DNA of 64,000 nucleotides from Turicibacter sanguinis (GTDB lineage Bacteria > Bacillota_I > Bacilli_A > MOL361 > Turicibacteraceae). The stretch is taken from NCBI RefSeq assembly GCF_013046825.1, contig NZ_CP053187.1:1911501-1975500 (forward strand), read 5' to 3'. The notes beneath the pieces were generated by a model. The model was not told the origin of the DNA. It searched no databases and saw only the letters and a program-made list of their open reading frames with translations. Below, piece after piece: positions 1-64,000 of this stretch (the stretch's first letter is position 1; each line of letters opens with the position of its first letter). Position numbers and translations under genes: made by a program.

Positions 1-987
1 TCAGAAAAACAAGTTTTATTAACAAATGAAGATTATCCTAAAAATATGGGCCTTCATGTTCGTGATCCAAAAGTTTGGGAAGAAGATGGAATGTTCTACA
101 TGGTTTTAGGAGCTCGTTCTGTTGACGATAAAGGATATGTTTTACTATACCAATCAACTAATTTAGCGGATTGGAAATTATTAAGCGTTCCTGCTGGTGG
201 ACTTGATGACATGGGATTCATGTGGGAGTGTCCAGATACATTCAAGTTAGAAGGTAAAGATGTTTTTATGTTCTCACCACAAGGAATAGACGCTAAAGGA
301 TTAAAATTCCATAATGTTTATCAAAGTGGATATGCGATTGGTTCATTTGATGAATCTAAACATGTTTTAAATCTAGGAGAATTTGATGAGCTAGATCGCG
401 GATTTGATTTTTATGCGCCACAAACATTTATTAATCATGATGGACGTGTGATTATGTATGGTTGGGCAGGTGTTCCGGATGCAATTGAACATAGGAATCC
501 AACGATTGAAAATGAATGGCAACATTGTTTAACCCTTCCACGTCAACTTGTCTTAAAAGGTGATAAAATTTATCAATTACCTGTTGACGAACTAAAAGCG
601 ATGCGTCAATCAGAAATTGCCATGAATAATTTATCTTTAGGTGAAAAGAAGGAAATTGAATTATTCGAAAACTATGCTTTTGAATTAAACTTAGAATTTA
701 CTAACTCAACGAAATTTAGACTTACACTTCGTGAAGATTTAAAATTATCTTATGAAAATGGTATTTTTACATTAGCGTTAGGTGAAAGTGGATATGGGCG
801 TGATGAACGTTCGGTTGCGGTTGACACGATTGAAAATCTTCATATTTATTCCGATCATTCAATCGTAGAAGTTTATTTAAATAATGGAGCAGAAGTCTTT
901 ACAACTCGTATTTATAATAAGGAAGTTGATCAAAACTTAGTTCTTGAAGGTGAAGGGCAAGTTAATCTTGTAAAATGGCAATTATAA
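1..987 (+). CDS. scrB: Sucrose-6-phosphate hydrolase (GH32), 5' end outside the window
   Basis: The reading frame is open from base 1, so the start codon lies upstream and 328 codons are visible. Family GH32 enzymes hydrolyse sucrose-6-phosphate in the cytoplasm to glucose-6-phosphate and fructose after PTS uptake. An RDPKV segment near visible residue 21 is the conserved RDP motif, and WECPD near residue 76 carries the acid/base glutamate. The N-terminal nucleophile motif is missing because of the window edge. The C-terminal part is the beta-sandwich usual in the family. A strong terminator follows directly. Another GH32 enzyme such as levanase is possible, but the absence of any secretion or carbohydrate-binding extension favours ScrB. 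Confidence 0.85.
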   Translation, partial: SEKQVLLTNEDYPKNMGLHVRDPKVWEEDGMFYMVLGARSVDDKGYVLLYQSTNLADWKLLSVPAGGLDDMGFMWECPDTFKLEGKDVFMFSPQGIDAKGLKFHNVYQSGYAIGSFDESKHVLNLGEFDELDRGFDFYAPQTFINHDGRVIMYGWAGVPDAIEHRNPTIENEWQHCLTLPRQLVLKGDKIYQLPVDELKAMRQSEIAMNNLSLGEKKEIELFENYAFELNLEFTNSTKFRLTLREDLKLSYENGIFTLALGESGYGRDERSVAVDTIENLHIYSDHSIVEVYLNNGAEVFTTRIYNKEVDQNLVLEGEGQVNLVKWQL

Positions 988-990
988 TGT

Positions 991-1026
991 AAAAAAGAGA
1001 AATCACATGTGATTTCTCTTTTTTTA
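991..1026 (+). terminator. Intrinsic terminator after scrB
   Basis: An 11-bp perfect stem (AGAGAAATCAC / GTGATTTCTCT) around a short loop is followed by a run of T, four bases after the scrB stop codon. Confidence 0.9.
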
Positions 1027-1078
1027 CACATACCTAACTAACAAATTAACATAATGATATAAAATATGGAAATTATAC

Positions 1079-1106
1079 TTTAGTAAAATTCTAAACGTGT
1101 TATAAT
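1079..1106 (+). promoter_or_regulatory. Probable promoter of the chromate transporter pair
   Basis: A perfect TATAAT lies at 1101-1106, 33 bases before the start codon of the first transporter gene. The -35 element is poor (TTTAGT at 1079-1084, 16-base spacer), so only the -10 box is well supported. Confidence 0.5.
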
Positions 1107-1138
1107 GATAGAAATAGCTTTGATATGGGAGAGAGAGT

Positions 1139-1717
1139 ATGAAAAAGGACGCTAATTTTTACTTTAAACTATTTTATTCAACGTTTTGTTTGAGTGCTTT
1201 TACTTTTGGTGGTGGCTATGTCATTGTTCCATTAATGAGAAAGAAATTTGTTAATGAATTAGAGTGGTTAGATGAAAAAGAAATGCTCGATTTGACTGCA
1301 ATTGCACAATCAGCACCAGGGGCAATGGCGGTTAATGCTGCCATTTTAGTTGGATATCGATTAGCTGGAATTTTAGGAGCATTTATCACTATCTTAGCGA
1401 CAGTTTTACCACCTTTAATTATTTTATCGGTTATTTCAATGTTTTATCAATTGTTTAGAGAAAGTATTTTGGTGGGTGCATTGATGTTTGGAATGCAAGC
1501 AGCGATTGGAGCTGTTATTGTAGATGTTGTTTTTGGCATGGCAAATAATCTTGTGAAAGATAGTGGGAAAAAGATGATTTGGATGATGTTAATCGTTTTT
1601 ATACTCAGTTATATTTTCAATGTGAATCTAATTTTAATTATCATCACATGTGCACTAATCGGAGCATTTTTAGTTCATAAACATAGAGAAACAAAGGGAG
1701 ATGAGGTGACAGAATGA
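1139..1717 (+). CDS. chrA: Chromate transporter family protein, first half-size subunit
   Basis: This 192-residue membrane protein belongs to the CHR family, whose members export chromate or act on other oxyanions. The signature FGGGYVIVPLM lies near the N-terminus and SAPGAMAVNAA follows around residue 60. Several hydrophobic helices fill the rest. At about half the length of classical ChrA it is a short-chain CHR protein, which normally works with a second short subunit; the next gene is that partner and overlaps it by four bases (ATGA). The start follows a GGGAGAGAG ribosome-binding site. The real substrate cannot be read from sequence. Confidence 0.85.
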   Translation: MKKDANFYFKLFYSTFCLSAFTFGGGYVIVPLMRKKFVNELEWLDEKEMLDLTAIAQSAPGAMAVNAAILVGYRLAGILGAFITILATVLPPLIILSVISMFYQLFRESILVGALMFGMQAAIGAVIVDVVFGMANNLVKDSGKKMIWMMLIVFILSYIFNVNLILIIITCALIGAFLVHKHRETKGDEVTE

Positions 1718-2274
1718 TTTATCTAAAACTATTTCTTAGTTTTTTTCAAATAGGTCTATTTAGTTTTGGAGGAGGATATGCGGCATTACCTCTGATAGAG
1801 GAACAAGTTGTTGTACAAAATGGTTGGTTAAGTATGACGGGATTCACAGATATTATAACGATTTCGCAAATGACACCGGGTCCGATTGCAATTAATGCTG
1901 CAACCTTTGTTGGAATGCAAATTGCAGGACTTCTAGGAGCCATTATTGCAACAATGGGGTGTGTTTCTCCATCTTGTATCATTGTCTTAACCTTAGCCTT
2001 TTTATATCAGCGATACAAAGAATTACCGATTATAAAGGGGATTCTGTTCGGTTTACGTCCTGCCGTTGTCGCATTAATTGCTAGTGCAGGTGTATCCATT
2101 ATTTGTTTATCTTTTTTTGGGGAGGAAATATGGCCACCGAATTTGAATCATCTTCAGGTGGTGTCTGTGATTCTTTTTATACTTAGTTTAATTGGACTTC
2201 GTAAGTTTAAGCTTAATCCGATTACGGTCATGCTTATAGCAGGAGGAATTTCCGTTATCCTACAATTCATTTAA
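1714..2274 (+). CDS. chrA: Chromate transporter family protein, second half-size subunit
   Basis: This 186-residue CHR-family membrane protein is paralogous to the preceding gene and translationally coupled to it. It carries the same two landmarks, FGGGYAALPLI near residue 20 and SQMTPGPIAINAA near residue 52, which define the half-module of the family. The two products probably form a heterodimer equivalent to one full-length ChrA. The stop is followed by a terminator that would also have served the convergent helicase gene before an IS element landed between them. Confidence 0.85.
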   Translation: MIYLKLFLSFFQIGLFSFGGGYAALPLIEEQVVVQNGWLSMTGFTDIITISQMTPGPIAINAATFVGMQIAGLLGAIIATMGCVSPSCIIVLTLAFLYQRYKELPIIKGILFGLRPAVVALIASAGVSIICLSFFGEEIWPPNLNHLQVVSVILFILSLIGLRKFKLNPITVMLIAGGISVILQFI

Positions 2275-2280
2275 AATAAT

Positions 2281-2316
2281 AAAAAAGAACAAGTCATATG
2301 ACTTGTTCTTTTTTAT
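2281..2316 (+). terminator. Intrinsic terminator after the chromate transporter pair
   Basis: A near-perfect palindromic stem (AAGAACAAGTCAT / ATGACTTGTTCTT) has A residues on its left and T residues on its right, so it could act on both strands. It now lies directly against the left end of the IS element. Confidence 0.9.
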
Positions 2317-2318
2317 TA

Positions 2319-3444
2319 CCTGAATTATATAATTAAGTCAGACAACTGGTAAACGTATTTAATGGTAATAAAAAAGACATAGATGGTACACTTAATTCAT
2401 CGCCAAACAAATTAAGGAGTTTTCATCTATGTCTTATCATCATCTTAACATAAATCAGCTGACAAATATAGAGTCAAATTATTATTTAGGAGTTAACGCT
2501 CGTGAATGTGCACGTCGCATGAACATTGGAAAAGACAAAGTGTATCGCTATTATCGCTTATTCAAACAAGGATTAACAGTTGAAGAAATCTACTCCACTT
2601 ACAAGCAAAATAAAAAGCGTTGTGGGAGAAAAGAACGTGTGTTATCAGAACAGAAGTTAAAGAATATTCATGAGTTATTAGGTCAAGGGTGGTCATTAGA
2701 TGCTATCGCGGGTCGTGATAAGATCATGGATCACTCAGAAAGAGTCTCGACTAAAACATTATATAAGCTTGTTAAAAATGGAGTCATTGACGCTAAAAAG
2801 CTCCGTCGAAAAGGAAAGAATAACCCTAAAAATCACAAAGAAACACGTGGGAGAATTAATGATTGTAAAACCATTCATGAGCGAGATAAGCAGTATCCTA
2901 AAGCTTCGATGAATCAAGAATATGGGCACTTTGAAGGGGATACCATTGTCGGTAAGAATCGTGAATCAGCCATTGTCACTTTAGTTGAAAAGAAAAGTAA
3001 ATATATCGTACTATTAAAAGCAAGTCGTAAGAGTCAAGATGTCAAAGATGCGACATTAAATTGGCTAAATGAACAAGTTGAAATCGACATCAAAACAATA
3101 ACCTTTGATCGAGGAAAAGAGTTTTCTAGATGGAAAGAAATTGAACAAGAAAGCAAGATACCTCTTGAGATTTACTTTAGTGATCCAGGAGCACCAGGAC
3201 AACGAGGATTGAATGAGAATTCAAATAGTATCGTTAGACAAGATCTACCGAAATCCACGGATTTATCCGTACATTCACAAAAGAAATTAAATGAAATTGC
3301 GATGAAATATAATCGTGTACCCAGAAGATCTTTAAACTATTACACACCAGAAGAAATCATGAAAAAAGCAACTGGATTAGATTCACTCCTTCCAATTGCT
3401 TAGTTTGTGATGAATAATTGTCTGATTTAAATTGACAACTCAGG
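2319..3444 (+). mobile_element. IS30-family insertion sequence, apparently complete
   Basis: The element is about 1126 bp and encodes one transposase. Imperfect terminal inverted repeats are visible: 2318-2345 and the reverse complement of 3418-3445 match at about 22 of 28 positions, both starting ACCTGA and ending TCAGACAA. TTA flanks both ends (2316-2318 and 3445-3447) and is the likely 3-bp target duplication, a size known for IS30 elements. The right TTA is also the stop codon of the minus-strand DEAD-box gene. The ends could shift by one or two bases because the flanking bases are ambiguous. Confidence 0.85.
2429..3403 (+). CDS. IS30 family transposase
   Basis: The 324-residue protein fills the insertion sequence and looks intact. 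An N-terminal helix-turn-helix region (VNARECARRMNIGKDKVYR, about residues 22-40) would bind the element ends. The DDE catalytic core is visible as EGDTIVG near 169, TFDRGKEF near 226 and a NENSNSIVRQDLPK segment near 264, where IS30 enzymes usually read NENTNG. Its length is normal for the family. Translation starts at ATG after AAGGAG. No frameshift or internal stop is present, so the copy may be active. Confidence 0.93.
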   Translation: MSYHHLNINQLTNIESNYYLGVNARECARRMNIGKDKVYRYYRLFKQGLTVEEIYSTYKQNKKRCGRKERVLSEQKLKNIHELLGQGWSLDAIAGRDKIMDHSERVSTKTLYKLVKNGVIDAKKLRRKGKNNPKNHKETRGRINDCKTIHERDKQYPKASMNQEYGHFEGDTIVGKNRESAIVTLVEKKSKYIVLLKASRKSQDVKDATLNWLNEQVEIDIKTITFDRGKEFSRWKEIEQESKIPLEIYFSDPGAPGQRGLNENSNSIVRQDLPKSTDLSVHSQKKLNEIAMKYNRVPRRSLNYYTPEEIMKKATGLDSLLPIA

Positions 3445-4551
3445 TTATTTTAAATGACGTCTTGGAATATTAAAGCGTAATTTACGTTCAATAGCATTTA
3501 ATTCAAAGTCATCTTTTGGAGCAACGAATAAACAAGTATACCCTTCTTCACCAGCGCGACCTGTACGTCCGATACGATGAATATAAGTTTCTGGTGTTTC
3601 AGGGATATCATAATTATAAATATGAGTCACTCCACTAATATCAAGGCCACGTGATGCTACATCTGTTGCAATTAAATATTGTAAATTAGCCTCTCTAAAT
3701 GACTTTAAAATACGCTCGCGTTTATTTTGAGCAATGTCACTGTGAATGACTTGGGTATTGAAACCACGTTGCTTCATTTTAGCGAATAATTGATCAGCAC
3801 GACGTTTCGTACGACAGAAAATAATCGCTAAAAATGGGTTATCTTCTTCAAGAACTTGACAAAGTGCATCAGCCTTCCAACGATCCGTCGTTTCAACTAA
3901 TTCTTGCTTAATACTTTCAACAGCAACTTTTTTAGCTTCAATCGTAATCATTGTTGGATCATATGAATAACGGTACGCTAGACGTTTAACGTTTGGTGCC
4001 ATTGTAGCAGAAAAACATAAGGTCTGTCTATTTCTTGGCGTTTGACGTAAGATTTGATCCACTTCATTTCTAAATCCCATTAATAACATTTGATCTGCTT
4101 CATCAATAACAACAGATTTGACTTTATCTAAAGTAATCGTTTGACGTTCTAGGTGATCAATTAAGCGACCTGGCGTTGCGATAATCAGATGAATTGATTT
4201 TTTTAGCTTATTTAATTGAGAACCAATGTTGCGACCTCCATATGCGGCTAAAACATTAATGTTTCGAATTTCTGCTAGTTTATTAGCTTCTTCTGTAATT
4301 TGCAAGGCTAATTCACGAGTTGGTGTAATAATCAAAGCTTGTGTTGCTTCGATATCAGGTGAAATATTTTCAAAAAGTGGCAGTAAGAATGCTAATGTTT
4401 TTCCAGTTCCAGTTTGGGCTTGAGCAATGACATCTTTATAATTTTTAATTAAGGGATAGCATTGTTCTTGAATAGGAGTAGGTGAAGTGATACCAGATTT
4501 TTTTAAAACTTGAATCAGATCATCACTAACACCTAATGTTTTAAAGTTCAT
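3445..4551 (-). CDS. DEAD-box ATP-dependent RNA helicase, short form
   Basis: The 368-residue protein has the full DEAD-box motif series: Q motif GITSPTPIQEQ, Walker A AQTGTGKT, PTRELALQ, TPGRLID, DEAD, SAT, IATDVASRGLD and HRIGRTGRAG. Such enzymes unwind RNA during ribosome assembly or mRNA decay. It ends soon after motif VI, with no long basic or RNA-binding tail, which makes it more like YfmL (about 376 residues) than CshA or CshB. The start follows GAGAGG with good spacing. An IS30 element ends exactly at its TAA stop, and its ancestral downstream terminator now lies more than 1.1 kb away. Confidence 0.92.
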   Translation of the reverse strand: MNFKTLGVSDDLIQVLKKSGITSPTPIQEQCYPLIKNYKDVIAQAQTGTGKTLAFLLPLFENISPDIEATQALIITPTRELALQITEEANKLAEIRNINVLAAYGGRNIGSQLNKLKKSIHLIIATPGRLIDHLERQTITLDKVKSVVIDEADQMLLMGFRNEVDQILRQTPRNRQTLCFSATMAPNVKRLAYRYSYDPTMITIEAKKVAVESIKQELVETTDRWKADALCQVLEEDNPFLAIIFCRTKRRADQLFAKMKQRGFNTQVIHSDIAQNKRERILKSFREANLQYLIATDVASRGLDISGVTHIYNYDIPETPETYIHRIGRTGRAGEEGYTCLFVAPKDDFELNAIERKLRFNIPRRHLK

Positions 4552-4628
4552 ATTGAATTACCTCTCGTTGTTAAATTTATTACCTTAATCATACCATAGT
4601 CTGATAGATTTACCTAATTTTCAATTTA

Positions 4629-4653
4629 AAAAAAGACCATCTTACCTAGATGG
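4629..4653 (-). terminator. Minus-strand terminator hairpin upstream of the helicase gene
   Basis: On the minus strand the stem GACCATCT / AGATGGTC with a short loop runs directly into seven T residues. It points towards the helicase gene but lies upstream of its likely extended -10 element, so it ends some other minus-strand transcript or acts as an attenuator. Confidence 0.7.
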
Positions 4654-4725
4654 TCAAAGAACGATATATATCTAACACTACCCTCAATAAGAATTCATTC
4701 CCCAATGAACCCTTATAAGACTATT
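4629..4725 (-). ncRNA. Candidate small RNA or leader attenuator
   Basis: A minus-strand transcript starting after a weak TAAAAT -10 element (about 4729-4734) would be about 95 bases long. It would contain one internal hairpin (TTCATT GGGG AATGAA) and end at the T-rich terminator at 4629-4653. No protein gene precedes that terminator on this strand. No known RNA family was recognised, and the promoter is weak, so this is only a candidate. Confidence 0.3.
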
Positions 4726-4924
4726 TTAACTCTAAAATAATGATAAAAAAAGTGTTCATTTGCACACAAAAGGCGGATTAATCAATAAAGATGATGATAA
4801 TTTACTAATAAATGCAATAAAATGTATGAAATAGGAGGTAAAACACAAAACAAAAGAAAAAATGTGTTAAACTTTGGTTAGTTGAGAATAGAAGAGAAAT
4901 GGGCTGATACAGGGAGTGATCGTA

Positions 4925-7036
4925 GTGACTAGCATGAATCACAATATCAAATTATATTGCGATAAATTATTACAGGATGAATCATACATTTTAAAGCTAA
5001 TGTCAATTTTAGGGGATCAAAAACGTGGAAAAAAATTATCTTTATCTGATTTAGAACAGATTTTAATCTTTACTAAAAAACATCAATTAAAATTAGCACA
5101 GGCCGGCATGCTTCATGTGGTAGCATGGTTCAGTGGCGAAGATGGGATATATGATATTGCGGTTGATTATTTGTTAGAGTCTTATCAGATTTATGAAAGT
5201 TTAAACGCAGTTGATGGAATGGTATCAGTATGTAATGCGTTAATGTGCGTGTATTTTCACACCGGACTATATACGGAGAGTCAAGAATGGGGAGTAAAAG
5301 GAATTAAACTTTCAGAAGGTTTAGAAGATCCAAAATATGTGGCTCATCTTTTAGGAAATACCGTGATTCATTATTTAAGATTAGAAAAATATAAAGAAGC
5401 TCGAGAAGTTCAAGAAAGAGTTAATTATTTAAACATTAACACAACGAAAATGAATGAGTTAGTTTTTTTACAAACGGAAGCAGAATTATGTTTAGTAGAG
5501 GGTAATTTGAAAAAATCTAAAGTCATCTTAGATGACGTAATCAAGAGATCTTATGAATTAGGTTATCCGATTGCATTTGCTGATTCATTCCGTTTAAAGG
5601 CACGACTGCTACATAGTATGGGGGATGAAGTAGGAAGTGACTTGAATTTTCAAAAGAGTGAAGAAATTGCGATTCAATATCAGTTAAAACAGGAAAAAAT
5701 GAAGACGTATTTGGAATGGGCAAAAATCTGTTTGCAACAAAAGCGATATGAAAAAGCCGAGGATTATTTGCTAAAAGCTTATCAACAGGCCAATCGAAAA
5801 GTTGATCCACTCTTTTTCTCACAATTATGTGGGACATTGATTGAGTTGTATAAAGCAATCCATGATTTTGAAAAGGCGTTAAACTATTATGAAATTAAGT
5901 ATGAGCATGAAAAAACGTTAGAATTAGCTAGAACTGAGTTATGGGGTAAAAAGTTAACACAGGAAATGTCTGCATATGAATTAAGAATTATTAAAACGCT
6001 ATATGATGAACTTCAAATTATTTCATCGATTGGTCAATCCTTAACAACGAATTTAAGTTATAAGCAACTATTATTAAGAATTCACGATGAATTAGCTAAC
6101 TTGATTAGTTCTAATGTCATGGCGATAACAGAATTAAATCAGGAAGAAGAAAGTTTAAAATATGCTATCTATATGCAAGACGGGGACTATGTGGATTCAG
6201 GGCATATCCAACTTGATGATGAAAATAGTTTAGGTGTCTACTGTATTAAACATAAAAAAAGTTTAATTATCCATGATCTTTTAACAGAGTACAAACACTA
6301 TCATCTTGAAAAAGATAAAACCATTTTACTTCAGAAGGGAATACAATCCTTATTATGTTGTCCCCTACTCATTCAAGATGAGGTAAAAGGTTACATTACC
6401 ATTCAAAGTTATGAGAAAAATCAATACTCAGAGCGTGATTTAAGCAAGTTAAGTATATTAGCATCTTACATTGCTATCGCGCTTGAAAATGCTAAATTAT
6501 ATAAAAAGGCAAATTACTTAGCTCGTTATGATGGATTGACAGGTCTAAATAATCGAGTTCAAGTTCTAAAAAAAGGGGAACAAATGCTTAAATCGGCTCA
6601 CAATGATCGCTGCTGTGTTTTAATGTTAGACATTGATCACTTTAAAAAGATTAATGACACATTTGGTCATCTAGTTGGAGATGAGGTGATTCAAAAAGTA
6701 GGATTACTTTTAACAAAGAAAGTTAATTCAAATATTCATATCGGACGATATGGAGGAGAAGAATTTGTTATTTTCTTGCAAGGTTATACTGAGTCGAAGG
6801 CATTAGTATTTGCTGAGAAAATCAGAGAAGAATTGTTAACCCTTAGCGTAAAAAGAATAAAAGAGCACTTTCCTTCAATTACGGCTAGTTTTGGCGTTTA
6901 TGAATACGAACAAGGTTCTTTATCTGCGGAAGAAGGCATTCATTTTGCTGATCTGGCTATGTATTATTCTAAAACGACAGGACGTAATAAAGTGACGCCG
7001 TACAGCATGCTTGAAAATAAGGAGACTATTGCTTAA
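4925..7036 (+). CDS. TPR-GAF-GGDEF protein, probable diguanylate cyclase
   Basis: The product is about 703 residues. The first 340 are helical and TPR-like, residues about 370-525 resemble a GAF sensor domain, and residues about 530-700 form a GGDEF domain. The active-site loop reads GGEEF near residue 610, the catalytically competent form, so it should make cyclic di-GMP from GTP. No membrane helix is seen. The GTG at 4925 was chosen because AGGGAG lies eight bases before it; GTG at 4916 and ATG at 4934 are badly spaced. TPR sensors of this type often bind peptides or partner proteins, but the signal is unknown. Confidence 0.85.
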   Translation: MTSMNHNIKLYCDKLLQDESYILKLMSILGDQKRGKKLSLSDLEQILIFTKKHQLKLAQAGMLHVVAWFSGEDGIYDIAVDYLLESYQIYESLNAVDGMVSVCNALMCVYFHTGLYTESQEWGVKGIKLSEGLEDPKYVAHLLGNTVIHYLRLEKYKEAREVQERVNYLNINTTKMNELVFLQTEAELCLVEGNLKKSKVILDDVIKRSYELGYPIAFADSFRLKARLLHSMGDEVGSDLNFQKSEEIAIQYQLKQEKMKTYLEWAKICLQQKRYEKAEDYLLKAYQQANRKVDPLFFSQLCGTLIELYKAIHDFEKALNYYEIKYEHEKTLELARTELWGKKLTQEMSAYELRIIKTLYDELQIISSIGQSLTTNLSYKQLLLRIHDELANLISSNVMAITELNQEEESLKYAIYMQDGDYVDSGHIQLDDENSLGVYCIKHKKSLIIHDLLTEYKHYHLEKDKTILLQKGIQSLLCCPLLIQDEVKGYITIQSYEKNQYSERDLSKLSILASYIAIALENAKLYKKANYLARYDGLTGLNNRVQVLKKGEQMLKSAHNDRCCVLMLDIDHFKKINDTFGHLVGDEVIQKVGLLLTKKVNSNIHIGRYGGEEFVIFLQGYTESKALVFAEKIREELLTLSVKRIKEHFPSITASFGVYEYEQGSLSAEEGIHFADLAMYYSKTTGRNKVTPYSMLENKETIA

Positions 7037-7060
7037 TTTTATTAAGTAGTAGTTTTTTTT
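7032..7060 (+). terminator. Weak terminator after the GGDEF gene
   Basis: A short stem (CTTAAT / ATTAAG) overlaps the stop codon. A run of eight T follows after a six-base gap, which makes the signal weaker than others in this window. Confidence 0.4.
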
Positions 7061-7172
7061 ATTAACCTTAAAAGACTCATCACTTAAGATTTATTTTAAA
7101 TAGGCTTATACTAGAGTGTTGATGTGATAAAAGAAGGGGGCACATGCATAAGATTTAGTAAGGAATTTTATT

Positions 7173-7213
7173 ACCTCTATGAGGCTTGATGGCAAAACGT
7201 GAGAGAGGTGCCT
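7173..7213 (+). promoter_or_regulatory. Candidate pseudoknot leader covering the ribosome-binding site of the Suv3-like gene
   Basis: ACCTCT (7173-7178) is fully complementary to AGAGGT (7204-7209), and AGGC (7182-7185) is fully complementary to GCCT (7210-7213). The two helices cross, giving an H-type pseudoknot whose 3' strand AGAGGTGCCT contains the Shine-Dalgarno sequence and ends one base before the ATG at 7215. A competing small hairpin (CCTC TAT GAGG, 7174-7184) would free it. This is the architecture of a translational switch, but no known riboswitch class was recognised. Confidence 0.4.
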
Positions 7214-7214
7214 A

Positions 7215-8975
7215 ATGAAAAAAAGTCACGGAATTGAAAAAGAAATTAAAAAACTTCGAATACATCTTTCACATTTACAAGAAAATAGCAAAAAAGCATC
7301 GCTTCATCTGTTAATGAATGAGGAAGCACTCATCCGAAAAAAAATTAAAATATTAAAACAACTACCAGATATGGAAGAATACGGGGGAGAAATTTTATAT
7401 AATGACTATGTATTGTTATTAAACGATATTTCACGAAAAATCTTAAGTCATTACAATGAAGAAAATCAAACCGATTATAATTTTGAAGACCTCACCTCAT
7501 CTTACAAAGAGGCTTTTATTAACAGTGGAATTTTATGTGTGCTACAAGGTATTTATCTTCCTAGATTAATGAATCATGATTTTCAATGCTATCTCCCAAT
7601 TAACCCAAAAGATGAATATAAAAAAACGAGGCAAATGAAGCGAAAGTTTTATCTTCATCTTGGAGAAACGAATACAGGAAAAACTTATCATGCGATCGAG
7701 GCTTTGAAAAAATCTAAGCGCGGCATTTATCTAGCACCTTTACGTTTACTAGCTTTAGAAAATTATGAAAATCTAAATCAGTCTCAAATTCCCTGTCATC
7801 TTTTAACAGGGGAAGAAGAAATTATCGTCACGAATGCTAATCATATTAGCTGTACGATTGAAAAATTAGATTTGAATCAATTATATGATGTAGCCGTGAT
7901 TGATGAAGTTCAGTTAATAGGCGATGTTATTAGAGGGGCGTCTTGGACAAAAGCAATCTTAGGATTAATGAGTCAAGACATTCATATTTGTGGTGCTTTA
8001 AATACAAAAAAATTATTAATTCAATTAATTGAGGATTGTGGTGAGGAATACGAGATAAAAGAATATTATCGGAATACTCCTTTGAAACTAGAGCAGACGC
8101 CGTATCAAATGAATAATCCTTCTGCTGGAGATGCGTTAATTGCTTTTTCTAAGAAAAAAGTTCTGGAGCTATCACGATATTATCAAGATCGAGGCTATAA
8201 AGTCAGTGTCATTTATGGCGATCTGCCACCTGAGGTGAGACGGTTACAATATTCGATGTTTAGTAGTGGAGAAAGTGAATTGTTAATTACAACAGATGCG
8301 ATTGGAATGGGAGTTAATTTACCCATTAAACGTATTGTGTTTACGAGTTTAAAAAAATTTGATGGTGAAGATATTAGAGAGTTAACGTCACAAGAGGTCA
8401 AGCAAATTGCAGGTCGGGCTGGAAGGAAAGGAATCTATGAAGTTGGATATGTGACGAGTATCGATGAGTATTTGGGGAGGCTTCAAGAAAAATTAGAGTG
8501 CGAAGATCGATTGATTGAGAAAGCAATCATTGGACCGACGGAATTATTACTTCAAATAAAAGGGATTCCATTGATTGAAAAGTTAGCGATATGGTCTATG
8601 TATTATGACGAATTTTCGTATTATCAAAAAATGGATGTTAGCCATTATCTATTTATTTTAGAACAAATTAAGCCCTATAAATTATCGCAAAACGATCAAT
8701 GGAAAGTGATGAAACTCCCCATTAATTTTACAAATCCAGAATTGTTAAATTTATTGTTGTTCTTTATTGAGGAAGTGTTTGTTGATGGGAACTTCGAATT
8801 AACTAAGCCAAAAATTCACTCAGAAGACCTCGATTTGTTAGAGATTCATTATCAAGAAGTTAATCTCTATTATAATTTTTCAAAATCATTTAATTTAATA
8901 TTTGATGTGAATTGGGTATACCGAGAACGAGCGAAAATTAGTAAAAAATTAAATTATTTATTACACTGTCTTTAA
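7215..8975 (+). CDS. Suv3-like DExH RNA helicase
   Basis: The 586-residue protein matches the Suv3 group of superfamily 2 helicases, best known from mitochondria but also found in some bacteria. Visible motifs are Walker A GETNTGKT near residue 151, APLRLLALE, DEVQLIGD near 232, TTDAIGMGVNLP near 360 and QIAGRAGRKG near 396. The Q-A-GRAGR form and the DEVQ box distinguish it from DEAD-box enzymes. Residues 1-140 are a charged helical N-terminal domain, and about 150 residues follow the core. Suv3 enzymes unwind RNA with a 3'-5' exonuclease; which nuclease would partner it here is unknown. Its leader can form a pseudoknot over the AGAGG ribosome-binding site. Confidence 0.82.
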   Translation: MKKSHGIEKEIKKLRIHLSHLQENSKKASLHLLMNEEALIRKKIKILKQLPDMEEYGGEILYNDYVLLLNDISRKILSHYNEENQTDYNFEDLTSSYKEAFINSGILCVLQGIYLPRLMNHDFQCYLPINPKDEYKKTRQMKRKFYLHLGETNTGKTYHAIEALKKSKRGIYLAPLRLLALENYENLNQSQIPCHLLTGEEEIIVTNANHISCTIEKLDLNQLYDVAVIDEVQLIGDVIRGASWTKAILGLMSQDIHICGALNTKKLLIQLIEDCGEEYEIKEYYRNTPLKLEQTPYQMNNPSAGDALIAFSKKKVLELSRYYQDRGYKVSVIYGDLPPEVRRLQYSMFSSGESELLITTDAIGMGVNLPIKRIVFTSLKKFDGEDIRELTSQEVKQIAGRAGRKGIYEVGYVTSIDEYLGRLQEKLECEDRLIEKAIIGPTELLLQIKGIPLIEKLAIWSMYYDEFSYYQKMDVSHYLFILEQIKPYKLSQNDQWKVMKLPINFTNPELLNLLLFFIEEVFVDGNFELTKPKIHSEDLDLLEIHYQEVNLYYNFSKSFNLIFDVNWVYRERAKISKKLNYLLHCL

Positions 8976-8980
8976 ATCAA

Positions 8981-9018
8981 AAAAAGAGCATTTATCTATG
9001 AGATAGATGCTCTTTTAA
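8981..9018. terminator. Bidirectional terminator between convergent genes
   Basis: The stem AGAGCAT(TT)ATCT / AGAT(AG)ATGCTCT has A residues on the left and T residues on the right, and serves both the Suv3-like gene and the convergent membrane-protein gene. Confidence 0.88.
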
Positions 9019-9021
9019 CTA

Positions 9022-9654
9022 TTAAGCGCGACTTAATTGCGTAATTTTTGTTTCAATTGGAGTTAAGAAGAATTGGATACAAGGTCCGATTAATAATGTT
9101 GCAATAATTGTTCCAAGACCTAATTTCCCACCTAACGTGAATCCAAGAACAACCAAGATAACATCAAATGTAATACGAACCCATTTATATTGCCACTTTA
9201 ATTTATCGCAAATAATAATTGGTAATTGGTCTGTTGGTGCAACACTTAAATTAGCTGATTTTAAGATTGAGAATCCAATTGCAATAACAACACAGCTAAT
9301 TGCAACGATAGCTAATCGAACGATTAAAGGTAATGATTCAATTCCAAGTGGATCGAATAATTGATTTAAAAGATCTAAAAAGGGTCCAGCTGTAACAACA
9401 GCTAAGAATGTTCCTAAACGAATATACTCACGCGCAAAAATTAAAATACCAACAAAGACAATTCCCATGAATAGCATGTTTGCTTGACCAACCGTGATGT
9501 GAAGAATATTTGATAAACCTTGCATAAAGATTGTGACTGAGTCTACTCCAGTATTTGATTTGATAAAGAATGAAACTCCAATTTGAATGATGAAGCATCC
9601 CACGATAAAGCATAAAATTCTAAAGATAAAATTTTTGAAATTCTTTTGTTTCAT
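9022..9654 (-). CDS. YczE/YyaS-type integral membrane protein
   Basis: The 210-residue protein is almost entirely hydrophobic, with about five or six predicted membrane segments and short polar loops. Its pattern (a GVSFFIKSNTGVDSVTIF region near the N-terminus and SVAPTDQLP in the second half) fits the YczE/YyaS/YitT-like family, whose function is unknown. It stands alone, with its own promoter and a shared terminator. The start follows GGAGGGAC with good spacing. No transport substrate can be inferred. Confidence 0.72.
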   Translation of the reverse strand: MKQKNFKNFIFRILCFIVGCFIIQIGVSFFIKSNTGVDSVTIFMQGLSNILHITVGQANMLFMGIVFVGILIFAREYIRLGTFLAVVTAGPFLDLLNQLFDPLGIESLPLIVRLAIVAISCVVIAIGFSILKSANLSVAPTDQLPIIICDKLKWQYKWVRITFDVILVVLGFTLGGKLGLGTIIATLLIGPCIQFFLTPIETKITQLSRA

Positions 9655-9769
9655 TATAGTCCCTCCGATAGTGTGTTTTACTTTTAGATAACGATTGATA
9701 AAAATGTGAATTTAAGACATGTTCTATATTCGAATTGCATGCGCTTTAAATTTATTAATTTCAGGTAAT

Positions 9770-9798
9770 ATCATACAAAAACAAATAGGAGTTGTCAA
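9770..9798 (-). promoter_or_regulatory. Sigma-A-type promoter of the YczE-type gene
   Basis: On the minus strand a perfect TTGACA (9793-9798) and TATGAT (9770-9775) are separated by exactly 17 bases. Confidence 0.75.
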
Positions 9799-10004
9799 TT
9801 AAAAAGTAAGCGAAAACATTGTTGCTATTATCAAATTTTATTTATTTTTTTAAAACAATGTGGAGGTTTAGTGTATCCGTTTTTATTATAATACCAATGT
9901 TTTTGATGTTTTTTTGCACGAAGTAAATGTGACAAAAAAACATATATTTTTTATAGAAAATTGCAGATAAAAATTAAAAAAACATTTCAAAAAAATTACA
10001 ATTA

Positions 10005-10033
10005 TTGTTAATAAAAGATTAAAATGGTAAAAT
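10005..10033 (+). promoter_or_regulatory. Probable promoter of the pullulanase gene
   Basis: TTGTTA (10005-10010) and TAAAAT (10028-10033) are separated by exactly 17 bases. Transcription would start near 10040, just before a G-loop hairpin. Confidence 0.6.
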
Positions 10034-10196
10034 TGATGTATGAGTTCGTACTATTTTTAGGGGGTAAAAATAACATATATTAAAGCGCCTTATTTTATAT
10101 TTTGATCAGGTGAAATGAATGAATCAATAAAAAATAGTCAAAGATGAAGGTGAATCATGAGATAGAAAGAATAGTAGTTAGGAGGGGCATGAAATA

Positions 10197-12326
10197 ATGA
10201 ATATTCAAGGAAGGTTTTCATCATACTTAGATGAATATAATAAAATTACGATCTTAGTACCAAAGAGTTATTATGGAGGGGAAATTGCACCTTTTAGATT
10301 AGTTAATCTAATGAATCAGGAAGTACTCGAGTTAAAAGTAGAAGAAAAATTTGATTTTGGAAATGAGCTAAAATATATTTTATCGATTCAAGGGTTTGTT
10401 GAAGTAGGGCAAGAATATAGGGTCATGGATTGTTATAATAATGATAGCTATTTATTTTTAGGCTATATTGCGAGAACAGATGAATTCGATAAGCGTTTTT
10501 ATTATACTGGAGACGATTTAGGAGCGACTTACTCTAAGACAATGACACGCTTTAAATTATGGGCGCCAACAGCGACACAAGTCCAACTAGTCCTTTATGA
10601 AGAGGATGTGACGCATTATCGCAAAATGAAACGAAGATCAAAAGGAATTTGGGAATTAACGGTTTATCAAGATTTAGAGGGATATCGTTATCGTTATGAA
10701 ATCGTAAATAATCTCGTTAAACAAGAAACCATTGATCCATATGGCATCGCATCGACTGCTAATGCGACTTATAGTGTCATTATTGATCCCGCTTTATGCG
10801 AAACAATTAATCATGATATTAGACCCCAACTTAATCAACCAACAGATGCCATTATTTATGAACTTAGTGTCAGAGATTTTACAATTAATGATGAATTCAT
10901 TAGGCATAAAGGGAAATATTTAGGCTTAACAGAATGGTTAGAAGGGAGTAATGCAGGACTAGATTATTTGAAAAAATTAGGTGTGACCCATATTCAATTA
11001 CTTCCGATATTTGATTTTGAAGGTGTTGATGAATTAAATCCACAAAAAAGTTATAACTGGGGGTATAATCCTGTTCAATACAACGTTCCAGAAGGAAGTT
11101 ATTCAACAGATGCCACGAATCCGTATGCTCGTATTAATGAATTAAGAAAATTAATTAATACACTACATGAAAATGGATTTGGTGTTATTATGGATGTGGT
11201 ATACAATCACGTATATGAACGACGCACTTTTCCTTTTGATGCAATGGTTCCAACATACTTTTATCGCTATGACTATCAAGGAATGCCATCAGATGGAACA
11301 GGGTGTGGAAATGACTTAGCAACTAATCGATTAATGGTTCGCAAATTTGTATTAGACTCTGTAAAATTCTGGGTTGAAGAATATGGAATTGATGGGTTTA
11401 GATTTGACTTAATGGGGATTATAGATGTAGATACGATGAATGAAATTCATCAATTATGTGAGGAATTAAATCCATCGATTTTGATTTATGGAGAAGGCTG
11501 GGATATGAATACGCCACTTCCTCAAAATCAAAAAGCAGCTAAATTCAACGCTTATAAAATGCCTAAAATTGGACACTTTAACGACTCATTTAGAGATAAT
11601 ATAAAGGGTCATACTTTTAATCATCAAGAGCGTGGCCTAGCACTTGGAAACTTTGGATATGCGAATGTGGGAAAACAATTATTAGCAGGAAGTTCTGGAT
11701 TAAGTGAAGGAGAAACGTATATGTTTTATCAACCTTCACAAAGTATAAACTACATTGAATGTCATGATAATCACACGTTATGGGATCGCATGCAACTTTC
11801 AAATGGTGATGAGAGTGATGAAATTCGTCAAAAACGTCAAATATTAGCGACAGCCATGGTTATTTTTGCGCAAGGGATTCCTTTTATCCAGTCTGGACAA
11901 GAATTCTTTAGAAGTAAAAAAGGAATTGAGAATAGCTATAATATGCCAGATGAAATTAATGCGATTAATTGGGAAGAGGCCAAATCACACCAATCAAGCA
12001 TCGATTTGATAAGAGGATACATTCAAATTAGAAAGGCACATGGCGCTTTTAGATTTTCTAATTCTTTATTAGTAAAAAAACATCTTCGTATTTTTCAACA
12101 TCATCATTCTGTGATAGAATATACTTTGAAAAATGTTAAAGAATATGGTGAATGGGACGAAATTCATGTCTTCTTCAATACACAAAATCGATCAGTAGAA
12201 ATTCCGGTGATGACAAAAGGATTACAAATCATTGCAAATGCCTCTAAAAGTGGTTTAACCTCTTTAGGTGAAGTTGGAAATGAGCTTAGCATAGAACCTC
12301 TAAGTACAACGATTATCGTCAAATAA
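10197..12326 (+). CDS. pulA: Type I pullulanase, glycogen/alpha-glucan debranching
   Basis: The 709-residue protein has an N-terminal beta-rich region and a CBM48-like domain (FKLWAPTATQVQLVLY near residue 117), then a GH13 catalytic barrel. The type I pullulanase motif YNWGYNP lies near residue 285. The other GH13 regions follow in order: MDVVYNHVY near 332, GFRFDLMGIID with the nucleophile Asp near 400, GEGWD near 430 and HDNHTLWDR near 522. There is no signal peptide, so it should cleave alpha-1,6 bonds inside the cell, in line with glgC-glgA elsewhere in the window. The ATG follows AGGAGGGG by eight bases; an earlier in-leader ATG stops after two codons. Confidence 0.93.
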   Translation: MNIQGRFSSYLDEYNKITILVPKSYYGGEIAPFRLVNLMNQEVLELKVEEKFDFGNELKYILSIQGFVEVGQEYRVMDCYNNDSYLFLGYIARTDEFDKRFYYTGDDLGATYSKTMTRFKLWAPTATQVQLVLYEEDVTHYRKMKRRSKGIWELTVYQDLEGYRYRYEIVNNLVKQETIDPYGIASTANATYSVIIDPALCETINHDIRPQLNQPTDAIIYELSVRDFTINDEFIRHKGKYLGLTEWLEGSNAGLDYLKKLGVTHIQLLPIFDFEGVDELNPQKSYNWGYNPVQYNVPEGSYSTDATNPYARINELRKLINTLHENGFGVIMDVVYNHVYERRTFPFDAMVPTYFYRYDYQGMPSDGTGCGNDLATNRLMVRKFVLDSVKFWVEEYGIDGFRFDLMGIIDVDTMNEIHQLCEELNPSILIYGEGWDMNTPLPQNQKAAKFNAYKMPKIGHFNDSFRDNIKGHTFNHQERGLALGNFGYANVGKQLLAGSSGLSEGETYMFYQPSQSINYIECHDNHTLWDRMQLSNGDESDEIRQKRQILATAMVIFAQGIPFIQSGQEFFRSKKGIENSYNMPDEINAINWEEAKSHQSSIDLIRGYIQIRKAHGAFRFSNSLLVKKHLRIFQHHHSVIEYTLKNVKEYGEWDEIHVFFNTQNRSVEIPVMTKGLQIIANASKSGLTSLGEVGNELSIEPLSTTIIVK

Positions 12327-12338
12327 AGGAGATCCCAC

Positions 12339-12599
12339 ATGGAAGCAGATAAAGATATCATCAATCGATTAAAACGGGTCGAAGGACAAAATAGAGAAAT
12401 GATTCGAATGATTGAAGAAGAAAAAGATTGTCGTTCGGTTATTCATCAAATGAATGCTGCTAAAACAGCCATTGATCGAGCCATTGGTTATACAGTGGCC
12501 AATCATCTAGAAAATAGTATTTAGCAGTATATTGAAGCAAAGAATAAAGATAATCAAGTATTAGAAGAGGCAATTGATTTGGTTATCAGAAGTAGATAG
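12339..12599 (+). pseudogene. CsoR/FrmR-family metal- or thiol-sensing repressor interrupted by an in-frame TAG
   Basis: The frame encodes a DUF156-type helical repressor starting RLKRVEGQ near residue 10, with a conserved Cys in KDCRSV. It stops at TAG (12522-12524) after 61 codons. The same frame then continues for 24 sensible codons (QYIEAKNKDNQ... ending IRSR) to a second TAG at 12597-12599. The full length of 86 residues is normal for the family, so this looks like one nonsense change. The position of the second sensor cysteine, four residues after the His of the NHLENS segment, is Ser. A real short protein or amber read-through cannot be excluded. No metal-export gene is adjacent. Confidence 0.72.
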
Positions 12600-12602
12600 G
12601 GA

Positions 12603-12635
12603 AAAATCCTTAGCACTGCTAAGGATTTTTTATTA
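12603..12635 (+). terminator. Intrinsic terminator after the broken repressor gene
   Basis: A perfect 11-bp stem (AATCCTTAGCA / TGCTAAGGATT) with a one-base centre is followed by T residues. Confidence 0.92.
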
Positions 12636-12653
12636 GAGAAATGGAGTGTTACG

Positions 12654-14132
12654 ATGACAAATCAAGTAAACATCAAGATTTTAGGTGTAGAAGATGCTCT
12701 AATTTTAAATGCCATGCAAGTATTGAATCAGACATTTTTTACAAGTTCAACCATTAATGAATCAGAACAGCCGGACCTAATCTTTTATTATGAAGAAAAA
12801 AAAGAAGGAGATGAACTAATCGTCACAGGAACGTTAAATCAAGACGTTCAAACGATTCGTCGTCAACTTGAAGCAAATGAATCAAAGACACGTAAGTATG
12901 CCTATTTAGCCGTTTATTTACTCCTATTACAACATCATACCGGCCATATTCAGGCGTGGGGACTGTTAAACGGAATGCGTCCAACAAAACTGGTTCACGG
13001 AATGAAAAAACGAGGTTATTCCGATCAAGAAATTAAAGAATACATGCAGGCTGAATACTTAGTCAGTGATGAAAAAATCAATTTATTACTTGATGTTGCG
13101 AACCACCAATTAAAAGTTATTCCAGACTTACATACCATCCAAAATGAAATTAGTCTTTATATTGGAATTCCATTCTGTCCGACACGATGTGCGTATTGTA
13201 CCTTCCCAGCATATGCACAAGAACCGTTCAAAAAATGGATTGAACCCTTCCTTGAAGCACTGCTAGAAGAAATTAAATTAGTTGGAGCGTTCATTAAAGA
13301 ACGTCAACTCAAAATTACATCCATTTACTTTGGTGGAGGAACAGCAACTTCTTTAACAAAAGAGCAGTTTGAAAAACTATTAATCACGGTATATGAACAC
13401 GTGGCTAATGCTTCTGAAGTTCGTGAAATCACAGTAGAAGCGGGACGTCCAGATACCATTACACCCGAAAAATTATCATTATTAAAAGAATATGACATCC
13501 ATCGTATCAGCATTAATCCTCAATCATTTAATCAAGCAACGCTTGACAGTATTGGTCGCCATCATACGGTAGAAGATGTCATAGATAAATTTAAAATGGC
13601 TAAAGAATACGATTTTGATAATATTAATATGGACTTAATTGTTGGGCTTCCTGATGAAGGAGAAAAAGAATTAGCCTATACATTAAGTCAAATCGAAGAA
13701 CTTCAACCTGAATCATTGACGGTTCATATGTTAGCCTTTAAACGTAGTTCAAAAATTACTCAAAATCGCGGGTTATATACGACAGCAAGTAAAGAAGAGT
13801 TAGAACGTATGAGTCGAATGACGTATGATTTTGCAAAAGAACAACAGTATTTACCTTATTATTTATACCGTCAGAAAAATATTTCCGCTAATATGGAGAA
13901 CATTGGGTATTCCAAAGAAGGACATGAAAGCATCTATAATATTTTAATTATGGAAGAAGCTCAAAATATTTTAGGTCTTGGCGTTGGAGCTTCGAGTAAA
14001 TACTTAATTGGAACGTCAGTTCATAATCCAAAAGACTTAAAAACGTATATTGATTCTTATCAAACGTATGCAACTAAGAAAATTGAAACGCTAATTGAAA
14101 GTTTAGAAATAGGTGATACCCATGCAAATTAA
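12654..14132 (+). CDS. hemZ: HemZ-type radical SAM protein, oxygen-independent coproporphyrinogen oxidase family
   Basis: The 492-residue protein has the HemN-type radical SAM signature (PFCPTRCAYCTFP, CxxxCxxC near residue 178) followed by YFGGGTATS and a TIM-barrel core. A long N-terminal region of about 160 residues precedes the barrel, as in Bacillus HemZ (about 501 residues). HemZ-type proteins are assigned to oxygen-independent coproporphyrinogen III conversion, though several HemN-like families do other chemistry. The ATG follows GGAG by eight bases. Its end overlaps the yhaM start, suggesting translational coupling. No other heme gene is present in the window. Confidence 0.82.
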   Translation: MTNQVNIKILGVEDALILNAMQVLNQTFFTSSTINESEQPDLIFYYEEKKEGDELIVTGTLNQDVQTIRRQLEANESKTRKYAYLAVYLLLLQHHTGHIQAWGLLNGMRPTKLVHGMKKRGYSDQEIKEYMQAEYLVSDEKINLLLDVANHQLKVIPDLHTIQNEISLYIGIPFCPTRCAYCTFPAYAQEPFKKWIEPFLEALLEEIKLVGAFIKERQLKITSIYFGGGTATSLTKEQFEKLLITVYEHVANASEVREITVEAGRPDTITPEKLSLLKEYDIHRISINPQSFNQATLDSIGRHHTVEDVIDKFKMAKEYDFDNINMDLIVGLPDEGEKELAYTLSQIEELQPESLTVHMLAFKRSSKITQNRGLYTTASKEELERMSRMTYDFAKEQQYLPYYLYRQKNISANMENIGYSKEGHESIYNILIMEEAQNILGLGVGASSKYLIGTSVHNPKDLKTYIDSYQTYATKKIETLIESLEIGDTHAN

Positions 14133-15051
14133 AGATTTAAAAGTAAAAGAAGTTCAAACCATCCAAGTGTTAATCAAATCTGTTAACGTCGCTAAAAATG
14201 CAGCGCAAAAATCATATTTAAGATTTGAATTTGTTGATCAAACGGGTACTATTTTCGCAAATAAATGGAGTGTTAAACCAGAAGAAATAACGCTATTTCA
14301 TCCAGGCCAAGTTGTAAAGGTTAAAGGTCTTATTCAACTTTATAATACCCAAAAACAAATCAATATCGAAACAGTAGAGCCCGTAGAAGGGGATCTTGAT
14401 ATTTCTAAATATGTCATGGCCTCTGCTTATCCAGCAGATGTCTTAAAAAGCAACATCGAAACGTTTGTCAATCAAATGCAAGAGGGGTACTATAAAAATA
14501 TTGTAAATGCCTTTTTAAGCAAATATGAGACTGAATTTTACCGTCATCCCGCTGCAAGTCGTATGCATCATGCTTTTATTTCAGGACTTGCACAACATGT
14601 CTATGAAATGTTGAAAATCGCAGCCGTGTATTGTGACATGTATGAGATGCTGAATCGAGAATTAGTGTATGCAGGTATTATTTTACATGATATGGGGAAA
14701 TTATTTGAAATGACATGTGAAAATCTTGTCAGCACGGAATATACCTTAGAAGGGTTAATGGTGGGGCATATCAGCATGATGGTGTCACTCATTGATGAAA
14801 TGTCTAAAGAACTAGAGTGCGAGGGAGAAGAATCTATCTTATTAAAACATATGATAATTGCACATCATGGTAAATTAGAATGGGGATCACCAAAAGAACC
14901 AATGATTGCAGAAGCAGAATTAGTTCATTACTTAGATGTTGTTTCTGCGAAAATGACGGCTCTTGAGACGGCTTTTAAAACTTGCGAAATTTCTCAAATG
15001 AGTGAACGGGTTCCTATGCTCGATAATCGCCGTTTTTATAAACACAAATAA
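14122..15051 (+). CDS. yhaM: YhaM-type 3'-5' exoribonuclease (OB-fold plus HD domain)
   Basis: The 309-residue protein joins an N-terminal OB-fold (about residues 10-95, with GTIFANKWS and VVKVKGLIQLYN) to an HD phosphohydrolase domain holding HHAFISGLAQH near 152 and ILHDMGK near 190. This is the layout of YhaM, a 3'-5' exonuclease acting on RNA and single-stranded DNA. ATG 14122 was chosen because AGGTG lies six bases upstream; GTG at 14113 has no ribosome-binding site. The gene overlaps the end of hemZ by 11 bases. Confidence 0.88.
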   Translation: MQIKDLKVKEVQTIQVLIKSVNVAKNAAQKSYLRFEFVDQTGTIFANKWSVKPEEITLFHPGQVVKVKGLIQLYNTQKQINIETVEPVEGDLDISKYVMASAYPADVLKSNIETFVNQMQEGYYKNIVNAFLSKYETEFYRHPAASRMHHAFISGLAQHVYEMLKIAAVYCDMYEMLNRELVYAGIILHDMGKLFEMTCENLVSTEYTLEGLMVGHISMMVSLIDEMSKELECEGEESILLKHMIIAHHGKLEWGSPKEPMIAEAELVHYLDVVSAKMTALETAFKTCEISQMSERVPMLDNRRFYKHK

Positions 15052-15092
15052 AAAAAGACTGAGAAGGATTTAATTTCTTCTCAGTCTTTTTT
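15052..15092. terminator. Bidirectional terminator between yhaM and prsA
   Basis: A long stem (AAAGACTGAGAAG / CTTCTCAGTCTTT, small internal asymmetry) has A residues on the left and T residues on the right, so it can end both convergent transcripts. Confidence 0.9.
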
Positions 15093-16742
15093 TTATTCAG
15101 CGGCTTCTTCTGTGTTATCAGAAGCGTCTGTTCCTTCATCAGTTGTTACATCATCAGTTGTTACATCATCTGATGATTGAGTAGCAGTTTCTTCAGTTGT
15201 TGTGTTATCAGTTCCTTCTTCAGCAGATAAAGAATCTTGAATGTTAGCTACGATTGCATCATAACGTTTTTGAACTGATTCATCTGTGAATTTAACATTT
15301 GCTTCTGTACGATATTTAATTAAAATCGCTTCTAATTTTAATTGAGTATATTCTTCAGAGCGAATTGTTGTTTCTAATTCATCTTTTAAATCATCGAATG
15401 ATGGCTTTTCATCTTCTGCATATTTGTAGATAACATGGTATCCATATTGTGTTTTAACGGGTTCTTCAGTGTATTCACCAACGTTTAAAGCAAATGCGGC
15501 ATTTTCAAATTCAGATACCATTTGACCTTTTCCAAATGATCCTAAATCTCCGCCATTTGATGCTGAACCATCTTTACTATATTCTTTTGCTAATTCTTCG
15601 AATTTAGCTTCTTTATCTTCGGCAGCATCTAATTGTGCAATTAAATCTTTAGCTGTTTCTTCATCTTCTACTAAGATGTGACGAGCGCTAATATTTGGTG
15701 TGTATTCATTATAAGCAGCTTGTAATTGTTCGTCAGTAATTGGGTATTCAGCGGCGAAAGCAGCATCTTGTAAGGCAGCAAGTTTGAAGTAATTGAAGAT
15801 TTCCTCATCGTTCATTAATCCGTATTGTGCCATATAAGCATAGTAGTTGCTTCCCCAGTTCACTTTAAACTCATCGATTAAAGCTTTAACCTCTTTCTCA
15901 TCATAAGAGTATTTATCTTCTAATAGATGAGTATCAAGGATTGAGATTCCAGTTGATAATCCATAGGCAGGAACTAATTCATTATATAAGTCTTCAACAG
16001 TATATTCTTTTTCATTTGTTTTAGCGATTAAATCACTCTTAGTTTTGTTTTCAGTATAAGTTGAAGAGATTTCTTTGTATTGATCTTGTAAGAACGTATT
16101 ATAGATTGTAAATCCAGCATCCTCACGCTCTTTAGCAAGGGCAGCTACAACAACTTCATCTGTCATTTTTTCTTTTACTAATGTTTCTGTAATTGAATCT
16201 TTTACCTCATCAAGCGTTGGAATTTCTTCAGTTGTAGCCTCTTCAGTTGTTGTTTCATCAGTAGTTGCTTCAGAAGAAGATTCCTCAATTGTTGTTTCCT
16301 CTTTTTTATATGTTTCGTCGTAACGCGCTTGAATTTCTTCATCTGTTACAGTAATTGATGCTTTAACAGCAGCTTCACGATATAAATTTAATGCTAAATA
16401 TTCGCGAACCTCCTCTTCAGAATTGAATCCTTGAAGAGCTAAGAATTGATCGAAGTCGGAATAAATTGATTTATACATGTCAATCATTTGATCAATTTGA
16501 GTCGTATCAATCTCATATTTTGTTGATAAAACATCGTAATCCACTTGATTAAGTAGAGCTACAATTCCTCCAGTTTCAACCATGTCATTGAATAATTCTT
16601 GCTTAGTTACGTTGTATACATCTGATGTAATAAAATTCTCGTTACCATTTGGTAATTTAATGCTCACTTCATCTTTATTTGAACAGGCACCTAACGTTAA
16701 GGTTACGGCTAGTGCGGCTGCTGCAGCGAAGTACTTTTTCAT
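15093..16742 (-). CDS. prsA: PrsA-type foldase lipoprotein with internal duplication
   Basis: The 549-residue protein begins with a lipoprotein signal ending LGAC (Cys20), so it is anchored outside the membrane and probably helps secreted proteins fold. A parvulin peptidyl-prolyl isomerase domain spans about residues 350-440 ([28 protein letters not shown]). Usual PrsA proteins are near 290 residues. The extra length is a second, upstream copy of the chaperone module (about residues 25-235) in which the parvulin domain is replaced by a Thr/Glu-rich linker (about 140-176). The C-terminus is another Thr/Asp/Glu-rich tail. GTG at 16751 is an alternative start; ATG 16742 is better placed after AGAGG. 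Confidence 0.88.
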
Positions 16743-16783
16743 CACTTTCACATCCTCTTAATTGGTATATTATAACGTTTTTA

Positions 16784-16812
16784 ATGATAGCATTTTTCAA
16801 AATGGGTAACAA
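16784..16812 (-). promoter_or_regulatory. Probable prsA promoter
   Basis: On the minus strand TTGTTA (16807-16812) and TATCAT (16784-16789) are separated by 17 bases. A second TATAAT at 16769-16774 lacks a good -35 box. Confidence 0.5.
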
Positions 16813-16855
16813 TATATTTTTGGTAGGTTTTTGTGGAATTTCGGTAAAAACATAA

Positions 16856-16882
16856 ACCAAATTATGAATTTACCATAGTATA
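16856..16882 (+). promoter_or_regulatory. Candidate sigma-K promoter of the YjcZ-type gene array
   Basis: AC at 16856-16857 is followed after 16 bases by CATAGTATA (16874-16882). This fits the sigma-K consensus AC, 16-17 bases, CATAnnnTA. It lies about 48 bases before the first small spore-protein gene. The motif is short, so a chance match is possible. Confidence 0.5.
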
Positions 16883-16929
16883 TATTAGCTCAGGAAACTT
16901 AGTGGGAAATTTGAAAGGAGTTGAGATTA

Positions 16930-17022
16930 ATGTTCGGTAATGGTTGTGCATTTATCTTAGTATTATTCATCCTATTAGTTATCATCGGATGTGGATGCGG
17001 ATGCGGATTTGGAGCTTTCTAA
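16930..17022 (+). CDS. YjcZ-family small spore protein, copy 1
   Basis: A 30-residue protein follows AAAGGAG with normal spacing. It has a short polar start (MFGNGCAF), one hydrophobic stretch (ILVLFILLVIIG) and a Cys-Gly tail (CGCGCGFGAF). This pattern is that of the YjcZ family of tiny sporulation proteins found in Bacilli. It would be a membrane- or coat-associated peptide rich in cysteine. It is the first of three tandem paralogues behind a sigma-K-like promoter. Confidence 0.8.
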   Translation: MFGNGCAFILVLFILLVIIGCGCGCGFGAF

Positions 17023-17117
17023 TTAAGCTGTAAATCAATTCCTAGATAAAGAAAGTTTCAATGTTCTTTTCTTAAAAAGAACAAAAAATTAGTGATTATT
17101 AAGGGAGCGAACTTGTT

Positions 17118-17210
17118 ATGTGTGGAAATAGCTGTGCATTTATTTTAGTCTTATTCATCTTATTAGTGATTATTGCATGCGGATGTGGATGCGGATTTGG
17201 AGCTTTCTAA
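17118..17210 (+). CDS. YjcZ-family small spore protein, copy 2
   Basis: This 30-residue paralogue (starting MCGNSCAF, ending CGCGCGFGAF) is almost identical to copy 1 in its hydrophobic core and tail. GGGAG precedes the ATG by ten bases. The second residue is now Cys, adding one more thiol. It shares its leader sequence with copy 3. Confidence 0.8.
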   Translation: MCGNSCAFILVLFILLVIIACGCGCGFGAF

Positions 17211-17303
17211 TCAGGCTTTAAATTAATTCCTAGATAAAAAGGTTTCAGTGTTCTTTTCTTAAAAGAACAAAAAATTAGTGATTATTAAGGGAGCGAGTTA
17301 GTT

Positions 17304-17393
17304 ATGTGTGGAAATAATTTTGCATTTATTTTAGTCTTATTTATTTTATTAGTAATCATCGGATGCTGCTGTGGTGTTGGACTAGGTTGCTAA
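17304..17393 (+). CDS. YjcZ-family small spore protein, copy 3
   Basis: This 29-residue paralogue keeps the start MCGN and the hydrophobic segment but has diverged at the end (GCCCGVGLGC), with fewer aromatic residues and a triple cysteine. The tail change suggests a distinct role or relaxed constraint. The array ends about 100 bases later in a strong terminator. Confidence 0.78.
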   Translation: MCGNNFAFILVLFILLVIIGCCCGVGLGC

Positions 17394-17490
17394 CGATATA
17401 AATACGAAAAAATTTGTAAATGGTTAAAGTGTGAAGTGAAAATATCACCATTGTTTTCTATTAGAATGGGACAGAAGAGGGTGGTGAGGA

Positions 17491-17524
17491 AGAGACTTAA
17501 CGAAAGTTAAGTCTCTTTTTTTGT
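17491..17524 (+). terminator. Terminator after the YjcZ-type array
   Basis: A perfect 11-bp stem (AGAGACTTAAC / GTTAAGTCTCT) closed by a GAAA tetraloop is followed by seven T. Confidence 0.94.
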
Positions 17525-17850
17525 AAAAGGTAACGCCTAATATAGTGTCTGACAATCATCATAACCTTATACTTTAAAATAAGAAAATGTTAAATTGAAC
17601 AAAGGAAATGATCCTATTGATTGTGTTTTTAAATGGTATCTTTTGATGGGAAAGGGACTTTAATTATAAAGGCATGTTCTTTCGACATTTAAGAGTGGGA
17701 AAATGGAAGTATAAAACGATTACAAACAGAGATTGTGTGAAATATTACAGAATGAAAAAATAAATATTATTAATACGTGGATGGCACATTGCAAAGCAAT
17801 AGGGGGTATCGTATAATCTCCTTGAAATCCAAAATAAAGGGGAGGTTATT
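17525..17850 (+). other. Intergenic region upstream of the hydrogenase operon
   Basis: No gene is visible in these 326 bases. The only clear element is the promoter at 17789-17817 with a short inverted repeat (ATTGC AAA GCAAT, 17788-17800) overlapping its -35 box. Confidence 0.6.
17789..17817 (+). promoter_or_regulatory. Promoter of the hydrogenase operon
   Basis: TTGCAA (17789-17794) and a perfect TATAAT (17812-17817) are separated by exactly 17 bases, 33 bases before the first operon gene. An inverted repeat over the -35 box could be an operator. Confidence 0.75.
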
Positions 17851-18327
17851 ATGGAACATACAAGCTTAACATCAGAGAATTTCAATAAGCTAGATGTGTT
17901 TATTCAATCACATTTAAGTGAGACGGAAGGGTTGATGCCAATTTTACATGAGGCGCAAGATATTTTTGGTTACATTCCATTAGAAGTTCAAAAGTTTATT
18001 TCAAATCGCACTGGGATTTCAGTTTCAAGAATTCATGGGGTCGTGACTTTTTATTCTCAATTTTCAACTGAACCAAAAGGTGAAAATGTGATCGGGGTCT
18101 GTTTAGGAACAGCTTGTTATGTAAAAGGTGCTCAAGCAATTTTACAGAAATTCAAAGAGGAATTAGGGATTGAACCTGAACAAACAACATCAGATGGAAA
18201 ATTTTCATTGGTAGCTACAAGATGTATTGGTGCTTGTGGACTAGCACCGGTTATTACAATTAATGACGATGTTTACGGAAAGATGGATGCTTCACAAGTA
18301 TCTAGTATTCTTAAAAAATACAACTAG
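17851..18327 (+). CDS. hydC: NuoE-like [2Fe-2S] thioredoxin-fold subunit of the NADH-linked hydrogenase
   Basis: The 158-residue protein matches the NuoE/HydC/HndA family, the small electron-transfer subunit beside the flavoprotein. Cluster ligands are visible as GTACYVKG (preceded by CLG) near residue 88 and RCIGACG near residue 130, the usual C-x4-C and C-x3-C arrangement. An N-terminal helical region (LMPILHEAQDIFGYIP) is typical. It opens an operon whose later genes supply the NuoF-like and hydrogenase subunits. The ATG follows GGGGAGG. Confidence 0.9.
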   Translation: MEHTSLTSENFNKLDVFIQSHLSETEGLMPILHEAQDIFGYIPLEVQKFISNRTGISVSRIHGVVTFYSQFSTEPKGENVIGVCLGTACYVKGAQAILQKFKEELGIEPEQTTSDGKFSLVATRCIGACGLAPVITINDDVYGKMDASQVSSILKKYN

Positions 18328-18386
18328 TGAATTATTCAATTATGTAAGCGTTGTATTTTTTAGAAGGTAGAAATGGGGGAACATTG

Positions 18387-18731
18387 TTGAAAGTATCAAC
18401 GATTATGAGTCTTCTAGATGCAAAGTGCTTCACTAAATTTCAATTAGATGATGAGATTGAGAGTGCTTTTGCCTGCGATTTGATGAGTGATGTTTTGGCA
18501 TATGTTAATCAAGATATTTTATTGATTACTGGTCTTGCTCATGTACAGACCCTACGTACAGCTGAAATGTTAGATATTAAGTACATTGTATTTGTAAGAG
18601 GAAAGCAACCCAATCAAGAGATGATTGAATTAGCTAAACATCATCATATGATTTTACTAGGAACGCATTTAACGATGTATGAAGCAAGTGGAATTTTATA
18701 TCAAGAGGGATTAGTTGGATTACAAGTCTGA
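18387..18731 (+). CDS. DRTGG-domain protein, first of two in the hydrogenase operon
   Basis: The roughly 114-residue protein matches the DRTGG-domain family (CDLMSDVLA, LLITGLAHVQTLRTAEML, IVFVRGKQPNQEMI). In other proteins this domain sits beside CBS or phosphotransferase domains and may bind a nucleotide or ligand. A TTG start at 18387 was chosen because GGGGGA lies six bases upstream; ATG at 18405 is the alternative. Free-standing DRTGG genes recur in hydrogenase operons of anaerobic Firmicutes, but their task is not established. Confidence 0.75.
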   Translation: MKVSTIMSLLDAKCFTKFQLDDEIESAFACDLMSDVLAYVNQDILLITGLAHVQTLRTAEMLDIKYIVFVRGKQPNQEMIELAKHHHMILLGTHLTMYEASGILYQEGLVGLQV

Positions 18732-18751
18732 TGAAATGGCAGGGTGGCTAA

Positions 18752-19177
18752 ATGAAGAATAATATACGATTTGTGTTTAAAGTAAAAGCAGATGATTTTT
18801 TGAATGCAGGAAAAGTATCGAGTGAAATTAAAAAATACTTGTCTCAGCTTGGGTTGTCTAGAGAACTGATTCGGAAAATTGTCATTTGCTCTTATGAAGC
18901 AGAAGTTAATTTAGTCATTCACTCACTGGGTGGAGACATTGAATTAGAAATTTCAAATTCAGCTATTCATCTATATTCTATTGATCAAGGTCCAGGCATT
19001 GAAAATATTAATTTAGCGATGAAAGCGGGTTTTTCGACTGCATCAGAAAAAGCCCGTGAAATGGGATTTGGTGCCGGAATGGGATTGCCGAATATGAAAA
19101 AACATTCAGATGAGTTTGAAATTAAATCATCGAATGGCGGAACATTTATTCGTATGACATATTTCATTCCTAGTTAG
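18752..19177 (+). CDS. RsbW/SpoIIAB-like GHKL ATPase
   Basis: The 141-residue protein is a single GHKL ATPase domain of the anti-sigma-factor kinase type. The N box appears as SYEAEVNLVIHS near residue 47, the G1 box as DQGPGIEN near 79 and the G2 region as GFGAGMGLPNMKKHSD near 107. These kinases phosphorylate small partners or hold sigma factors. No STAS-domain antagonist or sigma gene is adjacent; its neighbours are DRTGG and hydrogenase-like proteins, so the partner is probably within the operon. Confidence 0.85.
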   Translation: MKNNIRFVFKVKADDFLNAGKVSSEIKKYLSQLGLSRELIRKIVICSYEAEVNLVIHSLGGDIELEISNSAIHLYSIDQGPGIENINLAMKAGFSTASEKAREMGFGAGMGLPNMKKHSDEFEIKSSNGGTFIRMTYFIPS

Positions 19178-19189
19178 GAGGTTAATGAA

Positions 19190-20464
19190 ATGAAAGGATA
19201 TAATCATCGCATTAAAATAAACTTTGATGATTGTATCGGTTGTACACGATGTATGCGTGTTTGTCCTACGGAAGCAATTCGAATTGTCAATGGAAAAGTC
19301 AAATTAATAGAAGAAAAGTGTGTGAATTGCGGAGCATGTTTTACAACTTGCCATGTTCATGCCTTTGACTTAAAAAAAGAGCGATTAGAAGAATTAAATC
19401 AATATCCGTTTAATGTGGCTATTTTACCGATTGCGATTTATGGCATGATAAAAGATTTAGAAGATTTAAATATTGTGTACCAAACGTTATATGATATTGG
19501 ATTCGATGCTGTTTTTGATAGTTCAATTGTTTATGAATGTTTAGGAGAAAAAATTGAATCTTATGTGACAAGTTGCAAGCTGTCTAATATGCCATATATT
19601 TTGACGCACTGTCCCAGTGTGGTCAAACTTATTCAAGTTAAGTATTCTGATTTGAATCATCATCTTGTTCCATTTGATTTTCCAATTGAAATTTGTGCCA
19701 AGTTAATTCGAAAAAGGTATGCAAAGCAACTAAAGATGAATCCAGATGAAGTCGGAATTAGTTATATCAGCGAATGTTTAGCTAATTATATGGAAATAAA
19801 ACAACCGATCGGTAAAAAGGAATCTAATATTAATTTCGTCTTTTTACTTTCAACTATTTTCAAAGATATTTTAAAGCATATTGAAAATGATCCGCCTCAA
19901 ACGCTGAATCACACGGTTTCTTTAAACGGAATTTTATGTGCTAAAGTAGGTGGGATTAGAAGAATTACCCAATTAATTGATTGTTTATCTGTTGATGGAA
20001 TGAATCAAGTGGTTGAAATTTTAGAAAAATTAGATATGGGGCAATTGAATCATATCAATGTTTTAGAGTGTTATGCATGTGTAGGTGGCTGTGTTGGAGG
20101 GACATTCACACTTGAAAATCCATTCATTGCTAAGAGTAAAATTAATCGTCTCGTCAAAAGTGTGATTCCTTCAGATTCGTTGGAAAAACAAATGCTAAAA
20201 GAATTGTCTGATACCTATGATTGGGTATTTGAAAGTGAATTAGAGCATTTTGATATTTCAAAATTAGATGATGATTTCTTTACTTCATTAGTCAAATTAC
20301 AACAGATTAATGACATCTATCATCAGCTCCCAAATATTGATTGTTGTGCATGTGGGTCACCTTCTTGTCGAGCTTTGGCGGAAGATATTGTTGCTGGATT
20401 AAAACGATTAGAGGATTGTATTGTTTTAACACAGAAAAAAAGAGGTGATAATGTTGACACTTAG
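19190..20464 (+). CDS. Hydrogenase-like iron-sulfur protein, probable redox or H2 sensor
   Basis: The 424-residue protein starts with two [4Fe-4S] ferredoxin motifs (CIGCTRCMRVCP and CVNCGACFTTC, about residues 13-55). A hydrogenase large-subunit-like domain follows with recognisable but altered H-cluster loops: THCPS near 138, SECLANYME near 192 and ECYACVGGCVGG near 293. The second loop lacks the PCxAKK form seen in the true hydrogenase of this operon. The C-terminus carries a CCACGSPSC Fe-S motif near 385. This layout resembles sensory group D (HydS-type) proteins rather than a catalytic enzyme. It ends overlapping the second DRTGG gene. Confidence 0.78.
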   Translation: MKGYNHRIKINFDDCIGCTRCMRVCPTEAIRIVNGKVKLIEEKCVNCGACFTTCHVHAFDLKKERLEELNQYPFNVAILPIAIYGMIKDLEDLNIVYQTLYDIGFDAVFDSSIVYECLGEKIESYVTSCKLSNMPYILTHCPSVVKLIQVKYSDLNHHLVPFDFPIEICAKLIRKRYAKQLKMNPDEVGISYISECLANYMEIKQPIGKKESNINFVFLLSTIFKDILKHIENDPPQTLNHTVSLNGILCAKVGGIRRITQLIDCLSVDGMNQVVEILEKLDMGQLNHINVLECYACVGGCVGGTFTLENPFIAKSKINRLVKSVIPSDSLEKQMLKELSDTYDWVFESELEHFDISKLDDDFFTSLVKLQQINDIYHQLPNIDCCACGSPSCRALAEDIVAGLKRLEDCIVLTQKKRGDNVDT

Positions 20465-20783
20465 TCAAGTTTTATTAGATTCAAGATTAACATTAATTTG
20501 TGGTGAAGATTTAGAAATAACACAGGTTGAAGGCTTTTATATTGGTGATTTATTGAGCTTTGTCATGGGAAAAGCGAAAAAAGGCCAGTTATGGCTAACC
20601 GTTCAAGCTCATCCTAATGTGATTGCAATTGCAAGTCTTTTAGAATTAAGTGGGGTTATTGTTTTAGAAGGGGTTAAAATCCCAGAAGAAACCATTCAAT
20701 TAGCAAAAGAGCACAAGATAGCATTGATGCAAACAAATAGTAGTGCAGTTGAAATGATTCAAGCATTACTGTCGTTAAGTTAA
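20451..20783 (+). CDS. DRTGG-domain protein, second of two in the hydrogenase operon
   Basis: The 110-residue protein is another DRTGG-type domain (GDLLSFVMGKAKKGQLWLTV, NVIAIASLLELSGVIVLEG). It is distant in sequence from the first copy, so the pair are not a recent duplication. ATG 20451 lies five bases after AGAGG and overlaps the previous gene by 14 bases; TTG 20454 is an alternative. Coupling to the hydrogenase-like gene suggests a shared complex or pathway. Confidence 0.72.
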   Translation: MLTLSQVLLDSRLTLICGEDLEITQVEGFYIGDLLSFVMGKAKKGQLWLTVQAHPNVIAIASLLELSGVIVLEGVKIPEETIQLAKEHKIALMQTNSSAVEMIQALLSLS

Positions 20784-20786
20784 AGA

Positions 20787-21500
20787 ATGAAGCTGTACTA
20801 TGACTTACATATTCATTCGGCCTTATCACCTTGTGCTGATGAGTCTATGACCCCAAATAATATTGTCTTAATGGCTAAAATTAAAGGTCTCGATATGATT
20901 TCACTGACCGATCATAATAGTGTCAAAAATATGGGACCAGTTGCTAAGATTTGTGAAAAAGAGAATATCTTATTTATTCCAGGTATTGAAATTGAGACCA
21001 TTGAAGGAGTACACCTACTTTGCTATACCGATAGTTTAGAAGCGATGATGAAAATAGGGGAAGTTACTGAAAAACATCTAGGGATGATTGAAAATCGTCC
21101 TGAATTTTTTGGAACTCAGTGGGTCATGAATGAAAAGGATGAAGTGATTGAAAGGGTTAAACCACTGTTAATTCAATCGACCACGCTAACGATTCAAGAT
21201 GTTATTAAATTGGTCCATGAAATAGGAGGTGTTGTCATAGCTGCGCATCTGAATAAAAGAGAACACAGTATTTTGACAAACCTAGGGTTCATTCCTCCAG
21301 ATTTATTAATTGATGGTGTTGAATTAAATGCCTACGTTTTAAAAAAAGATAAAGCCTCGCCTAAATGGGGAGACTATTTAGTTTTTATTAATTCTGATGC
21401 CCATCAATTAGGCGATATCAGTGAAGCTGAAAATGTCATAATTTTAGAAAATAAGTCTCGCTTCGACTTTTTTTCTTATGTTAAGAAGGAGGAGAAATGA
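20787..21500 (+). CDS. PHP-domain metal-dependent phosphoesterase
   Basis: The 237-residue protein carries the PHP motifs: DLHIHSALSPCADE near residue 6, LTDHNSV near 41, PGIEIETIEG near 66 and a final NSDAHQ near 206. These residues would hold a metal site for phosphoester hydrolysis. No strong ribosome-binding site precedes it, so it is probably translated by coupling to the DRTGG gene ending three bases earlier. A role in removing a phosphate or nucleotide signal made by the neighbouring kinase-like proteins is possible but unproven. Confidence 0.82.
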   Translation: MKLYYDLHIHSALSPCADESMTPNNIVLMAKIKGLDMISLTDHNSVKNMGPVAKICEKENILFIPGIEIETIEGVHLLCYTDSLEAMMKIGEVTEKHLGMIENRPEFFGTQWVMNEKDEVIERVKPLLIQSTTLTIQDVIKLVHEIGGVVIAAHLNKREHSILTNLGFIPPDLLIDGVELNAYVLKKDKASPKWGDYLVFINSDAHQLGDISEAENVIILENKSRFDFFSYVKKEEK

Positions 21501-22042
21501 GAGATCTTTCCTTACACTTATTAGATTTAACAATGAACTCGATTCGTGCAAAGGCAACACTCATCGAAATTAAGTTCATTGAATCTAAAAAAAATGATCA
21601 ACTCATCATGGTCATTAAAGATAATGGATGTGGCATGAGTCAAAAGATGTTAGAGCAAGTTAAAAATCCATTTTTTACAACCCGTACGACCCGAAAAGTT
21701 GGACTTGGGATTCCCCTTTTAATGGCGATGTCTTCAAGATGTGAGGGAGACGTCTTCATTCAATCTGAAATCGGGGTTGGGACTGAAGTGAGGAGTACAA
21801 TCAAACTTAGTCATATTGATCGACCTCCTTTTGGTGAGATTCATAATACGATTGCATCTTTAATTTATTTAGAACCAAACATTGATTTTATCTATGAGCA
21901 TCAAAATGATGAGTTAGACTATTTATTTTCTACGCAACTTGTGAAAGAAGTGATCAAGGATTTACCGATTAATCATCAAGAGGTGATGAATTGGATTAAT
22001 AAAGAATTAAAAGAAGGGGATTTTGCCTTCACAACTTACTAA
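21497..22042 (+). CDS. Second GHKL ATPase, histidine-kinase-like
   Basis: The 181-residue protein has a histidine-kinase-type ATPase fold with N box LDLTMNSIRA near residue 9, G1 box DNGCGMS near 43 and G2 region KVGLGIPL near 71. There is no dimerisation domain with a phospho-acceptor His and no sensor region, so it is not a complete sensor kinase. About 75 residues of unassigned sequence follow the ATPase core. It overlaps the PHP gene by four bases. Confidence 0.8.
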   Translation: MRDLSLHLLDLTMNSIRAKATLIEIKFIESKKNDQLIMVIKDNGCGMSQKMLEQVKNPFFTTRTTRKVGLGIPLLMAMSSRCEGDVFIQSEIGVGTEVRSTIKLSHIDRPPFGEIHNTIASLIYLEPNIDFIYEHQNDELDYLFSTQLVKEVIKDLPINHQEVMNWINKELKEGDFAFTTY

Positions 22043-22060
22043 TAGTAAAGGGGTTCTGAT

Positions 22061-22429
22061 ATGAAAACTTTAAAGGAATTAGAAGAAATCCGTGAAAAAA
22101 CCTTAAAGAATTTACAATTGCGCGATCATGAAGGGAAAGAAGTTCGTGTGGTTGTTGGAATGGGGACTTGCGGTATTTCAGCAGGGGCACGTCCTGTTTT
22201 GAATGAATTAGTTAATGAAGTGAATCAAAGACATCTTGAACATGTCGTGATTACTCAAACAGGATGTATTGGAATGTGTACATATGAGCCGATGTTTGAT
22301 GTTTTTGATGCATTTGGGAAAACAACTTATGTTCATATGACACCTGAAAAAGTTAAAAAAGTAGTTTTAGAACATTTAGTTAATGGAAACATCGTATCAG
22401 AATATACAATTGGTGCAGTGACGAACTAG
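22061..22429 (+). CDS. [2Fe-2S] thioredoxin-like ferredoxin, HndB/HydD-type
   Basis: The 122-residue protein contains GTCGISAGA near residue 35 and QTGCIGMCTYEP near 68, together supplying the four cysteines of a thioredoxin-fold [2Fe-2S] domain. Similar small subunits (HndB type) sit between the NuoE- and NuoF-like genes of NADH- or NADP-linked hydrogenases. It directly precedes the NuoF-like gene and should pass electrons in that complex. A clear GGGG site precedes the ATG. Confidence 0.82.
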   Translation: MKTLKELEEIREKTLKNLQLRDHEGKEVRVVVGMGTCGISAGARPVLNELVNEVNQRHLEHVVITQTGCIGMCTYEPMFDVFDAFGKTTYVHMTPEKVKKVVLEHLVNGNIVSEYTIGAVTN

Positions 22430-22453
22430 TAAAAAATAGAAGGAGGGGTATAG

Positions 22454-24274
22454 ATGCAGTTTTATCGGTCACATGTTTTGATTTGTGGGGGAACAGGTTG
22501 TACATCATCAAAATCAAAGGAAATTAAACATGAACTTGTTAATCATCTTGTACGGTTAGGACTTGATAAAGAGGTACAAGTGGTTATGACTGGGTGCTTT
22601 GGTCTTTGTGAAGCTGGACCTATCGTTATCGTTTATCCAGAAGGAACGTTCTATTCTAAAGTTCAAGTTAGCGATGCAGTACGTATTGCAGAAGAACACT
22701 TATTAAAAGGTCGTATTATTAAAGATCTTTTATTCAAAGAAGCTTTAGAAGAAGGTGAAATTAAAGCAGTTAATGAAGTAGAATTTTATGCCAAACAAAC
22801 AAGGGTTGCTCTGAGAAATTGTGGGAATATTAACCCAGAAAATATCGATGAGTATATTGCACATGATGGATATCGTGCCTTAGGAAAAGCTTTGACTGAA
22901 ATGACACCAGAACAAGTCATTGAAGAAGTTAAAAAATCAGGATTAAGAGGCCGTGGTGGTGGTGGTTTTACAACAGGTCTTAAATGGGAGTTTACTTATA
23001 AATCAAAATCAGATAAAAAATATGTGGCCTGTAATGCAGATGAAGGGGATCCTGGAGCCTTTATGGATCGTTCTATTTTAGAGGGAGATCCACACTCAGT
23101 TTTGGAAGCAATGGCTTTGGCTGGATACGCTATCGGGGCTGATACAGGATATATTTATGTTCGCGCTGAATATCCGATTGCTGTTAAACGGTTAAGCATT
23201 GCCATTGAACAAGCACGAGAATATGGATTACTTGGTCATGGAATTTTCGGAACAGATTTTAACTTTGATATTGAGTTACGACTAGGTGCGGGAGCTTTTG
23301 TTTGCGGTGAAGAAACAGCTTTAATTGAATCAATTGAAGGAAAACGCGGGATGCCAAGGCCAAGACCACCATTTCCAGCTGTTAAAGGGGTATGGGGAAA
23401 ACCAACGTTATTAAACAATGTTGAAACTTATGCCAATGTTCCACTCATTATTTTAAAAGGTGGAGAGTGGTTCGCAAGGATTGGGACTGAAAAATCAAAA
23501 GGAACAAAAGTTTTTGCTTTAGGTGGAAAGATTAACAACACCGGATTAGTTGAAATTCCAATGGGAACAACATTAAAAGAAGTGATTTACGGTATTGGAG
23601 GAGGGATTCCAAACGGTAAAAAATTTAAAGCTGCACAAACTGGAGGACCATCAGGAGGATGTCTAACAGAAGAACTGTTAGATACAGAAATTGACTTTGA
23701 TAATTTAGTGAAGCTTGGATCTATGATGGGATCAGGTGGAATGATTATTATGGATGAAGATAACTGTATGGTTGATATCGCAAGATTTTATTTAGATTTT
23801 ACATGTGATGAGTCATGTGGAAAATGTACACCTTGTCGTGAAGGAACAAAACGCATGATGGAAATTTTAAATAGAATTACCGAAGGAAAAGGTGAGCTTT
23901 CCGATTTAGATGAGTTAGAACATTTAGCAGAATATATTAAATCAAGTTCTTTATGTGGACTCGGTCAAACAGCACCCAATCCAGTTCTATCAACACTCTC
24001 TCATTTTAAGGATGAGTATTTAGCTCATGTTGTTGATAAACGCTGTCCATCAGGGGTTTGTACGAAGTTATTAGAATACTTTATTACCGATAAATGTATT
24101 GGATGTGGAATGTGCGCCAAAGCCTGCCCAGCATCATGTATTAAACCGGTTGGTGAAGTAGTGAATGAAAAAACAGGACGTCGTCGTCATGTGATTAATA
24201 AAGTAGATTGCATTAAGTGTGGGGCTTGTATGGCTACTTGTCCACCAAAAATTAGTGCAATTGTAAAGCGATAG
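22454..24274 (+). CDS. hydB: NuoF-like flavoprotein subunit of the NADH-linked hydrogenase
   Basis: The 606-residue protein starts with another thioredoxin-like [2Fe-2S] domain (CGGTGCTSS near residue 11, TGCFGLCEAGP near 56). The FMN/NADH module follows, with GLRGRGGGGFTTG near 172 and NADEGDPGAFMDR near 195, and then the ESCGKCTPCREGTKR cluster site near 456. The C-terminus has two [4Fe-4S] ferredoxin motifs (CIGCGMCAKACP, CIKCGACMATCP). This is the layout of HydB in trimeric, electron-bifurcating hydrogenases, where it oxidises or reduces NAD(H). Such complexes couple NADH and ferredoxin to H2. Confidence 0.92.
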   Translation: MQFYRSHVLICGGTGCTSSKSKEIKHELVNHLVRLGLDKEVQVVMTGCFGLCEAGPIVIVYPEGTFYSKVQVSDAVRIAEEHLLKGRIIKDLLFKEALEEGEIKAVNEVEFYAKQTRVALRNCGNINPENIDEYIAHDGYRALGKALTEMTPEQVIEEVKKSGLRGRGGGGFTTGLKWEFTYKSKSDKKYVACNADEGDPGAFMDRSILEGDPHSVLEAMALAGYAIGADTGYIYVRAEYPIAVKRLSIAIEQAREYGLLGHGIFGTDFNFDIELRLGAGAFVCGEETALIESIEGKRGMPRPRPPFPAVKGVWGKPTLLNNVETYANVPLIILKGGEWFARIGTEKSKGTKVFALGGKINNTGLVEIPMGTTLKEVIYGIGGGIPNGKKFKAAQTGGPSGGCLTEELLDTEIDFDNLVKLGSMMGSGGMIIMDEDNCMVDIARFYLDFTCDESCGKCTPCREGTKRMMEILNRITEGKGELSDLDELEHLAEYIKSSSLCGLGQTAPNPVLSTLSHFKDEYLAHVVDKRCPSGVCTKLLEYFITDKCIGCGMCAKACPASCIKPVGEVVNEKTGRRRHVINKVDCIKCGACMATCPPKISAIVKR

Positions 24275-24286
24275 GGGGGATTAGAA

Positions 24287-26059
24287 ATGGAATTAGTCAA
24301 TCTCACAATGAATGGAATAGCTTTGCAAGTTCCGTCTCATTATACGATTTTAGAAGCTGCACGCGAAGCGGGAATTAAAATTCCAACCTTATGTTTTTTA
24401 AAAGATTTAAATGAAACAGGTGCTTGTCGAGTGTGTGTGGTTGAAGTAGAAGGGGCTCGTTCGCTTGTGACGGCTTGTAATATGAAAGTTTCGGAGGGAA
24501 TGAAGGTTCACACTCATTCAAGTAAAGTGTTAGATTCAAGAAGAATGACGGTTGAGTTACTACTTGCTAATCATAATGTCGAGTGTACAACTTGTGTGCG
24601 AAATCATAACTGTGAACTAAAACAATTATCAAATGATTTAGGATGTACGGGTCGTCATTTTAAAGGGGAACGTCGAGAAACGATTTATCGAGATGATTCA
24701 TATTCAATTGTGCGTGATACATCAAAATGTATTTTATGTGGACGTTGTGTTGCCGCATGTCGTGAAAAAGCAGGGGTTGAGGTTTTAGCTTTTAATCAAC
24801 GTGGGTTCAAAACTTATATCGGTCCAGCGTTTGAAGCATGTATGGATGACGCAGGTTGCATTCATTGTGGACAATGTATTGCCGCTTGTCCAACCGCCGC
24901 ATTGCAAGAACATTCAAATATTAATCAAGTTGTTGAAGCTATCAACGATCCAAATAAAATGGTTGTTTTTCAAGTTGCCCCTGCTGTTCGCGCAGCACTT
25001 GGAGAAGAATTTAATTTACCAATTGGAACATGTGTAACTGGAAAAATTGCGGCTGCACTTCGTCGTATTGGAGGACCAAGCAGTAAAGTTTTTGATACAA
25101 ACTTTAGTGCTGACTTAACGATTATGGAAGAAGCTTATGAATTGGTTAATCGAATTCAACAGGGAGGAGTCCTTCCAATGATTACATCTTGTTCTCCAGG
25201 ATGGATTCGATTGGCGGAACAATATATGCCAGATGTCTTACCACATCTTTCAACTTGTAAATCACCACAACAAATGTTTGGAGCTATTTTAAAGTCTTAT
25301 TGGGCAGAAAAAAATAATATTGATAAATCATCGATCTATTGTGTTTCTGTTATGCCGTGTGTAGCTAAAAAAACTGAATTAAAACGTGAAGAATTAGCGG
25401 TTAATGGAATAGCGGATGTTGATGCATCCATCACAACGCGAGAATTGGCTCGAATGATTCGCATGTATGGATTAGATTTTAATGCATTACCAGATGAAAC
25501 ATTTGATCAACCACTTGGTGAATATAGTGGTGCTGGAACTATTTTTGGGGCAACAGGTGGTGTAATGGAAGCGGCCTTAAGAACAGCAGCAGATGTATTA
25601 AGTGGTCAATCTTTAGAACAAATTGAATATGAAGCAGTACGCGGTGTTGAAGGCGTTAAAGAGGCAACCTTAACCGTTGGCGATTTAACTTTGAATGTAG
25701 CAGTTATTCATGGTGGAAAACAAGCGCTTGAAACAGTGAATCAGTTATTAACGAGTGATAAACCTTACCATTTTATTGAAGTGATGGGATGTAGTGGCGG
25801 ATGTGTTGCTGGAGGAGGACAACCTCATATTCCAGCTCACTTATTTAATAAAGGATTAGATATACGAGAAGAACGAGCAAAAGCTCTTTATGAAGATGAT
25901 AAAGCCCAAGTCATTCGAAAATCGCATGAAAATCCTGTGATTCAAAACGTATATGCAGAATATTTAGGAACACCAAACAGTCATTTAGCTCATGAGTTAC
26001 TACATACTCATTATGAGAAAAAAGACTTGTATATAAAAAAGTTAAACGAAACAAACTAA
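24287..26059 (+). CDS. hydA: NADH-dependent [FeFe]-hydrogenase catalytic subunit
   Basis: The 590-residue protein begins with a [2Fe-2S] ferredoxin domain (CFLKDLNETGACRVC, about residues 36-65) and a His-Cys3 region (CTTCVRNHNC, about residue 105). Two [4Fe-4S] motifs follow near 147-205. All three H-cluster loops are intact: TSCSPGW near 299, MPCVAKKTE near 355 and GCSGGCVAGGGQP near 502. It should make or split H2. The length and domain order fit group A trimeric enzymes. The maturases HydE, HydF and HydG are not in the window, so they must be elsewhere if the enzyme is active. Confidence 0.94.
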   Translation: MELVNLTMNGIALQVPSHYTILEAAREAGIKIPTLCFLKDLNETGACRVCVVEVEGARSLVTACNMKVSEGMKVHTHSSKVLDSRRMTVELLLANHNVECTTCVRNHNCELKQLSNDLGCTGRHFKGERRETIYRDDSYSIVRDTSKCILCGRCVAACREKAGVEVLAFNQRGFKTYIGPAFEACMDDAGCIHCGQCIAACPTAALQEHSNINQVVEAINDPNKMVVFQVAPAVRAALGEEFNLPIGTCVTGKIAAALRRIGGPSSKVFDTNFSADLTIMEEAYELVNRIQQGGVLPMITSCSPGWIRLAEQYMPDVLPHLSTCKSPQQMFGAILKSYWAEKNNIDKSSIYCVSVMPCVAKKTELKREELAVNGIADVDASITTRELARMIRMYGLDFNALPDETFDQPLGEYSGAGTIFGATGGVMEAALRTAADVLSGQSLEQIEYEAVRGVEGVKEATLTVGDLTLNVAVIHGGKQALETVNQLLTSDKPYHFIEVMGCSGGCVAGGGQPHIPAHLFNKGLDIREERAKALYEDDKAQVIRKSHENPVIQNVYAEYLGTPNSHLAHELLHTHYEKKDLYIKKLNETN

Positions 26060-26131
26060 TCAAGATTATAGTAAATACGAGTCGTATTTGATTATAATGT
26101 TTAAATGTTTTTATTTTAAAGCATATTCCTT

Positions 26132-26159
26132 TGATAGTTTTAAGAGTTTAGGTATACTA
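26132..26159 (+). promoter_or_regulatory. Upstream promoter candidate of nifJ
   Basis: TTGATA (26132-26137) and TATACT (26154-26159) are separated by 16 bases, about 240 bases before the nifJ start. Confidence 0.5.
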
Positions 26160-26320
26160 TAACTGTAACCGAGATTTAATTGATTATGAAAAGTTATAAT
26201 GTTTTAAATCAAAATTTGATGATATTAGCTGGAATAAAGGTTAGTAAATAGGTTTGTGACTAACGTTTATGCGGTATGGTATTAAATGTATAAAAATGAA
26301 ATAAAAGCATTTTGCTTTCG

Positions 26321-26349
26321 TTGTTGATTAGTGTTAGGTATAGTATAAT
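26321..26349 (+). promoter_or_regulatory. Proximal promoter of nifJ
   Basis: TTGTTG (26321-26326) and a perfect TATAAT (26344-26349) are separated by 17 bases, 50 bases before the start codon. Confidence 0.65.
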
Positions 26350-26399
26350 TGTATCGTGTATATATTACAAAATGTATTAAAATCAGGGAGGTTAATGTT

Positions 26400-29300
26400 A
26401 TGTCTAAAGTGTTCCAATCAATGGATGGATGTCAGGCAGCTGCATATGTTTCTTATGCTTTTACAGAAGTAGCGGGAATTTATCCAATTACGCCTTCGAC
26501 TCCAATGGCAGAATATACAGATTTATGGGCTTCACAAGGTAAAAAGAACTTATTTGGTGCGCCAGTTAAGCTTGTTGAGATGCAATCTGAAGCTGGGGCA
26601 GCTGGTACCGTTCATGGTTCTTTACAAGCTGGGGCTTTAACAACAACATATACAGCATCACAAGGTTTATTATTAAAAATTCCTAACATGTATAAAATCG
26701 CAGGGGAATTATTACCAGGCGTTATCCATGTTTCTGCTCGTGCTCTTGCTGCACAAGCATTATCAATCTTTGGGGATCACCAAGATATTTATGCAGCACG
26801 TCAAACAGGATTTGCGATGCTTGCAACAAGCTCAGTTCAAGAAGTGATGGACTTAGGAGGGGTTGCTCACTTAGCAGCTATCAAATCAAGTGTTCCATTC
26901 TTACACTTCTTTGACGGATTCCGTACTTCACATGAAATTCAAAAAGTTGAAGTAATGGATTACGAGGACTTAGGAAAATTATTAGATTATGACAAAGTTC
27001 GTGAATTCCGTTCACGTGCGATTAACCCAAACCACCCAGTAACTAAAGGGTCAGCACAAAATGACGACGTTTACTTCCAAACACGCGAAGTACAAAATAA
27101 ATACTACGATGCAGTTCCTGGTATTGTAGCAGATTATATGGAAAAAATTTCTGAAATTACAGGTCGTCCTTATGCACCATTTATGTATTATGGAGCAGAA
27201 GATGCAACAGATATTATCGTTGCAATGGGATCAATTACAGAAACAATTAAAGAAACAATTGATTATTTAATTAAAACTGAAGGACGTAAAATTGGTTTAA
27301 TTACAGTTCACTTATATCGTCCATTTAGTTCTGAATACTTCTTCAAAGTATTGCCAAGTACAGTAGAACGTATTGCAGTATTAGACCGTACAAAAGAACC
27401 AGGAGCACCAAGTGAACCATTATGTTTAGATGTACGTTCAATCTTCCATGGTCGTGAAAATGCACCAAAAATTATTGGAGGACGTTTCGGTTTATCTTCA
27501 AAAGATACAACACCTTCACATATTTTAGCAGTGTATGAAAACTTAGCTGGAGAACAAAAAGATGATTTCACAGTTGGTATTGTCGATGATGTAACATTCA
27601 AATCATTACCAATTAATAAAGAAATCATGGTATTAGAAGATCACGTAACAGAAGCTTTATTCTTCGGTTTAGGATCTGATGGGACAATCGGAGCTAATAA
27701 AAATACAATTAAAATCATCGGAGAAAATACTGACTTATATGCACAAGCATACTTTGCATACGATTCAAAAAAATCAGGTGGTTTAACACGTTCTAATTTA
27801 CGTTTTGGTAAAGATGTGATCCGTGCTCCATATCTAGTATCAACTCCAAGTTTCGTATCTTGTTCAATGGATACATACATTGGTAAATACGATATGATTA
27901 GTGGATTACGTCAAGGAGGAACATTCTTATTAAATACTGTTCACTCTAAAGAAGAAATCGTTGAAATGTGGCCAAATAGTTTCAAAAAACAATTAGCAGA
28001 GAAAAATGCGAAAGTATACTTAATTGATGCCGTAACATTAGCTAAAGAAATTGGATTAGGACGTCGAACTAATACAATCATGCAATCTGCATTCTTCAAA
28101 TTAAATGAGCAAATCATGCCATATGAAACAGCTCAAACATTAATGAAAAAATATGTTGAAAAATTATATTCACGTAAAGGTGAAGCAATTATCTCAATGA
28201 ACTTCGCTGCTATTGATAAAGGAGCAGAGGGATTAGTTGAGTTAACAGTAGACCCAGCATGGGCCAACTTAACAGACGAAGAAGTTCATGTTGATGAAAC
28301 TCGACCACACTTCGTAAAAACAATTGCTGATCCAATTAATCATAATGATGGAAATAATTTACCAGTTTCAGCATTCGTTGATTATGCTGATGGAACAATG
28401 GTAAATGGTTCTGCGGCTTATGAAAAACGTGGGATTGCAAACTTCGTTCCAAAATGGATTGAAGAAAACTGTATCCAATGTAATCAATGTGCGTTCGTTT
28501 GTCCTCATGCTGTTATCCGTCCATTCTTAGTGACTGAAGCAGAAAAAGAACAAGCTCCAGAAGGAACACGTACATTAAAAGCGATTGGAAAAGGATTAGA
28601 TGGATTAGAATATTGTATCCAAGTTTCAACACTGGATTGTACAGGATGTGAAGTTTGTGCACATATCTGTCCAGGTAAAAAAGGAAATAAAGCCTTAGTT
28701 ATGGTTCCAATTAGTGAAGAATTAGAAGCAGGACAAGCAGAACGTTCTGACTACTTCTTCAATAAAGTAACTTATAAAGATGATTTATTACCAAAAACAA
28801 CAGTTAAAGGTGCTCAATTTGCTCAACCATTATTCGAATTCTCTGGAGCATGTGCTGGATGTGGAGAAACTCCATATTTAACATTAATGACTCGTTTATT
28901 CGGTGATCGTATGACAATTGCCAATGCAACAGGATGTTCATCAATCTATGGTGGTTCATTCCCAGCAACACCTTATACTACAAATGCTAATGGAGAAGGA
29001 CCGGCATGGGCTAACTCATTATTCGAAGATAATGCAGAATTCGGATTTGGTATGCATGTGGCTGCTGAGACATTACGTAACCGTATTGGAATCATCATGG
29101 AAGAAAATATGGAAAACGTAGAAGCTGAATTAGCAGAATTATTTACGAAATGGTTAGATAACCGTCATAATGGTTCAGTAACAAAAGCATTAGCACCACA
29201 ATTAGAAGTTGCTATTTCTTCATCAGCTAATGAAGCAGTTAAAGAAATTTTAGACTTAAAAGATTACATCGTTAAACAATCTAACTGGATTGTAGGTGGA

Positions 29301-29960
29301 GATGGATGGGCATATGACATCGGTTATGGAGGATTAGACCACGTTATCGCTAATAATGAAGATGTTAACATCTTAGTATTAGATACAGAGGTTTACTCAA
29401 ATACTGGTGGACAATCATCTAAATCTTCTCGTGCCGCTTCAATTGCTAAATTTACTGCGGCTGGTAAATCAGGTAAGAAAAAAGACTTAGCAGCGATTGC
29501 AATGTCTTATGGACACGTATATGTTGCTCAAATTTCTCATGGTGCTAGCCAAGCTCAAGTATTAAAAGCATTCATGGAAGCAGAAGCTCATGAAGGTCCA
29601 TCAATTATCTTAGCGTACTCACCATGTATCGCTCACGGTATTAAGGGTGGATTAGCTAATAGCCAATCTCAAGCTAAATTAGCAACAGAATGTGGATATT
29701 GGCCAACATATCGCTTTGATCCAAAATTAATCGATCAAGGTAAAAACCCATTAACAATCGATTCTAAAGCACCAAACTGGGATAAATATCAAGACTTCTT
29801 AATGAGTGAAGCTCGTTATGCTCAAGTTACAAAAATCAACCCTGAGCATGCACAACGCTTATTAGATGAAAATAGAAAAGAAGCACAACGTCGTTATCGT
29901 CAATTAGAACGTATGGCTGCTCTTGACTATTCAGAAGAAGCAATTGAAACAAACGAATAA
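26400..29960 (+). CDS. nifJ: Pyruvate:ferredoxin (flavodoxin) oxidoreductase
   Basis: The 1186-residue protein is the single-chain form of the enzyme that converts pyruvate and CoA to acetyl-CoA and CO2 while reducing ferredoxin. The N-terminus has the pyrimidine-binding domain (GIYPITPSTPMAE). Two [4Fe-4S] motifs are seen near residues 698-760 (CIQCNQCAFVCPHA, CTGCEVCAHICPG), and the thiamine-diphosphate part starts around CAGCGETPYLTL near 822, with GGDGWAYDIGYGG near 972. ATG 26400 is correct because AGGGAGG lies eight bases upstream; longer in-frame starts have no such site. Its reduced ferredoxin can feed the neighbouring hydrogenase. Confidence 0.95.
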   Translation: MSKVFQSMDGCQAAAYVSYAFTEVAGIYPITPSTPMAEYTDLWASQGKKNLFGAPVKLVEMQSEAGAAGTVHGSLQAGALTTTYTASQGLLLKIPNMYKIAGELLPGVIHVSARALAAQALSIFGDHQDIYAARQTGFAMLATSSVQEVMDLGGVAHLAAIKSSVPFLHFFDGFRTSHEIQKVEVMDYEDLGKLLDYDKVREFRSRAINPNHPVTKGSAQNDDVYFQTREVQNKYYDAVPGIVADYMEKISEITGRPYAPFMYYGAEDATDIIVAMGSITETIKETIDYLIKTEGRKIGLITVHLYRPFSSEYFFKVLPSTVERIAVLDRTKEPGAPSEPLCLDVRSIFHGRENAPKIIGGRFGLSSKDTTPSHILAVYENLAGEQKDDFTVGIVDDVTFKSLPINKEIMVLEDHVTEALFFGLGSDGTIGANKNTIKIIGENTDLYAQAYFAYDSKKSGGLTRSNLRFGKDVIRAPYLVSTPSFVSCSMDTYIGKYDMISGLRQGGTFLLNTVHSKEEIVEMWPNSFKKQLAEKNAKVYLIDAVTLAKEIGLGRRTNTIMQSAFFKLNEQIMPYETAQTLMKKYVEKLYSRKGEAIISMNFAAIDKGAEGLVELTVDPAWANLTDEEVHVDETRPHFVKTIADPINHNDGNNLPVSAFVDYADGTMVNGSAAYEKRGIANFVPKWIEENCIQCNQCAFVCPHAVIRPFLVTEAEKEQAPEGTRTLKAIGKGLDGLEYCIQVSTLDCTGCEVCAHICPGKKGNKALVMVPISEELEAGQAERSDYFFNKVTYKDDLLPKTTVKGAQFAQPLFEFSGACAGCGETPYLTLMTRLFGDRMTIANATGCSSIYGGSFPATPYTTNANGEGPAWANSLFEDNAEFGFGMHVAAETLRNRIGIIMEENMENVEAELAELFTKWLDNRHNGSVTKALAPQLEVAISSSANEAVKEILDLKDYIVKQSNWIVGGDGWAYDIGYGGLDHVIANNEDVNILVLDTEVYSNTGGQSSKSSRAASIAKFTAAGKSGKKKDLAAIAMSYGHVYVAQISHGASQAQVLKAFMEAEAHEGPSIILAYSPCIAHGIKGGLANSQSQAKLATECGYWPTYRFDPKLIDQGKNPLTIDSKAPNWDKYQDFLMSEARYAQVTKINPEHAQRLLDENRKEAQRRYRQLERMAALDYSEEAIETNE

Positions 29961-29968
29961 TATAGATG

Positions 29969-29999
29969 AAACAGGTCAGTTAATCTGACCTGTTTTTTT
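29969..29999 (+). terminator. Terminator after nifJ
   Basis: The perfect stem AACAGGTCAG / CTGACCTGTT with loop TTAAT is followed by a T run. Confidence 0.93.
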
Positions 30000-30387
30000 A
30001 TGTCTAATCGAAGGTGAAGCTTTTATAAAACAGGATAGAAAATAGCCAAGATGGTCTCAGACTTAAAGGATATATTAGAAAGGAAACGTAGAATGTTTAT
30101 GTATTGAGAATTATTTTGTTAGGGCAATGTATCGCATAATAAAACGACAAAGGTGAACAAAAAACTACAAAAAACAAATAAAAACCAAAAATAAACCGCT
30201 TTCATATAGTTTGTGTGTAACGGGTTACTAAAAAATAATATGAATTAATAATCATCTGACAAAAGACGCTAAAATCAAACGTTTAGTCGTGTTAGGATTA
30301 TGAGGTAATAAAGAGGGTCATGGAGGAAATGATAAAAAAGAAATAGAGATGGCCGAAATATTGCAAGGAAGAATGGGGGATTATTAA
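30000..30387 (+). other. Intergenic region upstream of glgC
   Basis: No gene is seen in these 388 bases. A catabolite-control-like sequence lies at 30191-30205 (on the minus strand ATGAAAGCGGTTTAT, matching most but not all cre positions). Only weak promoter-like sequences were found (TTGTTA near 30116). The glgC start is preceded by GGGGGA. Confidence 0.5.
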
Positions 30388-31653
<1,266 letters not shown>

Positions 31654-31656
31654 CTG

Positions 31657-33048
31657 GTGAAAGTAGCCTTTGTATCCTCTGAAGTATATCCGTTTATTAA
31701 AACGGGAGGATTAGCTGATGTTGCCTATGCCTTACCGAAAGCATTAGCTAAACTTGGACATGATGTTCGTGTCATTTTGCCAGCCTATAAGCAAATTCCT
31801 GAAGGATTACTTCAGGGAGCTTATTGGGTAACGAATGTAGAGTTAATGGGAAAAACGTTCTGGATTAACTGTGTTGAATCAGAAGGTGTTAAATATTATT
31901 TAATATTTGAACCACTTTTTTCAAATCGTGATTCAATTTATGAAAATGATGATCGTGATTATCAATTTGCGATGTTTTGTGAAATCACATTAAAATTATT
32001 AAAAAATATTAACTTTCAAGCAGATGTCATTCATACTAATGATTGGCAAACGGGATTAATTCCATTTTTTATGCATCAACGTTATTATGCAGATCCATTT
32101 TATTATGATACGAAAACACTTTATACCATTCATAATCTTCGTTTCCAAGGTATTTTCAGTTCTCAAGCAGTTCGTGCACTTGGGTATCGGTTTGATGATA
32201 TTAGCATTAATTACATGCAACTTGGAATTCAATATGCGACGAAGGTTAATACAGTAAGTGAAACATATGCGAAAGAAATCCTTACTGATTTTTATGGAGA
32301 GCATTTAAATCATAATTTATGGATGAGAAAAGCGGATTTAAGTGGAATCGTCAATGGAATTGATGTGGATTTGTTTAATCCTGAGGTTGATTTATCACTG
32401 CGTAGTCAATATTCAGTTGAGACGCTTTATTTAAAAGCTGATAATAAAGAAGAGTTACAACGCCGCTTTGGAATGGAAGTTAATAAAGAAATGGCTTTAA
32501 TTGGAGTGGTCACACGATTAGATTCTCAAAAGGGTTTGGATTTAATGGCCTGTGTGATGGAAGAAATGTTAATCCATGATCATGTTCAATTCTTTATTTT
32601 AGGATCGGGAGAGGCGAAGTATGAAGCATTTTTCCAATCTCTTCGCGACCGTTATCCGCAAAAGCTTGGGGTTTACTTTGGATATAATGCGGCACTTGCT
32701 AATTTAGTTTATGGAGCAAGTGATATGTTCTTAATGCCTTCTTTATATGAGCCATGTGGATTATCACAACTTATTTCACTTCGATACGGAACAGTTCCAA
32801 TTGTTCGTGAAACAGGTGGATTGAATGATACGGTACACGCCTTTAATGAATTCACGAAAGAAGGAAATGGATTTAGTTTCACGAATTATAATGCGCACGA
32901 TATGATGTATACCATCCGCCGAGCTTTAAGTTTTTATTATCAGGATAAAGAGACTTGGCAATTATTAATGAAACGTGGGATGACAGGGGATTATTCATGG
33001 GAACAATCCGCGCAGCGATACGTGGAATTATATCAGTCGATGTTTTAA
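31657..33048 (+). CDS. glgA: Glycogen synthase (ADP-glucose-dependent)
   Basis: The 463-residue GT5 glycosyltransferase has the N-terminal ADP-glucose site (FIKTGGLADVAYALPKAL near residue 15), HTNDWQTGLIPFF near 127 and the C-terminal region FLMPSLYEPCGLSQL near 362 with the catalytic glutamate. It transfers glucose from ADP-glucose to growing glycogen. The start is GTG, preceded by AAGGAGG. No branching enzyme (glgB) or phosphorylase is present in the window. Confidence 0.94.
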   Translation: MKVAFVSSEVYPFIKTGGLADVAYALPKALAKLGHDVRVILPAYKQIPEGLLQGAYWVTNVELMGKTFWINCVESEGVKYYLIFEPLFSNRDSIYENDDRDYQFAMFCEITLKLLKNINFQADVIHTNDWQTGLIPFFMHQRYYADPFYYDTKTLYTIHNLRFQGIFSSQAVRALGYRFDDISINYMQLGIQYATKVNTVSETYAKEILTDFYGEHLNHNLWMRKADLSGIVNGIDVDLFNPEVDLSLRSQYSVETLYLKADNKEELQRRFGMEVNKEMALIGVVTRLDSQKGLDLMACVMEEMLIHDHVQFFILGSGEAKYEAFFQSLRDRYPQKLGVYFGYNAALANLVYGASDMFLMPSLYEPCGLSQLISLRYGTVPIVRETGGLNDTVHAFNEFTKEGNGFSFTNYNAHDMMYTIRRALSFYYQDKETWQLLMKRGMTGDYSWEQSAQRYVELYQSMF

Positions 33049-33053
33049 TAATA

Positions 33054-33101
33054 GGCATAGAAATGACTAGTTTTGAATTAGTGATTTCTATGCTTTTTTT
33101 A
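33054..33101 (+). terminator. Terminator after glgA
   Basis: A long imperfect stem (GCATAGAAAT...ATTTCTATGC with inner AGT/ACT pairs) is followed by seven T. Confidence 0.88.
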
Positions 33102-33223
33102 TGTTTTGAGATTGATAAGGACTTCTAAAAAAGTAAAAACTAAAAAGTAAGAGAAAAAGATAAGATTATGGTAAAATATCATATATGGAAAAATGTCGAA
33201 ATCTAATAAAAAGGTGATAAGCA

Positions 33224-33787
33224 ATGTCAGTTGATAAAAATAAAATTGAAGAAGCAGTTAAGATGATTTTAGAGGCCATTGGGGAAAATCCAAGTCGTGA
33301 AGGGTTAATTGATACACCAGCACGTGTGGCTAGAATGTATGAAGAGGTTTTTTCAGGTTTACACGATGATCCCACAAAACATTTACAAGTTTATTTCAGT
33401 GAAGAATATGATCAATATGTATTAGTCCAAGATATTGTGTTCCATTCGATGTGTGAGCATCATTTATTACCGTTTTTCGGGCGTGTGCATGTCGCGTATT
33501 ATCCAGAAAATGATGCGGTTGTTGGATTAAGTAAAATTCCACGTGTCGTGGATATTGTGTCTAAACGCCCCCAATTACAGGAGCGTATGGGAAAACAAAT
33601 TGGCGATGCTATTGTTGAAACCCTTCAATCTAAAGGGGTTATGGTTGTTATCGAAGCGGAACATATGTGTATGGTGATGAGAGGAATTAAAAAGCCAGGA
33701 GCTATTACAAAGACCATTTATAGTACAGGTGTGTTTAAAGAAGAGATCGCACTTCGTCAAGAAGTCTTAAATTTAATTAAAGGTTAA
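33224..33787 (+). CDS. folE: GTP cyclohydrolase I
   Basis: The 187-residue protein performs the first step of folate synthesis, converting GTP to dihydroneopterin triphosphate. The zinc ligands are visible as MCEHHLLPF near residue 74 and HMCMVMRG near 145. [25 protein letters not shown] is the usual catalytic helix region. The start follows AAAAGGTGATAA, and an extended -10 element (TGGTAAAAT) lies about 50 bases upstream. It precedes aroC by only 12 bases, so folate and aromatic synthesis may share a transcript. Confidence 0.95.
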
Positions 33788-33799
33788 GAGGTGAGGTAG

Positions 33800-34951
33800 A
33801 TGCGATATTTTACAAGTGGTGAATCACATGGTCCCCAATTAACGGCTATTATCGAAGGAATTCCAGCTGGACTTGAGTTAACAGCCGAGATGATTAATGA
33901 AGAGTTGAAAATTCGTCAAGGTGGATACGGACGTGGAGATCGAATGAAGATTGAAACAGATCGTGTTGAAATTGTCAGCGGAGTTAGACATGGTAGGACG
34001 CTTGGATCCCCCATTACGTTAATCATAAAAAATAAAGATAATAAAAATTGGGGCCAAACGATGTCAGTTGCTCCAATTGATGAACAGGATTATGAAATAA
34101 AAAAAGTGCCACGCCCTGGCCATGCCGATTTGGTGGGTGCGATTAAATATGGACATCGTGATTTACGTAATGTCCTTGAACGTTCATCAGCTCGTGAAAC
34201 AGCAATTCGAGTTGCAGTTGGAGCGGTAGCTAAACAAGTTTTAAAAGCTCTTGAGATTGAAGTGGGGGCTCATGTTTTACAAATTGGGAACGTATCGGCA
34301 AATATAGAAGAGGTAACCGTTGAAAAGATTAAATTACAGGCAGTAAAGTCTTTAGTGCGCTGTCTTGATGTAGAAGCCTCACAGGCGATGTGTCAAGAAA
34401 TTGATATAGCGAAATCAAAGGGAGATTCACTTGGAGGAGTGGTTCAGGTTCTCGTTGAAAATGTTCCAGCTGGAATTGGAAGTTATGTTCAATTTGATCG
34501 TAAATTAGATGCAAAGATAGCAGCAGCGGTGATGAGTGTTCAGTCGGTTAAAGGCGTTTACTTTGGAGATGCGATGATGGCTTCAAGTCACTTTGGAAGT
34601 CAGGTTCATGACCAAATTACTTACGATAACGGATATACCAGACAAACAAATCATTATGGTGGATTTGAAGGAGGTATGACCAATGGAATGCCACTTGTTA
34701 TTCAGGCGATGATTAAACCAATTCCAACACTGTATCAACCCCTTCAATCCATTCATATTGAAACGAAAGCAGTTGAAGAAAGTATGATTGAACGCTCCGA
34801 TACCTGTGTGGTTCCGGCGGCAGGTGTTGTTTTAGAAGCGGTGGTGGCTATTGAAGTTGCAACTGCTATAATAGACGAGTTTCAATCAAATCAAATGAGC
34901 CAACTAATCGATTCGATGAATGCTTATCGTGAATATGTGAGGTTATACTAA
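33800..34951 (+). CDS. aroC: Chorismate synthase
   Basis: The 383-residue protein forms chorismate from EPSP with reduced FMN. The N-terminus [10 protein letters not shown], the [11 protein letters not shown] segment near residue 38 and [17 protein letters not shown] near 105 are the family signatures. A further [12 protein letters not shown] region lies near 289. The length is normal. The TAA stop shares its last base with the aroB ATG, so the two are coupled. Confidence 0.96.
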
Positions 34952-36018
34952 TGCAAAAATTAATGATTCAAACGAAGCATTCCACGTATCCCATTTATGT
35001 CGGAGATTGTTTAGCCTCCTTAAATCCATTTATTCAAAAGGCGAGTCAAGTTGTGGTGATAACCGATCAAACGGTTTATGATCTTCACTACGCGCAACTG
35101 AAAGAGTATTTACCTTCTGAGTCCCCTGTTTTCGTGATAAAACCAGGCGAGTCTTCTAAATCTATATCAAATTATTATGAAATTCAGACGTTTTTAATTG
35201 AACATCAGGTCGATCGTCGTGGTTTAGTGTTAGCTTTTGGAGGGGGCGTTGTCGGAGATTTAGCTGGATTCGTCAGTGCGACTTACATGAGAGGGATTGA
35301 TTTTATTCAAATCCCAACAACGCTATTGGCACACGATAGTGCGATTGGTGGAAAGGTTGCCATTAATCATGAGCTTGGTAAAAATTTAATTGGTGCATTT
35401 TATCCTCCTCTTGCCGTTATTTATCATCTTGATTTTTTAAAGACGTTAAGTGATAAAGAGTGGCGTAGTGGATTTGCTGAAATGCTGAAACATGGTTTTA
35501 TTGCAAATGATGATTTACTAACAAAACTGATGAGTTATCCATCTCTTGAACCGTTAAAGCACCCTTCTTTTTCACCGATTTTAATTGACAGCCTAAAGGT
35601 GAAGCAAGTGATTGTAGAGGCTGATGAATTTGAAAAAGGACAACGTGCTTTTTTAAACTTTGGGCACACGTTTGGCCATGCTGTTGAACTGGTGTATCCA
35701 TCCCTTTCTCATGGAGAAGCTGTCGCAATTGGGATGGCTTTTGCTCTTTTTGTAAGTCAGGAAAAACTATTCCTTCAAGTTGATTTGATGAAGTATTTAA
35801 ACACATTAGTTAAATTAAATTATCCGATTTTATTAGAAGAAGAGAAGATTGAAACGTATTTAAACTATATGGATCATGATAAGAAAAATGATCGACAATT
35901 GATTCGATTTGTATTATTAGATGATAAACAGTCTCCATGCCTTGTTAGTTTGACGCGTGAAGAGACGAAACGATATGTTAAGCAGTTTTTAAAATGGATG
36001 AACGATAGGAGGTTATAA
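34951..36018 (+). CDS. aroB: 3-dehydroquinate synthase
   Basis: The 355-residue protein closes DAHP to 3-dehydroquinate. NAD binding is visible in FGGGVVGDLAGFVSATYMRG near residue 94, and the metal and substrate region is IPTTLLAHDSAIGGKVAIN near 121. The later FGHTFGHAVE near 234 supplies metal ligands. It is coupled to aroC and precedes aroA by two bases. The other shikimate genes are not in the window. Confidence 0.95.
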   Translation: MQKLMIQTKHSTYPIYVGDCLASLNPFIQKASQVVVITDQTVYDLHYAQLKEYLPSESPVFVIKPGESSKSISNYYEIQTFLIEHQVDRRGLVLAFGGGVVGDLAGFVSATYMRGIDFIQIPTTLLAHDSAIGGKVAINHELGKNLIGAFYPPLAVIYHLDFLKTLSDKEWRSGFAEMLKHGFIANDDLLTKLMSYPSLEPLKHPSFSPILIDSLKVKQVIVEADEFEKGQRAFLNFGHTFGHAVELVYPSLSHGEAVAIGMAFALFVSQEKLFLQVDLMKYLNTLVKLNYPILLEEEKIETYLNYMDHDKKNDRQLIRFVLLDDKQSPCLVSLTREETKRYVKQFLKWMNDRRL

Positions 36019-36020
36019 AG

Positions 36021-37289
36021 ATGCGTTTAAGTGGAGAGTTACAAGTCGCAGGAGATAAATCGATTACGCATCGTGCTATTATTCTAAGTAGTTTAGCAAC
36101 TGGACAAACTGTCATTCATGACCCGCTACTAGGGGCTGATTGTTTAAGCACGCTTGAAATTTTTAAACAGTTTGGGGTGACGTATCAATTAACGGCTAAT
36201 CAATTAATCATCGATAGCCCAGGTGTAGATGGATTTACCTATTCAAATTCCATTCTTGATGCCGGAAATTCAGGAACGACTGCACGTTTATTGATGGGGG
36301 TGTTAAGCGCTCTTCCAACAACGCTAACGTTAGTTGGTGATGCTTCATTGTCAAAGCGCCCAATGAAACGTGTGACAAGTCCATTAAAACAAATGGGAGC
36401 TTGCATTGAATTAACACATGATCAGACGTTGCCAGCTACGATTAAAGGACAAAGTCTTAATGGAATTGAGTATGAATTACCAGTAGCAAGTGCTCAGGTG
36501 AAGTCAGCTATTATGTTAGCGGCTATGTTTGCAAGTGGAGAAACGAAAATCCATGAACCGGTTCCGACGCGTGATCATACGGAAAAAATGTTTGAAGATT
36601 TCCAAATTGTCTATAATAAGGAGAACCGTGTGATTACCTTAAGTGGGCCTCAGATGCCAAAAACGCCAGGCCAAGTCTTTGTTCCAGCTGATATTTCATC
36701 GGCGGCTTTCTTTATGGTAGCAGCCTTAATGGTTGAAGGCAGTGACCTTATCCTTAAAAATGTGGGTCTAAATGAAACTCGCTGTGGCATTGTGGATGTC
36801 CTCTTGCAAATGGGAGGACGTCTGACTATCCAAAATGAGCGTTATTTTGGTGGTGAGCGAGTGGCGGATATTCGAGTTCAGTATACGAAAGATTTAAAGG
36901 GGATTATCATTGAAGGTGAGATGATTCCTCGTTTAATTGATGAAATTCCGATCATCGCCTTACTGGCAACGAAAGCGATGGGACAAACCATCATTAAAGA
37001 TGCAGAAGAATTAAAAGTAAAAGAGACGAATCGAATTGATGTGACGGTTGGAGAGTTAAAAGCCATTGGTGCCAACCTTTTCTCAACCGAAGATGGTATG
37101 GTTATTAACGGCGATATTAATCTGAGCTATCACCCTGCTTTAGTCTCAAGCCATGGTGATCACCGCATTGCAATGATGTTATATGTGGCATCATTATTGA
37201 TGAAAAATGAGCTTGAAATAGAAGAGATGCAAGCGATGAATATTTCATATCCTGACTTTTTAGTGCATATGCAAAAAGTTTTAAAATAA
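36021..37289 (+). CDS. aroA: 3-phosphoshikimate 1-carboxyvinyltransferase (EPSP synthase)
   Basis: The 422-residue protein joins phosphoenolpyruvate to shikimate-3-phosphate. Signatures are GDKSITHRAIILSSLA near residue 11, LDAGNSGTTARLLMG near 80 and the late KETNRI segment near 335, with HGDHRIAMM near 375. AGGAGG lies before the start. The order aroC-aroB-aroA followed by a TPR gene resembles the Bacillus aro cluster with the intervening trp and his genes absent. Confidence 0.95.
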   Translation: MRLSGELQVAGDKSITHRAIILSSLATGQTVIHDPLLGADCLSTLEIFKQFGVTYQLTANQLIIDSPGVDGFTYSNSILDAGNSGTTARLLMGVLSALPTTLTLVGDASLSKRPMKRVTSPLKQMGACIELTHDQTLPATIKGQSLNGIEYELPVASAQVKSAIMLAAMFASGETKIHEPVPTRDHTEKMFEDFQIVYNKENRVITLSGPQMPKTPGQVFVPADISSAAFFMVAALMVEGSDLILKNVGLNETRCGIVDVLLQMGGRLTIQNERYFGGERVADIRVQYTKDLKGIIIEGEMIPRLIDEIPIIALLATKAMGQTIIKDAEELKVKETNRIDVTVGELKAIGANLFSTEDGMVINGDINLSYHPALVSSHGDHRIAMMLYVASLLMKNELEIEEMQAMNISYPDFLVHMQKVLK

Positions 37290-37330
37290 GTGAGAATGAT
37301 GTTGAAGATAGAAAAATAGAGGTGTTTTAT

Positions 37331-38581
37331 ATGACAATTGAAACGTTTATTGAATTATATGAAAAAGGACAAATAACAGAAGAAGTCGTTGAACAAATGC
37401 AACATTTTGCTTTTCATGCTAACGATGATGAAATTTTCTTAGTAGCACAAATTTTTGCGGCACTGGGACGTGTTTCAGCTGCGATTGAATTAGTAGAGCC
37501 ATTAATTTCAAAATATCCGCATGAAACGAATTTAAGAACATTCCTAGCTGATTTATATTTAGATTTAGCGGAAGATGAAAAAGCATTAGATTTATTATCA
37601 GGAAGTGATGATGAGTCAGATGTGAGTGTTTTATTACTAGAGGCTGATATGTATATTGCTCAGGGGTTATTCGAAGTAGCCGAAGATAAATTAAAAAAAG
37701 CAATGACCTTAGAACCTAAAAATGATTTGATTAAATTAGCTTATGCAGAGTTTTATCATCATATCGGAGAATTCGAGCAGGCTTTAAATTTATATTTAGA
37801 TTTAATTGAATGTGGCTTATCAGCTGAAATTAACGTGTATGATCGTTTAGCTACCTGCTATTCTCATATTGGTGAGTTTGAAAAAGCTTTAGAACAATTT
37901 GAGTTATCAGAAAAATATTTTGGAAAATTAAATACCGATCAACTATTTAATAAAGGGTTTTTAGCTTATCAATTAAATGATGAGGTTGAGGCAAAGAAAG
38001 TATTCCAAGAATTAAAAGAATTAGATCCTTCTTACGATACGATTTATCCGATTTTAGCTAAAATCTACTTAAAAGAAGAAGATTATGAAAAAGCATTAGA
38101 AATGGTTGCAGAAGGAATGACACATAATGAGTATAATGCGGAGCTATATTCGATTAAAGGAACAGCATTAGAAAAGTTAAAAGATTTTGAAGCCGCTCGT
38201 GATGCGTACTATGAGGCTTTAAATTTAGACCCTGAAGATTTAGAGTCAGCTCTAAGAAGCAACCGTATTTGTTTAATGTTAGAAGATTATGAGGAAGTGG
38301 TTCATAATATTAAACATTATGAAGAAAATGGATTATATGATGATCATTTTACTTGGGACTTAGCGATTGCTTATCTAGAGTTAGAAGAATATGATGAGGC
38401 AAAAGCGTGCTTTGAACAAGGAGCCGCATTATTTGCAGATAACGTTGAATTTTTATTTGATTATGCTCAGTTCTTAATTGAAGAAGGATTATCTAACGAA
38501 GCGATTAAGCTATTAGAACGTATTTTACAGTTAGACCCATCTGCAACACCAGCTCGCGAACTTCTAGAGAATTTGATGTAA
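37331..38581 (+). CDS. ypiA: YpiA-like TPR-repeat protein
   Basis: The 416-residue soluble, acidic protein is built of about ten tetratricopeptide-like helical pairs, with repeated EKALEQF, FEAARDAYYEALNLDP and YDEAKACFEQG patterns. TPR arrays mediate protein contacts. Its place directly after aroA matches ypiA of Bacillus, which has about the same length. ATG 37331 lies eight bases after AGAGG; an upstream in-frame GTG falls within that site. No enzymatic domain is seen, and the partner is unknown. Confidence 0.8.
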   Translation: MTIETFIELYEKGQITEEVVEQMQHFAFHANDDEIFLVAQIFAALGRVSAAIELVEPLISKYPHETNLRTFLADLYLDLAEDEKALDLLSGSDDESDVSVLLLEADMYIAQGLFEVAEDKLKKAMTLEPKNDLIKLAYAEFYHHIGEFEQALNLYLDLIECGLSAEINVYDRLATCYSHIGEFEKALEQFELSEKYFGKLNTDQLFNKGFLAYQLNDEVEAKKVFQELKELDPSYDTIYPILAKIYLKEEDYEKALEMVAEGMTHNEYNAELYSIKGTALEKLKDFEAARDAYYEALNLDPEDLESALRSNRICLMLEDYEEVVHNIKHYEENGLYDDHFTWDLAIAYLELEEYDEAKACFEQGAALFADNVEFLFDYAQFLIEEGLSNEAIKLLERILQLDPSATPARELLENLM

Positions 38582-38606
38582 TAATTGTAAAAGAATTTAC
38601 ATAATC

Positions 38607-38635
38607 AAGACAGTTTGTCTTAAAAGAGGTATAAT
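38607..38635 (+). promoter_or_regulatory. Promoter of the zinc peptidase gene
   Basis: AAGACA (38607-38612) and a perfect TATAAT (38630-38635) are separated by 17 bases, 36 bases before the start codon. Confidence 0.6.
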
Positions 38636-38671
38636 ACATTCTAAATAAGATATTGATTGAGGTGATCAGTA

Positions 38672-39400
38672 ATGTTTTTATATTATAGTCCGTATGGATA
38701 TGGTGGGGGAATGTATATGGATTCTTCATACATCATTTATCTATTAATTGCGTTAATTGTCCCAATGCTCGCACAGGCTAAGTTAACGTCAACGTTTAAT
38801 CACTACATTCGTGTCCGTAATTCATCTGGAATGACGGGAGCAGAAGTAGCGCGACGTATTTTAGATATGAATGGATTACAACATGTTCATTTAACAGAAG
38901 TGGGTGGTCGTTTGAGTGATCACTATGATCCAACTCGTAAAACGGTTCGTTTATCAAGTGATATTTATCGTGGAAACTCGATTGCTTCGGTTGCCGTAGC
39001 GGCACATGAGTGTGGACACGCCATTCAACATGCGAATGCCTATGCCCCGCTACAATTCCGTTCGGCAATGTTCCCACTGGTTAATTTCGCGAATAAATTT
39101 GGTTATATTGCCATCTTACTTGGATTTGTTTTAGGAAGAGGAAACTTCTTATTACTTGGAATTATCATGGTCGGAATCACTGTATTATTCCAACTCGTGA
39201 CATTACCAGTTGAATTTAATGCCTCAGCTCGTGCTCTAACACAGTTAGGTGAATTAAATATTTTATATGGTAATGAAGAGAAAGCTGGGGCACGTAAAGT
39301 CTTAACGGCAGCAGCTTTAACGTATGTAGCGGGAGCTGTAGTTGCGATTGCCGAGTTATTACGTTTGATTATGATTTTTAATCAACGAAATAATGACTAA
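38672..39400 (+). CDS. yugP: YugP-type membrane zinc metallopeptidase
   Basis: The 242-residue protein has a hydrophobic N-terminal segment after a Tyr/Gly-rich start, and a zinc protease motif HECGHAIQH near residue 112. Two or three further membrane segments follow (about 135-170 and 205-235). This is the layout of the YugP family of neutral zinc metallopeptidases, which has no established substrate. It stands alone between its own promoter and a terminator shared with the convergent yitT-type gene. Confidence 0.85.
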   Translation: MFLYYSPYGYGGGMYMDSSYIIYLLIALIVPMLAQAKLTSTFNHYIRVRNSSGMTGAEVARRILDMNGLQHVHLTEVGGRLSDHYDPTRKTVRLSSDIYRGNSIASVAVAAHECGHAIQHANAYAPLQFRSAMFPLVNFANKFGYIAILLGFVLGRGNFLLLGIIMVGITVLFQLVTLPVEFNASARALTQLGELNILYGNEEKAGARKVLTAAALTYVAGAVVAIAELLRLIMIFNQRNND

Positions 39401-39401
39401 T

Positions 39402-39436
39402 AAAAAAATCCTATCTTGATAGATAGGATTTTTTTT
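39402..39436. terminator. Bidirectional terminator between yugP and the YitT-type gene
   Basis: A perfect stem AAATCCTATCT / AGATAGGATTT with a TGAT loop is flanked by A residues on the left and eight T on the right. Confidence 0.93.
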
Positions 39437-39441
39437 AGATA

Positions 39442-40314
39442 TTAATCAAAGTATGGGATGCCATTTGAATCAAATGTGAAACCTTCTCCTAATGTTTCAT
39501 AAACATGACTTACAGTTACGAAAGCTTGAGGATCAATTTTATAAATAAGTTCTTTTAAAGAAGATAACTCGCGTTTATTGATAATGGTCATGACAATGAC
39601 TTTATCATTTTTATTATAAGTTCCCATCCCATGAATAAAGGTTGCCCCTCGGTTCATTTTAGTGTGAATGGCAGCTGCAATTTGTTCATAATTATTTGAA
39701 ATAATGAGAACCTTGTGTCCAGCCTGGAAACCTTCTTGGAATTTTCCAATGATAATGGCAGCAATATAAAGCCCAATAATGGTATAAATGGCATTTGTAA
39801 ATGATAAGAAAATAATAAGTGAAATCGTGATGACAATAGCATCAAAAGTGAACATTGTACGTGACATTGGAATGTCGAGTTTATCTTTTATAATTTTAGC
39901 AATAATGTCAACACCACCTGTTGTTCCACCCGCATTAAAGATAATCCCAAGTCCAGAACCCACAAAGACTCCCATTCCGATAGCAGCTAAAATCATATCA
40001 TTTGGAAGTGGGGGGATAATATGTCCAATCATCTCAAAGATTCTTAGGAAAACAGACAGCATAACCGTTCCGAAAATCGTGAGCCAAAATCCTTTTTTAC
40101 TGAACTGTTTGTATCCGATAATTAACATAGGTATATTCAAGAGTAGGTTTGAAACAGCCGTACTAATTCCAAAGACATGAAATAAAATAATTGTAATTCC
40201 TGTAAATCCACCTTCAGCCATGTGATTAGTGATGGCAAAATTTATAATTCCAAAAGCCATCAATGCGGTTCCTAAAGAAATCAATAGTAGTTGTTTTAAT
40301 AATTTTTGTGACAC
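39442..40314 (-). CDS. YitT-family membrane protein with DUF2179 domain
   Basis: The 290-residue protein has five to six membrane helices in the first 200 residues (NHMAEGGFTGITIILFHVFG near residue 30 and NAGGTTGGVDIIAKI near 127 are family landmarks). A soluble C-terminal DUF2179-type domain follows (KVLIISNNYEQI, VTVSHVYETLGEGF). The function of the family is unknown. The start is preceded by a site reading TCTAGGAGG on its strand, and a TATAAT with extended -10 TG lies at 40351-40356. Confidence 0.88.
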   Translation of the reverse strand: MSQKLLKQLLLISLGTALMAFGIINFAITNHMAEGGFTGITIILFHVFGISTAVSNLLLNIPMLIIGYKQFSKKGFWLTIFGTVMLSVFLRIFEMIGHIIPPLPNDMILAAIGMGVFVGSGLGIIFNAGGTTGGVDIIAKIIKDKLDIPMSRTMFTFDAIVITISLIIFLSFTNAIYTIIGLYIAAIIIGKFQEGFQAGHKVLIISNNYEQIAAAIHTKMNRGATFIHGMGTYNKNDKVIVMTIINKRELSSLKELIYKIDPQAFVTVSHVYETLGEGFTFDSNGIPYFD

Positions 40315-40350
40315 GTTAGAACCTCCTAGAATATTTTACTATTAGTTATT

Positions 40351-40356
40351 ATTATA
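40351..40356 (-). promoter_or_regulatory. Extended -10 element of the YitT-type gene
   Basis: The minus strand reads TGATATAAT, a perfect extended -10 element, about 40 bases before the start codon. No convincing -35 box is present, as is common for extended -10 promoters. Confidence 0.5.
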
Positions 40357-40408
40357 TCATGAATGGATGAATAAACTATAACGAATAGACAAATTTTGAG
40401 GTGAGATG

Positions 40409-41119
40409 ATGAAAAAGATAGTAGTGGGTGGCTTAAATGGGAAAATGGGAAGCTTTCTTGTCGAAGCATTGAAGAATGAGGAAGATTTAAAGTTAGTAGC
40501 TGGTGTGAGTGAAGTAGAAGATTTAACGGGTGACATCCCCGTATATTCAGACCCTCAAAAAGTAATTAATGAAATTGAGTTTGATGTGTATGTTGATTTT
40601 ACTGTCTATGAATTTGCAAAAATAGCGTCGGAACTCATGTTAAAATCAGGAAAATCGATTGTGATCGGAACGACTGGATTTAATAAAGCTGACGTCGATT
40701 ATTTAAAAGATGTGGCCAGACAATATGGAGGGCGCGGAGTCATTGCCCCAAACTTTTCAATTGGTGCCATTTTAATTAATAAGTTTACGGAAATGTGTTC
40801 TCATTATTTTGATAATTTTGAAATTGTAGAATATCATCATATCAATAAAAAAGATAAACCATCAGGAACGGCAGTTTATTTAGCTAATACACTAGACTGT
40901 TCTTTGAAACGAAAGTTAGCCTCAACTCATGTGCATAGTATTCGAATGCCAGGGATTTTAGCGAAACATCAGGTGTTAATTAGTGATGATTATCAAACAC
41001 TTGAGCTCATCCATCAATCCAATAGCCGCCATTCATTTGAAAAAGGAATTATTTTAGCCATTCGAAAAGTTGAAAACTTAAATGAACTGGTGTATGGATT
41101 ACAACATTTAATTGATTAA
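40409..41119 (+). CDS. dapB: 4-hydroxy-tetrahydrodipicolinate reductase
   Basis: The 236-residue protein acts in lysine and diaminopimelate synthesis, a source of cell-wall cross-links and spore dipicolinate. The N-terminal Rossmann motif GGLNGKMGSFLVEAL and the catalytic EYHHINKKDKPSGTA segment (about residues 145-160) are present. It is a little shorter than usual DapB (about 265 residues). Two adjacent ATG codons are possible; 40409 has the better spacing from GAGG. It is a single-gene unit ending in a strong terminator. dapA is not in the window. Confidence 0.9.
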   Translation: MKKIVVGGLNGKMGSFLVEALKNEEDLKLVAGVSEVEDLTGDIPVYSDPQKVINEIEFDVYVDFTVYEFAKIASELMLKSGKSIVIGTTGFNKADVDYLKDVARQYGGRGVIAPNFSIGAILINKFTEMCSHYFDNFEIVEYHHINKKDKPSGTAVYLANTLDCSLKRKLASTHVHSIRMPGILAKHQVLISDDYQTLELIHQSNSRHSFEKGIILAIRKVENLNELVYGLQHLID

Positions 41120-41124
41120 GAAGA

Positions 41125-41161
41125 TAAAAACCTCCTTAAAATAATAAAGGAGGTTTTTTAT
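41125..41161 (+). terminator. Terminator after dapB
   Basis: The stem AAACCTCCTT / AAGGAGGTTT with loop AAAATAATA is followed by T residues. Confidence 0.92.
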
Positions 41162-41190
41162 TGATTATCTTGTTTAATGTTAAGTATAAT
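41161..41190 (+). promoter_or_regulatory. Promoter of the cca-ypmB-dnaD-nth unit
   Basis: TTGATT (41161-41166) and a perfect TATAAT (41185-41190) are separated by 18 bases, directly after the dapB terminator. Confidence 0.62.
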
Positions 41191-41222
41191 AAAAGGAGTA
41201 TAATTAAATTGGAGTGTTAAAA

Positions 41223-42383
41223 ATGAGTTTAATCCGTGTTGGAAAGGTTGTTTTGAACCGTTTGATAGAAAATGGATATGAAGCTTATTTTGTAGGTGGA
41301 ATGGTTCGCGATCGATTGCTAGGTCGAGACATTTATGATATTGATATTACAACGTCCGCTAAACCTGATGTCGTCATTGGGTTATTTGAAAAGACGATTC
41401 AGACTGGAATTAAACATGGAACGGTGACCGTCATGATAGAAGGAATACCGGTTGAAGTCACAACTTTTCGTGTTGAAGAAGCATACGAAGACTTTAGAAG
41501 ACCGAGTGAGGTTAGGTTTACGTCATCTCTAATAGAAGATTTAAAGCGTCGAGACTTTACGATGAATGCGATAGCAGAGTCAATTGATGGAACGCTTGAG
41601 GATCCCTTTCATGGACTTAAGGATTTAAGTAATCGTCAAATTAAGGCCGTAGGAGAGGCGAAGGAGCGCTTTATTGAAGATCCGTTACGAATGTTGCGCG
41701 GACTTCGTTTTATGTCAAAACTCGGCTTTGAGTTAGAGGATGAAACGTCTAAAGCAATAGGTGAAGTGGGCGCTTTAATTGAACACATCTCAAAAGAACG
41801 AATCAAAAAAGAAATTGAAGGGATGGTAAGTGGTGAGTTTTCATTAAAGGCATTTAATCTGCTAATCCATACCCCACTTTGTGACTCCATCACTTATTTT
41901 AAAGAACTGAAGCGATATTCAAGTTCTAACTTAGCAAGGCTAGAAGAGGGCGTTGAGTTATTTGCCTTAATTGGTTTGACAGTTGAGGAAATGGAAGACT
42001 ATTTAAAAGCTTGGCCTTTTTCTAACGTTGAAAAACGTATGATTAAAGCGATTAGGGAGTGTTATGACAAACAGTTGCCCCCTCAGTATATTCAGTATAA
42101 ATACAAAGAAGATTTAGCTCTCCATTATCATCGAATTCAGAATGTATTAAAACAATCAGTTGAAAAATTTGAGTTAAGAGAGCTACCGATTACTGATCGA
42201 AAAGAATTGGCGATTGAGGTAGCGGATATTATACAGTGGATTAATCACCCTAAAGGTCCATGGCTTAGTCAGCTACTTGAGGCGTTAGAGTTTGAAGTTG
42301 TAATGGGAACACTTGAAAATGAGGTCGTGAGTTTGCGAAACTATATTCAACAGTTAGGAGAAGGTTATGAAATCAAAAAATAG
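41223..42383 (+). CDS. cca: CCA tRNA nucleotidyltransferase
   Basis: The 386-residue protein adds or repairs the 3'-CCA of tRNA. The class II polymerase core reads YFVGGMVRDRLLGRDIYDIDI near residue 22, where the two aspartates bind metal, and RRDFTMNAIA near 108 follows. The helical neck and tail domains come after EDPLRMLRGLRF near 150. ATG 41223 lies eight bases after GGAG; an upstream GTG overlaps that site. In Bacillus this gene also lies in the region leading to dnaD and nth. Confidence 0.93.
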   Translation: MSLIRVGKVVLNRLIENGYEAYFVGGMVRDRLLGRDIYDIDITTSAKPDVVIGLFEKTIQTGIKHGTVTVMIEGIPVEVTTFRVEEAYEDFRRPSEVRFTSSLIEDLKRRDFTMNAIAESIDGTLEDPFHGLKDLSNRQIKAVGEAKERFIEDPLRMLRGLRFMSKLGFELEDETSKAIGEVGALIEHISKERIKKEIEGMVSGEFSLKAFNLLIHTPLCDSITYFKELKRYSSSNLARLEEGVELFALIGLTVEEMEDYLKAWPFSNVEKRMIKAIRECYDKQLPPQYIQYKYKEDLALHYHRIQNVLKQSVEKFELRELPITDRKELAIEVADIIQWINHPKGPWLSQLLEALEFEVVMGTLENEVVSLRNYIQQLGEGYEIKK

Positions 42384-42843
42384 GTGGTTAAAACGATTTG
42401 TTTTATTAATAATTGTCCTAATTATTTCGGGATTTTTATTACTATTTTCTTATGTAATGGGACATGAAAAAAGTTTGATGAATTATCAGTCATCGCTTTC
42501 TAAGTTACCGGAGGTTGAGCAAGTGCTTGAAATTTCTGAGTATCAAGGGATTGATGCCTATTACGTGGCTAAAGTATTGCTAACGAATGAGACAGAGCAG
42601 TATTATTTTATTAAAGATAATGTCGTGGTTTATCAAGTCGAAATAAACAAGATTTTATCAACTGATGCCATTGTAAATAAAGCTTTATCGCTAACAGGTA
42701 GTGGGAAAGTGAAGCATTATTATTTAGGTTTTTTGGATGAAAATCCAATTTATGAAGTGTTAGTGACAACGTCTAAAGGTGAGGAATATGTGATTTTAAA
42801 TGCTTTAGACGGAGAATTGATTTCGCATTTTATTATTGATTAG
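42367..42843 (+). CDS. ypmB: YpmB-like membrane-anchored PepSY-type protein
   Basis: The 158-residue protein has one N-terminal membrane segment (about residues 10-30) and an exported domain of roughly 125 residues, with the repeated sheet-helix pattern of YpmB/DUF5590 proteins. The function is unknown. It overlaps the end of cca by 17 bases and precedes dnaD, matching the Bacillus ypmB position, except that aspB, which lies between ypmB and dnaD there, is absent here. Confidence 0.78.
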   Translation: MKSKNRWLKRFVLLIIVLIISGFLLLFSYVMGHEKSLMNYQSSLSKLPEVEQVLEISEYQGIDAYYVAKVLLTNETEQYYFIKDNVVVYQVEINKILSTDAIVNKALSLTGSGKVKHYYLGFLDENPIYEVLVTTSKGEEYVILNALDGELISHFIID

Positions 42844-42853
42844 GAGTAGAAAC

Positions 42854-43531
42854 ATGATGTATGACTTATGGGAAAAAAAGCTGCTAGATTTTAATACATT
42901 ATTGTTAACAATCTATAAAGAGCTTGAGTTAAATGAACAAGAATTTGTTTTTATTTGTTTGCTAGCTAATTTAATTCAAACGAATCCAGGTGGGTGGACC
43001 TTTGCCGACATTTCAAAACAGATGACGCTTGATGATGGCAGTTGTTCGCTATTATTTATCGGTCTTGTTGAACGTAAGTATATCTTGGTGAGTAGTAAAA
43101 CAGATGAATTTGGAAAACGATTTGAAGAATATTCATTATCTCCTTTATTTACGCGTATTGAGAAGCATTTAAAACAGAAGAAAAATCAATCGAAGTCCAC
43201 GCAACGAGAAGAGATTTTTACGTTGCTTGAGCAAGAGTTTGGAATTTTAAGCCCGCTTGATATAGAAACGATTCACATGTGGATGACAGAAGATAATTTT
43301 GATCCAGAACTGATTAAGTTAGCCATTTATGAGGTGAATGCGAATCAAATTAAATCAATTCGCTATATTGATAAAATTTTAATCGAGTGGAAAAAGAAAA
43401 ATATTACAACCGTTGAGGAAGCTAAACGTCAGTTGATTCAGTTCAGACAACGTAAACAAAGTCCTATGGCAACGAATAATGAAGCTCCAGTAGTCGATCC
43501 TAATTTTTATTATGACTGGATGAATGAATAA
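42854..43531 (+). CDS. dnaD: DnaD-family replication initiation protein
   Basis: The 225-residue protein has an N-terminal winged-helix-like domain (residues about 1-105) and a C-terminal DnaD/DnaB2 domain (about 115-190) ending in an IKSIRYIDKILIEWKKKNI segment, a conserved motif of the family. In Bacillus DnaD helps open and remodel DNA for helicase loading at the origin. ATG 42854 lies seven bases after AGGAG; the next codon is also ATG. It precedes nth by 15 bases. Confidence 0.9.
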   Translation: MMYDLWEKKLLDFNTLLLTIYKELELNEQEFVFICLLANLIQTNPGGWTFADISKQMTLDDGSCSLLFIGLVERKYILVSSKTDEFGKRFEEYSLSPLFTRIEKHLKQKKNQSKSTQREEIFTLLEQEFGILSPLDIETIHMWMTEDNFDPELIKLAIYEVNANQIKSIRYIDKILIEWKKKNITTVEEAKRQLIQFRQRKQSPMATNNEAPVVDPNFYYDWMNE

Positions 43532-43546
43532 AGAGGAAGTGAGCAA

Positions 43547-44191
43547 ATGGTATCGAAGAAAAAAGCACTTGAAATCATTGATGTGATGGAAACATTATTT
43601 CCAGATGCGCACTGTGAATTAAATTTTAAAAATGAGTTTGAACTGGTATTAGCTGTTTTATTATCTGCCCAAACAACCGATAAAAGTGTTAATAAGCTAA
43701 CTCAAACGTTATTTGAGAAATATAAATGTCCAGAAGATTATATCAAGGTTCCGTTAAGTGAGCTTGAGCAAGATGTTAAAACGATTGGATTATATCGAAA
43801 TAAGGCGAAAAATATTCAAGCTTTGTCTCAAATCTTATTAGATAAATATGATGGAGTCGTTCCTTCGACATTTGAGGAACTCGTGAAACTACCAGGTGTT
43901 GGTCGAAAAACAGCCAATGTTGTTTTATCTGTTGGATTTGGAGTGCCACGTATAGCAGTAGATACACATGTTGAGCGTATCTCAAAGCGATTAGACTTTG
44001 CTAAAAAAGATGATACGGTCCTTGAAGTAGAAAATAGATTAATGAAGTTGATTCCAGAAAATAGATGGTCAAAAGCACACCATCTAATGATTTTCTTTGG
44101 TCGCTATCACTGCACGGCTAAGAATCCAAAATGTGAAACCTGTCCTTTGTTTGATGCATGTAAAGAAGGAAAAAAATTAATTAAAAAATAA
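43547..44191 (+). CDS. nth: Endonuclease III, base-excision repair glycosylase/AP lyase
   Basis: The 214-residue protein removes oxidised pyrimidines. It contains LLSAQTTDKSVNKLT near residue 39, the helix-hairpin-helix LPGVGRKTANVVL near 115 with its catalytic Lys, the catalytic Asp region VDTHVERIS near 141, and a C-terminal [4Fe-4S] site C-x6-C-x2-C-x5-C (CTAKNPKCETCPLFDAC). The length is normal. A bidirectional terminator separates it from ponA. Confidence 0.95.
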   Translation: MVSKKKALEIIDVMETLFPDAHCELNFKNEFELVLAVLLSAQTTDKSVNKLTQTLFEKYKCPEDYIKVPLSELEQDVKTIGLYRNKAKNIQALSQILLDKYDGVVPSTFEELVKLPGVGRKTANVVLSVGFGVPRIAVDTHVERISKRLDFAKKDDTVLEVENRLMKLIPENRWSKAHHLMIFFGRYHCTAKNPKCETCPLFDACKEGKKLIKK

Positions 44192-44227
44192 AAAAGAGAA
44201 ACGATTTAATCGTTTCTCTTTTTTTAT
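44190..44227. terminator. Bidirectional terminator between nth and ponA
   Basis: The stem AAGAGAAACGATT / AATCGTTTCTCTT with A residues on the left and T residues on the right can end both convergent units. Confidence 0.92.
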
Positions 44228-47200
44228 TTAGTTAAAGAAGTTAAACAATGTTCTGATGAAACTAATCGTTTGGGCTCCTACTGGAGTTGCTCGCTCATCA
44301 TCATCACCATCTCCATTTACGCCTGGATCTGGATTAATTGGATCTGGAATGACAGGCGTTTCTGGTGTTTCTGGTGTGGTACTAGCAGGTCCTTTTGAAA
44401 CCGTGATGGTTAACGTTGAACCTGGTGTAATAGCAGATCCAATACCCGGATTTGAACCGATGAATCCACCACTTGCAATTGTTTCATGATTTTCTTGGTT
44501 GACTTTAATTGAAATCGAATTCAGAGTTCCCCAAGCTTGATATTTATTAATGAAGTCTGAATCTGACTGATAGTTTGGAACGACTAACTGGCTAGTAGCT
44601 ACTTTGACATAAACGGTTGAACCAGGAGTTAATGTTCCACTGTTTGGAGAATTTGAAATGATAATTCCTTCAGCTACTGTTGTGCTTGGTTCGTCACTGA
44701 ATGAAATATTAATTCCATTAGAACTTCCCCAAGATTCAGCTTGTGCTTTTGTCCAACCAGCCATATCTGGAATACTAACTGGTTTAAAGCAATTCTCACA
44801 GTCTACTGTGATACTGTTTGAATTATTACTTGCTAGAGCCCCGTAATTTTCATAACGTGCACGAATATAGAAATCTGTATAGTAAGACATTTCACCGTAT
44901 CCAAGATCTTTTGTGAATGAATTATCACTTGTTGTTCCTAAGTGAACCTCATTGCCATCCATGTCTTTGGCATACACATCATAGACAGTTCCACCAATTG
45001 TATCTAATTGGAATTTCATCATGTAAAGTTGATCTTCTGGAACTTCAAGTTCTTTACAGCTACTTAACTTTGTACAGTTAGGTGTAATTGATTTATATTG
45101 ACTGATTAAGCTATTGATATAGTTATAATCTAGCGTATAAGTTTTAATGTGTTCCCAAGATAATTGAAGTTGGCTTCCATTATAAGATCCTGTTAAGTTT
45201 TGTGGTGTAGCTAATTGTTCAAAACGCGTTGAATAAGCAGATGGTTGACTACCTTTAGGGAATAATTCAGACGCTTTATAGGCATCCGGTGTTAAAGAAG
45301 AAGCTAATTGTACTTGTCCATCTTCTGCACCACTTTCCTTTTCAATTGTGACACTGACTACTGAATCAGGTCGAGTTGGTTCCACATATCCTGCTGGATT
45401 TAAATAAGACATCAGGTTTTTAAAGACATACCAAGGAGCTGATTGTTCGCTGTTTGAAATATAGTGTCCTTGGCTCGTATCGGTATAACCGGTCCAAATG
45501 GCTGCTGTGTATTCGCTTGAATATCCAACAAACCATGAGTCACGAATTGCATTGTCTGGCATTCCATATTTTTCACGAATTTCTTGTGGGAAGTTTGTTG
45601 TTCCTGTTTTACCTGATAAATACATACTTGTAACATTTGCCGTTTTCCCGGTTCCATCTGTCATAACCGTGTGTAACATATCCGTTATAATATAGGCTGT
45701 TTCAGGACTCATTGCTGTCTCAGATTTTTGATCGGCATAGATGGTTGTTCCGTCTGATAAGACGATTTTTTCAATGGTGATAGGTTCATTATATGTTCCA
45801 CCATTACCAAACGCTGCGTAAGCACCTGCCATATCAAGAGGAGAGAATCCTGTTTCAACTCCACCAATCGCTGTTGATTCATTTAATGTATCTTCAACTG
45901 GCATTCCAAGTCCTTGCGCAAATTCGGCTACTTTTTTATCCCCAACTGCATTAAATGCTTTAACAGCTGGGACATTTAATGATTTATTTAAAGCATTACG
46001 AATTGTCATACGTCCTTGATACATGTGGTTGTAGTTATGAACCATGACATCACTACCATTTTGGTAGGCATAATGATCATCGTTAATGGTTGTTCCTGAA
46101 CCCCATCCAAGATATTCAATGGCAGGACCATAAGCGAAAATTGGTTTTGCTGTTGAACCAGGTTGGCGCTGGATTTGTGTTGCTAAGTTAAACGTACGCT
46201 CACCCTCAGCACTTCCTCCCCCAATCGCTCTGATTTCTCCTGTTTTCGTATCCATGAATATAATTCCTGATTGTAAATCTTGTGGCCAAGTATAATATTG
46301 ATTTGTATTTTGTAAATCATAAACAAATGCTTGGGCGTATGGGTCCATTGTTGTATAAATTTGAAGTCCTGAATAAGGATCTAAACCGTATTTTTCTTGA
46401 ACTTCATTGATAACAACGTCAATAAATGACTGGTATTTTGTTTTATCATCGACACCGCTTGTTTGATAAGCCAACATATCAGTAATTGGTTTGGCAGCAG
46501 CTAGGGTTGCCATATCTTCAGTGATATATCCGTGTTTAACCATTAGTTTTAAAACGGTATTACGTCGAGTTTCACTTGCATCAGGATTGGTATCTGGTCG
46601 ATAAACGTTTGGTAATTGGACAATACCTGCAAGCGTTGCAGCTTCTGATAATGTTAAATCACTTGCATCCTTACCAAAGTAGTATTCAGACGCTTTTTGA
46701 ATTCCGTTTACACTTCCTCCAAAGGGCGAGAAGTTTAAGTAAGCTTCAATAATTTGCTCTTTTGTTAGTACTTTTTCAATTTGAATTGATAAGTAAATCT
46801 CTTTGATTTTACGATCAATACTTTTTTCACTAGTTAAGTGAGATTGTTTAATTAACTGTTGAGTTAAGGTACTAGCCCCTTGGTCAAAATCACCTGATTT
46901 TAAGTTTGTTATTAAAGCAACTAAAAAACGTTGCCAGTCTACACCGTGATGTTCAAAGAATTTTGAATCTTCTACAGAGACAATGGCATCAATTAAAACA
47001 GGAGAGATTTGGTCATAGGTTACCCACTCACGTTTTTGAACACCAAGTTCATCAATAACATTTCCATCTTTATCATAAATATAACTTGATTCTGTCGCAT
47101 AGATTTTTGAAATATCTAATTCTGGAGCAGTTTCAATCGTTTTGAAAATGATGAAACCACCAATCATCATTGCTGCGATTCCCCCCAATAAGACAACCAA

Positions 47201-47278
47201 TAGGAATCCTTTTAAAATCGTTCCAACCGATTGAAATAGGGTGAGAGAAAATTTTTGTGCACCTTTATTTTTCTTCAT
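44228..47278 (-). CDS. ponA: Class A penicillin-binding protein (PBP1) with FN3-like and PASTA domains
   Basis: The 1016-residue protein polymerises and cross-links peptidoglycan. One membrane segment lies near residues 25-50. The GT51 glycosyltransferase follows, with EDSKFFEHHGVDWQR near 100 and QGASTLTQQLIKQ near 133. The transpeptidase has SxxK as GSTAKPIF near 373, an SxN-type KSLNVPAV and KTGTTNF near 555. A fibronectin-like stretch lies near 690, two PASTA-like repeats start near 831 and 896, and a Pro/acid-rich tail ends the chain. ATG 47278 lies eight bases after AAGGCGG. It is co-transcribed with recU, as in Bacillus. Confidence 0.95.
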   Translation of the reverse strand: MKKNKGAQKFSLTLFQSVGTILKGFLLVVLLGGIAAMMIGGFIIFKTIETAPELDISKIYATESSYIYDKDGNVIDELGVQKREWVTYDQISPVLIDAIVSVEDSKFFEHHGVDWQRFLVALITNLKSGDFDQGASTLTQQLIKQSHLTSEKSIDRKIKEIYLSIQIEKVLTKEQIIEAYLNFSPFGGSVNGIQKASEYYFGKDASDLTLSEAATLAGIVQLPNVYRPDTNPDASETRRNTVLKLMVKHGYITEDMATLAAAKPITDMLAYQTSGVDDKTKYQSFIDVVINEVQEKYGLDPYSGLQIYTTMDPYAQAFVYDLQNTNQYYTWPQDLQSGIIFMDTKTGEIRAIGGGSAEGERTFNLATQIQRQPGSTAKPIFAYGPAIEYLGWGSGTTINDDHYAYQNGSDVMVHNYNHMYQGRMTIRNALNKSLNVPAVKAFNAVGDKKVAEFAQGLGMPVEDTLNESTAIGGVETGFSPLDMAGAYAAFGNGGTYNEPITIEKIVLSDGTTIYADQKSETAMSPETAYIITDMLHTVMTDGTGKTANVTSMYLSGKTGTTNFPQEIREKYGMPDNAIRDSWFVGYSSEYTAAIWTGYTDTSQGHYISNSEQSAPWYVFKNLMSYLNPAGYVEPTRPDSVVSVTIEKESGAEDGQVQLASSLTPDAYKASELFPKGSQPSAYSTRFEQLATPQNLTGSYNGSQLQLSWEHIKTYTLDYNYINSLISQYKSITPNCTKLSSCKELEVPEDQLYMMKFQLDTIGGTVYDVYAKDMDGNEVHLGTTSDNSFTKDLGYGEMSYYTDFYIRARYENYGALASNNSNSITVDCENCFKPVSIPDMAGWTKAQAESWGSSNGINISFSDEPSTTVAEGIIISNSPNSGTLTPGSTVYVKVATSQLVVPNYQSDSDFINKYQAWGTLNSISIKVNQENHETIASGGFIGSNPGIGSAITPGSTLTITVSKGPASTTPETPETPVIPDPINPDPGVNGDGDDDERATPVGAQTISFIRTLFNFFN

Positions 47279-47300
47279 CAACGTCACCGCCTTTTATTTT

Positions 47301-47888
47301 TTATAAGAATAATTCTTCTACCACTTTTAAATAATCAATTCTTGGATACGCTCCTTCATTGATTAAGGTTGCATGCTCCAAAAACTCCTCACGTTTTATC
47401 GAACGTCTACTACCTAGTTTATATTGTTGCCAAAACTCGATGAGCTTTTCACCAGGAAGTAAATAAATTTCATTAAATTTAGAAAATTTGACAAGTAAAA
47501 AGACAATCCCCCCATGTTTTAAAACTTGAGCCATATGTTCTACCTGATGTGCGTGGAGATTTTGAAGAGGGAAAATAGTTACATTAGATGTTTCTTTTGC
47601 TTCAAAATCGATATAGTGTCCTTTGAAAATGCCATTAAAATCTGTTGTTGACGGCGTTCTAAAATAGGCTTCTGTTATAACAGCAGCCGCACGTTTTGGA
47701 TAGTTTACTTTAACAATTTGCACAGGTGTTGGTTTTTTATGAATGACCGCTTTATTTGTGGATAAATAATATTCATTTGAACGATTTAAATCATCTTCAA
47801 AAGACATTCCACGTTTTCCAAAAGTAATCGTTTTTTCACTTGAAGATTTAGAGATAACAGTTGATTTTTTTTTGTGGGGATAATTCAC
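47301..47888 (-). CDS. recU: Holliday junction resolvase RecU
   Basis: The 195-residue protein cuts Holliday junctions in recombination and chromosome segregation. Conserved features include GKRGMSFEDDLNRSNEYYL near residue 22, HKKPTPVQIVKV near 49, TTDFNGIFKGHYIDFEAKET near 80 with catalytic acidic and Lys residues, and HQVEHM near 113. GTG 47888 was chosen because its product aligns with the start of Bacillus RecU, and AGGAGG lies 11 bases upstream; an in-frame GTG at 47900 overlaps that site. Confidence 0.92.
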   Translation of the reverse strand: MNYPHKKKSTVISKSSSEKTITFGKRGMSFEDDLNRSNEYYLSTNKAVIHKKPTPVQIVKVNYPKRAAAVITEAYFRTPSTTDFNGIFKGHYIDFEAKETSNVTIFPLQNLHAHQVEHMAQVLKHGGIVFLLVKFSKFNEIYLLPGEKLIEFWQQYKLGSRRSIKREEFLEHATLINEGAYPRIDYLKVVEELFL

Positions 47889-48016
47889 TGGGCTATACAC
47901 CTCCTAATTGTATATCTTATCAAAAAAAAGGAAAAAAAGCTAATCTTACATAAGATTTCATATTAATATTGAAAGGAATTTGGTAGATAAAATAAAAAAA
48001 TAGAATTTATTTACAA

Positions 48017-48045
48017 TTGACTTTTATTTTGAAATTTGCCATAAT
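48017..48045 (+). promoter_or_regulatory. rnpB promoter
   Basis: TTGACT (48017-48022) and CATAAT (48040-48045) are separated by 17 bases. Transcription would start near 48052, the predicted RNA 5' end. Confidence 0.78.
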
Positions 48046-48051
48046 ATAAAA

Positions 48052-48449
48052 TGTAACATTCGGGTAATTGCAGTGTCTTATGACATTGAGGAAAGTCCAT
48101 GCTCGCACAACCTGCGATGGTTGTAGTGATCGTGCCTAACCAAACAATAAGTTAGGGCAGTCAAGTATGTGACTGACGGCTGGGAAAGCACCTAAGTCTT
48201 TGGATATGGTGTGATTACCTTTAAAAGTGCCACAGTGACGATAACTGTCGGAAACGGCAGAGTGGAACGGGTAAACCCCACGAGCGAGAAACCCAAATTT
48301 GGTAGGGGCACTTCTAAAGCGGAACTGAACGCGTATGGAAGGTAGAGAGTTATTCTCTACAGACAGATAATTACCACCTGAGTACGAGGAGGCATCCGTA
48401 TGTAGTACAACGGTACAGAACATGGCTTACAGAATGTTATCTATGCATT
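48052..48449 (+). ncRNA. rnpB: RNase P RNA, Bacillus-type (class B)
   Basis: The conserved core blocks of the catalytic RNA are readable: GAGGAAAGTCCATGCTCGC near 48089, AGAGTGGAACGGGTAAACC near 48260 followed by ACGAGCGAGAAACCC, and ACAGAACATGGCTTACAGAA near 48414. The ends can pair (AACATTC near 48055 with GAATGTT near 48432) to form helix P1. The size of about 400 nt and the overall order match type B of Firmicutes. The exact ends are approximate. An 95-codon open frame on the other strand is only a shadow of this RNA. Confidence 0.96.
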
Positions 48450-48463
48450 TAATAAAAACACAG

Positions 48464-48492
48464 CACACAACAAGATTTGTTGTGTTTTTTTG
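48464..48492 (+). terminator. rnpB terminator
   Basis: The stem ACACAACAA / TTGTTGTGT with a small loop is followed by seven T. Confidence 0.9.
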
Positions 48493-48691
48493 TTTATAAC
48501 AAAATATAAAATGTATGAATTATTTAAATTAACTAAACATATGAAAGATAAAGACAATCAATATAACTGGAAAAAACAAGATAAATTTGATAGTTTCGGT
48601 ATAAAAATACTTATATTCACTTTTTAAATAAATATAGGTATGCTATTATTAATTTAGTTTGTTTTTATGGATGTTACGGGAGGTGTTGGAA

Positions 48692-49552
48692 ATGGATTTT
48701 TCAAATAAAGAAAGTAATCAAAAATTAGCTGATTATTTGCGTGAACAACGTTTGAATCGAAGTTTAAATTTAGACGATGTCTCTGACAAAATAGGGGTTC
48801 CGATTCAACATTTAAAGAATATTGAAAGTGGCGATTTTTCAAGATTTGATGAGTTTTATTTAAAAATGTATATTAAAAAATATGCTAGTTTTTTATCTTT
48901 AAATGTAGATGAAATTTATCAATCTTTCTATGGTGAACAAATAAAACGAGAAGTTGAAGTTAAAATTAAAAAACAGAAGACAGAGAAGCGAACACGTAAT
49001 TTTGGTCGCCTTGGTGGAATTGTTGCTGCCATATTAGTGATTGGTTTAGGTGGGTATTTTGTGATCGACATGATTAAAGCGGCTTCAGAAAAACCAACCG
49101 AAGAAGTTGTGATTAAAAATCCAAACTCATCTGAATTGATTAATGAACCAACAAAAAATACAGAAAATGAAGAAAAAAAAGATGCAGAAATGGTAGAACC
49201 GGAAATTTCGTTACCAAAAACAACCATATCGAAAGTATCACAAAACAATCAATCAACGATTTATGATGTGATGTCTGAGGGTGAGCAATTAGATTTAAAA
49301 ATGGTATTTAACAATGATTGTTGGTTAAATGCAACGATGAATAATCAAAGTATTATTCCTGGGGAAACTTATCGAACTAATGATGTCTTTGAGTATACGT
49401 TTACTAAAGATATGCTAACCAATAATGAGGGAGTTTTAGAATTTAATATCGGTAATGTAACCGGATTAGAGATGATGATTAATGGAGAGCTAGTTAGCAT
49501 TGACGAGACGGTTCCTCATCAATACATTACACTAAATATGAAAGTAAAATAG
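48692..49552 (+). CDS. rodZ: RodZ-like helix-turn-helix membrane protein
   Basis: The 286-residue protein has an N-terminal helix-turn-helix of the RodZ type (LADYLREQRLNRSLNLDDVS, about residues 12-70), a basic linker, one membrane helix near 107-127 and an exported region with a DUF4115-like C-terminus. RodZ links MreB filaments to the membrane to keep rod shape. It precedes pgsA, as ymfM does in Bacillus. ATG 48692 lies eight bases after GGGAGG, and earlier in-frame starts lack such a site. Confidence 0.85.
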   Translation: MDFSNKESNQKLADYLREQRLNRSLNLDDVSDKIGVPIQHLKNIESGDFSRFDEFYLKMYIKKYASFLSLNVDEIYQSFYGEQIKREVEVKIKKQKTEKRTRNFGRLGGIVAAILVIGLGGYFVIDMIKAASEKPTEEVVIKNPNSSELINEPTKNTENEEKKDAEMVEPEISLPKTTISKVSQNNQSTIYDVMSEGEQLDLKMVFNNDCWLNATMNNQSIIPGETYRTNDVFEYTFTKDMLTNNEGVLEFNIGNVTGLEMMINGELVSIDETVPHQYITLNMKVK

Positions 49553-49561
49553 GTGAAAGTT

Positions 49562-50143
49562 ATGAATTTAGCAAATAAGTTGACACTATTACGTGTGATT
49601 TTAATTCCATTTTTTATTGTTTGTTTTTATATCCCAAATTTAGTTTTTAATGTTGTAAATCTAAATGATTATCAAATTCCATTTGCAAATATTTTAGCGT
49701 TAATTATCTTTTTAGTTGCCGCAATTACGGATTTTATTGATGGATATATTGCGCGTAAATATAATATGATTACAGATTTTGGGAAGTTTATGGATCCATT
49801 GGCAGATAAGTTATTAGTAACAGCCGCTTTATTAATGTTACTTGAAAATACATTAATTTCTGGTTGGGTTGTGTTTGTTATTTTAGCACGTGAATTTATT
49901 GTAACAGGGTTCAGAACCATTGCAGCTTCAAAAGGTGTTGTGATTGCAGCAGGATGGTTAGGGAAAATCAAAACAGTTGTTCAATTTATTATGATTTCAA
50001 CGTTATTATTATTAAATTATCCATTTGAGTTATTAAATTTACCAGTGGATCAAATCTTTGTAGCCTTAGCTGTTATTTTAACCTTAGCTTCAGGGGTTGA
50101 GTATATTTACAAAAATCTTCATATTTTTGATGGGGCAAAATAA
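49562..50143 (+). CDS. pgsA: CDP-diacylglycerol-glycerol-3-phosphate 3-phosphatidyltransferase
   Basis: The 193-residue membrane protein makes phosphatidylglycerol phosphate. The CDP-alcohol phosphotransferase motif D-x2-DG-x2-AR-x8-G-x3-D-x3-D is visible as DFIDGYIARKYNMITDFGKFMDPLAD near residues 58-85. Four or more membrane helices surround it. ATG 49562 lies six bases after AGGTG; the in-frame GTG at 49553 falls in that site. cinA, usually between pgsA and recA in Bacillus, is absent. Confidence 0.93.
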   Translation: MNLANKLTLLRVILIPFFIVCFYIPNLVFNVVNLNDYQIPFANILALIIFLVAAITDFIDGYIARKYNMITDFGKFMDPLADKLLVTAALLMLLENTLISGWVVFVILAREFIVTGFRTIAASKGVVIAAGWLGKIKTVVQFIMISTLLLLNYPFELLNLPVDQIFVALAVILTLASGVEYIYKNLHIFDGAK

Positions 50144-50152
50144 ATATTTTTT

Positions 50153-50181
50153 AAAAAAGCGAATTTTTGTTCGCTTTTTTG
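50153..50181 (+). terminator. Terminator after pgsA
   Basis: The stem AAAAAGCGAA / TTCGCTTTTTT around a T-rich loop ends in T residues. Confidence 0.85.
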
Positions 50182-50199
50182 TTGCGCTAAAATAAAAAA

Positions 50200-50217
50200 T
50201 AGTTTATTATTAAACTA
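50200..50217. repeat. Inverted repeat upstream of recA
   Basis: TAGTTTA and TAAACTA form perfect 7-base arms around TTAT. It lies 73-90 bases before the recA start. It is not a CGAAC-N4-GTTCG LexA box. It could be an operator or chance in AT-rich DNA. Confidence 0.45.
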
Positions 50218-50289
50218 AATTAAAGGAAATAGTCAACAAAATGGGTATGTTATAAGTAGATAAATAATGAAAGTGGAGGATTAAAATAT

Positions 50290-51327
50290 ATGAGTAATAA
50301 TCGCGAAGCAGCTTTAATGCAGGCGCTTAAAAGTATTGAAAAGCAGTACGGAAAAGGATCTGTCATGAAGCTAGGTGAAAAAACAGATACAAGAATTGAA
50401 GTTGTTTCTTCAGGTTCATTAGCACTTGACTCTGCTTTAGGTGTTGGAGGTTATCCTCGAGGACGTGTTATTGAAATTTATGGACCAGAAAGTTCAGGGA
50501 AAACAACATTTGCGTTACATGCCATTGCAGAGGTACAAAAAAAAGGTGGAACAGCTGCGTTTATTGATGCAGAACATGCGTTGGATCCAGCTTATGCTGA
50601 AAAATTAGGAGTCGATACGGATGAATTATTAGTGTCGCAACCTGATACAGGTGAGCAGGCATTAGAAATTGCTGAAGCTTTAGTTCGAAGTGGAGCGATT
50701 GATATTTTAGTTATTGACTCAGTTGCCGCTTTAGTACCACGTGCTGAAATTGAAGGTGAGATGGGTGATTCACACGTCGGATTACAAGCACGATTAATGT
50801 CTCAGGCACTGCGTAAATTATCAGGTGCGATTAACACGACCAAAACCATCGCTATTTTCATTAATCAAATCCGTGAAAAAGTGGGGATTATGTTTGGTAA
50901 CCCTGAAGTAACACCAGGGGGGCGTGCCTTAAAATTCTATTCAACGATTCGTCTTGAAGTACGTCGTGGAGAACAAATCAAGTTAGGAACAGATATTGTT
51001 GGAAACGTTGCGAAAATTAAAGTCGTGAAAAATAAAGTTGCTCCACCTTTTAAAACAGTTGAAGTAGATGTCATGTATGGTGAAGGGGTTTCTAAACAAG
51101 GAGAGATTCTTGATTTAGCTGTTGAATATAATATCATTGAGAAGAGTGGTTCTTGGTACTCATATAACGGTGAGAAATTAGGACAAGGACGTGAAAATGC
51201 TAAATTGTTCTTAAAAGAGAATCCATTTGTGATGGAAGAAGTAGCCGAATTAATTCGTGCTGAATTAAATATTGCAACAGATACGGTGCAAAATACTGGT
51301 TTAGATTTAAATTTTGATGAAGAATAA
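50290..51327 (+). CDS. recA: Recombinase RecA
   Basis: The 345-residue protein carries out homologous strand exchange and activates LexA self-cleavage. Walker [10 protein letters not shown] lies near residue 66, the Walker B-like region [19 protein letters not shown] near 139, and the DNA-binding loop region [17 protein letters not shown] near 211. The acidic C-terminus is typical. GTGGAGG precedes the start by eight bases. It stands between two terminators as its own unit, and unlike the lexA region shows no canonical LexA box upstream. Confidence 0.97.
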
Positions 51328-51333
51328 AAATAA

Positions 51334-51366
51334 AAAGAAGCGTTTATTATAAACGCTTCTTTTTTG
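51334..51366 (+). terminator. Terminator after recA
   Basis: A perfect stem AGAAGCGTTTA / TAAACGCTTCT with a TTA loop is followed by T residues. Confidence 0.93.
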
Positions 51367-51478
51367 TATAAAAAAGTAATAAATAGTAGAAAATAAGGAA
51401 GATTTGTAAAACAAATTCACCTTTTTAAGAAGATAAGAAAAATTAGGAAACAGTTTTTGTTTGTTTGTTGTGGAATTC

Positions 51479-51507
51479 TTGACATGTTATTACAATAATA
51501 TTAAAAT
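51479..51507 (+). promoter_or_regulatory. rny promoter
   Basis: A perfect TTGACA (51479-51484) and TAAAAT (51502-51507) are separated by 17 bases, about 105 bases before the rny start. Confidence 0.75.
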
Positions 51508-51611
51508 AAATAATGTAGTATTATATCGTAATACTAATTATCTTCAAACTATAGAACCGTTTAGTAGATCTATGGCGGATAATTTGATATTAATTAATTG
51601 GAGGTGCGCAT

Positions 51612-53165
51612 ATGCTAGAAATTATCATCTCCATTTTGCTAGTAGGGATAGGGTTAGTTATTGGGAATTTTAGAGGAAAGAAAGTCTATCAAGCTGAGAT
51701 GGAACGAGCTGAACAATCGGCAGGACATATCATCTCAAAAGCAGAAAAAGAAGCTGAATCAAAAAAGAAAGAAGCGCTTTTAGAAACTAAGGAGGAAGTT
51801 CAAAAACTTAAAGTTGATGCAGAGCGCGACATTAAGGAAAAGAAAACGGAACTTGTTCGTTTAGAAGAACGTTTAGTACAACGAGAAGAAACAATAGATC
51901 GTCGAATTTTAAACTTAGAAAAACGTGAGATTGCTCTTGAAAAGAAAGATGAAGCTATAGCAGAAAAACAACTCGAACTAAAAGAACTAGAAAGCAAAGT
52001 GGAAGAAACTTTAGAAGAACAACGTCAAAAATTAGTTGAAATTTCGGGCTTAACAACAGATGGAGCACGAGAAATCATCTTTAGACGTGTAGAAGATGAA
52101 ATGTCTCATGAAGTAGCGAAGTACATTAAAGAAGAAGAAGAAAAAGCTCGTTTAGAGGCTGATAAAAAAGCTAAAGAGTTAATTGTACTGGCTATTCAAA
52201 AATATGCATCAGAACAGACAAGTGACTATAGTGTCAATGTTGTTAACTTACCAAGTGATGAAATGAAAGGTCGAATCATTGGTCGTGAAGGTCGAAATAT
52301 ACGTACGATTGAATCATTAACGGGGGTAGATTTAATCATTGATGATACACCAGAAGCGGTCGTTTTATCATGTTTTGATCCAATTCGTCGTGAAGTGGCT
52401 CGTATTACATTAGAGACACTTGTTCAAGATGGAAGAATTCATCCTGCACGTATCGAAGAAATTGTTGAAAAAACACGTCGTGAAGTCGATTTACGCATCC
52501 GAGAATACGGTGAAAATGCTGTATTTGAAGTTGGAATCGGGAAAGTTCATCCTGATTTAATGAAAATTTTAGGACGTTTAAATTACCGTACAAGTTACGG
52601 ACAAAATGTATTGAAACACTCTATGGAAGTTGCCTTCTTATCGGGTATTATTGCAGCTGAATTAGGTGAAGATGTAAAGCTTGCTAAACGTGCTGGTTTA
52701 TTGCATGACATCGGAAAAGCAGTGGATCATGAGGTAGAAGGAAGCCACGTAGAGATTGGAATTGAATTAGCAACAAGATATCGTGAACACCCAGTTGTTA
52801 TAGATGGAATTGCATCGCATCATGGTGATGTAGAACCGAAGAGTTTAATTGCAGTTATTGTTGCTGCAGCGGATACTTTATCTGCTGCTCGTCCAGGAGC
52901 ACGTAGTGAATCCCTTGAAAATTATGTTAAACGTTTAGAACAACTTGAAAATATCGCTTGTCGATTTGAAGGGGTTGAAAAGGCGTTTGCCATTCAAGCA
53001 GGTCGTGAAGTACGTGTGGCTGTTATTCCTGAACAATTAGATGATGTTCAAGCTCATCAAGTTGCGCGCGAAATTCGTCAAACAATCGAAAATGAACTAG
53101 AATATCCAGGAAATATTAAAATTACGGTAATTCGAGAAACTCGAGCTGTTGAAACAGCTAGATAA
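51612..53165 (+). CDS. rny: Ribonuclease Y
   Basis: The 517-residue protein is the membrane-bound endoribonuclease that starts mRNA decay in Firmicutes. It has an N-terminal membrane helix (residues about 2-20), a long charged coiled coil (about 25-190), a KH RNA-binding domain with [15 protein letters not shown] near 219 and an HD domain with [12 protein letters not shown] near 335 and [12 protein letters not shown] near 363. GGAGG precedes the ATG. It is followed by a terminator and then ymdB, its usual neighbour. Confidence 0.96.
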
Positions 53166-53184
53166 TTGTTCATATGATGGATTT

Positions 53185-53221
53185 AAAAGCTATTGATGCT
53201 GTCGTATCAATAGCTTTTTAA
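53185..53221 (+). terminator. Terminator after rny
   Basis: The stem AAAAGCTATTGAT / ATCAATAGCTTTT with loop GCTGTCGT is followed by T residues. Confidence 0.88.
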
Positions 53222-53267
53222 TGTTAAAAAAATATTGCTACAAGATGCTACAAGAAAGGCTGATATC

Positions 53268-54059
53268 ATGAAAATTTTATTTATCGGAGATATTTACGGA
53301 ACACTTGGTCGTCAAATGATTCAAGAAAACTTACCAAAAATTAAAGAAATGTATAAGCCACACATTATTATTGCGAATGGAGAAAATATTTCTCACGGAA
53401 AAGGAATTAACGAGAAATACTATAAGTTTTTACTAGAACAAGGTGTCAATGCTGTGACGCTTGGTAATCATACGTGGGATAATCGTTCTATTTTTGATTT
53501 TATTGATGAAGCAGATAAATTAGTTCGCCCAGGGAACTTCCCAGCGTCTAATCCAGGTAAAGGATTAACATTTATTAAATTTAATTCATTAGAGGTTGCC
53601 GTTATTTCAGTTCAAGGAAGAACATTTATGCCAATGATTAATTGTCCATTTTTAGCCATTGATGAATTAATTAAAGAAGCGCAAAAGCGTACGAATATTA
53701 TTTTTGTTGATTTTCATGCAGAAGCAACAAGTGAGAAAGTAGCACTAGGTTATTATGTAGATGGACGTGTTAGTGCTTGCGTGGGAACACATACACATGT
53801 TCCAACAGCAGATGAACGCATATTAACAAAAGGAACTGCATATATTACAGATGTTGGGATGACAGGACCGCTTGATGGGGTAATCGGAGTTGAGCGTGAG
53901 AATGTTATTAATAAGTTTATTGAAGGCTTACCAATCCGTTTTAATGCAGTTGAACAAGGTTCAGCGCAGTTAAATGCTGTTTTAATTGAAGTAAATGATA
54001 AAACGGGGAAAGCATCATCAATTAAACGTATTAATCTCAAGAAAGAATCAAGTCTTTAA
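53268..54059 (+). CDS. ymdB: YmdB-type metallophosphoesterase
   Basis: The 263-residue protein matches the TIGR00282/YmdB family of metal-dependent phosphodiesterases, which in Bacillus hydrolyses 2',3'-cyclic nucleotides and influences biofilm decisions. Metal ligands are visible in GDIYG near residue 8, ANGENISHG near 38, LGNHTWDN near 65 and DFHAEATSEK with VGTHTHVPTAD near 150-180. ATG 53268 lies after GAAAGG and gives the normal family start MKILFIGD. It sits between rny and spoVS as in Bacillus. Confidence 0.93.
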   Translation: MKILFIGDIYGTLGRQMIQENLPKIKEMYKPHIIIANGENISHGKGINEKYYKFLLEQGVNAVTLGNHTWDNRSIFDFIDEADKLVRPGNFPASNPGKGLTFIKFNSLEVAVISVQGRTFMPMINCPFLAIDELIKEAQKRTNIIFVDFHAEATSEKVALGYYVDGRVSACVGTHTHVPTADERILTKGTAYITDVGMTGPLDGVIGVERENVINKFIEGLPIRFNAVEQGSAQLNAVLIEVNDKTGKASSIKRINLKKESSL

Positions 54060-54128
54060 AAAGTAGTCATGTATCGGGATGAGGGTGCATAAACTTACTG
54101 TGTAAAACAAAAAAAGAGGGGGACTAGT

Positions 54129-54392
54129 ATGGAAGTATTAAAAGTATCATCTAAATCTAATCCTAATTCAGTTGCGGGGGCTTTAGCTAATGCATTTCGT
54201 GAAAGAGGCTTAGTTGAGATTCAAGCAATTGGGGCAGGAGCATTAAATCAAGCAGTAAAAGCTATTGCTATTGCTAGAGGATATGTAGCACCAACAGGGA
54301 AAGATTTAATTTGTATTCCGGCGTTTACAGATATCTTAATTGATGGAGAAGAACGTACGGCAATTAAACTGATTGTTGAATCAAGACAATAA
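54129..54392 (+). CDS. spoVS: Stage V sporulation protein S
   Basis: The 87-residue protein is the highly conserved SpoVS (MEVLKVSSKSNPNSVAGALANA at the start, AIARGYVAPTGKDLICIPAF in the middle). It has an Alba-like fold and is needed for late sporulation in Bacillus. It follows ymdB with the same order as in Bacillus. AGAGGGGGA precedes the ATG. No clear sigma-H promoter could be read in the short gap upstream. Confidence 0.95.
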   Translation: MEVLKVSSKSNPNSVAGALANAFRERGLVEIQAIGAGALNQAVKAIAIARGYVAPTGKDLICIPAFTDILIDGEERTAIKLIVESRQ

Positions 54393-54406
54393 ATTTTAAA
54401 AATAAA

Positions 54407-54440
54407 AAAACTAGTGAAATCATAATCACTAGTTTTTTTT
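54407..54440 (+). terminator. Terminator after spoVS
   Basis: The perfect stem AAACTAGTGA / TCACTAGTTT with loop AATCATAA is followed by eight T. Confidence 0.94.
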
Positions 54441-54476
54441 ATACCGCTCTCTTTTTAAAACAGAAAATGACATCAG

Positions 54477-54505
54477 TTGATTATTATGAAGCTAGATTGT
54501 ATAAT
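54477..54505 (+). promoter_or_regulatory. miaB promoter
   Basis: TTGATT (54477-54482) and a perfect TATAAT (54500-54505) are separated by 17 bases, about 77 bases before the miaB start. Confidence 0.68.
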
Positions 54506-54581
54506 AGAGAAAGTAACTGATGACTTGTCACAAAAAGGACAAAATTTGATAGATAGAGCTTTATGATATAGGGTGATAAAA

Positions 54582-56090
54582 ATGAACGAACAACAAAAAG
54601 AACTTTCAATGCAGACAAAGCAAGTAAAAGAAGAAAAAGATTATAGTCGATATTTCCAACGTCCAAGTATTACGGATGCTCGTAAACGTAGTCGTGAGCA
54701 GGCACATGTTCACCGTGATTTTGCGATTGAGAATTCAATTAAAAATATTGGACAAGGAAAAAAATATTTAATTCAAACTTATGGTTGTCAAATGAATGAG
54801 CACGACTCAGAAGCCATCATCGGAATTGCTGAAGAATTAGGGTATACCAAAGCAACAACACAAGAAGAAGCCGATTTAATTATCTTAAATACGTGTGCCA
54901 TTCGTGAAAATGCAGAAAATCGTGTTTTTGGTGAATTAGGACGTTTAAAACGATTAAAACGTACAAATCCTGATTTGATTTTAGGGGTTTGTGGATGTAT
55001 GTCACAGGAAGAAAAAGTTGTAAATCAGATTATGGAAAAATATCAATACGTTGATTTAGTCTTCGGGACACATAACATTTATCGTTTACCAGAATATATT
55101 CACAATGCATTAATGGGGAAAGAGCGTGTCATTGAAGTTTGGTCTCAAGAGGGAGAAATCGTTGAAAATATGCCACGTACTCGCCAAGGTAGCATTAAAG
55201 CTTGGGTTAATATTATGTATGGTTGTGATGAATTCTGTACATACTGTATTGTACCGTACACACGCGGTAAAGAACGTAGCCGTCTACCAGAAGATATCAT
55301 TGCTGAAATTAAACATTTAGCCGAAGAAGGATATCAAGAAGTAACATTACTTGGACAAAATGTTAATGCCTACGGAAAAGATTTTAAAGATCGTGAATAT
55401 ACATTCGGTGACTTATTAGATGATTTAAATAAAATTGATCTTCCACGTATTCGCTTTACGACCTCACATCCGCGTGACTTTGATGCAAAAACAATTCAAA
55501 CATTAGCAAAACGCGGAAACTTAATGGAGCATATTCATTTACCTGTTCAATCAGGAAATAATGAAGTGTTAAAACGTATGAACCGTAAATATACACGTGA
55601 AATGTATTTACAATTAGTGCGTGATCTTAAAGAAGCGATTCCAGGTGTTTCAATCACAACGGATATCATTGTAGGATTCCCGGGTGAAACAGAAGAACAA
55701 TTCCAAGATACATTATCATTAGTTGAAGAAGTAGGGTATGAAGGGGCCTTCACCTTTATTTTCTCACCACGTGAGGGAACTCCAGCAGCTCGTATGGAAG
55801 ATAATGTGTCAGAAGCTGATAAAAAAGATCGTTTAAATCGTTTAAATGAAGCGATTAATCGTGGATTCCGTAATGGAAATAAACGTTTTGAAGGCCAAGT
55901 AGTTGACGTTTTAGTTGAAGGAACGAGTAAAAATGATGAGACGGTATTAGCAGGATATACACGTCACAATAAACTTGTTAACTTCAAAGCAGATGAATCT
56001 ACGATTGGAAAAATCGTTAAAGTTAAAATCACGGAAGCTAAAACATGGCATTTAGCAGGAGAAATGGTTAACGATGACACAACTAACTAA
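54582..56090 (+). CDS. miaB: tRNA-2-methylthio-N6-dimethylallyladenosine synthase
   Basis: The 502-residue radical SAM enzyme adds a methylthio group to i6A37 of tRNA, the modification placed by MiaA encoded farther right. The N-terminal UPF0004 domain has cysteines in [13 protein letters not shown] near 66 and [10 protein letters not shown] near 138, the radical SAM motif is [17 protein letters not shown] near 216, and a TRAM domain ends the chain. An extra N-terminal stretch of about 60 residues is normal in Bacilli. ATG 54582 is eight bases after GGG. Confidence 0.95.
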
Positions 56091-56424
56091 TTTAGCGTCA
56101 TTTAATGCGTTAAAAGAAAAACTTGATCAAGATGAAGTCATAGTGCGATACCGTCAGTTAGCGGTTAAAGTTCATCAAAACGAAAGACTTTTGAATCTTT
56201 ATGATGAGTATCTGCAAAAACAAAAAGAGTTAATCAAATTTGAACATTATCATAAATCAGGAGCGGCGTCTTCAGTGGCATCAGAAATGAAATTACTTGA
56301 AGACGAGCTTTATGCTAATCCTCTGTTTAATGAATATATTCAAACACAAATTGAATTAAATGAACTATTTCAAAGTATGACTCATATAATAGAATATAAG
56401 GTTAATAAACATCTTAGTGAATAG
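56074..56424 (+). CDS. ricA: YmcA/RicA-type YlbF-family protein
   Basis: The 116-residue, all-helical protein belongs to the YlbF/YmcA family. In Bacillus RicA, RicF (YlbF) and RicT (YaaT) form a complex that binds Fe-S clusters and helps RNase Y mature mRNAs; rny lies in this same block. The gene sits between miaB and cotE as ymcA does. It overlaps miaB by 17 bases. Its final codons form part of a terminator stem. Confidence 0.85.
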
Positions 56425-56438
56425 CTAAGATGTTTTTA
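56408..56438 (+). terminator. Terminator overlapping the end of ricA
   Basis: The stem ACATCTTAG / CTAAGATGT has the ricA stop codon in its loop and is followed by five T. Confidence 0.85.
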
Positions 56439-56455
56439 ATTTTAGGAGTGGATAG

Positions 56456-56509
56456 ATGGATTACGGATTACCCATTCAGGAGTGGAGGAATAAAATTAAT
56501 TCTGAATGA
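56456..56509 (+). CDS. Possible 17-codon leader peptide upstream of cotE
   Basis: An ATG seven bases after AGGAG opens a 17-codon frame (MDYGLPIQEWRNKINSE) that ends 75 bases before cotE. GGAGGA inside it (56493-56498 area) is complementary to TCCTCC about 30 bases later. Nothing else supports expression, and a frame this short may be chance. Confidence 0.22.
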   Translation: MDYGLPIQEWRNKINSE

Positions 56510-56583
56510 ATTATCATAAAGTCCTCCAATTCAGTATCAAATAAGATATGAGCTGAATATAGTATCAGTGAGGAGGTATTAGG

Positions 56584-57129
56584 ATGAATGATATTCGTGA
56601 AATTGTAACCAAAGCTGTAATTGGTAAAGGTAAAAAAAGATTTCGTGTTACTGAATCTATTGATGATGTAGCAGCACCTGCTGATAGTATTTTAGGTTGC
56701 TGGATCATCAATCATAAATTCGGAGCGCGCAAAAGTGATAATGCTGTTGATGTAAAAGGATTCTATGATATTAACGTGTGGTATTCATATGATGGAAACA
56801 CAAAAACTGAAGTTGCAAGAAAATGTGTGGATTATGCAGATCATGTTAATGTTCATAGAACCATCCGTGATTGCTTATACGAAGGTGATGAAGTCATCGC
56901 TCGTACAATTCAACAACCAACTTGTGTGGATGCAAGAATTGAAGATGGTGAAATCATTGTTGAAGTTGAATTCGAACTGGTTGTAGAAGTCATTGGGGAA
57001 ACAAAAATGCGCGTTTCTATTTTAGGACCTGTTGGTGTTGACGATGCAGATCTTGAAGATGATGAAGATTCAGAAATTGATCAAGTCAATACGAACTTCT
57101 TAGGAAACTCACCATTCAGAGGAGAATAA
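56584..57129 (+). CDS. cotE: Spore coat morphogenetic protein CotE
   Basis: The 181-residue protein organises the outer spore coat. Conserved segments include REIVTKAVIGKGKKRF at the start, SILGCWIINHKFGA near residue 36 and GFYDINVWYSYDGNTKTEVA near 59, and it ends in an acidic tail as Bacillus CotE does. The gene lies directly before mutS, the same order as in Bacillus. GAGGAGG precedes the start. Sporulation promoters are expected upstream but none was clear. Confidence 0.95.
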   Translation: MNDIREIVTKAVIGKGKKRFRVTESIDDVAAPADSILGCWIINHKFGARKSDNAVDVKGFYDINVWYSYDGNTKTEVARKCVDYADHVNVHRTIRDCLYEGDEVIARTIQQPTCVDARIEDGEIIVEVEFELVVEVIGETKMRVSILGPVGVDDADLEDDEDSEIDQVNTNFLGNSPFRGE

Positions 57130-57153
57130 GGCGATCTCGCCTTATTCTTTTTT
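57124..57153 (+). terminator. Terminator overlapping the end of cotE
   Basis: A perfect 11-bp stem GAATAAGGCGA / TCGCCTTATTC includes the cotE stop codon and is followed by six T. Confidence 0.94.
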
Positions 57154-57260
57154 ATTGATAAAAAGTCGAAAAATGACGAAGATAAGTATTTCCCGGAAAA
57201 TAACTAAAGGTTAATTGTTTAAAATGATTTAAAGTCGTCGATGATAAGAAGAATCTGCAT

Positions 57261-57289
57261 CAGACAAGCGAGCGGGTTTGTGCTATAAT
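57261..57289 (+). promoter_or_regulatory. mutS-mutL promoter
   Basis: A perfect TATAAT (57284-57289) has an extended -10 TG and lies 17 bases after CAGACA (57261-57266), 34 bases before mutS. Confidence 0.68.
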
Positions 57290-57322
57290 AAAAGAACATG
57301 TACTTGAAAAAGGAGTTTTTTT

Positions 57323-59962
57323 ATGCGAGATAAGTCTAAATATACACCGATGATGCAACAATATTTAACAATAAAAGAGAATTATCAAGACGCATTCGTC
57401 TTTTTTAGATTAGGAGATTTTTACGAATTATTCTTTGAAGATGCTCAACTGGCGGCGAAAGAGTTAGAGATTGCATTAACTGGGCGTGAAGCAGGAGCAG
57501 AAGAACGCGTTCCAATGTGTGGGGTTCCTCATCATGCGGCCGATAATTATATTAATCGATTAATTGAAAAAGGATATAAAGTGGCAGTTTGTGAACAAGT
57601 TGAAGACCCAGCGAGTGCGAAGGGAGTTGTTCGCCGAGAAGTGGTTCGAATGTTAACACCTGGAACTGTGATGAATCAAAATGCTTTAAATGAAAAAGAG
57701 AATAATTTCATTATTTCAATTGTTGGAACCACTCAAGGCTATTCAATCGTCTATAGTGATTTATCAACAGGTGAAAACTATGCGATGAATTTAGAAAAAG
57801 ATGCTCAAGTTTTAATGGGTGAACTCATTAGCCTTGGGTGTAAGGAAATCGTCATCGGTCCAGATGTTGAGATTAAAATGTTTGATAATCTTCGTGCCTT
57901 AAAACAAATTGTTTTATCGTTTGAGGAAAATTGTATTCTACCTATTGAATATCAGATCTTAGTATCAGAAATAAGTGATTCAAATCTTCAGGCTGCTTTT
58001 GGACGTTTAATTAACTATTTAATTCGGACACAAAAAAGTGCACTCGGTCACTTACAGCCGGTTAGTTTAACAAAGAATGATGATTTTTTACATATCGACT
58101 ATAATTCACGACGAAATTTAGAATTAACGGAAACGATTCGTTCAAAATCACGTCAAGGTTCATTACTATGGTTACTAGACAAAACAAAAACAGCCATGGG
58201 GAGTCGTTTGTTAAAACAATGGATTGAACGTCCATGTATTAATGAACAAGTGATTAAAGAACGTTTAGATGTTGTTGAAGCTTTCATTGGCGATTTTATG
58301 GTGAAAGAAGAATTAAAACAACATTTAAATGAAGTTTATGATTTAGAACGTTTATCAGGGCGTATTGGATTTGGAAACGCCAATGCTCGTGATTTATTAC
58401 AATTAAATTCATCACTAAAGCAAATCCCGAACATTAAATCGTTACTCAGTCAACTATCAATTCCATCGGTTTTTTCACAACTTGAAAAGATGGTTGATTG
58501 TACTCATATGACGCAGTTGCTTGAAAAAGCGATTGTTGAAAATCCACCGATTGGAATTAAAGAAGGTGGCATTATTAAAGATGGTTATAACGAGACATTA
58601 GATGAGTATCGTTATGTTATTAACCATGGAAAAGATTGGATTTTGGCTTTAGAAGCACAAGAGCGTGAAAAAACAGGAATTAAATCATTAAAAATTAAGT
58701 TTAATAAAGTATTTGGTTATTACATTGAAATCAGTAAAGCAAACTTGCACTTGATTCCTGAGAATGCAGGATATGAACGTAAACAAACGTTAGTGAATGC
58801 GGAGCGCTTTGTGACACAAGAATTAAAAGAAAAAGAAAATTTAATTTTAAATGCAGAAGAAAAATCAATCCAATTAGAATATGAATTGTTCTCAGAACTT
58901 CGTGGCATTGTTAAAAATGAAATTCCTAAAATTCAACAGATTGCAAAAGTGCTAGCGTATTTTGATGTATTACAAGCTTTTGCAACAATGAGTGAAGAGA
59001 ATCGTTACACGCGTCCGATGTTAAATAAAAATCATGTGATTGAAATTAAAGATGGACGTCATCCTGTTGTTGAAAAAGTTTTAAAAGATGTGCAATATGT
59101 TGAAAATGATTGTATCATGCCATCAGATTTATCAATCCTATTGATTACAGGCCCTAACATGTCAGGTAAATCGACGTATATGCGTCAGTTAGCCCTGATT
59201 TCCATTATGGCTCAAATTGGATGCTTTGTTCCGGCAAGTTCAGCCAATCTTCCAATTTTTGATCAAGTCTTTACACGTATTGGAGCAGCGGATGATTTAG
59301 TATCGGGTCATAGTACGTTCATGGTTGAGATGATGGAAACCAATTATGCATTGGAGCATGCGACAAAAGATAGTTTAATTTTATTAGATGAAATTGGACG
59401 TGGAACTGCTACGTTTGATGGAATGGCGCTTGCACAATCGATTATAGAATATGTACATGATAATATCGGTGCTAAAACCTTATTTTCGACACATTACCAT
59501 GAGTTAACACAACTTGAACAGCAATGTCCTCATTTACAGAACCGCCATGTTCGTGCCGAAGAGCATCAAGGTCAGTTAATCTTCATGCATAAAGTAATGG
59601 AAGGGCCGTCGGATAAATCATACGGAATTCATGTTGCAGAAATTGCCAAACTTCCTTCCCCCTTAATAACACGTGCAAAAGAGTTATTAACAGCTCTTGA
59701 AGAAGATAAAGTGATGATTCAACCAGCTCCTGTTGTAAAAGAAGAACCAAAGGTTTTAGGAGGTAGTGGGCAGTTATCGTTATTTGAAGAGGCTAAACCA
59801 ATTGTTAAAGAAGTCGTTAAAGTTGAAAAAAAGGTCGAGATTGTCAATCCATATGAGGATATTATTGAAGAATTACAGTCTATTGATTTATATCAGTTAA
59901 CGCCAATGCAAGCGATGAATGCGATGTATGAGATTAAGGTTAAACTCAATAATCGAAAGTAG
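57323..59962 (+). CDS. mutS: DNA mismatch repair protein MutS
   Basis: The 879-residue protein recognises mismatches. The N-terminal mismatch-binding loop appears as FFRLGDFYELFFEDA near residue 28, whose Phe and Glu contact the mispair. The ATPase has Walker A GPNMSGKSTYMRQ near 610, ILLDEIGRGTATFDG near 688 and STHYHEL near 721. QLSLF near 817 matches the beta-clamp binding motif. A Lys/Glu-rich stretch then joins the C-terminal helices. It is the first gene of a mutS-mutL-miaA unit. Confidence 0.97.
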   Translation: MRDKSKYTPMMQQYLTIKENYQDAFVFFRLGDFYELFFEDAQLAAKELEIALTGREAGAEERVPMCGVPHHAADNYINRLIEKGYKVAVCEQVEDPASAKGVVRREVVRMLTPGTVMNQNALNEKENNFIISIVGTTQGYSIVYSDLSTGENYAMNLEKDAQVLMGELISLGCKEIVIGPDVEIKMFDNLRALKQIVLSFEENCILPIEYQILVSEISDSNLQAAFGRLINYLIRTQKSALGHLQPVSLTKNDDFLHIDYNSRRNLELTETIRSKSRQGSLLWLLDKTKTAMGSRLLKQWIERPCINEQVIKERLDVVEAFIGDFMVKEELKQHLNEVYDLERLSGRIGFGNANARDLLQLNSSLKQIPNIKSLLSQLSIPSVFSQLEKMVDCTHMTQLLEKAIVENPPIGIKEGGIIKDGYNETLDEYRYVINHGKDWILALEAQEREKTGIKSLKIKFNKVFGYYIEISKANLHLIPENAGYERKQTLVNAERFVTQELKEKENLILNAEEKSIQLEYELFSELRGIVKNEIPKIQQIAKVLAYFDVLQAFATMSEENRYTRPMLNKNHVIEIKDGRHPVVEKVLKDVQYVENDCIMPSDLSILLITGPNMSGKSTYMRQLALISIMAQIGCFVPASSANLPIFDQVFTRIGAADDLVSGHSTFMVEMMETNYALEHATKDSLILLDEIGRGTATFDGMALAQSIIEYVHDNIGAKTLFSTHYHELTQLEQQCPHLQNRHVRAEEHQGQLIFMHKVMEGPSDKSYGIHVAEIAKLPSPLITRAKELLTALEEDKVMIQPAPVVKEEPKVLGGSGQLSLFEEAKPIVKEVVKVEKKVEIVNPYEDIIEELQSIDLYQLTPMQAMNAMYEIKVKLNNRK

Positions 59963-59969
59963 GTGACGT

Positions 59970-61799
59970 ATGGGAAAAATTAGACGTATGAGTGAGCAAC
60001 TTGCCAATATGATTGCAGCGGGGGAAGTAATTGAGCGCCCCGCTTCAGTTGTTAAAGAGTTGCTTGAGAATGCGATTGATGCTAATAGTACGAGTATTGA
60101 AATTCAATTACAGGACTCAGGTGTTCGTCAAATCAGAGTGATCGATAATGGGGAGGGAATGAGTGAGAGTGATGCTCTCCTTGCCTTTGAACGTCATGCG
60201 ACGAGTAAGGTTAAAACCCAATATGATATTTTTAGAATTCAAACACTTGGGTTTCGTGGTGAGGCCCTTCCGTCAATTGCTTCGGTTTCAGATGTTCATG
60301 TGAAAACATCGGATGGTGCGTCTTCGGGTGTTCATTTAAATATTAAAGCAGGAGAAGTTTTAGTGAATGAGCCGGGTGTGATGCGTAAAGGAACGGAGAT
60401 GGAAGTCAATCATTTATTTTTTAATACACCAGCTCGCTTAAAACATATTAAGTCATTGAATACAGAGCTTAGTCATATTACAGATTATTTAAATAAAATT
60501 GCACTCTCTCACCCTGAAATTGCATTCAAGCTTTTAAATAATCAACGTTTACTTTTTCAAACGAATGGACAAAATAATTTGCAAAGCGTGATTGCAAGTG
60601 TTTATGGTTTTGATGTAGCTAAAAAAATGATTCCATTTTCGGCGAAAAATGATGATTTTGAGATTTCTGGATTTTTAAGCGATCCGATTATTAATCGTGC
60701 TTCCCGTAATTATGTGACGATTATCGTGAATGGGCGCGCGATTCGTAATTATAATTTGATGCGTTCGATTATAGAGGCTTATCATACGTTACTGCCTAAA
60801 GATAAGTATCCGATTGTGGTGCTTAATTTAAAACTAGATCCCATTTTAGTGGATGTTAACGTTCATCCAGCAAAGCTTGAGGTCCGCTTTTCGCAGGAGG
60901 AATCACTTAAAACATTTATTTATCATGAACTTCGCAACGTGTTAAAGCAAGTAGAATATATTCCAGAAACACAAATTGAAGAGCCGAAGGTCGTGATGCC
61001 AAAGCCAATTCAGCAAACGTTAAGTTTAACGAAGGAGGCGACTTTTAAGCCGACGATTGCGGTTCAGATGGTTGATGAAAATCCTATTGAATTAAAAAAA
61101 GAGAGTGTTGACGTAAAAAAAGAGTCAGTTCATGTTGAAGAAGTGGCAGAACCGATGGTTTCACTTGAACAACCCGCTCAAGATTTTAAAGTGGTCGTTC
61201 CAACGAGACAAGCGATTCCGCAGTTAGAACTTCATTATATTGGGCAATTACACGGAACATATTTATTGGCTCAAAATGAAGAAGGATTATTTATTGTCGA
61301 TCAACATGCCGCAATGGAACGTATACAATATGAAAAAAATTATGCCTTACTTAAAGATGTGAAGGGTGATTGTATTGAACTCATTATTCCGATGGTGTTA
61401 AAATATTCGGCGAATGAATTATTGCTTTTAAAAGAGTCGTTACCTTCTTTAATGAAGTTTGGATTTGAGATTGAAGAGTTTGGCGGTCAATCACTTGTTG
61501 TTCGTACGATTCCCGTCTGGGTTCAAAATTTAGATGCTAAATTAATTGTAGAGACGATTTTACAGCAAATCATTTATGATAATAAAGTGGATATTGGTAA
61601 GTTACGCGAATCAGTGGCGATTATGATGAGTTGTAAAGGGTCGATTAAAGCGAATCAGTATATTAATGAGCATGAAATTAAACAGATGTTAGTTGATTTA
61701 TGTTTATGTGATCAACCATATACGTGTCCACACGGACGTCCGATTATTGTAAAATTAACAAAATATGAAATTGAAAAATTGTTCAAGCGAGTCATGTAG
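59970..61799 (+). CDS. mutL: DNA mismatch repair protein MutL
   Basis: The 609-residue protein links MutS to strand incision. The GHKL ATPase has ELLENAIDANST near residue 30, IDNGEGMSE near 57 and GFRGEALPSIASVS near 92. The C-terminal endonuclease motif DQHAAMERIQYE near 443 and CPHGRP near 589 show that it can cut DNA itself, as in organisms without MutH. A charged Lys/Glu/Val linker joins the two halves. It starts seven bases after mutS. Confidence 0.96.
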   Translation: MGKIRRMSEQLANMIAAGEVIERPASVVKELLENAIDANSTSIEIQLQDSGVRQIRVIDNGEGMSESDALLAFERHATSKVKTQYDIFRIQTLGFRGEALPSIASVSDVHVKTSDGASSGVHLNIKAGEVLVNEPGVMRKGTEMEVNHLFFNTPARLKHIKSLNTELSHITDYLNKIALSHPEIAFKLLNNQRLLFQTNGQNNLQSVIASVYGFDVAKKMIPFSAKNDDFEISGFLSDPIINRASRNYVTIIVNGRAIRNYNLMRSIIEAYHTLLPKDKYPIVVLNLKLDPILVDVNVHPAKLEVRFSQEESLKTFIYHELRNVLKQVEYIPETQIEEPKVVMPKPIQQTLSLTKEATFKPTIAVQMVDENPIELKKESVDVKKESVHVEEVAEPMVSLEQPAQDFKVVVPTRQAIPQLELHYIGQLHGTYLLAQNEEGLFIVDQHAAMERIQYEKNYALLKDVKGDCIELIIPMVLKYSANELLLLKESLPSLMKFGFEIEEFGGQSLVVRTIPVWVQNLDAKLIVETILQQIIYDNKVDIGKLRESVAIMMSCKGSIKANQYINEHEIKQMLVDLCLCDQPYTCPHGRPIIVKLTKYEIEKLFKRVM

Positions 61800-61808
61800 G
61801 TGAAAAAA

Positions 61809-62729
61809 ATGGATGTTATTTGTATTGTAGGTCCGACGGCAGTTGGAAAAACAAAGTTAAGTATTGAATTAGCGAAGCAGTTAAAGGGTGAAATCATTAG
61901 TGGTGATTCGATGCAAATTTATAAAACAATGGACATTGGAACAGCCAAAGCAACGATTGAAGAACGTGAAGGGATTGTTCATCATTTAATTGATGAAAAA
62001 AATCCAGATGAACCTTATTCAGTAGCGGAATTTCAAAAAACGGTGCGTGCAAAGATTGATCAAATTAAAAGTCGCGGGAACATGCCAATTATTGTAGGGG
62101 GGACGGGACTTTATATTAAAAGTGTTTTATATGATTACGAATTTGCAGGAGAATCAGAGACGAAAGAAGTCGATGATGAAAAATATAAGGATTTTGATAA
62201 TGAATCCTTGCATCAAAAATTAGCAGAGGTTGATGAAGAAGCTGCGAAGACGATTCACCCGAATAATCGTAAGCGTGTTATTCGCGCGCTTGAAATTTTT
62301 GAAACATCAGGGGTGAAAAAATCTGAGATGATTCAAACACAACAACATGAATTGATATATGACGTTGCTTTAATCGGATTAACAGATGATCGCGATGTAT
62401 TGTATGACCGTATTAATAAACGTGTGGATGTTATGTTTGAAACAGGACTTGTTGAGGAAGTGAGAGCTTTATTTGAAGCGGGAATTCCTCAGACGGCACA
62501 ATCGATTCGTGCCATTGGTTATAAAGAGTTATATGATTATTTTAATGGCCTCACGTCTCTTGAGGAGTGTAAAGAATTAATTAAGCGCAATTCACGTCGT
62601 TATGCAAAGCGTCAATATACGTGGTTTAATAATCAAATGGATGTTAAGTGGTTCAAGGTGGATGTAAATCAGTTTGAAAAAACGGTTCAAAATGTTTTAA
62701 CCTATATTGAATTAAAAAAAATGGATTAA
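61809..62729 (+). CDS. miaA: tRNA dimethylallyltransferase
   Basis: The 306-residue protein adds an isopentenyl group to A37 of tRNAs, the substrate for MiaB in this window. The P-loop GPTAVGKTKLS lies near residue 8, SGDSMQIYKTMDIGTAK near 34 and GGTGLYIKSVLYD near 99. ATG 61809 lies six bases after AGGTG, which overlaps the mutL stop; an in-frame GTG falls inside that site. The usual downstream neighbour hfq is not present. Confidence 0.95.
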   Translation: MDVICIVGPTAVGKTKLSIELAKQLKGEIISGDSMQIYKTMDIGTAKATIEEREGIVHHLIDEKNPDEPYSVAEFQKTVRAKIDQIKSRGNMPIIVGGTGLYIKSVLYDYEFAGESETKEVDDEKYKDFDNESLHQKLAEVDEEAAKTIHPNNRKRVIRALEIFETSGVKKSEMIQTQQHELIYDVALIGLTDDRDVLYDRINKRVDVMFETGLVEEVRALFEAGIPQTAQSIRAIGYKELYDYFNGLTSLEECKELIKRNSRRYAKRQYTWFNNQMDVKWFKVDVNQFEKTVQNVLTYIELKKMD

Positions 62730-62755
62730 CTAGATTGTTAATCCATTTTTTATTT
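62719..62755 (+). terminator. Terminator overlapping the end of miaA
   Basis: The perfect stem AAATGGATTAAC / GTTAATCCATTT with loop TAGATT contains the stop codon and is followed by T residues. Confidence 0.93.
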
Positions 62756-62922
62756 AATAAGGAGAGTTGATACTTTTTGATAAATTTTTTAGTAGCAAGA
62801 GAATGATGGCGATGACTGTTTTTTAACTCATCTTTAGTTTAGAGGGAGTTAGATGTTTACTTAACCAAAAAGCTGAAGTTAGAATAACAAAGGGATGAAG
62901 GCATTAAAGTGAAGTGACATAA

Positions 62923-62958
62923 AAAAATACCTTAATGAATGATTCATTAAGGTATTTT
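62923..62958 (-). terminator. Terminator after lexA
   Basis: The stem AAATACCTTAATGAA / TTCATTAAGGTATTT with a TGA loop has A residues on its left and T residues on its right, so it ends lexA and could also stop plus-strand read-through. Confidence 0.92.
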
Positions 62959-62961
62959 TGA

Positions 62962-63609
62962 TTAGTGCATATTTCTAAATAAACCGATTACTTTGCCAAC
63001 GATGTAAACATCGTTGGCAATAATCGGTTCTAATAAATCATTTTCTGGTTGTAAACGAATATGACCAGATTCTTTGAAGAACCGTTTAACCGTCACTTCA
63101 TGATCATCTAGCATGGCTACTACAATATCCCCGTTATGGGCATCTTGCTGTTGTTGCACGATGATTTGATCACCATCATGGATTCCAGCATTAATCATTG
63201 AATCACCATGGACATTTAACATAAAGACAGTTTGGTTAGAAGGAATTAAATGTGTCGGAAGAGGGAAGAAATCATCAGGGTTTTCAATGGCTTCAATTGG
63301 CATCCCTGCTGTTACTTTACCGATTACCGGAACATTAACAACCGATTTGAATTCAATAATTTTTGAATCATTTTTAGCAGCCTTTGATTCTGTCTCATTT
63401 GCTAAAATCACAATTCCTCGTGTTGTCGATTTATCTTTACGGATAAATCCTTTCTTTTCAAGTTGATTTAGTTGGTTATGAACTGAAGCAGTTGATGAAA
63501 GACCAACAGCTATTCCAATTTCTCGAACACTTGGCGGATATCCTCGTTTATCAATTTCGGCTTTAATAAAATCAAGAATCGCTTGTTGACGTTTTGTAAT
63601 AGGTTTCAT
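62962..63609 (-). CDS. lexA: SOS repressor LexA
   Basis: The 215-residue repressor has an N-terminal winged helix ([25 protein letters not shown], about residues 23-47), the Ala-Gly cleavage site in GKVTAGMP near 102, the catalytic Ser in HGDSMINAG near 135 and Lys in VTVKRFF near 173. It cleaves itself when RecA is activated by DNA damage. ATG 63609 lies seven bases after AAGGAGG; longer frames begin before that site. It is divergent from a small membrane-protein gene across three LexA-like boxes. Confidence 0.96.
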
Positions 63610-63639
63610 GATATAACCTCCTTCCATTTTATTAACTTC

Positions 63640-63668
63640 ATTATATCAGTAAAAAGAATAAAAGACAA
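63640..63668 (-). promoter_or_regulatory. lexA promoter
   Basis: On the minus strand TTGTCT (63663-63668) and a perfect TATAAT with extended TG (63640-63645) are separated by 17 bases. A LexA-like box overlaps the -35 element. Confidence 0.75.
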
Positions 63669-63679
63669 ACATTTGTTCT
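63666..63679. promoter_or_regulatory. LexA-like box 1
   Basis: CAAACATTTGTTCT matches the Firmicute consensus CRAAC-N4-GTTYG with one mismatch at the last base. It overlaps the lexA -35 box. Confidence 0.7.
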
Positions 63680-63686
63680 TTTTATA

Positions 63687-63715
63687 TTGACGACAAACGA
63701 ATGTTCGAATATAAT
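63687..63715 (+). promoter_or_regulatory. Promoter of the small SOS gene
   Basis: TTGACG (63687-63692) and a perfect TATAAT (63710-63715) are separated by exactly 17 bases, with LexA box 2 inside the spacer. Confidence 0.78.
63694..63707. promoter_or_regulatory. LexA box 2
   Basis: CAAACGAATGTTCG is a full match to CRAAC-N4-GTTYG (on the minus strand CGAAC-ATTC-GTTTG). It fills the spacer of the small gene's promoter, an ideal repression site. Confidence 0.82.
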
Positions 63716-63728
63716 AAAATTATAAAAT

Positions 63729-63742
63729 CGAACATTCGTTTT
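63729..63742. promoter_or_regulatory. LexA-like box 3
   Basis: CGAACATTCGTTTT keeps the CGAAC half and GTT of the second half, with one clear mismatch at the final base. It lies just after the expected transcription start of the small gene. Confidence 0.6.
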
Positions 63743-63760
63743 AATAAAAGAGGGATAAAG

Positions 63761-63934
63761 ATGTTTAATAAGTTTTGTTTATTTATTTATAGTTATCGAT
63801 ATTTAATTGGATTTTATTTTATTTGTTTAGGAATGATGATGATTGCACTGACTGATATCACGGATCTACTTATGTATTTAAAACCGAATACGATTATTCC
63901 GTTTTTAGAAGTATTTGCTTATCAAAAGAAGTGA
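63761..63934 (+). CDS. 57-residue single-span membrane protein under LexA control, possible YneA-type division inhibitor
   Basis: The protein starts MFNKFCLFIYSYRYLIGF and has one hydrophobic segment of about 20-25 residues (about 10-34), then a short tail ending EVFAYQKK. It lies divergent from lexA, where Bacillus has the SOS division inhibitor yneA, and its promoter contains a LexA box. Unlike YneA it has no LysM or other exported domain. AGAGGG precedes the ATG. A role in stopping division during SOS is inferred from position and regulation only; I recognise no family from its sequence. Confidence 0.75.
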   Translation: MFNKFCLFIYSYRYLIGFYFICLGMMMIALTDITDLLMYLKPNTIIPFLEVFAYQKK

Positions 63935-63978
63935 AATTTGGTATATTAAAAGGGTGATCAAACATGGAGGTGCTAAAA

Positions 63979-64000
63979 ATGTTAACGCCAGAAAAATTAA
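63979..64000 (+). CDS. Start of a gene cut by the window edge, probably DUF896 (YnzC-like)
   Basis: ATG at 63979 lies eight bases after GGAGG and is followed by only seven readable codons, MLTPEKL. DUF896 proteins commonly start like this, and ynzC lies in the lexA-yneA neighbourhood in Bacillus. The evidence is position and a few residues, so the identity is tentative. Confidence 0.5.

Follow-up and report, generated by a model that had tools for sequence, protein, structure and literature searches.

A group D sensory-type [FeFe]-hydrogenase and its conserved partner genes in a HydABC operon of Turicibacter sanguinis

Closest described systems and layout of the locus

Group D [FeFe]-hydrogenases are regarded as putative H2 sensors, whose partners are called unknown in the literature (PMC13104023). 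Members of this sensory group have been purified and studied by spectroscopy, while both their partners and their purpose are stated as unknown. TamHydS is reported to lie near a bifurcating hydrogenase, along with genes for an “AraC” regulator and a histidine-kinase-like ATPase (PMC8163306). In Thermoanaerobacter genomes, the bifurcating hydrogenase is preceded by a group D-like hydrogenase and a histidine kinase (PMC3608648). The hydCEDBA operon of A. woodii and the hydC-tte0891-hydDBA operon of Caldanaerobacter are reported with five genes only (PMC3315566, PMC4694547).

We analyzed a stretch of 64,000 nucleotides from Turicibacter sanguinis (“the window”), which contains an operon with the same order NuoE-K-t-NuoF-HydA, where K is likened to hydE and tte0891 by gene position. 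In contrast to the reported five-gene operons, the window has d1-W-S-d2-P inserted between NuoE and K (Table 1). NuoE, NuoF, and a group A6 HydA are all present in this one operon, as for HydABC, and electron bifurcation is predicted. The setting resembles that of TamHydS, in that a bifurcating hydrogenase and a histidine-kinase-like ATPase adjoin the sensory-type hydrogenase S. However, the TamHydS papers describe neither the full partner set (d1, W, d2, P, and K) nor a linkage to Rnf. The parts are thus known singly and the neighborhood is known in part; in the open-licence literature searched, we found no description of the full set, of its division between a sensor block and members linked to the enzyme, or of the Rnf linkage.

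Group C sensory hydrogenases (TmHydS, R. albus HydS, and hfsB) also lie beside HydABC with kinase- or phosphatase-type partners. Whereas these carry a PAS domain and, at the loci examined, a PP2C/SpoIIE-like partner, the set in the window features no PAS domain, and its partners are DRTGG, W, and PHP proteins. The genome of the window also carries a group C sensory hydrogenase (L055).

A preliminary description had placed six genes between the NuoE-like and NuoF-like genes, tightly packed and with overlaps. All six ORFs are indeed present on the plus strand, with overlaps of 14 nt (S/d2) and 4 nt (P/K); the coordinates given for the six are right, and the list left out the small gene t between K and NuoF. 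The operon region contains three terminator-like sites, compared with 4.5 expected, and no convincing internal terminator. Together with the two overlaps, this is consistent with a single predicted transcription unit. None of the six proteins gave a Pfam match to a DNA-binding, sigma-factor, or STAS domain.

Table 1. Features of the operon, in positions of the window
Feature	Coordinates	Strand	Remarks
Promoter-like site (TTGCAA-17-TATAAT) 5' of NuoE	17789..17817	+	Consensus match only; in the region, 45 found versus 38.7 expected
NuoE-like subunit (HydC-type), first gene of the operon	17851..18327	+	Pfam 2Fe-2S_thioredx, 8.8e-51
d1, DRTGG protein 1	18387..18731	+	TTG start preceded by GGGGGA; model TM 0.86 to DRTGG structure 2ioj
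W, SpoIIAB/RsbW-like GHKL ATPase	18752..19177	+	Pfam HATPase_c_2 above cut-off
S, group D/M2e [FeFe]-hydrogenase-like	19190..20464	+	Pfam Fe_hyd_lg_C, Fer4, and FeS
d2, DRTGG protein 2	20451..20783	+	ATG at 20451; alternative GTG at 20445 possible
P, PHP-domain metallo-phosphoesterase	20787..21500	+	Pfam PHP
K, stand-alone GHKL ATPase	21497..22042	+	Pfam HATPase_c; position of A. woodii hydE / Tte0891
t, small thioredoxin-like [2Fe-2S]-family protein, HydD position	22061..22429	+	Between K and NuoF
NuoF-like subunit (HydB)	22454..24274	+	TIGR01959, 2e-153
HydA, group A6 NADH-dependent [FeFe]-hydrogenase catalytic subunit	24287..26059	+	NF040763, 846 bits (cut-off 765)

The sensory-type hydrogenase and its partner proteins

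According to Pfam, S consists of two N-terminal ferredoxin-type [4Fe-4S] motifs, the H-domain, and a C-terminal FeS domain. The cubane ligands of the H-cluster (C300, C355, C499, and C503) correspond to C141, C196, C297, and C301 of S and are invariant in all 94 of 94 homologues. The proton-transfer cysteine C299 is absent and replaced by His-140, the homologues listed having A, F, S, H, Q, Y, or D at this position. The position of M353 is taken by Ser-194 (Thr or Ser in 82 of the 94 homologues), and all twelve accessory-cluster cysteine positions are kept in at least 92 of them. The C-terminal Cx2Cx4Cx16C motif is formed by C385, C388, C393, and C410; S ends 14 amino acids past C410, and no match to a PAS domain was obtained with Pfam. 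TamHydS shares the domain plan, the loss of the C299 relay, the exchange of M353 for Ser/Thr, the Cx2Cx4Cx16C motif, and the lack of a PAS domain (PMC8163306, PMC13104023).

Judged from its sequence, S is a putative sensory [FeFe]-hydrogenase of group D/M2e and of the TamHydS type, with every testable hallmark present. An assignment to the group C sensory hydrogenases was rejected, because no PAS domain follows the C-terminal cluster. Since the hallmarks of S are those of the group D sensory type, a sensing role, as suggested for the Fe-S protein in the preliminary description, becomes the leading reading of its probable function. The difference to TamHydS is Asn-199, which occupies the position of K358 in the window. 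Most homologues have Lys or Arg here, and Asn is confined to eight of the 94, namely the window and seven Haloplasmatales-like loci. With Asn-199 where Lys358 is conserved next to the di-iron site, both the binding of H2 and its turnover by the S of the window are uncertain.

Both d1 and d2 score below the Pfam cut-off of 25.2 bits for DRTGG (PF07085), with 19.9 and 21.0 bits, respectively. Among family members, the domain is matched by 10 of 13 d1 proteins (best E value 2e-10) and by all 13 of 13 d2 proteins (best E value 2e-8). The model of d1 matches solved DRTGG structures, which besides 2ioj (Table 1) include a CBS-DRTGG pyrophosphatase and HPr kinase. By family profiles and the modeled fold for d1, and by family profiles for d2, both are assigned as DRTGG proteins. 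The “AraC regulator” reported beside TamHydS may likewise be a DRTGG gene. A natural fusion of S and d2 in one Symbiobacterium MAG (locus L074) suggests that the two proteins are in contact. The invariant Ser-34 of d1 and Ser-37 of d2 would make an attractive phosphosite for W, which we do not claim; other DRTGG domains have a serine at the matching place.

The best curated match of W is SpoIIAB (TIGR01925), at 48.5 bits and thus far below the cut-off of 135, and its structure match is 1til. Residues E49, N53, D78, G80, G82, and G105–G111 are intact, and the catalytic Glu-49/Asn-53 pair, the DxGxG box, and the GFGAGMGL box are invariant in 180 distinct homologues. W shares the GHKL fold signature and the catalytic Glu/Asn with the SpoIIAB-SpoIIAA-SpoIIE and RsbW-RsbV-RsbU systems; in contrast to these partner-switching systems, the set in the window includes neither a sigma factor nor a STAS protein, and its phosphatase is of the PHP and not of the PP2C type. 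Given the low score and the lack of sigma or STAS partner genes in the set, W was rejected as a true SpoIIAB orthologue. K comprises 181 amino acids, with the HATPase domain starting at residue 8, and displays an invariant Asn-14, an acidic residue at position 10, and a DxGxG box in the alignment of homologues. Pfam detected no phospho-accepting His dimerization domain (HisKA) in K; histidine-kinase activity is therefore not indicated, and an assignment as a two-component histidine kinase was rejected. The earlier label “ATP-using kinases” is not supported as it stands for the pair, as W has SpoIIAB-type catalytic residues but no sigma/STAS partners in the set, and K has no phospho-accepting histidine domain.

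The metal-site residues of P (HxH, E, H, H, and DxH) are H8, H10, H43, E68, H76, H154, D204, and H206, which are invariant apart from gaps in 165 homologues. In place of the usual SDG motif, P features SPC(A/G)xxxM with an invariant Cys-16 and no aspartate. Its AF2 model (pLDDT 91.5) is nearest to the solved fold of EndoQ, and RNase AM and a nucleoside bisphosphatase-type enzyme are also among the top matches. A PHP protein-tyrosine phosphatase of the CpsB/YwqE type is unsupported, as none is found among the fold matches listed and nuclease/nucleotidase folds come first. TALE matches from the sequence search with the PHP protein were discarded as spurious repeat matches in an insert. Altogether, across 94–180 homologues, W, K, P, and S show essentially no variation in their catalytic or ligand residues.

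Distribution of the gene set and its linkage to HydABC and Rnf

All six genes are present in the same order in 13 of 13 other Bacilli genomes with a short S. Among 196 evenly drawn Clostridia genomes, S was found in 99, W in 98, P in 96, and K in 102. S and W occur together in 97 of these genomes (S alone in two, W alone in one), so that W is essentially confined to genomes with S, and P never occurs without S (96 of 96). In this sample, W lies within 3 kb of S in 96 of 100 matches and P within 4 kb in 90 of 97, the misses being caused in part by contig breaks (e.g. in G333 and G449). At 73 loci with adequate flanks, drawn from the Bacilli set and 80 named loci of a species-level collection, d1 and W adjoin S in 68, and the five exceptions are all of the Alkaliphilus type. 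For the Clostridia sample, Fisher's test gave values far below 1e-30, which serve as description only, because the genomes are related and the counts are not independent events. The six genes are nearly inseparable across anaerobic bacteria, and their joint occurrence is not due to chance. This names a partner set for the group D sensor, occurring in about half of the sampled Clostridia genomes.

Independent occurrence of the genes, which had been put forward as a refutation, was not observed for d1, W, S, and P (S, W, and P being almost perfectly co-inherited and adjacent), but largely applies to K. In 91 sampled genomes from which a K locus was retrieved, K neighbors NuoF in 81, RnfC in three, NuoE or t at a contig end in three, and neither in four. 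At 24 of the 81 loci where K adjoins NuoF/HydB, S is missing. In the sampled genomes that have S at a distance from K or no S at all, the genes run NuoE-K-t-NuoF-HydA up to the contig ends, and the remaining five genes may lie upstream or downstream of HydABC, divergent from it, inside it, or away from it.

Two congeners of the window organism carry a syntenic HydABC operon with d2, K, t, NuoF, and HydA intact. In one of them (G001), d1 and P are pseudogenes with in-frame stops and a frameshift, and W and S are gone; in the other (G002), none of the four genes d1, W, S, and P is left. This joint loss indicates that d1, W, S, and P form one functional block and that d2 and K group with the enzyme, and it points to the operon of the window as the older and more complete state. 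The parts can thus be separated: d1, W, and P travel with the sensor, and K, sometimes with d2, travels with the enzyme. The “complete sensing and response circuit for the hydrogenase” of the preliminary description survives as a conserved set around a sensory-type S. As a single, closed six-gene unit it was rejected, because K belongs to the hydrogenase operon with or without S, d2 can persist without S, and both outlast d1, W, S, and P. The set is better described as a sensor/transmitter block (d1-W-S-P) that d2 and K couple to ferredoxin:NAD enzymes of two kinds.

The second enzyme is Rnf. In six Alkaliphilus/Anaerovirgula/Natronincola/Anoxynatronum genomes, d1-W-d2-P-K is located directly 5' of rnfCDGEAB, with S at a separate locus. 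An S of this Alkaliphilus type standing alone near an Nqr-like operon was rejected, as its partners are found elsewhere in the same genomes, before Rnf. Three further sampled genomes show the order d1-W-S-d2-P-K-rnf, one locus (L120) reads S-d2-K-rnf at a contig start, and another genome (L189, L190) has K-rnf alone and d1-W-S-d2 at another place. Rnf was identified by curated models at L184, L192, and L205, and at the other loci by the same gene layout along with weak RnfC- and RnfB-type matches. Of 97 W loci, 59 adjoin HydABC-type genes, three adjoin Rnf only, 16 adjoin neither, and 19 are cut by contig ends; most of the genomes with detached modules that were checked still have a full or partial group A6 HydA elsewhere. 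A circuit exclusively for the hydrogenase, as initially assumed, is contradicted by the Rnf operons and by the 16 of 78 informative loci next to neither enzyme. As the set also fronts the Rnf ion pump, it probably governs the ferredoxin/NADH balance and not the hydrogenase alone. The Rnf linkage was unexpected and makes such a general control role testable.

A possible control module and its alternatives

We tentatively favor the reading that the set serves ferredoxin:NAD(H) enzymes as a control module, which responds to H2 or redox state and acts post-translationally via d2 and K; we consider this quite possible. The recurring putative target is an enzyme that links ferredoxin to NAD(H) by way of a Complex1_51K subunit (NuoF/RnfC). 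S, as a low-activity group D hydrogenase, would read H2 or the redox state of its own Fe-S clusters, and its state would reach W, a dedicated ATPase/kinase of the SpoIIAB-like kind, together with d1, a DRTGG protein. The phosphoesterase P may reverse the signal or consume a phosphorylated intermediate. Output would proceed via d2, probably in contact with S, and via the GHKL ATPase K, whose gene accompanies those of the target enzyme. Both may act on the flavin/NADH subunit, which is NuoF in HydABC and RnfC in Rnf, so that enzyme activity would be adjusted after translation. This route is favored because the set contains no DNA-binding, sigma, or STAS gene. We infer the ligand of S, a function of W as a kinase, the substrate on which P acts, and the effect of d2/K on NuoF/RnfC, and with them all steps from S onward.

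For the control module count the hallmarks of S, the observed composition, order, and co-inheritance of the set, its co-loss in the congeners, K beside NuoF or RnfC, the linkage to HydABC and Rnf, the S-d2 fusion, and the intact, invariant active-site residues. It is weakened by about a fifth of the informative loci having neither HydABC nor Rnf nearby, by the Asn at the Lys358 position in the clade of the window, and by the fold of P being nearest to nucleases and nucleotide phosphatases and not to PHP protein-tyrosine phosphatases. In addition, hyd knockouts in T. saccharolyticum reportedly had no effect on batch H2 yield (PMC3492117), which also counts against it. A bolder and more doubtful extension is a portable H2/redox governor that plugs via d2 and K into both HydABC and Rnf and acts on their shared NuoF/RnfC-type NADH subunit, which would give anaerobes one shared post-translational valve at the ferredoxin/NAD(H) node. 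A general control role of this kind would bear on how much H2, ethanol, and acetate is formed by anaerobes in industry and in the gut.

A somewhat unlikely alternative, which fits the control module except for its signal, is that S senses redox only (Fe-S potential or ferredoxin state) and not H2, at least in the Haloplasmatales-like clade of the window. That Asn replaces the Lys358 equivalent in this clade only, with the cubane ligands kept, would be explained by such a sensor, as would the linkage to Rnf, which makes no H2. However, most homologues retain Lys or Arg, and TamHydS turns over H2 and alters its secondary structure with H2 (PMC13104023).

Less probable is a role in assembly instead of signaling, in which K and W would be chaperone-like GHKL ATPases; together with the DRTGG proteins, and with S serving as an Fe-S scaffold, they would help to build or repair the Fe-S/flavin sites of HydABC and Rnf. 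K accompanies HydABC even without S, and HydE of A. woodii, encoded at the same operon position, is no component of the active enzyme; it “may be involved in assembly or signalling” (PMC3315566). In addition, HydABC (NuoF) and Rnf (RnfC) have a Complex1_51K subunit in common. Against assembly speak the full set of hydrogenase cluster ligands in S and the real H2 turnover of TamHydS (PMC8163306), the intact structural genes in the HydABC operons of the congeners that lack d1-W-S-P, and the PHP phosphoesterase, for which assembly offers no evident task.

Transcriptional partner switching, with W as an anti-sigma-type kinase, d1/d2 in place of the STAS antagonist, and H2 sensed by S freeing a sigma factor that alters hydrogenase or alcohol-dehydrogenase expression, would suit the SpoIIAB and 1til matches of W, the SpoIIE-like phosphatase gene that follows the group C sensor of the same genome, and the altered adhE expression upon deletion of the group C-type hfsB (PMC5707799), but is improbable in view of the score of W far below the SpoIIAB cut-off, the lack of a sigma, STAS, or DNA-binding gene in the set or recurring beside the detached modules inspected, and the linkage of the module to enzyme operons and not to a regulator.

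Remnants of the gene set in a congener

The hydrogenase operon of a congener (L276) retains pseudogene remnants of the DRTGG gene d1 and of the PHP phosphoesterase gene. The second DRTGG gene, d2, and the stand-alone GHKL ATPase gene K are intact in this operon, and W (SpoIIAB-like ATPase) and S (putative sensory hydrogenase-like protein) are missing from it.

Coordinates of the features discussed
Feature	Location	Context
d1 remnant	L276:4186-4440	hydrogenase operon of congener
PHP remnant	L276:4858-5390	hydrogenase operon of congener
HydA	window 24287-26059	TSCSPGW motif
Tiny ORF, three tandem copies	window 16930-17390	just 5' of hydrogenase operon
GGDEF-EAL protein	L171:10137-13205; L270:5672-8785	immediately after detached d1-W-S-d2-P set, two genomes
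HydS locus (L055)	G000:C1:2958000-2977000 (genes ~2966000-2970000)	window's genome

Hydrogenases of the window's genome

HydA of the window carries a Ser immediately before the Pro of its motif, whereas CpI has the cubane ligand C300 at that place. This Ser is common to 69 of the 78 HydA-type ORFs from related loci.

The tiny ORFs upstream of the operon are hydrophobic and Cys/Gly-rich (AFILVLFILLVII..GCG type), and we take them to be YjcZ-like.

At L055, the gene for a PAS-bearing group C HydS precedes one for a SpoIIE-like phosphatase. This locus is present in addition to S, so the genome contains both putative sensory hydrogenase types.

Rnf and Nqr-like operons

At L215, L226, and L229, rnfC...rnfB comes after NuoE-K-t-NuoF (t, HydD-like), and the stretch separating the two contains no HydA match; this arrangement possibly represents a HydBC-type diaphorase tied to Rnf. 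Downstream of unlinked S genes at L068, L071, and L072 lies an Nqr-like operon, whose genes include RnfD/NqrB-type and NqrF-like members.
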